Under the pieces are notes generated by a model. That model was not told the DNA's origin. It made no database searches and was given only the letters and a program-made list of their open reading frames with translations. The position numbers were made by a program, and so were the translations under genes. DNA of 32,817 nucleotides, taken from the IMG/VR virus record IMGVR_UViG_3300046459_000408, positions 1 through 32,817 of that record. The stretch is one strand, 5' to 3'. Shown piece by piece: positions 1-32,817 of the stretch. The stretch comes from a virus. How positions within the stretch are numbered: position 1 is the stretch's first letter; each line of letters opens with the position of its first letter.

Positions 1-152
1 GTTTCCCGACTCCCCCTGCGTGTATCAATTACCTACCCCCCGGTAGTGGCGGTCTATCAACGACTTAGGGACTTGGGGACTTGGGCATGCATACGTTCGG
101 TGCATATGCATCACCGAGAGGGTTGATAGGGCCGATAGGGCTGATAGGGCTG
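1..152. other. Non-coding end region with short tandem repeats; candidate packaging-site region
   Basis: No gene is supported here. The stretch holds three short repeat sets. An 8-base unit ACTTRGGG occurs three times in tandem at about 63-86. A 9-base unit GATAGGGCY occurs three times at about 125-151. An inverted pair ATGCATA/TATGCAT lies between about 90 and 114. The segment follows the last early gene and, if the window is circular or cos-ended, would sit between the HNH gene side and the small terminase gene at the opposite edge. Repeats of this kind are typical of terminase recognition sites, but assigning that role is inference. Confidence 0.4.
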
Positions 153-359
153 TCACATTTCCTCGTCGGGCGTGAGGCATTCGCCCGGAAGTCCAGCGCA
201 GTGGCACTGATGCGCCAGCACGCACGCGCCAGAGTCGGCGTGATAGCCCTCGTGATGGCCGCAGGGACACATACGCGGGCCTTTGGGGTAGCACCAGTGC
301 GGCACGTAGGGTGCGTCGTCACGCGGGCCGCGGCTGCTCTCGCTGACTGGTCCTGGCAT
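153..359 (-). CDS. Small Cys/His-rich protein, putative zinc binder
   Basis: A 68-aa protein not recognised as a named family. The middle (about residues 30-56) carries a dense cluster beginning CPCGHHEGYH and followed by CVLAH, CHC and C, a pattern expected of a structural zinc site. There is no signal peptide or membrane segment. Its ATG overlaps the TGA of the preceding gene (TGATG at 357-361), so it is probably translated by coupling as the last gene of the leftward early operon. It is one of several small cysteine-rich proteins in this operon. Function is unknown; a DNA- or protein-binding accessory role is a guess from the zinc motif alone. Confidence 0.6.
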   Translation of the reverse strand: MPGPVSESSRGPRDDAPYVPHWCYPKGPRMCPCGHHEGYHADSGACVLAHQCHCAGLPGECLTPDEEM

Positions 360-607
360 CAGTCATCCTCCTCGCCGTAGTAGCTGCAATCCCAGTCGTG
401 CTCGTCGCAGAACAGCGAACAATGACATTCCGGGCAGTGCGGATCATCGAAGCACGACGGACAACCGCGATCACATTTGCGGCACCACATCGATTGATGG
501 TAAGAGCAGAACTCGTGCATCGCCTTGTGCCCCTCGAAGTCGCGGCACCACGGTTCGCCGGGCATGCGGTCGTCGTCGTCATATTCGTCAGGCTCAGTCA
601 TATGCAT
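359..607 (-). CDS. Acidic, cysteine-rich small protein
   Basis: An 82-aa protein with an acidic start (DEYDDDD), a central run of Cys and His pairs (WCRKCDRGC, PHCPECHC, FCDEHD) and an acidic end. About ten cysteines in under 50 residues point to one or two zinc sites. The chosen ATG at 607 overlaps the stop of the HNH gene (TGATG); a second in-frame ATG lies two codons downstream. The longer open frame reaching further upstream runs antisense to nothing useful and through the HNH gene, so it was not used. The family is not recognised. Adjacency to the HNH gene and to a second cysteine-rich gene suggests a small accessory module near the packaging end. Confidence 0.6.
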   Translation of the reverse strand: MHMTEPDEYDDDDRMPGEPWCRDFEGHKAMHEFCSYHQSMWCRKCDRGCPSCFDDPHCPECHCSLFCDEHDWDCSYYGEEDD

Positions 608-900
608 CACCGGCGGTAGCGCCATTGCGACTCGGCCTTGGTCTTGGCGTCGTGGCACGTGGCACACAGCGCCTGCGTGTTGGTCTCGACGTCCAGTCCA
701 CCAGCCCATAGGGGCACGACGTGGTCGCGCACGGTGGCGACCTCGACGTGACACCGCACGCAGAACGGGTGCGCCCTGGCCAACTGGTAGCGCCACTGTT
801 GCAGGCGTCGGCCCGTCGTGCGTAGTGCGCGTGTCCCTCGGTGCAGGGTGCAGCCAGGCCGACCACACGTGGCGCACGCGCGCGGCGGGGCCATCGGCAT
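607..900 (-). CDS. HNH endonuclease, packaging-associated type
   Basis: A 97-aa HNH nuclease. A first Cys cluster (CATCGRPGC, residues 9-17) precedes the HNH core: CVRC at 47-50, the catalytic DH pair at 59-60, the central Asn at about 74, and CATCH at 79-83, giving the usual two CxxC zinc ribs around a beta-beta-alpha metal fold. The ATG at 900 is chosen because it overlaps the upstream stop (TGATG). In HK97-like phages a small HNH protein encoded next to cos and the small terminase is needed for cos cleavage with the large terminase. The same order would exist here if the window edges join, so a packaging role is likely. A plain nicking nuclease is the alternative. Confidence 0.85.
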   Translation of the reverse strand: MPMAPPRACATCGRPGCTLHRGTRALRTTGRRLQQWRYQLARAHPFCVRCHVEVATVRDHVVPLWAGGLDVETNTQALCATCHDAKTKAESQWRYRR

Positions 901-1157
901 CACGAGACGCCCGGATGGCTGCGTGGGACGGCCACGATCTTCGTGTCCTCACTGATGAGCGATTTGATCCGCTCGGTGATCGCTCCTTCCGTTTCGCCAA
1001 ACACGATGACGATGGTCGTATCGGTCGGGAACCCTGGATGTGTCTCAGCCGAGACGCGGATCGGTTGGTCCTTCATCAGTCGCGTGACGTTCTCGCGGGT
1101 GATGCCCAAGAGCATGACGCGCTTGCCGTCATCGCCGGTCGCAATAGCAGTGATCAT
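900..1157 (-). CDS. Conserved-looking hypothetical protein, 85 aa
   Basis: No family recognised. The 85-residue sequence looks like a compact alpha/beta fold: a beta start (MITAIATGDDGKRVMLLGIT), a helix (RENVTRLMKD), two strands (PIRVSAET and TTIVIVFGE), a helix (ITERIKSLI) and a last strand (TKIVAVPR). No cysteines, signal peptide or membrane segment. Its ATG overlaps the TGA of the preceding gene (ATGA at 1154-1157) and its stop overlaps the HNH start, so it sits inside a translationally coupled run. Function cannot be inferred from sequence alone. Confidence 0.6.
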   Translation of the reverse strand: MITAIATGDDGKRVMLLGITRENVTRLMKDQPIRVSAETHPGFPTDTTIVIVFGETEGAITERIKSLISEDTKIVAVPRSHPGVS

Positions 1158-1417
1158 TCAGGGTTCCAGTTCACCGGGCCGATGGTGACGAAAAACGGGT
1201 TAATACTCCCATGGCTCAGGAGCGTAACGAACACGTCCTCGCCGCGCACAATAGCTGCGCGCTCGGCCTCGCTGAGCGACCAGCGCGTGATGACGTACCC
1301 GTTCGGCGTGCGCACCGACGGCAGATCGCGATACTCGTCCTGGTGCTCGGCGATGACGATCGCGCGCGACCCGGACGGCACGAGCGCCGGATCGATGCGG
1401 GGATCGGCGATCTCCAT
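1154..1417 (-). CDS. Hypothetical protein, 87 aa
   Basis: The start at 1417 was chosen because its ATG overlaps the TAA of the upstream gene (TAATG); a longer open frame upstream of it only shadows that gene. The protein is mixed alpha/beta, with IVIAEHQDEYRDLPSVRTP followed by YVITRWSLSEAERAAIVRGEDVFVTLL and a hydrophobic end. No metal motif or membrane segment. The WSLSEAER...IxxGEDVFV pattern reads like a small conserved phage accessory protein, but the family is not recognised. It lies between an Ig-like protein and an 85-aa unknown in a run of coupled genes. Confidence 0.55.
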   Translation of the reverse strand: MEIADPRIDPALVPSGSRAIVIAEHQDEYRDLPSVRTPNGYVITRWSLSEAERAAIVRGEDVFVTLLSHGSINPFFVTIGPVNWNPE

Positions 1418-2310
1418 TACGGTTGCCCTGTCGGCGCGCTGGTCGACGCGACGACCACGACTGTGCGCGTCCCACTCGCTGGGAACGTGTACTCGCCGGC
1501 CGCAAACGGCACGAGCACCACGTTCGTGCGGCCCGCGCCGATCGCCGGTTGCAAATTCATCCTGCGCGTATCGCCCGTCGTCGCGAAAAACCCGACCTGT
1601 TCGCGCGGTTTGGGTTGATACCCGTACATCGGGGCTTGCGCGAAGTACGTCAGGTTTTGCGGAATCTGCCCCGGGTTGAGGATCGGGCCGAGCGTCAGGT
1701 AATCGTGCAGGCCTTCCTTGATGGGCAGCACGTACCACGTCCCGTTGATGCGTTCGGCGATCCACAGCGTATGGTTGATCGCGCCTTCCCAGCCGGGCGG
1801 AATGACGCCGGGCCACGTGTCGCGCCCGGGAAAGTTCATCGCGAACCCCTGGTCGGCCTCCGTGAGCGTGATCGACGCCATCGCACTGAGGATCGGCAGG
1901 TGCGCGACCGGTGGACAATCGCCCGACGCAACGATGGCGAGCGAGAGGTCGATCGCGTCGGCGCCGGTCGACGGTGGCGGCGTCGGTCCGGGTTGCTCGG
2001 TCGTCGGCGGCGGCGCGGCGGCGGTCGCGAACGGGATCAGCGTGACGGTGACGAGCACGTTCGTCGTGCCGTCGAAGTGCACGGGGTCGGTCGTGCCGTT
2101 CTGCGCGGTGGCCTGGACCATGATCGCGCCACCGAGCGGCGGGCCGCTGTAGAAGTTCACGAGGCCGTCGGGGCCGGTGCGGCGTGGGTTCGGGTTGATC
2201 TCGATCCCGGGTTGCGCATAGTCGTGCGCGTTGAACGTGTTGATGGTGACGAGTTGATCGCCGACGGGCGCACCGGCCTGGTCGACGACCGCGACGTTCA
2301 AGGTAGCCAT
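1417..2310 (-). CDS. Ig-like/transthyretin-fold protein with proline-rich hinge
   Basis: A 297-aa protein in two parts. Residues 1-95 look like a carboxypeptidase-regulatory or CNA-B-like beta sandwich: VAVVDQAGAPVGDQLVTI, then a GPDGLVNF turn and a repeated-strand end. A Pro/Thr-rich hinge (about 96-116) joins it to a beta-rich C-terminal part (117-297) with several Trp/Tyr/Gly strands and no cysteine cluster. No signal peptide. Such sandwiches are typical of virion decoration or tail surface proteins, yet the gene lies in the early operon. It may be a late-region virion accessory at the end of the operon or a host-interacting moron. An upstream GAGGA ribosome site precedes the ATG. Confidence 0.6.
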   Translation of the reverse strand: MATLNVAVVDQAGAPVGDQLVTINTFNAHDYAQPGIEINPNPRRTGPDGLVNFYSGPPLGGAIMVQATAQNGTTDPVHFDGTTNVLVTVTLIPFATAAAPPPTTEQPGPTPPPSTGADAIDLSLAIVASGDCPPVAHLPILSAMASITLTEADQGFAMNFPGRDTWPGVIPPGWEGAINHTLWIAERINGTWYVLPIKEGLHDYLTLGPILNPGQIPQNLTYFAQAPMYGYQPKPREQVGFFATTGDTRRMNLQPAIGAGRTNVVLVPFAAGEYTFPASGTRTVVVVASTSAPTGQP

Positions 2311-2311
2311 G

Positions 2312-2530
2312 CTAGTCCTCCGTGAGTGCGCGTGCCGTCTGTCGCGCGGCCTCGCGTTTCCATTCGAGCATTTGATACGCCTTCACGCTGATCGCGCGCG
2401 GACAGACGCCGCTGGCGAGGCCTTCGACCTCGTCGTCGGTGAGCAGCAGCCAGTACCCGGGGTCGCCCGGCGCGAGCGTGGCGGTTTCGTCACGGACGAT
2501 GTCGGGCACCACGGGCCGTCGGCGCGTCAT
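2312..2530 (-). CDS. Hypothetical protein, 72 aa
   Basis: No family recognised. The start at 2530 gives an ATG overlapping the previous stop (ATGA), whereas the longer open frame above it runs antisense-like through a neighbour. The N-terminus is basic (MTRRRP), the middle acidic (LLTDDEVEGLASG), and the C-terminus a likely amphipathic helix (AYQMLEWKREAARQTARAL). One cysteine. It may be a small DNA- or protein-binding accessory; nothing more can be said. It ends one base before the next gene's ATG. Confidence 0.5.
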   Translation of the reverse strand: MTRRRPVVPDIVRDETATLAPGDPGYWLLLTDDEVEGLASGVCPRAISVKAYQMLEWKREAARQTARALTED

Positions 2531-2685
2531 GCGCGCGATCCTCCGCGTCGCGAACGCCGCGTCGCACACAGCCGGCACAACCAGCGGTATGCATAGACGC
2601 GCTGGTGACACGTGAGCACGAGCGTGAGCGTGCGCCGGTGTCCGCAGTGCGCGCAGGGCCGCAGACGGATCGAGACGCGCGCCAT
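2527..2685 (-). CDS. Small zinc-ribbon protein, 52 aa
   Basis: A 52-aa basic protein with two CxxC pairs, CAHC at residues 11-14 and CRLC at about 37-40, separated by about 22 residues: the layout of a zinc ribbon. The C-terminal tail is Arg-rich (ATRRSRRGGSRA), suggesting nucleic acid binding. Its ATG overlaps the upstream TGA (TGATG at 2683-2687) and its stop overlaps the next start. It resembles the 49-aa zinc ribbon at 4241-4390 in size and layout. Specific function unknown. Confidence 0.6.
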   Translation of the reverse strand: MARVSIRLRPCAHCGHRRTLTLVLTCHQRVYAYRWLCRLCATRRSRRGGSRA

Positions 2686-4241
2686 CAGCACGCCACCTGA
2701 AACGCGTGCACGACCGGCCGCCACTCGCCTTGCCATTCTGCATGACACTCCGACACGAACAACGTCTGGCTCGCGGGCTCCCACCACGCGCCGCCAAAGG
2801 TCTGGCTCCCATAGCCCACGAGTTGCGGAAACGGCGTCCCGTGGTGCGCGACCTGACTGAGATCGGCGGCGTCGGTCGTGGGCGGGAGCAACACCGGCGA
2901 ACACGTTCCCTGTGCCGCCTTCGCCAGATCGTCGGGGTTGTAAATGAACAACGACGACTGCATCGTGGTGACGCCCGGGCCGGTGGCGGTGCAGCCGTAC
3001 CGCGTGTCATTCTGCCCGTGCGCGCAGAGTTTTTCGACGCCGTAGTTCTGCGCGGGACCGTACCAGACGTGGCAGCGCCCGAGCGCGCCGTACTCGGCCG
3101 CGTGTGCCGCCATCGTGCGCGCCAGCTGGCCGATCAGCACGAGGCCGTGCTTCTGGGCCCCGCTGACGAAGGCGGCCGCCGAGAGGCTGTCGACTGGCGT
3201 GAACGTGGTGAACGGGCCGTACTGGACGCCGCACAGTTCCCCGTTGACGGTGCATCCGCGCCCATCCTGTACCGGGTTGAACTGCGGTTCCGCGCCCTGG
3301 CTGTCGCGTTCGCCGTAGTGCGTCCAGCCGCACTCGTCGACATCGTCCGCGCGTGGTTGCTTGTGATCGAAATCGGCGTAAATCAGGTTGGTGGTCGGGA
3401 TCGTCGTATCGGCGGGCGTCCCGACGGGCGGCAGCGCGAACGCACTGAGATACGCGCCCCACGCTGAGGACGCATTCCCGCTCCCAATCGGCGCGCCCGC
3501 ACCGAACCGCTTTCCCCCGACCAACTGCGCGAGCGCGTCCGGCAGCGTGACGAGATACCCGCCGACCCGCGCACAATGGTCGGTCAGGCGCCACGGCCCC
3601 GACGCGATCACGCCGCTCGGGAGGAGCTGCGACGCGCCCAGACTTGGATCGTGGGACCCGCCCACGTTGTATTGATCCATGTACGCCCACATCAACTGCT
3701 CGGTCTGCTCGTCCCACAGTAGCCCGTGCAACGGGCACGGATTGCCGGCAGCCGAGACGCGCGTACCCAGCGTGACATCGCCCCAGTTCGTGACGAGCGT
3801 GCACCGCGTGCCCGCGCCGTGCCACGCGACCTCATACACCGGGTCCATCCAGCCGGTATCCGCCTGCGCGCCGGTGATAAACAACTGGATCGCGCCGTCG
3901 ACGACGCGGCCCGAGAGCGCGCCCGTGCTGTAGCCGAAGCGCGTCTGGCCGTTCGTGTCGAGCGGGAGCGTCGCGGCGCCGAGGTACGTGAAGTCGGCGG
4001 GCGTGAGCACGGTCTGCCCGGTTGGTCGCGGCGGCAGCGTGATCGGCGCGCCGGCGAGCTGCGCAACGGTCGCGCGCGCCATGCGGATCGCCTGGTCGAT
4101 CGCGATCGTCTCGTCCATGTCGGGGTTGGCCGCCATCAGCCCGCCGAGCACGTGGCCGGTGAGCGCGGCGAGCGTGGGATCGATCGCCTGCGCGGCGAGC
4201 ACGCGATCGAGCGCGTGCAGGAGTTCACGGGCGGTGTCCAT
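2685..4241 (-). CDS. Large cysteine-rich beta protein of unknown function, 518 aa
   Basis: Not recognised. The first 65 residues are helical (MDTARELLHALDRVLAAQ...). The remainder is rich in Gly, Trp, Thr and Tyr with repeated short strands and turns (for example GLLWDEQTEQLMWAY and GGAWWEPASQTLFVSE), as in beta-propellers or beta-solenoids of surface proteins. About a dozen cysteines are spread over the C-terminal 350 residues, not in metal-like pairs, which would suit disulfides; however no signal peptide is visible. The ATG at 4241 was chosen because it forms TGATG with the upstream stop and has GGAGGAAGG directly before it; an ATG six codons upstream is less well placed. Candidate roles are a virion-associated receptor or hydrolase protein or an exported moron. 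Confidence 0.65.
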   Translation of the reverse strand: MDTARELLHALDRVLAAQAIDPTLAALTGHVLGGLMAANPDMDETIAIDQAIRMARATVAQLAGAPITLPPRPTGQTVLTPADFTYLGAATLPLDTNGQTRFGYSTGALSGRVVDGAIQLFITGAQADTGWMDPVYEVAWHGAGTRCTLVTNWGDVTLGTRVSAAGNPCPLHGLLWDEQTEQLMWAYMDQYNVGGSHDPSLGASQLLPSGVIASGPWRLTDHCARVGGYLVTLPDALAQLVGGKRFGAGAPIGSGNASSAWGAYLSAFALPPVGTPADTTIPTTNLIYADFDHKQPRADDVDECGWTHYGERDSQGAEPQFNPVQDGRGCTVNGELCGVQYGPFTTFTPVDSLSAAAFVSGAQKHGLVLIGQLARTMAAHAAEYGALGRCHVWYGPAQNYGVEKLCAHGQNDTRYGCTATGPGVTTMQSSLFIYNPDDLAKAAQGTCSPVLLPPTTDAADLSQVAHHGTPFPQLVGYGSQTFGGAWWEPASQTLFVSECHAEWQGEWRPVVHAFQVAC

Positions 4242-4390
4242 CAGCCTTCCTCCGCGCAACGCCAGCAGATGACATGCGCGGCGAGGCGGCCCGTTTCGCG
4301 CCGATAGCGGCGCGTCTGCCGGCGACAGCTCCAGCAGTAGCGCGGCGGCTGCGTGCCCTGCTTCCGCGTGATGTAGTGATACGGTTTCAC
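4241..4390 (-). CDS. Zinc-ribbon microprotein, 49 aa
   Basis: Starts with GTG at 4390, which overlaps the TGA of the upstream transglycosylase-like gene (GTGA). Two pairs, CWSC at residues 19-22 and CWRC at 42-45, enclose a very basic stretch (RRQTRRYRRETGR), so it is a likely zinc ribbon that binds nucleic acid. The last codons encode CAEEG and at the same time form the ribosome binding site of the next gene (GCGGAGGAAGGCTGATG). Direct translational coupling to the DpdA-like gene makes a functional link to that enzyme possible but unproven. Confidence 0.6.
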   Translation of the reverse strand: MKPYHYITRKQGTQPPRYCWSCRRQTRRYRRETGRLAAHVICWRCAEEG

Positions 4391-5004
4391 AGCAACCGGC
4401 CTTGTTGCTGCTGCGCCGCGGCCTGTTCGATCCATGTCAACCCCTTGGGAATCCGAATGGCGGACCACTGCGAGAACCCGGACCCGTCAAAGGAATCTGC
4501 GCCGCGTTCCGCCATCAACCCGATCCGTTTTTGCGTGTTGACGCGCCCGACGTGCAGCCAGAGGCCGCGCGCCTTCGCGTAGGCCATCAGCTCGAGCGCC
4601 TGCGGGCCGAGTTTCCATTCGGTACTGCCGCCAATGAACAACGCGCCCAGTTCGCGCCATGGCACGTCGCCGACCAGCAACCCGTCCTGCGCGACGAGGG
4701 CGGGCACGAACCCCGCACCACGAATGATCGCCGACCAGAACGGCCAGCGCGCCAGCGTGGCGTGACAATCGAACGGCACATCGGGCGCCGCCACGAATCG
4801 GCACCCCTTGCGCCCGTGGAACCGTTGCAGCATCCCCATGAACGCGGTCACGTCGAACCCCGAGTACGCGCCGTTATCCATGCCCCACTTGCCCGGCACG
4901 AGGCGCAGCGAATCCGGCAGGCTGCCCGCGCCCGGCACAATGAGTTCACCGAGCGCGTCATACCGCGCCGCCGTCGCCGTCGCGCCCGAGACGAACAACA
5001 GCAT
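4387..5004 (-). CDS. Small tRNA-guanine-transglycosylase / DpdA-like protein
   Basis: A 205-aa protein whose motif order recalls the TGT/DpdA superfamily, which swaps guanine for 7-deazaguanine bases in tRNA or, for DpdA, in DNA. Visible are MDNGAYSGFD (Asp43, the DSGGFQ-like position), VAAPDVPFD (Asp75), an IGGS loop at 124-127, HVGRVN (151-156), and GADSFDGSGFS (Asp170/Asp173). This matches the short phage enzymes often annotated as queuine tRNA-ribosyltransferase. It is much shorter than bacterial TGT (about 375 aa), lacking obvious zinc ligands. No preQ0/queuosine biosynthesis gene is present in the window, so any base would have to come from the host. The family call is moderately sure, the substrate unknown. 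The start at 5004 follows the upstream TGA with GGAGGAAGG as ribosome site. Confidence 0.6.
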   Translation of the reverse strand: MLLFVSGATATAARYDALGELIVPGAGSLPDSLRLVPGKWGMDNGAYSGFDVTAFMGMLQRFHGRKGCRFVAAPDVPFDCHATLARWPFWSAIIRGAGFVPALVAQDGLLVGDVPWRELGALFIGGSTEWKLGPQALELMAYAKARGLWLHVGRVNTQKRIGLMAERGADSFDGSGFSQWSAIRIPKGLTWIEQAAAQQQQGRLL

Positions 5005-5019
5005 TCAGCCTTCCTCCGC
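5005..5019 (-). repeat. Recurring gene-junction cassette GCGGAGGAAGGCTGA
   Basis: The same 15 bases end the genes at 4241-4255, 5005-5019 and 5664-5678, with variants at 5876-5890 and 6112-6126. The codons spell Ala-Glu-Glu-Gly-stop, and GGAGGAAGG at once serves as ribosome site for the next ATG one to five bases away. Confidence 0.75.
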
Positions 5020-5664
5020 GACGGTCGGTGCGGGGAGAGGCGCGGGGGCTGACTCTGCGGCTTCGGGCGCTAATCCCATGCAGACTACTCCCGGTTCTAG
5101 ACCCATTCCGCTTAGAACGTAGGACACATAGCGGCGTGTCTCTCGGCCTGTATATTCGCCCTGAGCGATGCCGTCCACGATCCGCAGCCGTCGCCACTCG
5201 CGCAATCGCAGAATGTCACCAACTTTGAAGCCACGATCATCGCGCCGGAGTTCAAACGTCTTTTCGCCACTCACGATGGGGATGTAGAACTCCGGCCATG
5301 TCTTCAGTTCATGCTCCTGCCAGCGCAATCGTTTAAGGTCTAGCGTCTCACTAGGCTCCGGTGCGGGGAGAGGCGCGGGGGCTGGAGTCTGCCAGTCGAA
5401 TCCGCTGTCAGTGAGATGCGGTCCTGTATGGCCTGCTGGTTTCACACACCGATTGTGATTCGCCCACAGCACGTCGCACTGAGGCGCGGCGGCGCTCCTC
5501 CCTGCGGCGATCAGGGCTTCTAGTTCATCGGCGCAATGCCGGAACCGCACGATGTCCTGCTTCGTGGTTGGAAGATCATTGTTCAGACTCCCAAGAAACC
5601 GCGCCGAGTCGCGCCATTTCGCCGTCAGCGCCGTCAGGGCGTCGCCGCTCACCGGGTTCTCCAT
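5005..5664 (-). CDS. DUF3850 (ASCH/PUA-like) protein with fused N-terminal phage domain
   Basis: A 219-aa three-part protein. Residues 1-57 (MENPVSGDALTALTAKWRDSA...CADELEALI) match the N-terminal domain of the 78-aa protein at 5876-6112. Residues about 62-90 carry a C...C..PAGHTGPH motif frequent in phage proteins. Residues about 112-190 are a DUF3850 domain (HELKTWPEFYIPIVSGEKTFELRRDDRGFKVGDILRL..., YTGRETRRYVSYVLSG), an ASCH/PUA-like fold expected to bind RNA or modified nucleotides. Two near-identical Pro/Ala linkers flank it; their DNA shares a 25-base direct repeat (5027-5051 and 5360-5384). The C-terminus is VAEEG, part of the recurring junction cassette. Placement directly before the DpdA-like gene suggests a possible nucleic-acid modification link. 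Confidence 0.75.
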   Translation of the reverse strand: MENPVSGDALTALTAKWRDSARFLGSLNNDLPTTKQDIVRFRHCADELEALIAAGRSAAAPQCDVLWANHNRCVKPAGHTGPHLTDSGFDWQTPAPAPLPAPEPSETLDLKRLRWQEHELKTWPEFYIPIVSGEKTFELRRDDRGFKVGDILRLREWRRLRIVDGIAQGEYTGRETRRYVSYVLSGMGLEPGVVCMGLAPEAAESAPAPLPAPTVAEEG

Positions 5665-5873
5665 CAGCCTTCCTCCGCGACGAACAGCGACAGCACCTCG
5701 AGCAGGCGCGCCGCATAGCCTTGGTCGTGGTCGTGTTTACGGGCGAGGCGCGCGGCGTCGAGCGCGAGGCGGTGCACGCGGCGTTCGAGCCGTGCGGCAC
5801 CCGTCGGCCCGGGCGCGCGCTTGAACTCGTGCACCGCGCCTTTCTGGCGAATTTTGTCGAACCCGTCCGCCAT
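5664..5873 (-). CDS. Hypothetical protein, 69 aa
   Basis: Start at 5873 (MADGFDKIRQKGAVHEFKRAP...) was chosen over a longer frame because the latter runs through the upstream gene. The protein is a basic, His/Arg-rich helix-forming sequence (ARLERRVHRLALDAARLARKHDHDQG) with a C-terminus FVAEEG. No family is recognised. It may be a small regulatory or structural phage protein. The last codons again double as the ribosome site of the following gene (GCGGAGGAAGGCTGATG at 5662-5678). Confidence 0.55.
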   Translation of the reverse strand: MADGFDKIRQKGAVHEFKRAPGPTGAARLERRVHRLALDAARLARKHDHDQGYAARLLEVLSLFVAEEG

Positions 5874-5875
5874 CG

Positions 5876-6112
5876 TCAGCCGTCCTCGCCCGTCGATCCG
5901 CAGGTCACGCAAGGCTCCCCAACATCGACCAAATGTTGACCGGCCGGACAGAGCGTTACGCACACGCGGAGAGCCGCTTCCAAGTCATCCGCATCATGTT
6001 CGCGTGTGACAGCACAGCAGAAATCGCCATCCCGATCGGCTTGCGCGGCCGACTCACGCCACTGCACCAGCAACGTCCGCAGCCGCGCACGCGAGACGGG
6101 GTACTCCATCAT
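5876..6112 (-). CDS. Small protein with MExPVS domain and C-terminal Cys cluster
   Basis: A 78-aa protein. Residues 2-48 (MEYPVSRARLRTLLVQWRESAAQ ... DADDLEAAL) parallel residues 1-55 of the DUF3850-fusion protein two genes downstream, so the two are likely paralogous modules: a helical WR...(A)DELEA type domain common in phage early operons. The C-terminal part carries CVTLCPAGQH...CVTC, a potential zinc site. The ATG overlaps the upstream stop as TGATG, with a second ATG immediately after. It ends STGEDG, a degenerate version of the Glu-Glu-Gly junction. Function unknown. Confidence 0.6.
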   Translation of the reverse strand: MMEYPVSRARLRTLLVQWRESAAQADRDGDFCCAVTREHDADDLEAALRVCVTLCPAGQHLVDVGEPCVTCGSTGEDG

Positions 6113-6702
6113 CAGCCTTCCTCACCCGGATCGCGAGACACGAGCACGAGCAGCGCGCGCGCGATCGGGGTGTGGCGCGGCGCACTCGCGAAGAACATGT
6201 CGCGCGCACGGTACCACCGTGCGAGCTCGTCCCCGTGCGCCCAGTGCCCCGTGACGATGATCCGGTTGCGCACCGTGTCGATCGCGCGCTCGAGCACCCC
6301 GTGCACGTCGTCGGGCACGAACCGCAGCGCGTAGTCCGCCATGCCCGCGTTCTCGCACGGCCAACACCCGCACGGCGCGTCGGACCACCGCAACGCCTCC
6401 GCGCGGGTATACGTCTCGCGCTCGTGCGTCGCCATGACGCGCAGATCCGCGGACACGTGCGCGATCGCCGGCGCCGGCAACGCGTGCACCCACTCCGCCA
6501 CCGTCGGGAACTTGCGGCACGTCGTCAGGCACGCCTTTCCCGCTGTCAACACGTCGTCCAGCGGCGCGTCCGCCAGCACTTTGAAATACGTCCGGCTCAA
6601 CGTCTCGATCTCTGCCGCCTTTAACTTGAGACGGAAGGCACCGTAGACGCGCCTAAAGGCGCGATCGAAGGTGCCGAACTCAGGCTCAACCATCGACGTC
6701 AC
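6112..6702 (-). CDS. Putative replication protein, helicase-loader-like
   Basis: A 196-aa protein (GTG start at 6702 in a GTGA overlap; an ATG three codons later is the alternative). The N-terminal 80 residues form helices with the pattern FRRVYGAFRLKLK...YFKVLADAPLDDVLTAGKACLTTCRKFPTVAEWVHAL, which resembles the helical domain of phage helicase loaders and G39P-type proteins (a Y...L.....V..A.......FPT..E signature). The C-terminal part has CGCWPC (about 109-114) and a helix-rich end. Location directly downstream of the DUF1376 replication gene fits the initiator-plus-loader pairs of temperate phages. The assignment rests on pattern and context only. It ends in EEG, part of the junction cassette. 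Confidence 0.5.
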   Translation of the reverse strand: MTSMVEPEFGTFDRAFRRVYGAFRLKLKAAEIETLSRTYFKVLADAPLDDVLTAGKACLTTCRKFPTVAEWVHALPAPAIAHVSADLRVMATHERETYTRAEALRWSDAPCGCWPCENAGMADYALRFVPDDVHGVLERAIDTVRNRIIVTGHWAHGDELARWYRARDMFFASAPRHTPIARALLVLVSRDPGEEG

Positions 6703-6926
6703 CCACGTGTCTCTAGATCACGATCGGTGGTACTCAACACGGTCGCCGTCCGGCGATCGCGCCCCAGGCGCGTCGCCTCCGGCTTCTTATTCTTTTGTAG
6801 TGACGGAGGCCATTGCCCGGGCAATGGCTGGACGCATGCTTGGGCAATGCGTAGGCATATGTCTGGCTGCCCCGAAACAGATGCCTGGGCAATGCGTGGG
6901 CATTGGCTGGAACTATGCCCGGCCAT
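6699..6926 (-). CDS. Shifted-frame C-terminal segment of the DUF1376 replication gene
   Basis: DUF1376 proteins usually continue after the RWGGNG segment with a Gln/Cys/Ser-rich, low-complexity tail. Here the DUF1376 frame stops at 6913, while a tail of that character (HSSSQCPRIAQAS, LRIAQAC, SLQKNKKPEATRLG) continues in the +1 frame up to 6699, where it meets the next gene as GTGA. An in-frame ATG at 6926 could start it as a separate 75-aa gene overlapping the DUF1376 end by 14 bases. Alternatives are a +1 frameshift, a real indel splitting one ancestral gene, or a sequencing error. The segment also contains the iteron-like repeats described separately. Confidence 0.45.
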   Translation of the reverse strand: MAGHSSSQCPRIAQASVSGQPDICLRIAQACVQPLPGQWPPSLQKNKKPEATRLGRDRRTATVLSTTDRDLETRG

Positions 6927-6930
6927 TGCC
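6810..6930. repeat. Iteron-like cluster; candidate replication origin inside the replication gene
   Basis: Within 120 bases the octamer GGGCAATG occurs at 6819, 6842 and 6887, with variants GGGCATTG at 6898 and inverted CATTGCC(C) at 6811 and 6924. An 18-base perfect palindrome CCATTGCCCGGGCAATGG spans 6810-6827, and an 18-base near-identical direct repeat TGGGCAATGCGTRGGCAT lies at 6841-6858 and 6886-6903. Lambdoid phages carry origin iterons inside the initiator gene, and this cluster lies in the tail of the DUF1376 gene just before the putative loader, so an origin is plausible. Codon repetition in a low-complexity tail is the alternative explanation. Confidence 0.45.
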
Positions 6931-7293
6931 ACCCCATCGGCCGAGCGCGCCCTTGCGGCCTTTGTCGCTGGCCCGGTACGCCCGTTCCTGCGCCTCGCTG
7001 TAGATCGCGAGTTGCGTGTCATTAACCAGCAACCCGGAATCGTTCAGGTGCCAGTACCGCGCGACGGCGGGCCAGGTGCGCGCCCACTCGTCGTCGGTCG
7101 CCGCCACCGAACGCTTGATCGTGTCGAGGTTGGCCGGCAACTGCCCGCCACGTCGCCACGACTGCGTCAACATTTCGCGGTAGAGTCCGCGCGCCTCGAG
7201 CGGGAGCAAGAACGCGGACGAGCCGGTCCACCGGTCGGTCCAAAACCATTCCGCCAGTAACTTGTCTTTCACCAGGGGCATCGTGCCGACCAT
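6913..7293 (-). CDS. DUF1376 family phage replication protein, possibly truncated
   Basis: A 126-aa protein with the DUF1376 signature: WFWTDRWTGSSAFLLPLEARGLYREMLTQSWRRGGQLPANLDTIKRSVAATDDEW, then a second part WxxVARYWHLNDSGLLVND...AYRASDKGRKGALGRWGGNG. This domain is a winged-helix-like module found at the start of phage replication initiators (lambda O-like position). Family members usually carry a longer variable tail, whereas this frame ends at TAG right after GGNGRA and the expected tail appears in another frame (6699-6926). The start at 7293 follows the preceding stop directly (TAGATG). A further in-frame ATG lies four codons in. Likely role: origin binding and replisome recruitment together with the loader-like gene downstream. 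Confidence 0.75.
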   Translation of the reverse strand: MVGTMPLVKDKLLAEWFWTDRWTGSSAFLLPLEARGLYREMLTQSWRRGGQLPANLDTIKRSVAATDDEWARTWPAVARYWHLNDSGLLVNDTQLAIYSEAQERAYRASDKGRKGALGRWGGNGRA

Positions 7294-7452
7294 CTACTGG
7301 TTGCTCACGGTCTTGAGTCTTGGTGGACGCGCGGCCTCGAGGTCGGCCTTGTCGCGCTGCTTGACGAGCGTCTCGCGCGCGTGCTCGAGGACAGCCAGTT
7401 GATAGTCGAGGTCTTTGATCGCCTTGTCGAGTTGCGACTCGCGTTTACTCAT
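7294..7452 (-). CDS. Coiled-coil microprotein, 52 aa
   Basis: Too short for usual ORF cut-offs. Reading from ATG at 7452 gives MSKRESQLDKAIKDLDYQLAVL followed by EHARETLVKQRDKADLEAARPP and a short basic tail ending SNQ. The first 40 residues have heptad-spaced Leu/Ile/Val and alternating charges, a typical coiled coil. A GGAGG ribosome site lies six bases upstream of the ATG. The stop TAG is immediately followed by the ATG of the DUF1376 gene, so the two are probably co-translated; a role as a small partner of the replication protein is possible. The family is not recognised. Confidence 0.6.
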   Translation of the reverse strand: MSKRESQLDKAIKDLDYQLAVLEHARETLVKQRDKADLEAARPPRLKTVSNQ

Positions 7453-7651
7453 GCGTCCTCCGTCGCGGATGCATCGTGGTCGCGTGCTCCCACCACAACA
7501 GCCGCAGAAATTCGGTGATCTCGTCGTCGGTGTCGCCGGTCATCGTCGCGTGCCAGTCGCACGCGGTGCACGACGCCTCCGCGCGTCGCACGGGGAGTAA
7601 CCCGTCGCCACGGTCCGCGCCGTCGACAATCACCGCGCGCGGGGTCGTCAT
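7445..7651 (-). CDS. Small putative zinc-finger protein, 68 aa
   Basis: A 68-aa protein with CTACDWH (residues about 28-34) followed by a helix (DDEITEFLRLLWWEHATTMH), giving a CxxCxxH...H arrangement compatible with one zinc site. This style of protein (Cys pair, then an acidic helix with WEH) is frequent in phage early operons and often annotated only as hypothetical. The ATG at 7651 forms ATGA with the stop of the gene that overlaps the cytosine methyltransferase, evidence that the latter is translated. Its own stop overlaps the start of the coiled-coil microprotein by eight bases. Confidence 0.6.
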   Translation of the reverse strand: MTTPRAVIVDGADRGDGLLPVRRAEASCTACDWHATMTGDTDDEITEFLRLLWWEHATTMHPRRRTHE

Positions 7652-8724
7652 CGCGTCACGCCCGTGTCATCGCTCGAGATAGGCGCGGATGAACGCGGCC
7701 GCGACTTGCGGAACGATCGCATTGCCGTACCCGCGCAGTCGTCCCACGCGGGCGGATACCCCATGAGCCAGCGGGAATGTGCCGGGTTCAACTGGCCGCG
7801 CTTTCCCGTCGCTGCAGGGGGTCCACTCGGCATCAGCCCAGTAATTTGATCCTTTAAGTTGACGCAACCGCCGCGCTTTTTCCGATTCTCCAGATTGCCA
7901 GACGCTAGATGATCCATGCAGTTTGGCGTGGCCCACGTCGCCAGCCTCGCCGCATCCGTCATTTGCGCCATCACTTGCAGTGACGTAATCTGCGTGCGGT
8001 TCCCACCCATCCGCTGCTTCATCGCCAGATGCGCTTCCGGCGTCTTGTTGTCGTCGTTCGCGCACGGTGTCGGCCATGTTGCCAGCGGTGCCTGGTCCCG
8101 CAGCTTGTAACGACCATGCGCCGCCGTCATCTGCATCACCCCGCCCTCCGCATCCCCTGCGTTCGGACTGCGCCACGCCGCCAACAACACGTAATCCCGT
8201 AGGTTCCTCGAATGCGCCGCCCCACTCGGACGCAGAATCCCCATCTCCGCGTGCAGCGCATTCTTCTCCTGCCCCCCGCCCGTCGTATCCCCTTCCGCCT
8301 GCGGCGTGGGCCACGAACCAGAGACGCTGTCTGATGTGGAACGCGCCGACACCACCAGCCGGCAGACCACACGCCCCGACGGCGTAACCTTCTTTTTCCA
8401 CGTCATCGCAAACACGGTCGAGCCATCCGTGTCCAATCGCTGCTTCAACCTGCTCACCAAAGACGACTGGAGGCCGGCACTGGGCAATGAGCTGGAACCA
8501 GACAGGCCAAAGGTCGCGGGGATCGTGTCCGCCAGCCTGGGCGCCTGCGGCCGAGAACGGCTGACAGGGACAACTCCCCGTCCAGACAGCGCGGTCGTCG
8601 GGCCATCCGGCCAATCGAAGAGCGTAGGACCAGCCGCCAATCCCAGCGAAGAAGTGACACTGGGCGAAGCCTCGCACGTCGTCGGGCTGAACAAGGGCAA
8701 TTGATCGCTCATCGACTTCGCCAT
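7648..8724 (-). CDS. Overlapping alternative-frame protein within the cytosine methyltransferase gene
   Basis: A 358-aa open frame (ATG at 8724, or at 8712 beginning MSDQLPLFSPTTCEASPS) lies almost wholly inside the methyltransferase gene in a different frame. It has features of a real protein: an N-terminal SPTTCE...LGLAAGPTLFDWPDGPTT segment, a middle SSLVSRLKQRLDTDGSTVFAMTWKKKVTPSGR..., four spaced repeats of the form (L)A.W.(T/S)P...D (SWPTPQAEGD, AWRSPNAGD, TWPTPCANDD, TWATPNCMD), and a C-terminal LNPAHSRWLMGYPPAWDDCAGTAMRS. As I recall, similar sequences accompany phage methyltransferases and also occur outside such overlaps. Its stop is coupled (ATGA) to the next gene. Function unknown; a methyltransferase partner or specificity factor is conceivable. 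Confidence 0.65.
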   Translation of the reverse strand: MAKSMSDQLPLFSPTTCEASPSVTSSLGLAAGPTLFDWPDGPTTALSGRGVVPVSRSRPQAPRLADTIPATFGLSGSSSLPSAGLQSSLVSRLKQRLDTDGSTVFAMTWKKKVTPSGRVVCRLVVSARSTSDSVSGSWPTPQAEGDTTGGGQEKNALHAEMGILRPSGAAHSRNLRDYVLLAAWRSPNAGDAEGGVMQMTAAHGRYKLRDQAPLATWPTPCANDDNKTPEAHLAMKQRMGGNRTQITSLQVMAQMTDAARLATWATPNCMDHLASGNLENRKKRGGCVNLKDQITGLMPSGPPAATGKRGQLNPAHSRWLMGYPPAWDDCAGTAMRSFRKSRPRSSAPISSDDTGVTR

Positions 8725-8803
8725 CAGCGATCAGCCCTTGCGTGATCAATTCGCGCAGCCAGGCGGCGGCGAACGGATCGTGTTCGTTGTAGTACGCCGA
8801 CAT
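7667..8803 (-). CDS. DNA (cytosine-5) methyltransferase
   Basis: A 378-aa C5-cytosine methyltransferase that transfers methyl from AdoMet to cytosine in DNA. Motif I FAGIGGWSYAL is at residues 52-62, motif IV PCQPFS at 79-84 with the catalytic Cys80, the ENV-like motif reads VVFGEQV at 113-119, motif VIII is IRQRLWFVAHA at about 157-167, and motif X GYGNAIVPQVAAAF lies near the C-terminus. Between VIII and X about 180 residues form a low-complexity stretch rich in Gly, Asp and Ala with spaced MADT, HAD and GHA elements, probably the target-recognition region shaped by the overlapping frame. ATG at 8803 directly follows a TAG. Phage enzymes of this type protect against host restriction. Confidence 0.9.
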   Translation of the reverse strand: MSAYYNEHDPFAAAWLRELITQGLIADGEVDERSIALVQPDDVRGFAQCHFFAGIGGWSYALRLAGWPDDRAVWTGSCPCQPFSAAGAQAGGHDPRDLWPVWFQLIAQCRPPVVFGEQVEAAIGHGWLDRVCDDVEKEGYAVGACGLPAGGVGAFHIRQRLWFVAHAAGGRGYDGRGAGEECAARGDGDSASEWGGAFEEPTGLRVVGGVAQSERRGCGGRGDADDGGAWSLQAAGPGTAGNMADTVRERRQQDAGSASGDEAADGWEPHADYVTASDGANDGCGEAGDVGHAKLHGSSSVWQSGESEKARRLRQLKGSNYWADAEWTPCSDGKARPVEPGTFPLAHGVSARVGRLRGYGNAIVPQVAAAFIRAYLER

Positions 8804-8848
8804 CTACCGTTGCGATCTCCACGCAAACCCGCAGTGCTGGCATTTCAT
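8804..8848 (-). CDS. Possible zinc-knuckle peptide ORF without clear start
   Basis: From ATG at 8848 the frame encodes only MKCQHCGFAWRSQR and ends in a TAG directly followed by the methyltransferase ATG. The frame is open upstream for about 15 more codons (reading RHHRWYWATPRL before the Met), which looks protein-like together with the CxxC. No ATG, GTG or good ribosome site was found for the longer version; only a TTG just before the ATG. It could be a remnant of a small zinc protein or a leader peptide for coupling. Confidence 0.25.
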   Translation of the reverse strand: MKCQHCGFAWRSQR

Positions 8849-8889
8849 CAACCTCGGTGTCGCCCAGTACCAGCGATGATGGCGACACG

Positions 8890-9915
8890 CTAAAAAGGAA
8901 TACCGTCCTCGTCCGTGCGATCCGGCAACGCATCCGGCGGGGAGAGCGGCAGCGGCCCCTCGTGCGCGTCCTCGAGCCCCGCGAGCTCGTAGCCGAACTT
9001 GCCTTTCGTCGTCCGCAGCAACACCGCTTGTTCGCGGTGCCAGGCGCTCTCGGCCCGCGCCGCGAGCGTCTCGTTGATCGTCGTCAGCCGCGTTTGATTC
9101 GCCGGCCAGCTCGCGTTGCCGGCGACTGTGATCGTCGTGCGGATCACGTTCGGGTTTTTCGTCGGCACCGCGTCGAGTTTGGTGATGAGCACCACGCCGG
9201 TGGCGAGCCGGGCCAGGCGCTCGGCGCTGAACTCGTGCACCTCGACCTGGTCGCGCGCGTCGTTGTCGTCGGGTTGCGGTGTCTCACGTCTCACGGGCTC
9301 CGAGCCGTGAGACGGTGAGACGGCGACAGCAGCCCCCTTGCTGGCGGTTTCGTACTGGTCGGCGATCGCGGTCGCCTCGGTCACGAAGTCCGGCCGCGCC
9401 TGCTCCAACTCTTCCTTCACATACAGCCCGCCAAGCTGTTGCGGGAACGCCTTTCTGAGCGCGAGCGCCTCCGCACATTTGCCGAGCATCACGTGCGGCA
9501 TCCGTTTCCACATCACGTCCCCGCGGCCGTTCGGCCCCGGGTCCGGCACGTACTCGCCATACCTCGCGGTCGCGCTGTAGGCGTAGCGCGTGCCCCGCGT
9601 CAACCGATACACCGTCACCGTCGCCGTGCGCGCGTCCTTGTCGAACACGGGGTCATCGCTGCCGGCCATCTCGCCCGTGTCGTGCGCGCGGCCACGCAGG
9701 AAATCGATACTCGTGATCGGCGTATACCGCCCGCCGCGTTTCGTGAAATGGATCAGACGGTCGAGCGGATGCACGCCGCGGCGTTGACAGTCGAACAGGA
9801 ATAACTCGAGTTCCGCATCGGTGGCGCCGACCGCGACCGTGCGTTTGATCAACTCGAGCTGGTCGCGCGTGACGACCGGCGCGGGAGACGGGGCGAGAGC
9901 GAGGGCGTCAGTCAT
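8890..9915 (-). CDS. bet: Bet/RecT-family single-strand annealing protein with SSB-like tail
   Basis: A 341-aa recombinase of the phage Bet (RecT superfamily) type, which anneals complementary single strands during replication-linked recombination. The core (about 15-175) shows LELIKRTVAVGATDAELELFLFDCQRRGVHPL, a strand region with TVTVYR, and the conserved end WKRMPHVMLGKCAEALALRKAFPQQLGGLYVKEE. The C-terminal 125 residues are an added beta-rich domain (VVLITKLDAVPTK...IRTTITVAG) ending TDEDGIPF, closely like the acidic SSB tail that binds SSB partner proteins. The long frame upstream of 9915 was rejected because it runs through the Dam gene. No exonuclease of the YqaJ/Exo kind is obvious next to it; a PD-(D/E)XK gene lies two genes upstream. 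Confidence 0.85.
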   Translation of the reverse strand: MTDALALAPSPAPVVTRDQLELIKRTVAVGATDAELELFLFDCQRRGVHPLDRLIHFTKRGGRYTPITSIDFLRGRAHDTGEMAGSDDPVFDKDARTATVTVYRLTRGTRYAYSATARYGEYVPDPGPNGRGDVMWKRMPHVMLGKCAEALALRKAFPQQLGGLYVKEELEQARPDFVTEATAIADQYETASKGAAVAVSPSHGSEPVRRETPQPDDNDARDQVEVHEFSAERLARLATGVVLITKLDAVPTKNPNVIRTTITVAGNASWPANQTRLTTINETLAARAESAWHREQAVLLRTTKGKFGYELAGLEDAHEGPLPLSPPDALPDRTDEDGIPF

Positions 9916-9919
9916 AGGT

Positions 9920-10852
9920 CTACTCTCCGAAGTGCACGCCGCGCTCGACGCGCTGATAGATGTCACCGAAACCGTGGAAGTGTTCGTAGAATTTGCCGAG
10001 ATCATCCCCGAGATAGAAGACCACCGAGGGAAACGGCGCGGGATCGTTGTTACCGACGAACGTGAGCCGTCCTTCGATGAAGCAGCAGACATAGTCGCGC
10101 AGCCGACGAAACCATTGCGTGTCGGTCCGTGCGGGCAACAGCGCGAGGGCTTCCGTCACGTCGCCGTGCTCGTACGACTCGCAGAGTTTCGCGCTCCACG
10201 CATCGATCTCGCGGCCGTAGGGGGGGTTCATGTAGACGCGACCACGCCACGTCTGCACCAGGCCGTTGTCGTCGCGCGTGAAGTATTGCGCCGCCTGCAC
10301 GTTCGGTTGTTCGCGCGCATCGCTACACGGATCGAGATCGATGGCGCCGAGGCACGCGGCGACCGCGTCGAGGATCACTCGCGGCGTGTAGTGCTCCGGT
10401 TTTTCACTCGAGAAATGGACGTTGGCGCCTTCGACAGTTCGCACGCTCTCGACGAGCGCCTCGAATTTCGGCGCGGGCATCTTCGCCAGTTTGCGCGCCC
10501 GATCGGCCAGGTTCTTATCGATCCCGGCGTCGGCCAGGGTGGGTTGTGTGGGTTCATTTTTAACCCGCACATTTCGATTGCCTCGTCCACCTGCATTACC
10601 GCGTGCGCCGTGATTCAATCCCACCGACTCACGTTGCGCTTTGATCAACTCGCCGACGCGCCGCTCTGCTTGCATACGAACCGCGATCGCGTCTTTCTCG
10701 AGTTGCCGATTCTTCGCCTGGCGCGCGTACGCCTTCATCGCGATCGCGGCGTTGCGAATCGTCTTGACTTCATCAGTGGACTTCGCCAGCGCGATCGCGC
10801 GGCAGGCGGCGTCGTACCGTTTCAGCGCGACGGGTTCAGCGTGCGTAGCCAT
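9920..10852 (-). CDS. Phage Dam-type DNA N6-adenine methyltransferase with N-terminal helical domain
   Basis: A 310-aa protein in two parts. Residues 1-140 are Lys/Arg/Ala-rich helices (AIALAKSTDEVKTIRNAAIAMKAYARQAKNRQLEKDA and RRVGELIKAQRES), as found before methyltransferase domains in many phage proteins, likely a DNA-binding domain. Residues about 150-310 match the phage Dam family: EHYTPRVILDAVAACLGAIDLDPCS, then VYMNPPYG with the catalytic NPPY at 209-212, and a C-terminal VFYLGDD. It would methylate adenine N6 using AdoMet, protecting phage DNA. The ATG at 10852 lies inside the upstream gene's end (31-base overlap), chosen because the protein then starts MATHAEPVALKRYD; the frame upstream is a shadow. 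Confidence 0.85.
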   Translation of the reverse strand: MATHAEPVALKRYDAACRAIALAKSTDEVKTIRNAAIAMKAYARQAKNRQLEKDAIAVRMQAERRVGELIKAQRESVGLNHGARGNAGGRGNRNVRVKNEPTQPTLADAGIDKNLADRARKLAKMPAPKFEALVESVRTVEGANVHFSSEKPEHYTPRVILDAVAACLGAIDLDPCSDAREQPNVQAAQYFTRDDNGLVQTWRGRVYMNPPYGREIDAWSAKLCESYEHGDVTEALALLPARTDTQWFRRLRDYVCCFIEGRLTFVGNNDPAPFPSVVFYLGDDLGKFYEHFHGFGDIYQRVERGVHFGE

Positions 10853-11223
10853 GCCATGAACTCTTCCAACCGATACACCGCGAACATATGGGTCGGCTCG
10901 CAGTGCTCGCGCATCCACGCCAGCGCACCTTCCCGACACGCGCCCCCGTGAATGACCACGACCGACCGATACGAACACCCGTGGAGATTGAGGTACATGT
11001 AGGGCAACTTCTCATCAACGCTGCCCTCGGAGTTTTGCCACCGCGATTCGATCACGAGCCCGTCTTCGTACTGGGCGCAATTGCGCACGAAGAAATCGAC
11101 GCGATGATCGCCACCGTAAATCGTGCGCCCGACGACATATTGCCGGTCGAACTCGAACCCGGCGATGTCCAAGATCGCGGCGAGCACGTCTTCGGCGTAC
11201 AGTCCGTTTTGGTTCGCCTTCAC
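10822..11223 (-). CDS. PD-(D/E)XK nuclease superfamily protein
   Basis: A 133-aa protein starting with GTG at 11223, in a GTGA overlap with the upstream stop. It shows the phage PD-(D/E)XK layout: a helix (NGLYAEDVLAAILDIAG), strand HRVDFFV with the first acidic residue, strand DGLVIESRWQNSEGSVDEKLPY with the second, and a strand SVVVIHGG. In related families the site is ExK (ECKWQ); here it reads E-S-R, so the usual Lys is Arg, and activity could be reduced. Function may be DNA end processing next to the Bet protein. It overlaps the Dam gene end by 31 bases. Fold assignment is good, activity uncertain. Confidence 0.65.
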   Translation of the reverse strand: MKANQNGLYAEDVLAAILDIAGFEFDRQYVVGRTIYGGDHRVDFFVRNCAQYEDGLVIESRWQNSEGSVDEKLPYMYLNLHGCSYRSVVVIHGGACREGALAWMREHCEPTHMFAVYRLEEFMAWLRTLNPSR

Positions 11224-11375
11224 AGATCGTCTCGCCTGTCGCGAAGGTGAGAATCGATCCAGCGTGGCGACACGTGCTCGGGCCGCTCGGCGCCGCGCAC
11301 GAGCGCCCACGCGACCGCGCCGACCAAGGCGCACGCAAACGCCATCGCGAGCGCCATCAGCACGAGTTCGCTCAC
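11220..11375 (-). CDS. Single-pass membrane microprotein, 51 aa
   Basis: GTG start at 11375 in a GTGA overlap with the upstream HTH gene; the stop overlaps the next GTG the same way. Residues 3-25 (ELVLMALAMAFACALVGAVAWAL) form one membrane helix; the rest (VRGAERPEHVSPRWIDSHLRDRRDDL) is charged and probably cytoplasmic by the positive-inside rule. No family recognised. Small early membrane proteins of this kind in temperate phages can act in superinfection exclusion or host takeover, but nothing here shows that. Confidence 0.55.
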   Translation of the reverse strand: MSELVLMALAMAFACALVGAVAWALVRGAERPEHVSPRWIDSHLRDRRDDL

Positions 11376-11647
11376 CGGACACCGCGCTTGCGGCCGAACG
11401 TCGGCTCGTACACCGCGTCGCCGCTGACGTACCGGTGCACCAGCACGCCCGAGTAACAGTGCGTCCCGATCGCGGGGCCGCGCACCAGGAGGTGATTGAA
11501 GTCGCCGCGCGCCTTGTGCCGGTAATAGGCCGACTGGCTCAAGTGGAAGATCGCCATCATGTCGACGGGGCCGAGCAGCTCGCCGGCGGCGGCGCGCGCG
11601 AGCGCCGCGGCGCAGGCGGAATCGACGATCGCGTCGAGAGGCGTCAT
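11372..11647 (-). CDS. Helix-turn-helix protein, excisionase/AlpA-like
   Basis: A 91-aa protein with an AlpA/MerR-type winged helix: LLGPVDMMAIFHLSQSAYYRHKARGDFNHLLVRGPAIGTHCYSGVLVHRYVSGD. The segment MMAIFHLSQSAYYRHKARG corresponds to helix-turn-helix, and the following VRGPAIGTHCYS to the wing. Its ATG overlaps the stop of the Cro-like gene (ATGA). As second gene of the leftward operon it may be a transcriptional activator or a regulator of excision. A second excisionase-like gene lies on the plus strand next to the integrase. Confidence 0.65.
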   Translation of the reverse strand: MTPLDAIVDSACAAALARAAAGELLGPVDMMAIFHLSQSAYYRHKARGDFNHLLVRGPAIGTHCYSGVLVHRYVSGDAVYEPTFGRKRGVR

Positions 11648-11859
11648 GCGATCTTCCGTTTCTGGGTGTTCTCGATGGCCTTGGCGACCATGCCGGGGGT
11701 GGTGTCGAGGGCCTCGGCCAGGGCCGAGATGGTGGACCAGCGCGGATCACGGACCTTGCCGAGCTCGAGCTGACTAATCGTGGTCTGCTCGACCCCGGTC
11801 ACTTGGGCGAGCCGGTACTGCGTGAGGCCCGCGCGCTCCCGGAGCTGTCGGAAATTCAT
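11644..11859 (-). CDS. Cro-like XRE family regulator
   Basis: A 71-aa protein that is nearly all one XRE helix-turn-helix domain: LRERAGLTQYRLAQVTGVEQTTISQLELGK, with recognition helix QTTISQLE, followed by STISALAEALDTTPGMVAKAI. It opens the leftward early operon, opposite the repressor gene, the place of Cro. The promoter at 11867-11895 would start transcription within a base or two of the ATG, and no Shine-Dalgarno lies before the ATG, so the mRNA is probably leaderless. An operator-like palindrome overlaps the start codon, suggesting autoregulation. Confidence 0.85.
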   Translation of the reverse strand: MNFRQLRERAGLTQYRLAQVTGVEQTTISQLELGKVRDPRWSTISALAEALDTTPGMVAKAIENTQKRKIA

Positions 11860-11862
11860 TCC
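11850..11862. promoter_or_regulatory. Operator-like palindrome O2 at the Cro-like start
   Basis: GGAAATTCATTCC has the same GGAA-N5-TTCC form as O1 and is flanked by C and G that extend the dyad. It covers the predicted transcription start and ATG of the Cro-like gene, so a bound regulator would block early transcription. Confidence 0.5.
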
Positions 11863-11866
11863 GCAA

Positions 11867-11895
11867 AATCTAGAAAATGATTACGCCTTTGTCAA
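11867..11895 (-). promoter_or_regulatory. Leftward early promoter (sigma70-type)
   Basis: On the minus strand TTGACA (11890-11895) is separated by exactly 17 bases from TAGATT (11867-11872), close to the sigma70 consensus. Seven bases separate the -10 box from the Cro-like ATG, predicting a leaderless transcript. It would drive the whole early operon. Confidence 0.75.
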
Positions 11896-11918
11896 GGAAT
11901 TAAATTCCATGGTAGGAT
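11889..11918 (+). promoter_or_regulatory. Rightward repressor promoter sharing the -35 region
   Basis: On the plus strand TTGTCA (11889-11894) and TAGGAT (11913-11918) are 18 bases apart. The -35 box overlaps the -35 of the leftward promoter base for base on the other strand, so polymerase can hardly occupy both. The spacer contains an operator-like palindrome. Transcription would begin near 11925, leaving a leader with AAGGAGGG. Confidence 0.5.
11896..11908. promoter_or_regulatory. Operator-like palindrome O1
   Basis: Perfect inverted repeat GGAATT-A-AATTCC located in the spacer of the repressor promoter and directly behind the -35 of the early promoter. It shares the GGAA-N5-TTCC form with the site at 11850-11862. 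Confidence 0.55.
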
Positions 11919-11951
11919 TTTGTTCCACAAACAATCGAAGGAGGGCCGCGC

Positions 11952-12428
11952 GTGCGTGCAGCGTTAGGAGAAGTTTTCTACAATGTGAGCGTGACCCCGG
12001 CAGAGATGTGGTGGGAAGTGGGCAAAGTGCTCCAGCGTGCGCGCCTCGACAAGCACTGGACGCTGAGGGACGTGGAACGGCACGGCGGCCCGACCTATAA
12101 AACGGTGCAGGCGATCGAAGACGGCAAGGCCGGGAACGTGCAGAACCTCAAGAAAACCGCCGACGCCCTGGGACTCAACATCGTCGATGTTCTGTATTCC
12201 GTGCTGTCCAAGCGCGAGAAGCCGCTCAGCCCCGAGGCCGCTTTCGTCGTCCGACGCTTTGAGGAGACGACGGTCGGGGGGCGCACCGCGCTAGTCGCAA
12301 CCGCGGCCGCGGTGCCGACGGAGACGCCGGCGGCGCCGATGCCGACACCGACCGATGCGGAAACGCCTGTAACGCCAGGTCGATCGCGAGCTGTCCCGCG
12401 GGCAGCAACGCGTCGTAGTGAGAAATGA
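11952..12428 (+). CDS. Putative lysogeny repressor, HTH N-terminal domain
   Basis: A 158-aa protein starting with GTG at 11952, six bases after a strong AAGGAGGG site; internal GTG and ATG codons downstream are less well placed. Residues about 19-75 form an XRE-like helix-turn-helix domain (MWWEVGKVLQRARLDKHWTLRDVERHGGPTYKTVQAIEDGKAGNVQNLKKTADALGLNIVDVL). The C-terminal 60 residues are Ala/Pro/Thr-rich and probably disordered; no peptidase S24 (LexA-like) autocleavage domain is present. Divergent placement against the Cro-like gene and position at the head of the integrase operon support a repressor role. How induction would work without a cleavage domain is open. Confidence 0.7.
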   Translation: MRAALGEVFYNVSVTPAEMWWEVGKVLQRARLDKHWTLRDVERHGGPTYKTVQAIEDGKAGNVQNLKKTADALGLNIVDVLYSVLSKREKPLSPEAAFVVRRFEETTVGGRTALVATAAAVPTETPAAPMPTPTDAETPVTPGRSRAVPRAATRRSEK

Positions 12429-12607
12429 TCCAGCGATGTTTGTCAACGAGTGATGCAGATGCCGACGCCATGAAGCGACGCCTCCTTGAACGAAGCATCA
12501 GACATTACGCCCGAAGAGTGAACTCCTTCAATAGGATTTTTCTGCAGATGAGACACAAACACATATGGTCGAGACTGAACCCGGTACAACAGACAGAGGC
12601 ACACTGA
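12425..12607 (+). CDS. Doubtful small ORF after the repressor
   Basis: A 60-aa frame whose ATG overlaps the repressor stop (ATGA) and which ends just before the excisionase-like gene. It is Arg/His-rich (MKRRLLERSIRHYARRVNSFNRIFLQMRHKHIWSRL), and the DNA is AT-richer than its surroundings. Coupling and placement argue for it; the composition and lack of any recognisable fold argue against. This 180-base stretch could instead be a regulatory region for the downstream genes. Confidence 0.3.
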   Translation: MIQRCLSTSDADADAMKRRLLERSIRHYARRVNSFNRIFLQMRHKHIWSRLNPVQQTEAH

Positions 12608-12610
12608 CAG

Positions 12611-12826
12611 ATGGCGAAGGCTAACGACGAACCCACGCTTACGACACTCCAAGACGCGGCCGAGAAAACCGGCGTGCCGTACACCTCGCTGCGCGATCTC
12701 GTCCTGCAAGGGCATTTACCCACCGTCAAGCTCGGGAACAGTCGCCGCATCTGGGTCAAGAACGCGGACCTGGATCGCCTGATCGCGTCATCGACGGCAC
12801 GCGCGAAGAAAGGAACACACCGATGA
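12611..12826 (+). CDS. Excisionase-like helix-turn-helix protein
   Basis: A 71-aa protein with a MerR/excisionase-type winged helix: LTTLQDAAEKTGVPYTSLRDLVLQGHLPTVKLGNSRRIWVKNADLDRLIASS. TLQDAAEKTGVPYTSLRDLV is the helix-turn-helix and VKLGNSRRIWV the wing, the canonical helix_turn_helix excisionase pattern. It lies in the same plus-strand operon as the integrase and could serve as recombination directionality factor. Its last bases overlap the next gene (ATGA). No clear ribosome site precedes the ATG. Confidence 0.75.
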   Translation: MAKANDEPTLTTLQDAAEKTGVPYTSLRDLVLQGHLPTVKLGNSRRIWVKNADLDRLIASSTARAKKGTHR

Positions 12827-13059
12827 CGCAACTCGTGTCCGAGCTCTATAACGCGCTCCTGAAGGCGGGCGTCGATGACGACACCGCGCGCGCGGCCGCG
12901 AAGTCGGTCATCGCGATCGAGGACAAGGAACACCTCGCGACAAAGGCGGATCTGGCCGAGCTGAAAGACGCCCTCACCTGGCGCATCATCCTCGTCCTGA
13001 GTGTGCAGACGGCGATCTTCTCGGCGATCGTGGCCGCGTTGAAGTTCGTGAAGCCATGA
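12823..13059 (+). CDS. Coiled-coil, C-terminal membrane-anchored small protein
   Basis: A 78-aa protein. Residues 1-50 are helical with a heptad-like segment (DDDTARAAAKSVIAIEDKEHLATKADLAELKDAL), and residues 53-75 (RIILVLSVQTAIFSAIVAALKFV) are one membrane helix, resembling the DUF1640-like small proteins (LATKADLAEL...L motif followed by a TM helix) widespread in phages and plasmids. ATG coupled to the upstream stop, stop coupled to the next ATG. Function unknown. Confidence 0.65.
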   Translation: MTQLVSELYNALLKAGVDDDTARAAAKSVIAIEDKEHLATKADLAELKDALTWRIILVLSVQTAIFSAIVAALKFVKP

Positions 13060-13187
13060 GCCTCGAGCGCCTCACCGCCATTGAACGAAAACTCGCGGTC
13101 ATCCAGATCCTAGTCGTCGTCACTCTGGTGTTGACGATGGGCGTGTTCTGGTTGAACTGCATCATCCTCGGACGGCTACCACGGTAA
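13056..13187 (+). CDS. Single-pass membrane microprotein, 43 aa
   Basis: The short frame from ATG 13056 (ATGA overlap with the previous gene) encodes MSLERLTAIERKLAV, then a membrane helix IQILVVVTLVLTMGVFWLNC and a short basic tail ending GRLPR. The N-terminal part is a short amphipathic helix. It is directly coupled to another membrane microprotein, so the two may form a membrane complex. No family recognised; TAATG links it to the next ORF. Confidence 0.55.
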   Translation: MSLERLTAIERKLAVIQILVVVTLVLTMGVFWLNCIILGRLPR

Positions 13188-13204
13188 TGAAAGGGAACAA
13201 CACA

Positions 13205-13411
13205 ATGAACGACGAGATAGAGATAGAGGAATCCCTCGGCCGACACTTCGCCCTCGCCTTCGTCGCGTATATGGGGTCGATCACGTTTCGGACCGCCGAG
13301 AAAAACTACGGACACGTCCCACCCAGCGCCTACTGGATCGCGCTCGGGGAACAGGTCGCCGCCGATTATGCGGCCGGCCGGTTCGCCAATCCGCCGCTCA
13401 CACGGCCATGA
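13205..13411 (+). CDS. Small hypothetical protein preceding the integrase
   Basis: A 68-aa protein from ATG 13205 (MNDEIEIEESLGRHFALAFVAYMGS...), preceded by AAAGGGA at a spacing of eight bases; an in-frame ATG at 13187 overlapping the previous TAA is the alternative start. The sequence has an acidic head and a compact alpha region (YWIALGEQVAADYAAGRF). No domain recognised. The stop overlaps the integrase ATG (ATGA), so it likely sets integrase translation by coupling. Confidence 0.5.
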   Translation: MNDEIEIEESLGRHFALAFVAYMGSITFRTAEKNYGHVPPSAYWIALGEQVAADYAAGRFANPPLTRP

Positions 13412-14646
13412 CGACGCGCCGCGTCAAACAGGCCCCGGGCATCTATCGGGATGCGTACGGCTACAGCGTGATCGCGCGCGTCGGCAGTGGCGATCGCGCT
13501 TTGAGCAGTCCAGAGCTCCGGTTTCCGCTCACGGAGAAGCTCGCCACGATGCAGGCCGCGTGGCATCGCGAAAAAATGAAACTGCGAGACGCCCTCGCGA
13601 AGGCTGGCGATGGCCCCGTCGAGCGCGGGACACTCGCCGCCGACGTGCGCCGCTATCTCGCGACGGCGCACCTCACTCCGCAGCGGACAACCGAGCGCAA
13701 GGACCAATTAGATTGGTGGTGCGAGGCGTTCGGGAACAAACGGCGCGCCGCGCTCGAGTCGCCGGACTTGCGCCGGGCGTTGAATGGCTTGCTCCACAAA
13801 GGTCGGGATGGGAAGACGCCGATGGCGCCCTCGACCGTGAACAAGTACCGCTTTGCGCTGTCGCACGTCTTTACGGTCCTGGACGGCCAGGCCGCGGCCA
13901 ACCCGTTGCGCGACGTCCCGAAATACCAGGAGCCCGAGCCGGAAGCGCGCGACATCCCGTACGCCATCATCGAGCGGATCATTGAGAGCATTCGCGATCG
14001 CGGACAACGCCTCGGGCTGTCGCGCACGAAGGCGATCGTTCGCATCCTGGCCTATGTGCCCGTGACGCCCGCCCAATTACGCCGGCTGCGGCAGACCGAT
14101 GTGTTCCTGCAGGCCGGTACCTTCGGCGAGCTGGTGACGCCCGGCCGCAAGAAAGGCCGCGGCACGAAGGCGAAGCGCAAGCCATTGGTGTCCGAGCAGG
14201 GCCGCGAAGCCTTGCAGGCGGCCGAGGCTGCCGGGTGCTGGACCGAGGACGGCACGTTCGTCCAATTCTCCCGCGCCTCGCTCTATCGGACGTTTACCCA
14301 CGCCCGCGATCGCGTCGTCGCCGAGCTCCGGGTCGAGCGGCCGGATCTCGACCTCTCGCGCGTGGAACAGATGCGCCCGTACGATCTGCGCCACAGCTTC
14401 GCGACCGTCGCGTCGATTGTGCTCAACGGCAACGAGGCCCTGGTCGGGGAATTCCTCGATCACCAGGACCCGCGCACGACGAAACGGTATACGCGGGGTG
14501 CCCTCTCAGAGCACCTCCGCGCGGCCGGCGACGCCATCGCGGTCGCCTTTGCCACGCCGCAGCATCCGGCGACCGCCTTGCCGCCTGCCCCCTTGCCCGC
14601 GCCCGCGCTGGCGCCACGCCTTCGCAAACAGTCCCACCACGCCTAA
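13408..14646 (+). CDS. int: Tyrosine recombinase, phage integrase
   Basis: A 412-aa tyrosine integrase joining attP and a host attB. Residues 1-60 form an arm-type DNA-binding region, about 75-165 the SAM-like core-binding domain, and 185-375 the catalytic domain. Visible catalytic positions are a Lys-rich hairpin GRKKGRGTKAKRK (247-258), YDLRHSF with Arg328, H352 in LDHQDPRTTKRYT, and Tyr361. Box I reads VTPAQLRRLR, so Gln223 stands where most integrases have the first catalytic Arg, and Tyr325 replaces the first His of HxLRH. Such variants exist in phage integrase lineages, so loss of function should not be assumed. attP follows within 300 bases. Confidence 0.92.
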   Translation: MTTRRVKQAPGIYRDAYGYSVIARVGSGDRALSSPELRFPLTEKLATMQAAWHREKMKLRDALAKAGDGPVERGTLAADVRRYLATAHLTPQRTTERKDQLDWWCEAFGNKRRAALESPDLRRALNGLLHKGRDGKTPMAPSTVNKYRFALSHVFTVLDGQAAANPLRDVPKYQEPEPEARDIPYAIIERIIESIRDRGQRLGLSRTKAIVRILAYVPVTPAQLRRLRQTDVFLQAGTFGELVTPGRKKGRGTKAKRKPLVSEQGREALQAAEAAGCWTEDGTFVQFSRASLYRTFTHARDRVVAELRVERPDLDLSRVEQMRPYDLRHSFATVASIVLNGNEALVGEFLDHQDPRTTKRYTRGALSEHLRAAGDAIAVAFATPQHPATALPPAPLPAPALAPRLRKQSHHA

Positions 14647-14917
14647 ACAGGTCCGCCCAGCAGGCGGGGGCTCGCGGACATCTGGCCGTATGCGCCTGTT
14701 TTTGCCTGAAATCGCCAGACCGAGCACCCGCCTCCCAATAAACGGTTGTCGACGCGCGACTTCCACGCACGTCTTCCACGCACCGGCCGACTCTGCGTGG
14801 AAGAAAGCGGAAAAGACTGGGAATTATTGCGAGTTTCTTCCACGCACAAATCAGGCACTTTACGCCGTAGAGGTAGGCAACAAACGGCGAAGATCCGCGA
14901 ATTCTTTAGGTTTTTGA
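14647..14917. promoter_or_regulatory. attP left arm with integrase arm-type sites
   Basis: No gene supported. The motif TCTTCCACGCAC is present as near-identical copies at 14759-14770 and 14772-14783 (direct), 14794-14804 (inverted) and 14836-14847 (direct). Clustered copies beside the integrase gene and next to a tRNA-derived core are the hallmark of arm-type integrase sites. A short GC dyad CCGCC-CAGCA-GGCGG at 14653-14667 just after int lacks a T-tract and is a weak terminator candidate. Confidence 0.65.
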
Positions 14918-14962
14918 TGGTGCGCCCGGCCGGAATTGAACCGGCGGCCCCCCGCTTAGGAG
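14918..14962 (-). other. attP: attP core: 3' part of a tRNA-Arg(CCT) gene
   Basis: Read on the minus strand this segment is the 3' part of a tRNA: anticodon loop CTCCTAA (14962-14956, anticodon CCT), anticodon-stem half GCGGG, five-base variable loop, a perfect T-arm (14929-14945), acceptor half CGGGCGC, discriminator A and CCA. The 5' half is missing: directly before the loop the bases no longer pair with GCGGG, and there is no D-arm. This is the identity segment of a phage that integrates into the anticodon loop of host tRNA-Arg(CCT) and restores its 3' end. Confidence 0.8.
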
Positions 14963-15047
14963 GGGAGACGCCCACACGTTAACGACCCTATTTACTACAC
15001 GTTACCGAGACTTCCACCCTGGACTTCCATCCGACGCGTGGAACACC
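14963..15047. promoter_or_regulatory. attP right arm
   Basis: A direct repeat ACACGTTAMCGA occurs at 14974-14985 and 14997-15008. Degenerate copies of the arm motif follow: ACTTCCACCC at 15010-15019, ACTTCCATCC at 15023-15032 and inverted GCGTGGAA at 15036-15043. These would be P' arm sites and possibly excisionase or host-factor sites. Confidence 0.5.
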
Positions 15048-15122
15048 CTAGCGCCGCGCACCGCGGCCGACCAGCAACAGCACCAGCAGCGCGAACACGA
15101 GCAGCAGGCCCGGCGTCATCAT
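15048..15122 (-). CDS. Tiny membrane peptide, 24 aa
   Basis: From ATG 15122 the frame reads MMTPGLLLVFALLVLLLVGRGARR: one membrane helix with a basic tail, topology typical of tiny phage membrane peptides, including some holin-like ones. The frame is open further upstream without a usual start. It is the last possible gene of the late operon before attP. Its size makes the call uncertain. Confidence 0.35.
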   Translation of the reverse strand: MMTPGLLLVFALLVLLLVGRGARR

Positions 15123-15228
15123 GGGGTTCTGAGACGGGCCGAGCGAGCGCGGGAGAACACCCCAGCCGCCACGACTGATTGTGCCGCGATGCGGCCTGGA
15201 ACACGGCGCACGCCCGCCCGACCCGTCG
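15123..15228. other. Short gap without a supported gene
   Basis: Between the tiny membrane peptide and the proline-rich protein; open frames here lack a start or are shadows. Nothing further seen. Confidence 0.4.
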
Positions 15229-15396
15229 TCAGTTCGGCAGCGGTTCCGCCACCGGCGGCGGCTCCGCGATCGGGTGCTCGGGCTGCGGCGGATCGTCTGG
15301 CCCGGGCCGCTGCGGATAGTCGGGGTGCTCGGCGGGCAGCTCGTGGTCGGGGCGGTCGCGATCGCGGTCGGGTTCGGGCGCGGGTTTTTTGCTCAT
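15229..15396 (-). CDS. Pro/Asp-rich disordered microprotein, 55 aa
   Basis: ATG at 15396 follows AGGAGAGG with good spacing. The 55 residues are almost only Pro, Asp, Glu, Arg and Ala (MSKKPAPEPDRDRDRPDHEL, then PDYPQRPGPDDPPQPEHP and a PPP stretch), so the protein is expected to be disordered. Similar short Pro-rich proteins are frequent near tail and lysis genes of phages from GC-rich hosts. Function unknown. It lies downstream of a membrane protein in the late operon. Confidence 0.5.
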   Translation of the reverse strand: MSKKPAPEPDRDRDRPDHELPAEHPDYPQRPGPDDPPQPEHPIAEPPPVAEPLPN

Positions 15397-15434
15397 GGCG
15401 TGACCTCTCCTGTCACTGAACCGGACTCGTTGGG

Positions 15435-15644
15435 TTAGATGTGCCCGAGGCGGACCAACGGGACGTTCCCGTTCAAGTAGCCCAAGAGCACAATGACGAG
15501 AATGATCACCAGGATCACATCGACGACGGCGACGATCGGGCCCGGAATGCCGAACGCGGCCTCGATCCGGTGGACCGCCCAGTAGACCAAACAGCCGACG
15601 ACCAGGAGCACCAGCAACGAGACGAGTAAGCTCAGGAGATCCAT
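15435..15644 (-). CDS. Two-helix small membrane protein
   Basis: A 69-aa protein with two membrane helices: residues about 3-24 (LLSLLVSLLVLLVVGCLVYWAV) and 36-56 (IVAVVDVILVIILVIVLLGYL). The layout resembles the short Thivi_2564-type membrane proteins found in phages of GC-rich bacteria. AAAGGA precedes the ATG. Since no holin is otherwise recognisable, this is the best holin candidate by topology and late-operon position, but this is inference. The short C-terminus ends LVRLGHI. Confidence 0.6.
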   Translation of the reverse strand: MDLLSLLVSLLVLLVVGCLVYWAVHRIEAAFGIPGPIVAVVDVILVIILVIVLLGYLNGNVPLVRLGHI

Positions 15645-15657
15645 ACGGCGGATCCTT

Positions 15658-15882
15658 TCAGGGTGATGCGGTCTCGGGGAACGTGATCGTCAGCGTGTCA
15701 TCGTCGAGCGTGAACGTCGGCGCGGCCGGGTCGAACCCGAGCGCGGCCAGTTGCGCGTTTTGTTTCGCATGGGCGGTCGCGAGGGCGTCGCGCGCCTGGA
15801 GCGCGCGCACCTCGCACAGCGACGCCTCGCTGCAGATCGCGCGCAGCTTCCAGTAGTCGACCGGCTCGAGCGTCTTCGTCAT
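15658..15882 (-). CDS. Small late protein, 74 aa
   Basis: A helical N-terminal part (YWKLRAICSEASLCEVRALQARDALATAHAKQNAQLAALGFDP) and a short beta end (TFTLDDDTLTITF). This architecture is common among small proteins encoded after phage tail fibre genes; the function is not known. ATG overlaps the upstream stop (ATGA). Confidence 0.55.
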   Translation of the reverse strand: MTKTLEPVDYWKLRAICSEASLCEVRALQARDALATAHAKQNAQLAALGFDPAAPTFTLDDDTLTITFPETASP

Positions 15883-16217
15883 GCCACGACGCCGGCCATC
15901 TTGTTCCAGTCGGTCATCAGTTGCGACTCGATGTCGGGATCGCCCGACGCGGTCACGGTCCCGCCGACGATGAAGTCATACGACGTCGCGAACTGAAACA
16001 CGTTCGGGCGGTTGACGAAGGACGGCGCGAGCTGTTGCGCGGTCTGCAACGGACTGCTGTTGACGCGTTGGGCATACGCGGCGCGTTCGGCATGGTGCAG
16101 CGTCGCGGCGTCTTCCTCGAGCACCTGCCACGCGACTTTCGTGAGGGCGTTCTGGAGCCGCTGATGAAACCGCGCGTCGGCGGCAAGGGCTTGCTGGGAG
16201 AAGGCGTCGTTGGGCAT
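15879..16217 (-). CDS. Late protein downstream of tail fibre, 112 aa
   Basis: The start at 16217 (MPNDAFSQQAL...) has AAAGGA six bases upstream; a longer frame crosses the tail fibre end and was not used. The protein is mostly helical (ADARFHQRLQNALTKVAWQVLEEDAATLHHAERAAYAQRV), then RPNVFQFATSYDFIVGGTV. The N-terminal half looks like a helical scaffold or chaperone. No family name can be given. Position directly after the tail fibre suggests a tail or fibre accessory. Confidence 0.55.
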   Translation of the reverse strand: MPNDAFSQQALAADARFHQRLQNALTKVAWQVLEEDAATLHHAERAAYAQRVNSSPLQTAQQLAPSFVNRPNVFQFATSYDFIVGGTVTASGDPDIESQLMTDWNKMAGVVA

Positions 16218-16222
16218 CTGGT

Positions 16223-17218
16223 TTATCCTTTCACCGTGGCGAACATCGCGCGCAGCTCGGCGATCTCGGCGTCGTGCTGTTGCCACCCGACGATCAGGTC
16301 GGGCACGAATTTGCTGTAATCGGTCATCCACGGGCGCGCGAGCGATCCGCCGTCGGTGGTCTCGTCGGTGCCCCGCGTGATCGCGTGCGGGAACACGTCG
16401 TGGGCCTCCTGCGCGAACACGCCCCGCGCGCGCACGCCATCAGCTTTCCAGGTGAAATCGTGGACGGTGACGGCGCGCAGCGACGAGAGATCGGTCGCGC
16501 GGCCGGCGTCGTCTTTCAAGCGCCCATCGGACGTGGTGTTGTACGCGACGGAGGTCGCGCCCGTTTGCGTAATCGACCCACACGCCCCGGCGGCACTGTT
16601 GAGAAAGAACACCATAGACAACCCATTGGCCGGGCTACTGTTCTGAATAATGAACCCGGTATGGACCTGATCGGTCACGATCGTTAATTGCCCCGTCTGA
16701 CTCGCCGTGGTGTTGATGCAGACTTCGCCCGTCGGCAGGATCCGCAGGCGTTCGCTGCTACCGCCCGCATAGACCCGCACGCTGCCGCTCAGACTCGCGG
16801 CGGCGAGGCCTAACCCCCCGACACCCGCGCCGTACAGAATGGTCCCGTTCGCGGGATAGCTGTCGGCCGTCCAATTCGACGCGGACGATCGGAGCAACGT
16901 CAGCGCCGGATCCGCATCGTTGCCGATCATGATCTGGGCCCCGTTGCCCGTCCCGGCCGCCGTGTTGCGCGCCGCGAGGATATTCAGGCCGGCGCCGGTC
17001 CCGACAAAGCCATGCGTCCCGAACCCGGTGACGCTGAGCACGCCCGCGACGCTTTGATTGCCGGTGAAGGCATTCCCGCCCGCGAGTTGCGCGACCTTCG
17101 CGAGCGCGGTGTCGATCTCGTTGTAGAGCGACGTTTTTTCGGCGTTGTTTATTACCGTGCCAGTTGTACCTGTGCCGTCATCGTCAATTCTGGCAGTTCT
17201 TGTGATCGTTACCGGCAT
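16223..17218 (-). CDS. Tail fibre/spike with C-terminal S74 intramolecular chaperone
   Basis: A 331-aa protein. The N-terminal 60 residues include NNAEKTSLYNEIDTALAKVAQLAGGNAFTGNQ, a typical fibre attachment segment; the centre is Gly/Thr/Ser/Asn-rich beta structure; the last 100 residues carry the peptidase S74 intramolecular chaperone domain: SDGRLKDDAGRA (with the Ser-Asp cleavage pair), VHDFTWKADGVRARGVFAQEAHDVFP, and a terminal helix SKFVPDLIVGWQQHDAEIAELRAMF. The chaperone trims itself off after trimer assembly. ATG at 17218 is preceded by GGGGA. It is the receptor-binding candidate of the tail. Confidence 0.85.
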   Translation of the reverse strand: MPVTITRTARIDDDGTGTTGTVINNAEKTSLYNEIDTALAKVAQLAGGNAFTGNQSVAGVLSVTGFGTHGFVGTGAGLNILAARNTAAGTGNGAQIMIGNDADPALTLLRSSASNWTADSYPANGTILYGAGVGGLGLAAASLSGSVRVYAGGSSERLRILPTGEVCINTTASQTGQLTIVTDQVHTGFIIQNSSPANGLSMVFFLNSAAGACGSITQTGATSVAYNTTSDGRLKDDAGRATDLSSLRAVTVHDFTWKADGVRARGVFAQEAHDVFPHAITRGTDETTDGGSLARPWMTDYSKFVPDLIVGWQQHDAEIAELRAMFATVKG

Positions 17219-17244
17219 GATGTCGTCCCCACTGTTCCGGAGGC

Positions 17245-17253
17245 TGATATACT
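17245..17253 (+). promoter_or_regulatory. Extended -10 promoter of the homing-type endonuclease
   Basis: TGATATACT is an extended -10 box (TGnTATACT), six bases before the ATG at 17260, predicting a leaderless transcript. No matching -35 is apparent, which extended -10 promoters tolerate. Confidence 0.5.
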
Positions 17254-17259
17254 TGCGCG

Positions 17260-17913
17260 ATGACCAAACCGTGCGAACAATGCGGCGCAATGATGACGGT
17301 GAAGCCGTGCCTGATGGTTCGGAAGCGGTTCTGTTCTCGAACGTGCCTGGGTCGCGCGAACATCCCGCGACTGTTGGCGGGGCGTCGGCCCACTGTCGCT
17401 AATTCGAGTTGGTTTCGGAAAGGCGAGAACACCGGCCCGGCCAACCCGAAATGGGTCCCGTCGGTGCCGTTGGTCTGCGAACAATGCGGGCGCACGTTCG
17501 AGCTGAAACCGTGGTACTTGCGCGTGCGCGAAAAGCACAATGGCCGCGTCCGGTTTTGTTCCCGGGACTGCCAGCACGCACACCGTCGGATCGAGATCGG
17601 CCCGCTCTCGCATAACTGGCGCGGCGGGGGGGATCTGATTCACGGCAATTTCTGGCGACGCCGCCGACTCGAAGTCATTCGCGCCCAGATGGGCACCTGT
17701 GCGCGGTGTCGCCGACAGGCGGGTCAAAAGCTCCACGTCCATCACATCGCGGCCCGGCAGAAGAACCAGCAGCCCGACCGGGCGCATCGCCACGACAATC
17801 TGATCGGTCTCTGTAATTCGTGCCATATGGCCACGCACGCGAGTCACGCCACGACGACACAACAACGCGCCTGGAAAGCCGCCTTGATGGCATCTCTGCA
17901 GGACCGCCATTAG
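17260..17913 (+). CDS. HNH homing-type endonuclease on the opposite strand
   Basis: A 217-aa protein with two N-terminal zinc-knuckle repeats: CEQCGAMMTVKPCLMVRKRFCSRTC (5-30) and CEQCGRTFELKPWYLRVREKHNGRVRFCSRDC (about 73-104), resembling NUMOD or homing-endonuclease DNA-binding modules. A C-terminal HNH core follows: CARCRRQAGQKLHVHHI (His pair), N at LIGLCNSCH, with CxxC pairs. It stands alone against the direction of all surrounding tail genes, between fibre and hub, which is how free-standing homing endonucleases insert. Its stop and that of the hub overlap tail to tail (TTAG). Confidence 0.85.
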   Translation: MTKPCEQCGAMMTVKPCLMVRKRFCSRTCLGRANIPRLLAGRRPTVANSSWFRKGENTGPANPKWVPSVPLVCEQCGRTFELKPWYLRVREKHNGRVRFCSRDCQHAHRRIEIGPLSHNWRGGGDLIHGNFWRRRRLEVIRAQMGTCARCRRQAGQKLHVHHIAARQKNQQPDRAHRHDNLIGLCNSCHMATHASHATTTQQRAWKAALMASLQDRH

Positions 17914-20900
17914 AGGGCTCCCTGGCGCAACAACCGCAGCATTTCCTCAGCCGAGAAACGCAGGCTCGACGCCTCGACGGTGTAGGTTGGGTTCAAGTTC
18001 GGCACGTGGAATTGCGCCACGCTCACGCGTTGAATGAGAAAGTCCCCGAGCAGATTGATCGGCGGGCCGACGTTGACGGAGACCGTCGCGCCCGCGATCG
18101 TGTTGGTGTCACGACAGCGGTACGTCACGCTAATCGCGCCGACCAGGCCGCTGCTGTCGCGCGCGCCGAGCAGGTCGAGCCGGGCCTGGCAGCGCGCGCG
18201 CCCTTCCGTGTAGGACAGCCGGCCGTCCTGCAGTTCGTCTTCGATGATGCCGTCGCTGCCGGGGAGCTGGGCGCGCACCGCGGCCTGCGCGTCGAGGTCG
18301 TCGACCTGGACGAAGACGTTGACGGGATCGCCTTTGAGGATCGTGTATTTGATGGTCCCGAGGCCCGTCGTCGGCACGCCGGTCAGCATGGCCGCGGCGA
18401 CCACGGTCGTGTTGTACGTGATCGTCGCCGTGATGGCGCCCGGGCCACTGGCGGGAATGCCGAGGAGGGCATTCCCGCTGATGGCCGTATAGCGCACATT
18501 GATCCCGCCGACGATCGCCCACCCGCCCGAGGGCAGGAACGCGGCGACCGACGCACACGGCAGCGTCGGCGACCCGGCGAGCACGTTGCCCTGCGGTTGC
18601 TGCAAGGTCGACGTATCGCTGACGGGCGCGTTGGCGCCGAGCGTGCTATCGAGTGTCGTGTCGAGGTACGTCGTCGTCGTGTTGTCGGCGAGCGTGGTCA
18701 ACAGTTGCAACTGACTGAGGCCGGACTTGGTGCGATAGAGCACGCGGGACGTGACCGCGGCGGCGCCGATCGGAATCGCCGACAGCTGCACCTGCGCCGC
18801 CTGGGCGGTGCCCACGGTGAGCGCCGCGGCCCCCAAGGCCGCGTCCGTCACCGTGTCGGTGAAGACCGTCGTCACGTTGTCGGCGATCGTCGCGACGAGC
18901 TTCAGCGTCCCGCCCCCGGTGTTCGCGACCGTGCGGTATAGCTTGCGCGACAGCACGAGACTGTTGCCGACCGGGATCGCGGTGAGCGGGATCACGCGCA
19001 GGGTCGCGGTATTGACGGCCGGCGGGGCGGCGCCCAGCGAGGCGTTGGACGTCGTGTCGCTGTAGGTCGTCGTCGAGTTATCCGCGATCGTCGCGACGTA
19101 CTGCAGACCCGCACCGCCAGAGCGCCGATACAGCTTGCGCCCGGTGACGGCGCCACTGCTGGCACCGGTCCCGCGCTGGAGACCCGACACGTGCACGGTG
19201 CGCGCGTCCTGCATCGCGGTAGGCACCGTCGGCGGTGACCCGCCCAGACTCGCATCGGAAATCGCGTCCGTGTAGGTCGTCGTCGTGTTGTCCGCCAGGG
19301 TCGTCACCAGTTGCAGCGCACTCGCGCCCGCCTTCGTGCGATAGAGGCGACGGGCGGTCGTGCCCGCCGGGCCGACGCGAATCGCCGACACCGGCACGAT
19401 CTGTTGGGGCGTCGTGCCGGCGGTATTGGACGGGGGCACGCTCGCAACCGCATGGAATTTCGCGTTGTAGTCGGCGGCCGAGACGATCGCCAGCGTCGTC
19501 GTGGTATTGTCCGCGATCGCCGCGCGCGTGATGACGGACGACTCGTCCGAACTGAGATAGAGGTAGCGTTGCGTCGTGCCCAGCGGCCCGACCGGCATCG
19601 CGCTGAGCGTGACGATCACGACCTGATTGACCGCGGTCCAGTTCGTGCTCGGCCCCACGGTCGTCTCGCCACTCGCCGTCACGAACGACACGCGCCAGTG
19701 ATAATGCCCGTTCCATAACAGATCTGAGCCCGACGACGGGGTCACGATCGGCCCCGTCGCGGGCGGCGCGATGGCGACCAGGCCGGTCGTGACCGGACTA
19801 CTCGAGGAGCTGGGGAGGGTTTCCCCGCTGGCGGTCACAAAGGTCGTGGCGTAGACGTGCGACCCTGTGTCCGGCCCACTCCCCGCGGTCGGCGTGCCGC
19901 CTGACGGGGCACTCGTCGGCGGCGGCAGCGGCACGACCAGCCCGGTCGTGATCTGACCGCCGATCGGACTCGGGGTGGTCTCGCCGGTCGCGGTCACGAA
20001 CGACACGGCGTAGTCATGCGGGCCGGGATCGGGACCTGGACCAGGTGCGACGCTATCGGGCGTCGGTCCGGTGTCGGGCGGCGGCGTCAGGGTGGTACTC
20101 ACGCTCACGCGCGGCCCGGGCACGGTCTCGCCCGTGCTGATCACGAAACTCACCGCATAGTCATGCACGCCCGGGTCGGGGCCCGTGGCCCCCGGACCCG
20201 GCGTGCCTGGCGTCGGCGCGGTTGCCGGCGCCAGGAACAGCCCGACCGGCACGGTCAGTCGCGGACCGGGAATCGATTCGCCGGCCGCGGTCTTGTACGT
20301 CACGGCGTAGTCGTGCGATCCGACGTCGACGCCCGCGCCGGGTAACAGCGTGGCGTTGACGACACCCGTCGGCGCCGCGCCCGGGCCGACGAGCGAGCCG
20401 CCGCCCCCGACCACAAGCCCGCCGTAGGTGACGCGCTGCTGACCGACCAGCACCGTCCCGCCCTGCGGCAGGTACCACGCCGCCGTGTCCACGGGCAGCA
20501 ACGTCGACCCGGGCGCGATCTGGTCGAGCGCGGTCGACCCGCCGAAGTTCCCGAGGCAGCGCGTGATCACCTGCGACAGGTCGCGCGTCCACGACAAGTC
20601 ACGCATCGACTCGTGCACCGCGTTCACATTCGACGGTGGCGTCAACTGCGAGTTCTCGTAGAACAGCGTGACGACCTTGGAATAGTCGCAGAGGTAATCG
20701 CCGCCGACGCGCTTGACGAGCTGCGAGAGCGCGTTCGAGAGCGCCTGCTCGGTGAACGTGATCTCGTCGAGGATCTCCGCGCCGATGTCGGGGTCGACCC
20801 ACAGCGTGTAGCCGGGCGCGAAGGTCAGCAGACTAGCGGCGATCGCCGCGACGCTCGCGTTGCGGTAGTCGCCGGAGACCTTGCGGCGGTCGAGCCCCCA

Positions 20901-21347
20901 CGTGTAGTCAATGCCGTTCACGTCGTAGAGCATGTTCGCGTCGATGGGGTTATCGCCGACGTACCGGTGCCGCGTGCTGAGCACGGTGCCGCCGAACACG
21001 CGCTTCGTGTTGTTAATCGACCCGAGCGTGATGATGATGTCCTGGCCTTCGACCGGCACCCAGCCGCGCGCGGTGAAGTTCAGGGTCGTCGGGGTCGCGT
21101 TCATGGTGTCGGAGAGCGTGAGCGACTCGGCGAGGATGCCGCTATCCGTCCCGATGCGCCCCCAGCCGCGCTGGATGCCGCCGACGCTGATAAACGATCG
21201 CGCGCCGACGTAGTTCGAGCGCGTGGCGCCCGAGCGGCCGACATTCGACAGCGCGTAGAGCGGGACCTGGACGCCTTTGAGGACGGGATACCCGGAGCGC
21301 GTGGCGCCCGAGCGTGCGAGCCCCGAGACCGAATAGGTGAGGATCAT
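17910..21347 (-). CDS. Tail hub/baseplate protein with two families of internal repeats
   Basis: A 1145-aa virion protein. Residues 1-290 resemble phage baseplate hub proteins (long beta domain with FTARGWVPVEGQDIIITLG, YDVNGIDYTWGLDRRKV, FTEQALSNALSQLVKRVGG). Four to five repeats of about 45 aa follow with the core HDYAVSFVTATGETxPGP, separated by Gly/Pro linkers, and then five to six repeats of about 70 aa with core RKLYRT...LQLVTTLADNTTTTYTDT..DASLGA, FN3-like beta modules. The C-terminal 150 residues return to a hub-like domain. A small duplicated motif RSGATRS(G/N)Y lies near the N-terminus. ATG at 21347 overlaps the tape measure stop. It probably forms the tail tip and extends towards the receptor. 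Confidence 0.75.
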   Translation of the reverse strand: MILTYSVSGLARSGATRSGYPVLKGVQVPLYALSNVGRSGATRSNYVGARSFISVGGIQRGWGRIGTDSGILAESLTLSDTMNATPTTLNFTARGWVPVEGQDIIITLGSINNTKRVFGGTVLSTRHRYVGDNPIDANMLYDVNGIDYTWGLDRRKVSGDYRNASVAAIAASLLTFAPGYTLWVDPDIGAEILDEITFTEQALSNALSQLVKRVGGDYLCDYSKVVTLFYENSQLTPPSNVNAVHESMRDLSWTRDLSQVITRCLGNFGGSTALDQIAPGSTLLPVDTAAWYLPQGGTVLVGQQRVTYGGLVVGGGGSLVGPGAAPTGVVNATLLPGAGVDVGSHDYAVTYKTAAGESIPGPRLTVPVGLFLAPATAPTPGTPGPGATGPDPGVHDYAVSFVISTGETVPGPRVSVSTTLTPPPDTGPTPDSVAPGPGPDPGPHDYAVSFVTATGETTPSPIGGQITTGLVVPLPPPTSAPSGGTPTAGSGPDTGSHVYATTFVTASGETLPSSSSSPVTTGLVAIAPPATGPIVTPSSGSDLLWNGHYHWRVSFVTASGETTVGPSTNWTAVNQVVIVTLSAMPVGPLGTTQRYLYLSSDESSVITRAAIADNTTTTLAIVSAADYNAKFHAVASVPPSNTAGTTPQQIVPVSAIRVGPAGTTARRLYRTKAGASALQLVTTLADNTTTTYTDAISDASLGGSPPTVPTAMQDARTVHVSGLQRGTGASSGAVTGRKLYRRSGGAGLQYVATIADNSTTTYSDTTSNASLGAAPPAVNTATLRVIPLTAIPVGNSLVLSRKLYRTVANTGGGTLKLVATIADNVTTVFTDTVTDAALGAAALTVGTAQAAQVQLSAIPIGAAAVTSRVLYRTKSGLSQLQLLTTLADNTTTTYLDTTLDSTLGANAPVSDTSTLQQPQGNVLAGSPTLPCASVAAFLPSGGWAIVGGINVRYTAISGNALLGIPASGPGAITATITYNTTVVAAAMLTGVPTTGLGTIKYTILKGDPVNVFVQVDDLDAQAAVRAQLPGSDGIIEDELQDGRLSYTEGRARCQARLDLLGARDSSGLVGAISVTYRCRDTNTIAGATVSVNVGPPINLLGDFLIQRVSVAQFHVPNLNPTYTVEASSLRFSAEEMLRLLRQGAL

Positions 21348-23341
21348 CCGCCGTAGGGCAACCGCGCGCCCTGGCCTTTCATCAGGCTGATCTGCGCGTC
21401 GGCGACGGCGCGCGCGATGGCGTCGGGCGTGCCGAGCGGTTGCGTCACGTAGATGTGTTGCACGACCCCGCCGCCGCCGCCCGCGCCAGGCGTGACGAAC
21501 CCGGACGCGCCCGGCGTGAACACCTCGGGCGCCTTACCGCCGCCAATCAGGTAGGACTGGCCGGCGCTGACGGGGCCGCCGCTGTCGCGCGTCGGCAGCG
21601 TGGGCGCGACGTCGACAAAGAACTGGCCGCGCGCGTATTGGGCGTCGGTGATGTCCTTATGCATTTGCACGACGTCGTGAAACTGGCTCACCCCCGCGAT
21701 CATCGCGGCGGTGCCGGCGACCACGACACCCTGGAACTGCTCGAACGATCCTTGCGCCGCCTTGAAGTGCGTCGTATAGGCATTGCCGATCACGTCCGCC
21801 GACGCGGTCGCGGCCGCCGTCGTCGTCGTGATCCCCTGCTGGATCGCGTCCTGCGCCTGCGCGTCGGCCAGGTTGGCTTTCAGAAACGCGGCCTCGCTCG
21901 CCTCGGCCGCTTGTTTCTTCTGGAACTCGGCGAGGATGCGATCGTTGGTCGCCTTCAACATCGCCTGGTCGATCACTTTGCGCTGATCGGCCTCGGCCTT
22001 CTCGAGGTCGGCGGTCGCGGTGAGCGCGGTGCTGTAGTCCTCGAGCGCGATCTTGACCGCGGCGACTTGCTGCGCGGTCACGCCGTACGCCTTCGCCAGG
22101 TCGCCCTGCGACACGCCGGCCGACAGGTAGTACTTGATCGCTTCGACGACGGTCCCGTCCAATGTCTCGAGCGTGGTCTGCCAACCGGTCGTCGCGGCGT
22201 TGATCGCGTCGGTCGCCTTCTGCCAGTCCTTCAGCGCCTCGGCGTCCTTCTTGACCTGCGCTTCATGCTCCTTGAGCACGTCCTTCTGGGTGACGAGCGC
22301 CTCGGTCGCCGTCGGGACGTGGAGCGCGAGTTCCTTGACGGTGGCCGCGTGCGCGGCGGTACTTTGCGCGACGAGATTCTCGAGAGGCGGGAGGGCGGTC
22401 GCCTTGATCCCGAACGCCTCGAGCGCCGCCGACCCTTCGCGCCACGTGGCCGCCAACAGATTCATCGGGCTGATCACCGTCTTGACAGCATCGGGCAGCG
22501 AGTTGTAGGTGCTCCGCAACGTCTCCAACCACCCGACGAAGGTCGACAGGACCGGGATCAGTTCGGCCCCCATCGCGATCCCCAGCGCCTTAAAATGTTC
22601 GACGAGGGCGTTGACCTGGAACCCGAACGCCTCGGCGTCCTTGGCCTGCTGCGCGGTAAACGGTTCGATGTCGGCGGTGAGCCGTAATCCTTCGTCGAGA
22701 TCGTTGAGCGCGTGCGCGACGTCGCGGTAGCCCTTCCCGAGGACCTCGGTCCCGGCCGCGGCGCGGGCCGACGGATCGGCGATCCCCTGGAGGCCGGCGG
22801 TGACCAGCTCGAGGTACTTATCCGGGCCGGCCGCTTTCAGGGTCTCCGTCGAGAGGCCCATCGCGGTGAGGCCCTTTTGGAACTGTTCGCTGTTCTCGCC
22901 CATCCGCTGTTCGAGCTTGAACACCACATCGGTGAGCTGGCCGAGGTCGGCGCCGATGACGTGCGACGCGTTCGACAGCCGCGAGAGCGCGGGCACGCTC
23001 ATGCCGGTCTTGTCGGCCAGGTCGTCGAACTTCGCGATGACCTCGGCCGAGTACGATCCCAGCTCGAACAGCGCCGTTCCGAGCGCGACGACGCTGGCCG
23101 TGATGCCGACGGCCGCCACGCCCACGCCCCCGAGCGACTCGGCGAACTGGGTCGTCATCGTCGTCGCCGTGCCCATCGGGTCGCTGATCGCGCTTTTGAT
23201 GTTGACGCCCTCGCCGATCTTCGAGAGTTTCGCCGCGGCCGTATCGGCGCCCGTCTCCATCCCCTTGACGGCGGCGGTCGCCTTCGCGGCCTCGTTCGTA
23301 AATTGGCTGAAGTCGGCGAGGAGCGTGCCGGTGAGCGCCAT
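21344..23341 (-). CDS. Tape measure protein
   Basis: A 665-aa protein that sets tail length and enters the host membrane during DNA injection. The N-terminus (MALTGTLLADFSQFTNEAAKATAAVKGMETG) and the segment LADKTGMSVPALSRLSNASHVIGADLGQLTDVVFKLEQRM are typical of phage tape measure proteins. There is a hydrophobic stretch (GVGVAAVGITASVVALGTALFEL, residues about 72-95), long Ala-rich helices with coiled-coil character, and a Gly-rich C-terminus (GAGGGGGVV). Location directly after the frameshifted chaperone pair supports the call. ATG overlaps the stop of the frameshift extension (TGATG). Confidence 0.92.
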   Translation of the reverse strand: MALTGTLLADFSQFTNEAAKATAAVKGMETGADTAAAKLSKIGEGVNIKSAISDPMGTATTMTTQFAESLGGVGVAAVGITASVVALGTALFELGSYSAEVIAKFDDLADKTGMSVPALSRLSNASHVIGADLGQLTDVVFKLEQRMGENSEQFQKGLTAMGLSTETLKAAGPDKYLELVTAGLQGIADPSARAAAGTEVLGKGYRDVAHALNDLDEGLRLTADIEPFTAQQAKDAEAFGFQVNALVEHFKALGIAMGAELIPVLSTFVGWLETLRSTYNSLPDAVKTVISPMNLLAATWREGSAALEAFGIKATALPPLENLVAQSTAAHAATVKELALHVPTATEALVTQKDVLKEHEAQVKKDAEALKDWQKATDAINAATTGWQTTLETLDGTVVEAIKYYLSAGVSQGDLAKAYGVTAQQVAAVKIALEDYSTALTATADLEKAEADQRKVIDQAMLKATNDRILAEFQKKQAAEASEAAFLKANLADAQAQDAIQQGITTTTAAATASADVIGNAYTTHFKAAQGSFEQFQGVVVAGTAAMIAGVSQFHDVVQMHKDITDAQYARGQFFVDVAPTLPTRDSGGPVSAGQSYLIGGGKAPEVFTPGASGFVTPGAGGGGGVVQHIYVTQPLGTPDAIARAVADAQISLMKGQGARLPYGG

Positions 23342-23484
23342 CAGTCCGCCTGGCTGGCGTTGAGATGGTCGACGAGCACGTCATAGACGGCGCGCGGGAG
23401 CGCGTCCACCCATTCGTACCGCCAGCCCCCCATCGCGCGACAGATGTTCATGGTTGAGAGGACGCGAGTTCTAAACTGGGGGTC
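23341..23484 (-). CDS. Frameshift extension of the tail assembly chaperone (T-like part)
   Basis: The -1 frame after the slippery site is open for 47 codons: DPQFRTRVLSTMNICRAMGG, then WRYEWVDALPRAVYDVLVDHL and NASQAD, ending in a TGA that overlaps the tape measure ATG. No good independent start is needed. The product would be a 159-aa G-T style fusion (112 residues from the first frame plus 47). This is the conserved two-form chaperone arrangement of siphophage tails. Confidence 0.8.
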   Translation of the reverse strand, partial: DPQFRTRVLSTMNICRAMGGWRYEWVDALPRAVYDVLVDHLNASQAD

Positions 23485-23819
23485 TTTTTTTTTGCGTCGA
23501 GCGCCGCGGTCTCGGCCGCCTCGTGGCGATCGAGCGCGACGGTGATCTCGCGCATCCGCGGCACCTTCAGACTTTTCAAGGTCGACCGGCGCACCTCTTC
23601 GGGGTCATCGAAGTCGTAGGCGAGCGGCTGCCCGTCGACGCCGCAGATCGACCATCCGACGAGATACGCGAGCGCCTTGGCGAACGGCTTGCGGTCGGCC
23701 ATCGCCGACAGCATCTCGAGGTACTGGCCGGCGTTGAGTTCCTTCTGGACGTCGAGATAGTGCCCGTCCGACAACGGCAGGCGGACGATTTCCGGCGCGA
23801 CGACCCACGATTCACCCAT
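23448..23819 (-). CDS. Tail assembly chaperone (G-like part)
   Basis: A 123-aa protein located between major tail gene and tape measure, where lambda-type phages encode gpG. It is mainly helical after a short beta start (VRLPLSDGHYLDVQKELNAGQYLEMLSAMADRKPFAKALAYLVGW). The end contains AALDAKKKT encoded by GCAAAAAAAAAGACC, and the unshifted frame ends TPSLELASSQP. Chaperones of this family coat the tape measure before tail tube assembly, and the ratio of short to frameshifted form matters. ATG at 23819 is close to the upstream stop. Confidence 0.8.
   Translation of the reverse strand: MGESWVVAPEIVRLPLSDGHYLDVQKELNAGQYLEMLSAMADRKPFAKALAYLVGWSICGVDGQPLAYDFDDPEEVRRSTLKSLKVPRMREITVALDRHEAAETAALDAKKKTPSLELASSQP
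23484..23490 (-). promoter_or_regulatory. Programmed -1 frameshift site A AAA AAG
   Basis: The minus strand reads GCA AAA AAA AAG ACC in the chaperone frame; the heptamer A AAA AAG is the classic strong bacterial -1 slippery sequence, within nine consecutive A residues. Slippage joins the frame to the 47-codon extension. Confidence 0.8.
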
Positions 23820-23825
23820 AGCGGA

Positions 23826-24098
23826 TCACTTCACCACGGCCTGCGGCGGCCCGAGCGTCGCGGTTAAGCGATGCTCGTCGCGCGCCAGGGTTTTGATCGG
23901 CCACCGCCACTCGCCTTTCGCGTGCTTCGCGGTGAAGACGAGCGGCGTCTGCGCCATCTTGAACGCATCGGCCAGGACCACCGTCGCCGTCAGCGTCCAC
24001 GCGGTCAGCGTCTTGTCCGTCGGCGTGACCGTGTAGCCGTGAATCCCCGCGGCGGTGTAGTGCCCCCACTTGATCGATCCGATGTCGCCCGACAGCAC
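23826..24098 (-). CDS. Tail-region protein, 90 aa
   Basis: GTG at 24098 with AAAGG upstream. The protein starts LSGDIGSIKWGHYTAAGIHGYTVT and ends with HAKGEWRWPIKTLARDEHRLTATLGPPQAVVK. Its placement between the major tail protein and the tail assembly chaperone and the mixed beta sequence suit a small tail structural or assembly protein. It reads like a conserved phage protein, but no named family can be given. Confidence 0.6.
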   Translation of the reverse strand: MLSGDIGSIKWGHYTAAGIHGYTVTPTDKTLTAWTLTATVVLADAFKMAQTPLVFTAKHAKGEWRWPIKTLARDEHRLTATLGPPQAVVK

Positions 24099-24107
24099 GA
24101 GGCGCCT

Positions 24108-24518
24108 TTACGGATGCGTCCACGGGCCCGAGGCCACGAACGCGCCGCTGATGGACACCGCGCCATTGGCGGGGCACGAGATCTTGCCGTCGAGCAGGCC
24201 CTTTCCGGCGAACTTCGGCGGCGTCGTGCCGAGGCTGGTCGGGTACAACTCCAAGGTCGGCGCGACCGTGCCGAAAATCACCTGGAAGATCACCAGGCCA
24301 TCGACCGGATCGTACATGCCGCCGAACGTGCCCTTCAGGTCCGGCAACCCGACCACGTAGACCTGGTTCGTGTCCCCGAAACAGGTGACTTTGACCTGGT
24401 CTTTCGCCATGTCCAGATCCCACTTGTCGAGGGAGGCGACCAGGACCGTGGTCACGCCCCCGGTCGGGTCCATCATGATCTTCCCGCTTTTGCCGTGAAT
24501 ACGATCGATGGCTGCCAT
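24108..24518 (-). CDS. Major tail protein (tube)
   Basis: A 136-aa protein with the beta-rich pattern of siphophage tube subunits (GKIMMDPTGGVTTVLVASLDKWDLDMAKDQVKVTCFGDTNQVYVVGLPDLKGTFGGMYDP, NGAVSISGAFVASG). The phrase DKWDLDMAKDQVKVTCFGDTN...GLPDLKGTF..G.YD is characteristic of phage tail tube proteins in the lambda gpV/HK97 gp6 group. It lies two genes upstream of the tail chaperone, after the tail terminator-like gene. ATG preceded by GAGGGA. Stop TAA at 24108. Confidence 0.8.
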   Translation of the reverse strand: MAAIDRIHGKSGKIMMDPTGGVTTVLVASLDKWDLDMAKDQVKVTCFGDTNQVYVVGLPDLKGTFGGMYDPVDGLVIFQVIFGTVAPTLELYPTSLGTTPPKFAGKGLLDGKISCPANGAVSISGAFVASGPWTHP

Positions 24519-24541
24519 ACGTGTCCCTCGAATGCCGTGGG

Positions 24542-24979
24542 TTAGCCGACGAGCGGGGCGACCATCACGTGCAAATGGCCGCCGCAGCGGTTCCAGCGAA
24601 TCGACGGATCGATGTCGTCGACTTCGACCGTCTCGAGTTCTTCCTCGAATTGCGTGAGCATCGCGCCGTAGTCCGTGATCGTCAGTGGGGCATCGGTCAG
24701 CAACGTCGTGATCCGCGCGAAGGCGTTCTCGACGTCGGTGCTCGAGGCGGCCGTCGTGAGCGCACGCGCCTCGACCAGATAGACCGTGTCCTTGTAGGCG
24801 GGCCCGCCGAAGATCGGCATATCCATCGACGACACGAGCGACACGATCACGAACCGCGTCGAGCCCGGCCGCGCCTCGGCGAAAAACACGCCGTCGGGCA
24901 GCAGCAGGCGCAACGCCACATCCGCCTGGAGCACCTGCAGGACCGCGATCGTGACGGTCGAGACGTTAAGCAGTGCCAT
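24542..24979 (-). CDS. Tail terminator/completion-like protein
   Basis: A 145-aa protein located between the gp10-like protein and the tail tube gene, the usual place of the tail terminator (DUF3168 or gpU-like). Sequence shows alternating strands and helices (VSTVTIAVLQVLQADVALRLLLPDGVFFAEARPGSTRFVIVSLVSSMD, then YLVEARALTTAASSTDVENAFARITTLLTD, and a beta end RWNRCGGHLHVMV), consistent with that alpha/beta fold. The ATG overlaps the upstream gene by 14 bases. Role: capping the tube and joining it to the head. Confidence 0.65.
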   Translation of the reverse strand: MALLNVSTVTIAVLQVLQADVALRLLLPDGVFFAEARPGSTRFVIVSLVSSMDMPIFGGPAYKDTVYLVEARALTTAASSTDVENAFARITTLLTDAPLTITDYGAMLTQFEEELETVEVDDIDPSIRWNRCGGHLHVMVAPLVG

Positions 24980-25400
24980 TGACCGTCAGGCCCATGTCCT
25001 GGAGCACGCGCGGGATCGGCGTCACGTAGAGACTGCGGCGCGCGCGGATCATCGTCGCGGAGAACAGCGGATTCGCGGGCATCGAGCCGCGGTTCGCGCC
25101 AATGGCGATGTGGCGCGCCTGGCTCCCGCGCTCGAACACGGCGGCGTGCGGCGAGGTGTTGATCACGACCGCCTCGGTCCGCGTGGCGTCCGTGTGCATG
25201 ACGACCGCGAGATGGTTTTTCAGATCGCCCGTACGCGTCGGATACCCCGCAAAGATCGCGTTCTTGGCCGCTTGCGCCGCGCCCTCGACCTCGGGCGCCG
25301 CGTCAGTGGTGAGGTCGCGCGCGAGCGTCGCGAACTGATCGACGAGTTCCTGGAACCCGGTCCACTGAAACCACACCGTCTGTCCGCCCGGCCCGCTCAC
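24966..25400 (-). CDS. HK97 gp10-like tail-joining protein
   Basis: A 144-aa protein starting with GTG at 25400 in a GTGA overlap; the longer upstream frame only shadows neighbours. It has the HK97-gp10 pattern: WTGFQELVDQFATLARDLTTDAAPEVEGAAQAAKNAIFAGYPTRTGDLKNHLAVV, then VINTSPHAAVFERGSQARH and a C-terminal helix MIRARRSLYVTPIPRVLQDMG. Family members act at the head-tail junction or tail end. Confidence 0.75.
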   Translation of the reverse strand: MSGPGGQTVWFQWTGFQELVDQFATLARDLTTDAAPEVEGAAQAAKNAIFAGYPTRTGDLKNHLAVVMHTDATRTEAVVINTSPHAAVFERGSQARHIAIGANRGSMPANPLFSATMIRARRSLYVTPIPRVLQDMGLTVNGTA

Positions 25401-25750
25401 TCGACGACCTCCGCGCACACGAGATGCAACTGCACGTGCCGTTCTTCGTAGTCGAAGATCCCAAGCACCGACAGGCTGCGCCCGTCGTAGAGAAACCGCG
25501 CCTTCGTACTCAGGCCCTCGCGGAACGGCACCGTCACGATGTGCGTCGCCATCGACAGCACCGTGCCGGCGGTGATCTGCTCGAGCGAGGCCTGCGACGC
25601 CGGCGTGATACGCGCAAACGCCGGCGGCGGCAGATCGATCCACGACTCGACCCACCCGGTCCCGTCGGGCACGGGCGGCCCGGGCCGCTGGAAGAGGCCC
25701 TGGTGCAGCCGCTGGCCGCTCGAGATGTACGTGGTGGCGGTCGGACTCAT
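25397..25750 (-). CDS. Head closure (head-tail joining) protein
   Basis: A 117-aa protein of the SPP1 gp16/lambda FII-like joining family. It starts with a loose N-terminus (SGQRLHQGLFQRPGPPVPDGTGW) and continues as a small beta barrel: WIDLPPPAFARITPASQASLEQITAGTVLSMATHIVTVPFREGLSTKARFLYDGRSLSVLGIFDYEERHVQLHLVCAEV. The phrase ATHIVTVPFREGLSTKARFLYDGRSLSVLGI matches the family consensus. It would seal the portal after packaging. ATG overlaps the connector stop. Confidence 0.8.
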   Translation of the reverse strand: MSPTATTYISSGQRLHQGLFQRPGPPVPDGTGWVESWIDLPPPAFARITPASQASLEQITAGTVLSMATHIVTVPFREGLSTKARFLYDGRSLSVLGIFDYEERHVQLHLVCAEVVE

Positions 25751-26079
25751 GCGATCCCCGGGTCGTGATACGCGCGCAACAGTTCGCGGACCTGGACGCC
25801 GAGTTCCTCGCCGGTCTCGCGCGGCGGTCCGTCGATCTCATCGCCGCGGAACCGATACAGCTCGCCGGTCTGCACCAGAATGGCGGCGATGACGACGAGC
25901 GGCACCGTCGTCGCGTCGGTCCACGTCTCGACCACGGCCTTGGATCGCGGCGTCGTACTGCACCAGCCGACGATGTGCGCCTCGGCCTGGTCGGCCATCG
26001 CCTGCACATCGACGTCATCGGCGGTCGACGTGATCCGTAACCGCGCTTTCACCTGGTCGAGGGTCACAAACGTGCTCAC
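25747..26079 (-). CDS. Head-tail connector (gp6-like)
   Basis: A 110-aa protein starting with GTG at 26079 in a GTGA overlap. The start FVTLDQVKARLRITSTADDVDVQAMADQAEAHIVGWC is diagnostic of phage gp6-like connector proteins (VTLEEVKAHLRID...DD..I..LI..A), followed by helices VPLVVIAAILVQTGELYRFRGDE and LLRAYHDPGIA. It forms a ring below the portal. The frame upstream of 26079 is a shadow of the collagen-like gene. Confidence 0.8.
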   Translation of the reverse strand: MSTFVTLDQVKARLRITSTADDVDVQAMADQAEAHIVGWCSTTPRSKAVVETWTDATTVPLVVIAAILVQTGELYRFRGDEIDGPPRETGEELGVQVRELLRAYHDPGIA

Positions 26080-26585
26080 CGCCGCCTCGTGTCGTCGTAG
26101 ACCTGCTGCCAGTCCTTGCCCTTCGGCCCCTCGGGACCGGACGGGCCGTCCTTGCCGTCTTTGCCGTCGCGCCCGCGTTTGACCATCAGCGTCCACGCCT
26201 TCGCGCCGTCGCCGGGTTTGGTCGTCGTCGTCTCGTTGGCGTGCCACGTCGACCCGGCCCACGTCACGAGCTGCCCGCGGTCGTAGGACTGGCCCTCGAC
26301 GAACACGCCACACCACTCGAGCCCGGGTTTCCCGTCGGCGCCGTCGTGGCCCGGCGGCCCGGGCGCGCCGTCCTGGCCGGGCGGGCCGGGTGTCGGCGGC
26401 CGTGTCTCAAGCACGGCGAGGCGTTCGCGCATGGTCCCGATCTCCGTCGTGGCGGTGACGAGCCCCGCGAGCTGGACGTCGAGCCCCTGCACGCGCAGGC
26501 CGACCTCGGCGATGGTTGCTGTCACGTAGTCGCGGACCACCGGTGCGAGTGCCGTCGCGATAATGTCCAATTCAGTTCGTGTCAT
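26076..26585 (-). CDS. Collagen-like virion accessory protein
   Basis: A 169-aa protein. N-terminal coiled coil (about 1-60, VQGLDVQLAGLVTATTEIGTMRERLAVLETR) is followed by a first Gly-X-Y block (about 66-90, for example GPPGQDGAPGPPGHDG), a compact domain VFVEGQSYDRGQLVTWAGSTWHANETTTTKPGDGAKAWTLMVKRG that resembles carbohydrate-binding modules of the chitinase type, and a second Gly-X-Y block (GRDGKDGKDGPSGPEGPKG). The coiled coil would trimerise the collagen triple helix. It lies between portal and connector, so it is likely a head- or neck-attached fibre. Overlaps the portal stop (ATGA). Confidence 0.75.
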   Translation of the reverse strand: MTRTELDIIATALAPVVRDYVTATIAEVGLRVQGLDVQLAGLVTATTEIGTMRERLAVLETRPPTPGPPGQDGAPGPPGHDGADGKPGLEWCGVFVEGQSYDRGQLVTWAGSTWHANETTTTKPGDGAKAWTLMVKRGRDGKDGKDGPSGPEGPKGKDWQQVYDDTRRR

Positions 26586-28012
26586 GCCGCCAGCCTCAGC
26601 ACAGCGCGTCGGATCACGGTCGGCGCAAGGTCTTTCAACTCCTCGGCGGTCAATTGGGGCTCAGGCGTCCCAACCGGTGCGGCCATCGGCGCCGGCGCGG
26701 GTTTGGCAAACGGGTCCTGCGCGTCGCGCTGCGCGAGCGCCTTGAGCGAGAACATCTGCTGTTGCATGTACGGCGTGTCGCCGCCCTCGACGGGCCCGAG
26801 GCCGTAGTACCGCTCGCGCGCTTCATCGGGCGACATGGCCCCGGCGCCGATCGCGTCCGCCGCGGCCTTGGTCTTGGTCGCCGTGTCCATCCAAATCAGA
26901 TCGTCGATATCGAGCTCGGTCCCGTACTGCGTGCCATTGGTCGCGGTCGTCAGGCCGAGGCCCTCGTCGAGCGCGTCCTCGAAATTCGTGATCAGCGACT
27001 GCAGACACAGCGAGTGATACATCTGCCACAGCGACTCGAGCGACACGCCGCGCGGGAGCTCGCCGACGCCAATCAGGAACGACGGCACGTGGAACACGCT
27101 GCAGATCGTCCCGGCGGTCCACCCGAGTTGTTGAATCAACTGCGCGTCCACGGCGTTCATCGACAGTTGCGTGTACTTGATATCCGCGGTGATGACGGCG
27201 ACACGGCCGGCGTTGCCTGGGCCGTTGAACGTCTCCCAATCGGTCTTGGCCTGGGCGAGCTGGTCGGGCGTCATGCCGGCGGGCGCCGTGATCAACCCGC
27301 TCGGCCGGCTGCCATTGGTAAAGAACGCGCTCGAGGTCGCCTGGATCGCGAGCCCTTGCAGCGCGGCGGTCGCGCACGCATAGATCGGCGACATGCCCAC
27401 GAGCGGGTGGAACAAACACACCATGCGGTCGTGAATGATTTCGCTGGCTGGCAGGATGAATTTATCCGCGGGCTCGCGCGCGAGCGCCAGGCTGCCCGAA
27501 AGGTTGTCGTGTTGCAGCTGGTAGTAGACGCCGCCATCGGGCGCGACCAGCGGCGTCACGCGCAGCGGGTCGAGCACGTAGAGCGCGACCACGACGCCGC
27601 GCGCGTCGCGCTCTTTCAGCACGTACGCGTTGCCCCACATCAGTTTCGACGTGATCCACTGTTCGACGAATTTGGTCGTGGTCTGGTAGCGGTTTGGTTT
27701 GCGCAGGACGGGCGAGAACGCGGGCGAGGACGTCTCCTCCCACATGTCGTCGTCGTTCTCTTCGACCAGGCGCAGCGTGAGTTTCCCGATGTCCTGGGCG
27801 ATGAGCGTGACGCAGGCGAACACGGGCGCGTATTGCAGCACCTGGTCGCGGCGGCCTTCGACGTTGACCTGCCACGCGCCCGCGTACGGTTCGCGGACCA
27901 CGAGCGGGTACCAGCCGCCGCCGGTGGCCGCGCCGGGACTGTAGGGCGCCGTCAGCGCCTTCGCCGTCAGCTCGAGGCCGCGGCCGAACAGGTGCAGCCG
28001 GACGCTCGCCAT
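26582..28012 (-). CDS. Portal protein, HK97 family
   Basis: A 476-aa portal subunit forming the dodecameric DNA gate. Family signatures: QVLQYAPVFACVTLIAQDIGKLTLRLVEEN, WITSKLMWGNAYVLKERDARGVVVALYVLDPLRVTPLVAPDGGVYYQLQHDN, IIHDRMVCLFHPLVGMSPIYACATAALQ, and FFTNGSRPSGLITAPAGMTPDQLAQAKTDWE. A C-terminal disordered tail is Pro/Ala-rich. Length is usual for the family. ATG overlaps the upstream stop (TGATG). Confidence 0.92.
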   Translation of the reverse strand: MASVRLHLFGRGLELTAKALTAPYSPGAATGGGWYPLVVREPYAGAWQVNVEGRRDQVLQYAPVFACVTLIAQDIGKLTLRLVEENDDDMWEETSSPAFSPVLRKPNRYQTTTKFVEQWITSKLMWGNAYVLKERDARGVVVALYVLDPLRVTPLVAPDGGVYYQLQHDNLSGSLALAREPADKFILPASEIIHDRMVCLFHPLVGMSPIYACATAALQGLAIQATSSAFFTNGSRPSGLITAPAGMTPDQLAQAKTDWETFNGPGNAGRVAVITADIKYTQLSMNAVDAQLIQQLGWTAGTICSVFHVPSFLIGVGELPRGVSLESLWQMYHSLCLQSLITNFEDALDEGLGLTTATNGTQYGTELDIDDLIWMDTATKTKAAADAIGAGAMSPDEARERYYGLGPVEGGDTPYMQQQMFSLKALAQRDAQDPFAKPAPAPMAAPVGTPEPQLTAEELKDLAPTVIRRAVLRLAA

Positions 28013-28503
28013 CAGCGGAGGCGCGGGGGTTCCGGCGTGGGCGCGGCGCTGCGCGTCACCGCCGTCACGGTGAAGTCCGCGGCATTTGAGAGGTTGCCGC
28101 CGGCGCGCACCTGAACCGGGACGACGCCCTCGGTCGCGGTCGCCATGCTAACGGCCGTGGTCACCTCGGTGTCCGAGACCACGGTCGTCGCCAGGTCGAG
28201 GCCGTTCCCGACGATGACGCTATCGGGCGCGAACCCGGTGCCGGTGACCTGCAGCGTGAAGTCCGGCGCCCCGAGCGCCACCGTGGCCGGCGTCAGGGTC
28301 GTGATCGTCGGGGCGACGACCGCCCCCTCGGTCCAGCCGGCAATCGAGACGAACCCGATCCCGCGCAGCGTTTCCGCGAGGGCGCGATCCGTGACGGCGT
28401 ACGTCTCGCCTTCGAGGTGCTCGACGCCGTTCTCGGTGTGGTAGACGCGCGCGGTCATGTCGATCGAGTCGCCCGCCGCGCGCGCGGTGCGTTCACCGGC
28501 CAT
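28012..28503 (-). CDS. IPT/TIG-domain head accessory protein
   Basis: A 163-aa protein; ATG at 28503 is preceded by GGGGAGGAAG. Residues 1-60 are a short alpha/beta part (HTENGVEHLEGETYAVTDRALAETLRGIGF). Residues about 65-150 read as an Ig-like IPT/TIG domain: PTITTLTPATVALGAPDFTLQVTGTGFAPDSVIVGNG followed by EGVVPVQVRAGGNLSNAADFTV. Placement next to the portal suggests a capsid decoration or head completion protein. The function is inferred from fold and location only. Confidence 0.7.
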   Translation of the reverse strand: MAGERTARAAGDSIDMTARVYHTENGVEHLEGETYAVTDRALAETLRGIGFVSIAGWTEGAVVAPTITTLTPATVALGAPDFTLQVTGTGFAPDSVIVGNGLDLATTVVSDTEVTTAVSMATATEGVVPVQVRAGGNLSNAADFTVTAVTRSAAPTPEPPRLR

Positions 28504-28687
28504 GCTTCCTCCCCGTGGTACTCGTGGCAACCACCCGCGGCGGCACCGCGTCGACCGCGCAGCGCATCGCAAAGCCGGCGACCTCGAGCTGCTCGACGAA
28601 CGCGGCTTCGACGGTGATCGTGTCGCCCGCGCGCGGATACTGGCCGTTCCAGTACCCGTCACGCAGGACCGTCATGGTGACCAGCAT
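28493..28687 (-). CDS. Small head-region protein, 64 aa
   Basis: A 64-aa protein starting MLVTMTVLRDGYWNGQYPRAGDTITVEAAFVEQLEVAGFAMRC, a small beta barrel-like sequence, followed by a basic disordered tail (TSTTGRKHGR). Such short proteins often follow the capsid gene in HK97-like phages and may aid head completion. It begins two bases after the capsid stop and overlaps the next gene by 11 bases. Confidence 0.6.
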   Translation of the reverse strand: MLVTMTVLRDGYWNGQYPRAGDTITVEAAFVEQLEVAGFAMRCAVDAVPPRVVATSTTGRKHGR

Positions 28688-28689
28688 GG

Positions 28690-30582
28690 TTACGCCGTGT
28701 ACGTCGCGACTGTGTACTGGACGACGCCGGCACGCGCCTTCTTCCAGTTGATGAACCGCTCGGCGCGCAGGCCGACGAGGTTCATCTGCCAGAGTGAGGT
28801 AAGCAGCGTGGTCGCGAGCGGCGGATTGTCGAGCGCAGAATCCATCTGCAGCGACGCCTCGCGCGACACGTCGATCGTCACCCCGCCGTCATCGGCATAG
28901 AGGATCGCGCTCGGTTGCACGAGCGCCACCGTCGTGCCGGCCGCCTGCGAGGCGACCGCCTTGTAGCCCATGATCATGCCGCCGCCCTGCGACATGCCGG
29001 GGAACAGCGGCTGGCCCAGCGGGTTGAGCGCGTTGGTCAACGCGAGCGCGTTGGTCTCCGACAGGATCAGCACCGCGCCGGCGGTCGAGATGTTCAGCGC
29101 CGTCATGGCGTTGGCGAGCGCCTGAATGTCGGTCCGCGCATTGGCGGGCGACGTGCCGGCCGTCGTGATCGGCGTGACGGCGTTCGTCACCGAACCCGGC
29201 GACACGCCCGCGACGGCGGCTTTGCTCGGGTTGATGAACTCGGTATCCAGGAACGCGGCGATCCCCGCGACCATGTCGCGCCGGATGACTTCCTCGGCCG
29301 ACGGCGTCGAGGTCCGCGCGAGTTCCTCGGTGATGACGATGATCCCGGCGCACTTCAGAATGCCGAGCGTGATCGTCCCGAACTGCAGCGTCCCGACCGG
29401 CTTGGGCGCGCCCTGGCCCACCCACGCATACGTGCCGCCGCCGGTCTGGCTGGCGACCGACACGTTGAACGGCACTTTGAAGAACGTGTCGACCTTGCCC
29501 AGGATCGTCGCGGCGCGGAGCAGTGGCAGAAAATCCTGCGTCAACGGCGTGATCGGGGCGAGTGGCCCGGCCCACGCGGCGTCCGTCGTGGTGCCCGCCG
29601 CGACGGCGGCCTTCAGCGCGAGCTCGACTTCCGGCGTCGAGTCGTGCCACTTTTTCGCGTACTCGACCGCCTGCAGCGTCGACCCGCGCGAGACGGCGAG
29701 CGCCTGGCAGTACCGGATGAACGCGGTCGCCGGGGCCAGATTGCTCTTGACGGAGATAATCGGCATGTGACTGCGCTGTAGGCTGGCCTCATCGGGAGTC
29801 GCGGCCGTGATCGGCGTGGCCTTCGCGATCGTGGTCGCCTCGAGTTCGCGCAGGCGCACCAGATGCGCGTCGATGGACTTGATCTCGGTTGTCAGGCCGT
29901 CGTATTCGTCCGTCTCGGTCTGATCGAGCGTCGCGCCGGCCTCGGCCGACTTCGTCATAATCGCGGTCATCCGTCCATGCTTGGCGGCGCGGCTGGTCTC
30001 GAAACTCGTGATCTGTTCGTGGATCGTCTTGGATTCCATAGGCGGCGCGCCCTTGTCGACGCGCACAATTGGGAGCGTGTCCCTGTCGCGGGACGGATGA
30101 CGGCCAGGCGCGGCCAGGTCGGCGGACTTCACGGCGAGGATCGTCGCCTCGACGTTTTTGGGAATGGTGACGACGGAGGTCTCCGCCCACAGCCATTTAC
30201 TCACGTGCAGCCCGCCTTTCGGCAGGGCTTTGGCTTCGAGCGGCAACCAACCAATTGAGAACCCGCGCACTAACGGCGGTTGGGATTTGATGGAGTGCCA
30301 AGCGGTCTCAAGGCGATCGCGGAGGGGGCCCGGGTCGTCGAGGCGCGCGAGCCGGGCGCGGATCGCGATCCCCTGCGGCGTCACGGAGGCCTCGAACACT
30401 TCGCCGATCGGTTGTTTCTGGTCGTGTTGCCAGAGCAGCGGCATTGGCAGGGCGAAGGACGCGCCCTCGGGCACCAGGACATCGCCGCCGCGGTCGGCCG
30501 TCGGCGTCGACGCGATCCCTTCGATCACGCGCTGTTCAGCGTCGAAGGCCTTGATCTCGAGCGTCGCCCAGGCGCGGTGCAT
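28690..30582 (-). CDS. Fused prohead protease and HK97-fold major capsid protein
   Basis: A 630-aa fusion. Residues 1-160 are the S78 prohead protease: IEGIASTPTADRGGDVLVPEGA, His53 in LLWQHDQKQPIGEV and Ser109 in VRGFSIGWLP, then ETSVVTIPKNVEATIL. Residues 182-270 are a helical scaffold (delta-like) region. Residues about 273-630 are the HK97-fold capsid: PLTQDFLPLLRAATILGKV, VASQTGGGTYAWVGQGAPKP, IIVITEELARTSTPSAEEVIRRDMVAGIAAFLDTEFI, GYKAVASQ. An internal ATG at 30039 (MESKTIHEQ) may also start a separate scaffold-capsid. ATG at 30582 gives MHRAWATLEIK. Fusions of this type are known in HK97-like phages. Confidence 0.92.
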   Translation of the reverse strand: MHRAWATLEIKAFDAEQRVIEGIASTPTADRGGDVLVPEGASFALPMPLLWQHDQKQPIGEVFEASVTPQGIAIRARLARLDDPGPLRDRLETAWHSIKSQPPLVRGFSIGWLPLEAKALPKGGLHVSKWLWAETSVVTIPKNVEATILAVKSADLAAPGRHPSRDRDTLPIVRVDKGAPPMESKTIHEQITSFETSRAAKHGRMTAIMTKSAEAGATLDQTETDEYDGLTTEIKSIDAHLVRLRELEATTIAKATPITAATPDEASLQRSHMPIISVKSNLAPATAFIRYCQALAVSRGSTLQAVEYAKKWHDSTPEVELALKAAVAAGTTTDAAWAGPLAPITPLTQDFLPLLRAATILGKVDTFFKVPFNVSVASQTGGGTYAWVGQGAPKPVGTLQFGTITLGILKCAGIIVITEELARTSTPSAEEVIRRDMVAGIAAFLDTEFINPSKAAVAGVSPGSVTNAVTPITTAGTSPANARTDIQALANAMTALNISTAGAVLILSETNALALTNALNPLGQPLFPGMSQGGGMIMGYKAVASQAAGTTVALVQPSAILYADDGGVTIDVSREASLQMDSALDNPPLATTLLTSLWQMNLVGLRAERFINWKKARAGVVQYTVATYTA

Positions 30583-30638
30583 GTGTGCCCGCTAGGGTGC
30601 ACCTCAGCGGCCGGCGGGCGATTTGTTTCGTAGAAAAA
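30583..30638. other. Short intergenic gap in the head operon
   Basis: One of the few non-coding gaps in the late operon. A six-base inverted repeat GCCCGC/GCGGGC (30587-30592 and 30614-30619) with a long loop is present; whether it slows transcription between the terminase and capsid genes is not clear. Confidence 0.3.
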
Positions 30639-30821
30639 TTAGGGCAGGCGCAGTTTCAACAACTGCCGCACGAGTGACGACACGGTCGTCTCGTGTTCGT
30701 GCGCCAGACGAATTAAGCGATCGTGTTCGCTCTGACGTAGCCAGGTCGACACGGAGGAACCGGGTTCGGCGACGGGCGGGCGGCCCGGTTTCCTCGGCGG
30801 ATCGTCTGGCGGTTTGGTCAT
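30639..30821 (-). CDS. Ribbon-helix-helix (CopG-like) protein
   Basis: A 60-aa protein. After a disordered basic-Pro head (MTKPPDDPPRKPGRPP) comes SVSTWLRQSEHDRLIRLAHEHETTVSSLVRQLLKL, a standard ribbon-helix-helix DNA-binding motif: a beta strand (SVSTWL) and two helices with the turn HETTVSS. It sits between terminase and capsid genes (ATGA overlap with terL stop). A late operon regulator or a packaging cofactor is possible. Confidence 0.7.
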   Translation of the reverse strand: MTKPPDDPPRKPGRPPVAEPGSSVSTWLRQSEHDRLIRLAHEHETTVSSLVRQLLKLRLP

Positions 30822-32350
30822 CCGAGCACAATCATCGAATAACTCGGCCGCTTCTCGGCGGCCATGTAATCCCGCCGATGGATCGCGTTGACGAGCGCGC
30901 TCGCCCCGTCGATCCGTTCCGTCGAGACTTTCTTCGACAGTTTCAGGTTCCCGACCGCGTCCTGGTCGACCGCAATGTTGGAGATGTTCCAGCGCAGGAC
31001 CGGGTGCCCGTCATGCCGCAACGCGTGCGACAGGATCGCCGTCTCGAGCGATTTGGTCGGCCCCGACAATGCCGCGAACCCCTGATCGATCTGGACACAC
31101 GTGAACCCGTCCTGCGCTTGCAGCCGCGTCACCAAGTCGATCGCGTTCCACTTGTCGAAGGCGATCTCGCGCACGTCAAACTCGGTCCGCCACGCGCGCA
31201 GACTCTGCCGCACGTACTCGTAGTCGATCACGTTGCCGGGCGTCGCGACGAGGTACCCGTCGCGCGCCCACTGGTCATAGGGCACGCGGTCCCGCCGCAC
31301 GCGCTCGGCCAGGTTGTCCGCCGGCACGAAGAACTGCGCGAGCACGTCGAACCCCGGGCCCTCGTCATCGGGAAATACGGCGACGATGGCCGTCAAGTCT
31401 CGTGTCGAACTCAGGTCCATGCCGACGTAGCAGCGCCGGCCGTGCAGCCGCGCGCGGTCCAGCGCGACACGGCACGCATCCCAGGCCGGCATCGCGATCC
31501 ACCGCGCCGCCTGTTCGGTCCACTGGTTCAGATACAACCGGCGAAACGTGTTCTCCTGGGCGGGAATCTCGCGCGCCCGCTTACACACGGTCCGCATCTC
31601 CTCGAGGCTGCGAAAGTCGCCGAGCGCCGGGTTGGCCTGGTGCCACACGCGCTCGTCGGTCCAGTCGGCATCGATCGGCGCCTCGTAGATCAGCGCCAGG
31701 AAGGTCGGATCGAGCGCGGGCGTCTCGGCGACCTTCCGCGCGTGCGTGTAGAGCTCCCAGAGAATCGAATGCCGGTCATACCCGGCGGTCGAGATCGCCA
31801 GCGTCACCGGCTGCAGCCGCGCGCCCTGCGACGTCGTCAACACGTCCCAGAGTTCGCGCGACGGCGCCGCGTGCAGCTCGTCGTAGATGACCGCCGACGC
31901 GTTGAACCCGTGCTTGGAATACGCCTCGGCCGAGATGGCGCGGTAGAAACTCCCGCTCGCGCGATGCACGATCCGTTTCTGCGAATCGACGAGTTCGCAC
32001 TGCGCCAGCAACTCGGCATCGTTGCGGATCATCTGGGCCGCGACGTGGAACACGAGCGCCGCCTGGTCCTTGTCCGCCGCGGCCGAATACACCTCGGCGC
32101 CCGTCTCCCCGTCGAACAGCAGAAAATACAACGCGAGGGCCGCCGCGAGTTCGGTCTTCCCGTTCTTGCGGGGCAGCATCAGCAAACACTGCCGATAGAC
32201 GCGGCGGCCGTCTGGTCCGGTACGGAACAGCTGCTCGAGGATGCGCCGCTGCCACGGACGCAGGTTGAACGGTTGCCCGGCAAACGGGCTTTTGGTGTGC
32301 GTCAGGTTGTTGATCAACCGAATGGCGCGCCGCGCGTGCGCCTGGCTCAC
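30818..32350 (-). CDS. terL: Terminase large subunit
   Basis: A 510-aa packaging motor and nuclease. GTG at 32350 forms GTGA with the small subunit stop; the longer frame reading upstream shadows terS. Walker A is LPRKNGKTE (59-67), Walker B VIYDELH (154-160), the coupling motif ISTAGYDR follows, and the C-terminal nuclease has GMDLSSTRDLTAIV and later acidic residues (IAFDKWN). The phrase RPWQRRILEQLF...RQCLLMLPRKNGKTE is typical of HK97-like (Terminase_1) proteins. Length matches the family. Confidence 0.95.
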   Translation of the reverse strand: MSQAHARRAIRLINNLTHTKSPFAGQPFNLRPWQRRILEQLFRTGPDGRRVYRQCLLMLPRKNGKTELAAALALYFLLFDGETGAEVYSAAADKDQAALVFHVAAQMIRNDAELLAQCELVDSQKRIVHRASGSFYRAISAEAYSKHGFNASAVIYDELHAAPSRELWDVLTTSQGARLQPVTLAISTAGYDRHSILWELYTHARKVAETPALDPTFLALIYEAPIDADWTDERVWHQANPALGDFRSLEEMRTVCKRAREIPAQENTFRRLYLNQWTEQAARWIAMPAWDACRVALDRARLHGRRCYVGMDLSSTRDLTAIVAVFPDDEGPGFDVLAQFFVPADNLAERVRRDRVPYDQWARDGYLVATPGNVIDYEYVRQSLRAWRTEFDVREIAFDKWNAIDLVTRLQAQDGFTCVQIDQGFAALSGPTKSLETAILSHALRHDGHPVLRWNISNIAVDQDAVGNLKLSKKVSTERIDGASALVNAIHRRDYMAAEKRPSYSMIVLG

Positions 32351-32772
32351 GCCAGAACCCCGGCCCACTTGCTGGCGACCTCGCGGGGCGGCGCCGTGGG
32401 CATCCGGGCGCGACTGGCCGGCTCGAGGCCGAACAGGGCGTAGAACGGCCGCAGGGAGGCCGCCAGCGCCCGTTCCAGGCGCCCATCGAACCCGCGGCGC
32501 CCTTTCCGCTGGGCGTTGGCCGTGAAGCTCGCCTGCAGCTCGCAGAGCGTCGCAAAGGCCATCGTATCGGCCGACGACAGGGTGCCCATGCCCTGGCAGA
32601 CCGGGGCCCACACGTCCCACACCCCGGCCGCACCCGGCGACAACGTCTCGGGCTTCACCACGGGGCCCTCGGGGGCCGCCACGTGGCCCCGAAAGCGCAC
32701 CTTGGACGGGTTGCCCCGCAGCGCCCGTAAGGCGAGCGGGTCACGCCGCCGGCCGCTGTTCAGATTGCCCAT
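32347..32772 (-). CDS. terS: Terminase small subunit, P27 family
   Basis: A 141-aa protein that recognises the packaging site. The start (MGNLNSGRRRDPLALRALRGNPSKVRFRGHVAAPEGPVVKPETLSPGAAGVWDVWAPVCQGMGTLSSADTMAFATLCE) has the P27 pattern: (R)RGNPSK...P..P..L...A...W......L...G.L...D...F...C. ATG at 32772 follows GGAGG. It is the first gene of the late operon. Confidence 0.88.
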   Translation of the reverse strand: MGNLNSGRRRDPLALRALRGNPSKVRFRGHVAAPEGPVVKPETLSPGAAGVWDVWAPVCQGMGTLSSADTMAFATLCELQASFTANAQRKGRRGFDGRLERALAASLRPFYALFGLEPASRARMPTAPPREVASKWAGVLA

Positions 32773-32817
32773 ACCGCCTCCAAAACGTCAAGTTTTTGAC
32801 GAAAACGTGCGATCCGG
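32773..32817. other. Leader of the late operon at the window edge
   Basis: Contains GGAGG for terS and an inverted repeat CGTCAA-GTTT-TTGACG within about 32785-32805. Together with the repeats at 1-152 this may form the cos/packaging region if the two edges are joined in the phage chromosome. Confidence 0.35.

Follow-up and report, generated by a model that had tools for sequence, protein, structure and literature searches.

Two overlapping genes on the minus strand

The window, i.e., the whole stretch of 32,817 nt that was analysed, is a fragment of a tailed-phage genome with genes for a terminase, a portal protein, a major head protein, a tape measure protein, RecT and a Dam-type methylase. 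On its minus strand, an earlier sequence-only reading had noticed two open reading frames of 378 and 358 codons with a long overlap, and the coordinates confirm this. The longer gene, alpha (7667..8803, 378 aa), is assigned as the catalytic subunit of a C5-cytosine methyltransferase from its matches to PF00145 and phrog_363, its AF2 model and its motifs. The shorter gene, beta (7648..8724, 358 aa), is nested in the +1 frame of alpha, and is recognised by its matches to phrog_1008 and phrog_31772 and by the selection acting on it. The dual-coding overlap measures 1,058 nt (7667..8724).

Mapped on the minus strand, alpha contains motif I (HFFAGIGGW, 8630..8656), motif IV with the catalytic Cys (PCQ, 8561..8569), motif VIII (RQRLWF, 8315..8332) and motif X (GNAIVPQ, 7706..7726). 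A linker between motifs VIII and X (residues 171-307, 7883..8293) is predicted to be disordered, with pLDDT below 50.

Beta starts about 80 nt inside alpha, at the ATG at 8724; the ATG at 8712 is an alternative start. A candidate Shine-Dalgarno sequence, AAGGG (8735..8739), lies 10 nt 5' of the ATG at 8724. Spaced W-x-(T/S)-P units, a WLMG-type end and a stop codon fused to the next gene had all been described for this frame, and each is present. The four units are WPTP at residue 138 (8302..8313), WRSP at residue 184 (8164..8175), WPTP at residue 217 (8065..8076) and WATP at residue 264 (7924..7935), and three of the four are housed in the stretch that encodes the alpha linker. Close to the C-terminus lies a motif IX-like segment, RGQLNPAHSRWLMGYPPAWDD (7738..7800), while the beta stop codon (7648-7650) and the start codon of the next gene (ATG, 7651) overlap in ATGA. 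Directly upstream of the pair are genes for a Dam-type (N6-adenine) methyltransferase (8890-10092) and a RecT-type annealing protein (9920-10978). Genes for adenine and cytosine methylation adjoin in this phage.

Methyltransferase motifs in the two polypeptides

Alpha matched Pfam PF00145 (C5 DNA_methylase; 1.6e-11) in a region limited to residues 74-166, and phrog_363 (5e-79) over its whole length. In a classical profile of 12 C5 methyltransferases from bacterial genomes, alpha matched motif I (3e-5), motifs IV-VIII (2e-18) and motif X (0.006). It gave no match to motif IX, and residues 170-320 matched nothing in that profile. The AF2 model of alpha is confident at residues 1-170 and in the C-terminal helix, aligns with M.HhaI (Z 15.6, 166 residues, 2.9 Å), and is disordered at residues 171-307, which is the stretch where the relatives constrain the beta frame. 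Hence, alpha has the motifs I, IV (PCQ), VI, VIII and X and the catalytic fold of a C5 methyltransferase. Neither motif IX nor the small recognition domain was found in its own chain, as judged from the profile and the AF2 disorder, which supports a split enzyme.

The order of the alpha motifs looks rearranged (II, III, I, IV-VIII, X). Residues 1-46 (8666-8803; YYNEHDPFAAAW...DGEVDE), 5' of motif I, align with classical motifs II-III (E 0.012), and residue 1 of the AF2 model aligns to M.HhaI residue 34. Relatives in actinophages and in Paenibacillus phage BN12 apparently retain the usual motif order.

Beta matched phrog_1008 (3.4e-30) in three stretches, the best at profile positions 13-238 of 329; the match extends over most of the family, which makes beta a member of PHROG 1008. 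It also matched phrog_31772 (1e-14). No family was found for beta in Pfam or NCBIfam, and its profile matched no PDB sequence. The AF2 model of beta alone had a mean pLDDT of 57 and was confident only at residues about 80-130 and 310-330; searching this model with Foldseek and VIA-align yielded nothing useful (best Z 3.0, GnsA, 50 residues). The best and sole match of beta in the classical profile was motif IX, GQLNPAHSRWLMGYPPAW versus RRLTPRECARLMGFPDTF, a weak match (E 0.15). When nested betas were compared with the actinophage halves by profile comparison (hhalign), the E-value was 1.3e-7 over the LNPxxxxWLMG segment. Beta looks like the carrier of motif IX, weakly by its direct match and more strongly via these actinophage intermediates. 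Motif X, GN(A/G)(I/V)xPQ, is absent from the window beta. Among relatives, beta measures 207-494 aa and contains 0 to 6 W-x-(T/S/N)-P units, compared to four in the window, and the linker has indels between close relatives. The varying unit number and the indels suggest modular recognition units.

M.EcoHK31I of E. coli (YGGCCR), a relative of M.EaeI, is a two-polypeptide C5 methyltransferase in which the gene for the large subunit also encodes the small one, in a different frame. Likewise, the beta of the window and of its relatives is nested in alpha in another frame. In M.EcoHK31I, the large polypeptide carries motifs I-VIII and X and the small one motif IX (PMC3404938). This layout is similar to that of the window, where alpha has motifs I, IV-VIII and X without motif IX, and where motif IX appears to lie on the second polypeptide (from the direct match and the actinophage comparison above); the likeness is drawn from the motif layout. 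There are also differences. The window enzyme is phage-borne, with no restriction partner identified, and its small subunit almost equals the large one in length. Furthermore, the predicted recognition domain of M.EcoHK31I is in the large subunit (PMC3404938), whereas selection in the epsilon15-type relatives of the window puts recognition probably in beta (see next section).

M.AquI is another two-polypeptide C5 methyltransferase, with the recognition/motif IX half on the second polypeptide (PMC3404938). Two-gene forms also exist in actinophages: in Arthrobacter phage DrYang (gp77/gp78) and Mycobacterium phage Wile (gp75/gp74) the two halves are neighbouring genes. The window resembles M.AquI and these actinophage forms in that the catalytic half comes first and a second polypeptide represents the recognition/motif IX half. 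It differs from them in the position of motif X, which is in alpha, and in the nesting of nearly all of beta; in M.AquI and the DrYang and Wile forms, motif X is on the second half and the overlap is slight. A single chain is found in Mycobacterium phage prophi91-4, where gp24 matches phrog_363 at residues 2-281 and then phrog_1008 at residues 400-518, with an alpha-like segment followed by LPTP units and motifs IX and X.

Nested betas are widespread. We found beta in 221 phage records, and all 80 bacterial-genome loci obtained with the beta profile have an overlapping alpha, always in the +1 relation; no free-standing beta was present among these 80 loci. Judged by record titles, the loci come from Proteobacteria, Planctomycetota, Verrucomicrobia and other MAGs. 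Together, the phage and bacterial records with this arrangement number in the hundreds. Homologues outside overlaps had been mentioned in the sequence-only reading, and this is partly true. Some are separate genes with a slight overlap (DrYang gp78, Wile gp74), and beta-type sequence is also part of a single chain (prophi91-4 gp24); the catalytic half, however, adjoined in every case checked, and beta overlaps alpha throughout the 80 bacterial loci. Arthrobacter phage Jinkies gp3 was considered as a lone beta and rejected, because an unannotated alpha ORF (L371:1449-2325, motifs I-VIII) shares about half a kilobase with gp3, again in the +1 relation. Gp3, annotated as 'DNA methylase', is really the second half of the enzyme.

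We consider it very probable that the product of this locus is a heterodimeric C5-cytosine DNA methyltransferase of the type represented by M.EcoHK31I, with one stretch of DNA coding for both polypeptides. An alternative explanation might be that beta functions separately, as a regulator or moonlighting protein, such as a repressor or anti-restriction factor, which became nested by chance and is no enzyme subunit. In favour of this explanation, beta is large and has an N-terminal stretch without known fold, and for M.EcoHK31I the recognition domain is placed in the large subunit (PMC3404938). Yet, sequence of the beta type makes up the C-terminal portion of single-chain methyltransferases, a sign of a subunit rather than a regulator. 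Moreover, alpha has no motif IX and no folded small domain of its own, and none of the 80 bacterial loci has beta without alpha. A regulatory role is therefore unlikely. The sequence-only reading had proposed either a partner or a regulator of the methyltransferase; the role of partner is strengthened by the occurrence of beta-type sequence within single-chain enzymes and by the constant company of the two partners, whereas the role of regulator found no such backing.

Coding capacity and constraint in the beta frame

In relatives with a beta start 41 nt before motif I, the alpha Arg-Ser codons upstream of beta read AGG-AGT. The Arg codon at this site is AGG in 73 of 113 genes, versus 295 of 3466 Arg codons elsewhere in the same genes, and the Ser codon is AGT in 78 of 113 genes, versus 205 of 2379 elsewhere. 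A Shine-Dalgarno sequence for beta has thereby been kept at sites that are synonymous in alpha. In relatives whose beta starts 30 nt downstream of the window's start, the sequence AAGGAG(T) is conserved.

The start signal bears on a second alternative, in which programmed +1 frameshifting joins the two frames into a single alpha-beta polypeptide. The existence of single-chain forms such as prophi91-4 gp24 speaks for it. The conserved start codon and Shine-Dalgarno site of the nested beta speak against it, however, as does motif X, which is encoded in alpha's frame close to where the overlap stops and requires alpha to be translated through to its last codons. Frameshifting is thus a very unlikely explanation compared to the translation of two separate proteins.

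The decisive evidence that the beta frame is a gene comes from the openness of the +1 frame in the family as a whole. We collected 166 distinct alpha genes with alpha-only queries, which are blind to beta, scanned the frames from motif I to X, and obtained the expected number of stops by synonymous shuffling of alpha. In these genes, we counted 22 stops in the +1 frame where 573 were expected; the count in the +2 frame was 2,019, with 1,792 expected. Nearly all of the 22 stops in the +1 frame were beta's own terminator, directly after WLMGxPxxW. Across the body of beta the frame was open in 163 of the 166 genes, and an internal stop occurred in three genes only (L104, L171 and L182). For the window alpha alone, 1.15% of the synonymous shuffles left the +1 frame stop-free, and hence an open frame in the window by itself is merely mildly unusual. 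More telling for the window is the score of its beta against a beta profile built without the window beta and without its nearest relative: 343 bits, versus 133 ± 16 bits and a maximum of 190 for alpha-preserving codon shuffles (n=2,000). That shuffled frames still reached 133 bits implies that a share of the beta similarity is imposed by alpha.

Selection was investigated by comparing epsilon15-type relatives, arranged as 31 independent pairs. The differences at alpha codon positions 1, 2 and 3 amounted to 1035, 327 and 759, as compared to 46, 31 and 178 in a control, an ordinary downstream gene at the same loci. Alpha position 1 coincides with beta position 3, and therefore the changes land mostly on the wobble position of beta. 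In line with this, dNN/dNS of beta was 0.26 [0.19-0.34], versus 2.5 for the +2-frame control; for the +1 frame of the downstream control gene it was 0.85 [0.71-0.98].

The constraint is handed over from one frame to the other along the gene. Alpha dNN/dSN was 0.04 and beta dNN/dNS 0.57 in the region of motifs I-IV; the values were 0.23 and 0.30 for motifs IV-VIII, 1.04 [0.87-1.20] and 0.23 [0.15-0.32] for the segment from VIII to X, and 0.31 and 0.31 at the C-terminus. Thus, alpha dominates at the 5' side, beta dominates in the middle of the overlap, and both are constrained at the end. These regional estimates come from the epsilon15-type group, because sequence divergence within pairs from other groups was too high for the regions to be tested cleanly. 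In this best-sampled group, selection between motifs VIII and X acts on beta, and alpha is neutral there. The window and its nearest relative (L038) follow this pattern in the linker, where they differed at 11.5%, 1.3% and 0% of positions 1, 2 and 3, respectively.

The view that the beta frame is non-coding, with its conservation a by-product of the alpha protein, high GC and repeats, can draw on the shuffles that stay open and on their 133 bits against the beta profile, but it is refuted, with hardly any probability left, by the scarcity of stops, by a score of 343 bits where shuffles reach at most 190, by an alpha codon position 1 that is more variable than position 3, and by the conserved Shine-Dalgarno codons of beta. 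The proposal that the alternative frame is a true long overlapping gene is consequently upheld by open-frame, selection, start-site and comparative evidence. It also withstood the two refuting checks suggested beforehand: the relatives show no build-up of stops in the beta frame, and they have fewer synonymous changes in alpha than an unconstrained overlap would allow.

Proposed mechanism and wider occurrence

For the two-subunit enzyme, we propose the following mechanism. Alpha would fold as the large catalytic domain, comprising the SAM-binding motif I, the catalytic PCQ, motifs VI-VIII and the motif X helix. Beta would be translated from its own ATG and ribosome-binding site inside alpha, and would supply the motif IX that is missing in alpha and, most likely, the target-recognition region of W-x-T-P units. 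In this way one mRNA would yield two polypeptides that assemble on the DNA, where we infer both the assembly and the need for both chains. The enzyme would probably serve to shield the phage DNA from host restriction.

The constraint on beta alone between motifs VIII and X suggests that target recognition is probably in beta, judging from the selection pattern in the epsilon15-type relatives. On balance, we favour, for this large class of phage and bacterial C5 methyltransferases, a division in which alpha holds the catalytic motifs and beta the recognition region and motif IX, with alpha as a neutral passenger in the latter part.

Two-subunit enzymes of this kind are already known, and the nested arrangement is known from one bacterial enzyme. 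Nor is the beta gene itself unknown, as both PHROG families exist and both frames are annotated in E. coli K1 phages. Window alpha and beta match PHROG 363 and PHROG 1008, and the pair in the K1 phages is named 'C-specific methylase' and 'Mte8-like protein'; the K1H record annotates both frames and mentions similarity to Bcep6B, N15 and e15. The K1 phage annotations assign no subunit role to either frame. Our literature search, which did not extend to the primary M.EcoHK31I papers, found no description of the alpha/beta overlap. Nor did we find any account there of how widely it occurs, of quantitative support for dual coding, of the way in which constraint passes from one frame to the other, or of the range of forms between single chain and nested genes.

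In prokaryotes, long gene overlaps on one strand are seldom accepted; the alpha/beta case is backed across phages and bacteria. The series from a single chain via adjacent genes to nested genes offers a testable account of how the overlap originated. If our interpretation is correct, recognition specificity would evolve within an unannotated reading frame, and many genes labelled 'DNA cytosine methyltransferase' would represent half an enzyme. Most records other than those of the K1 phages annotate one of the two frames only. The recognition half may be the frame without annotation, and predicting specificity or cloning from the annotated frame alone may then mislead.

Several individual loci deserve mention. 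In an E. coli cS100a prophage (L376:1492-2661), a fully open alpha (389 aa) is represented in RefSeq as two incomplete pseudogenes, and the intact beta frame has no RefSeq annotation. In another locus (L084:1795-2797), a deletion fuses the N-terminus of alpha (to WTGS) directly to the C-terminus of beta (PREWDACAGTAM), which destroyed both genes. In three further loci (L020:2400-3626, L021:1352-2578 and L074:2371-4019), alpha and beta apparently exchange frames midway, in a manner resembling a single indel, which reflects either decay or assembly error.
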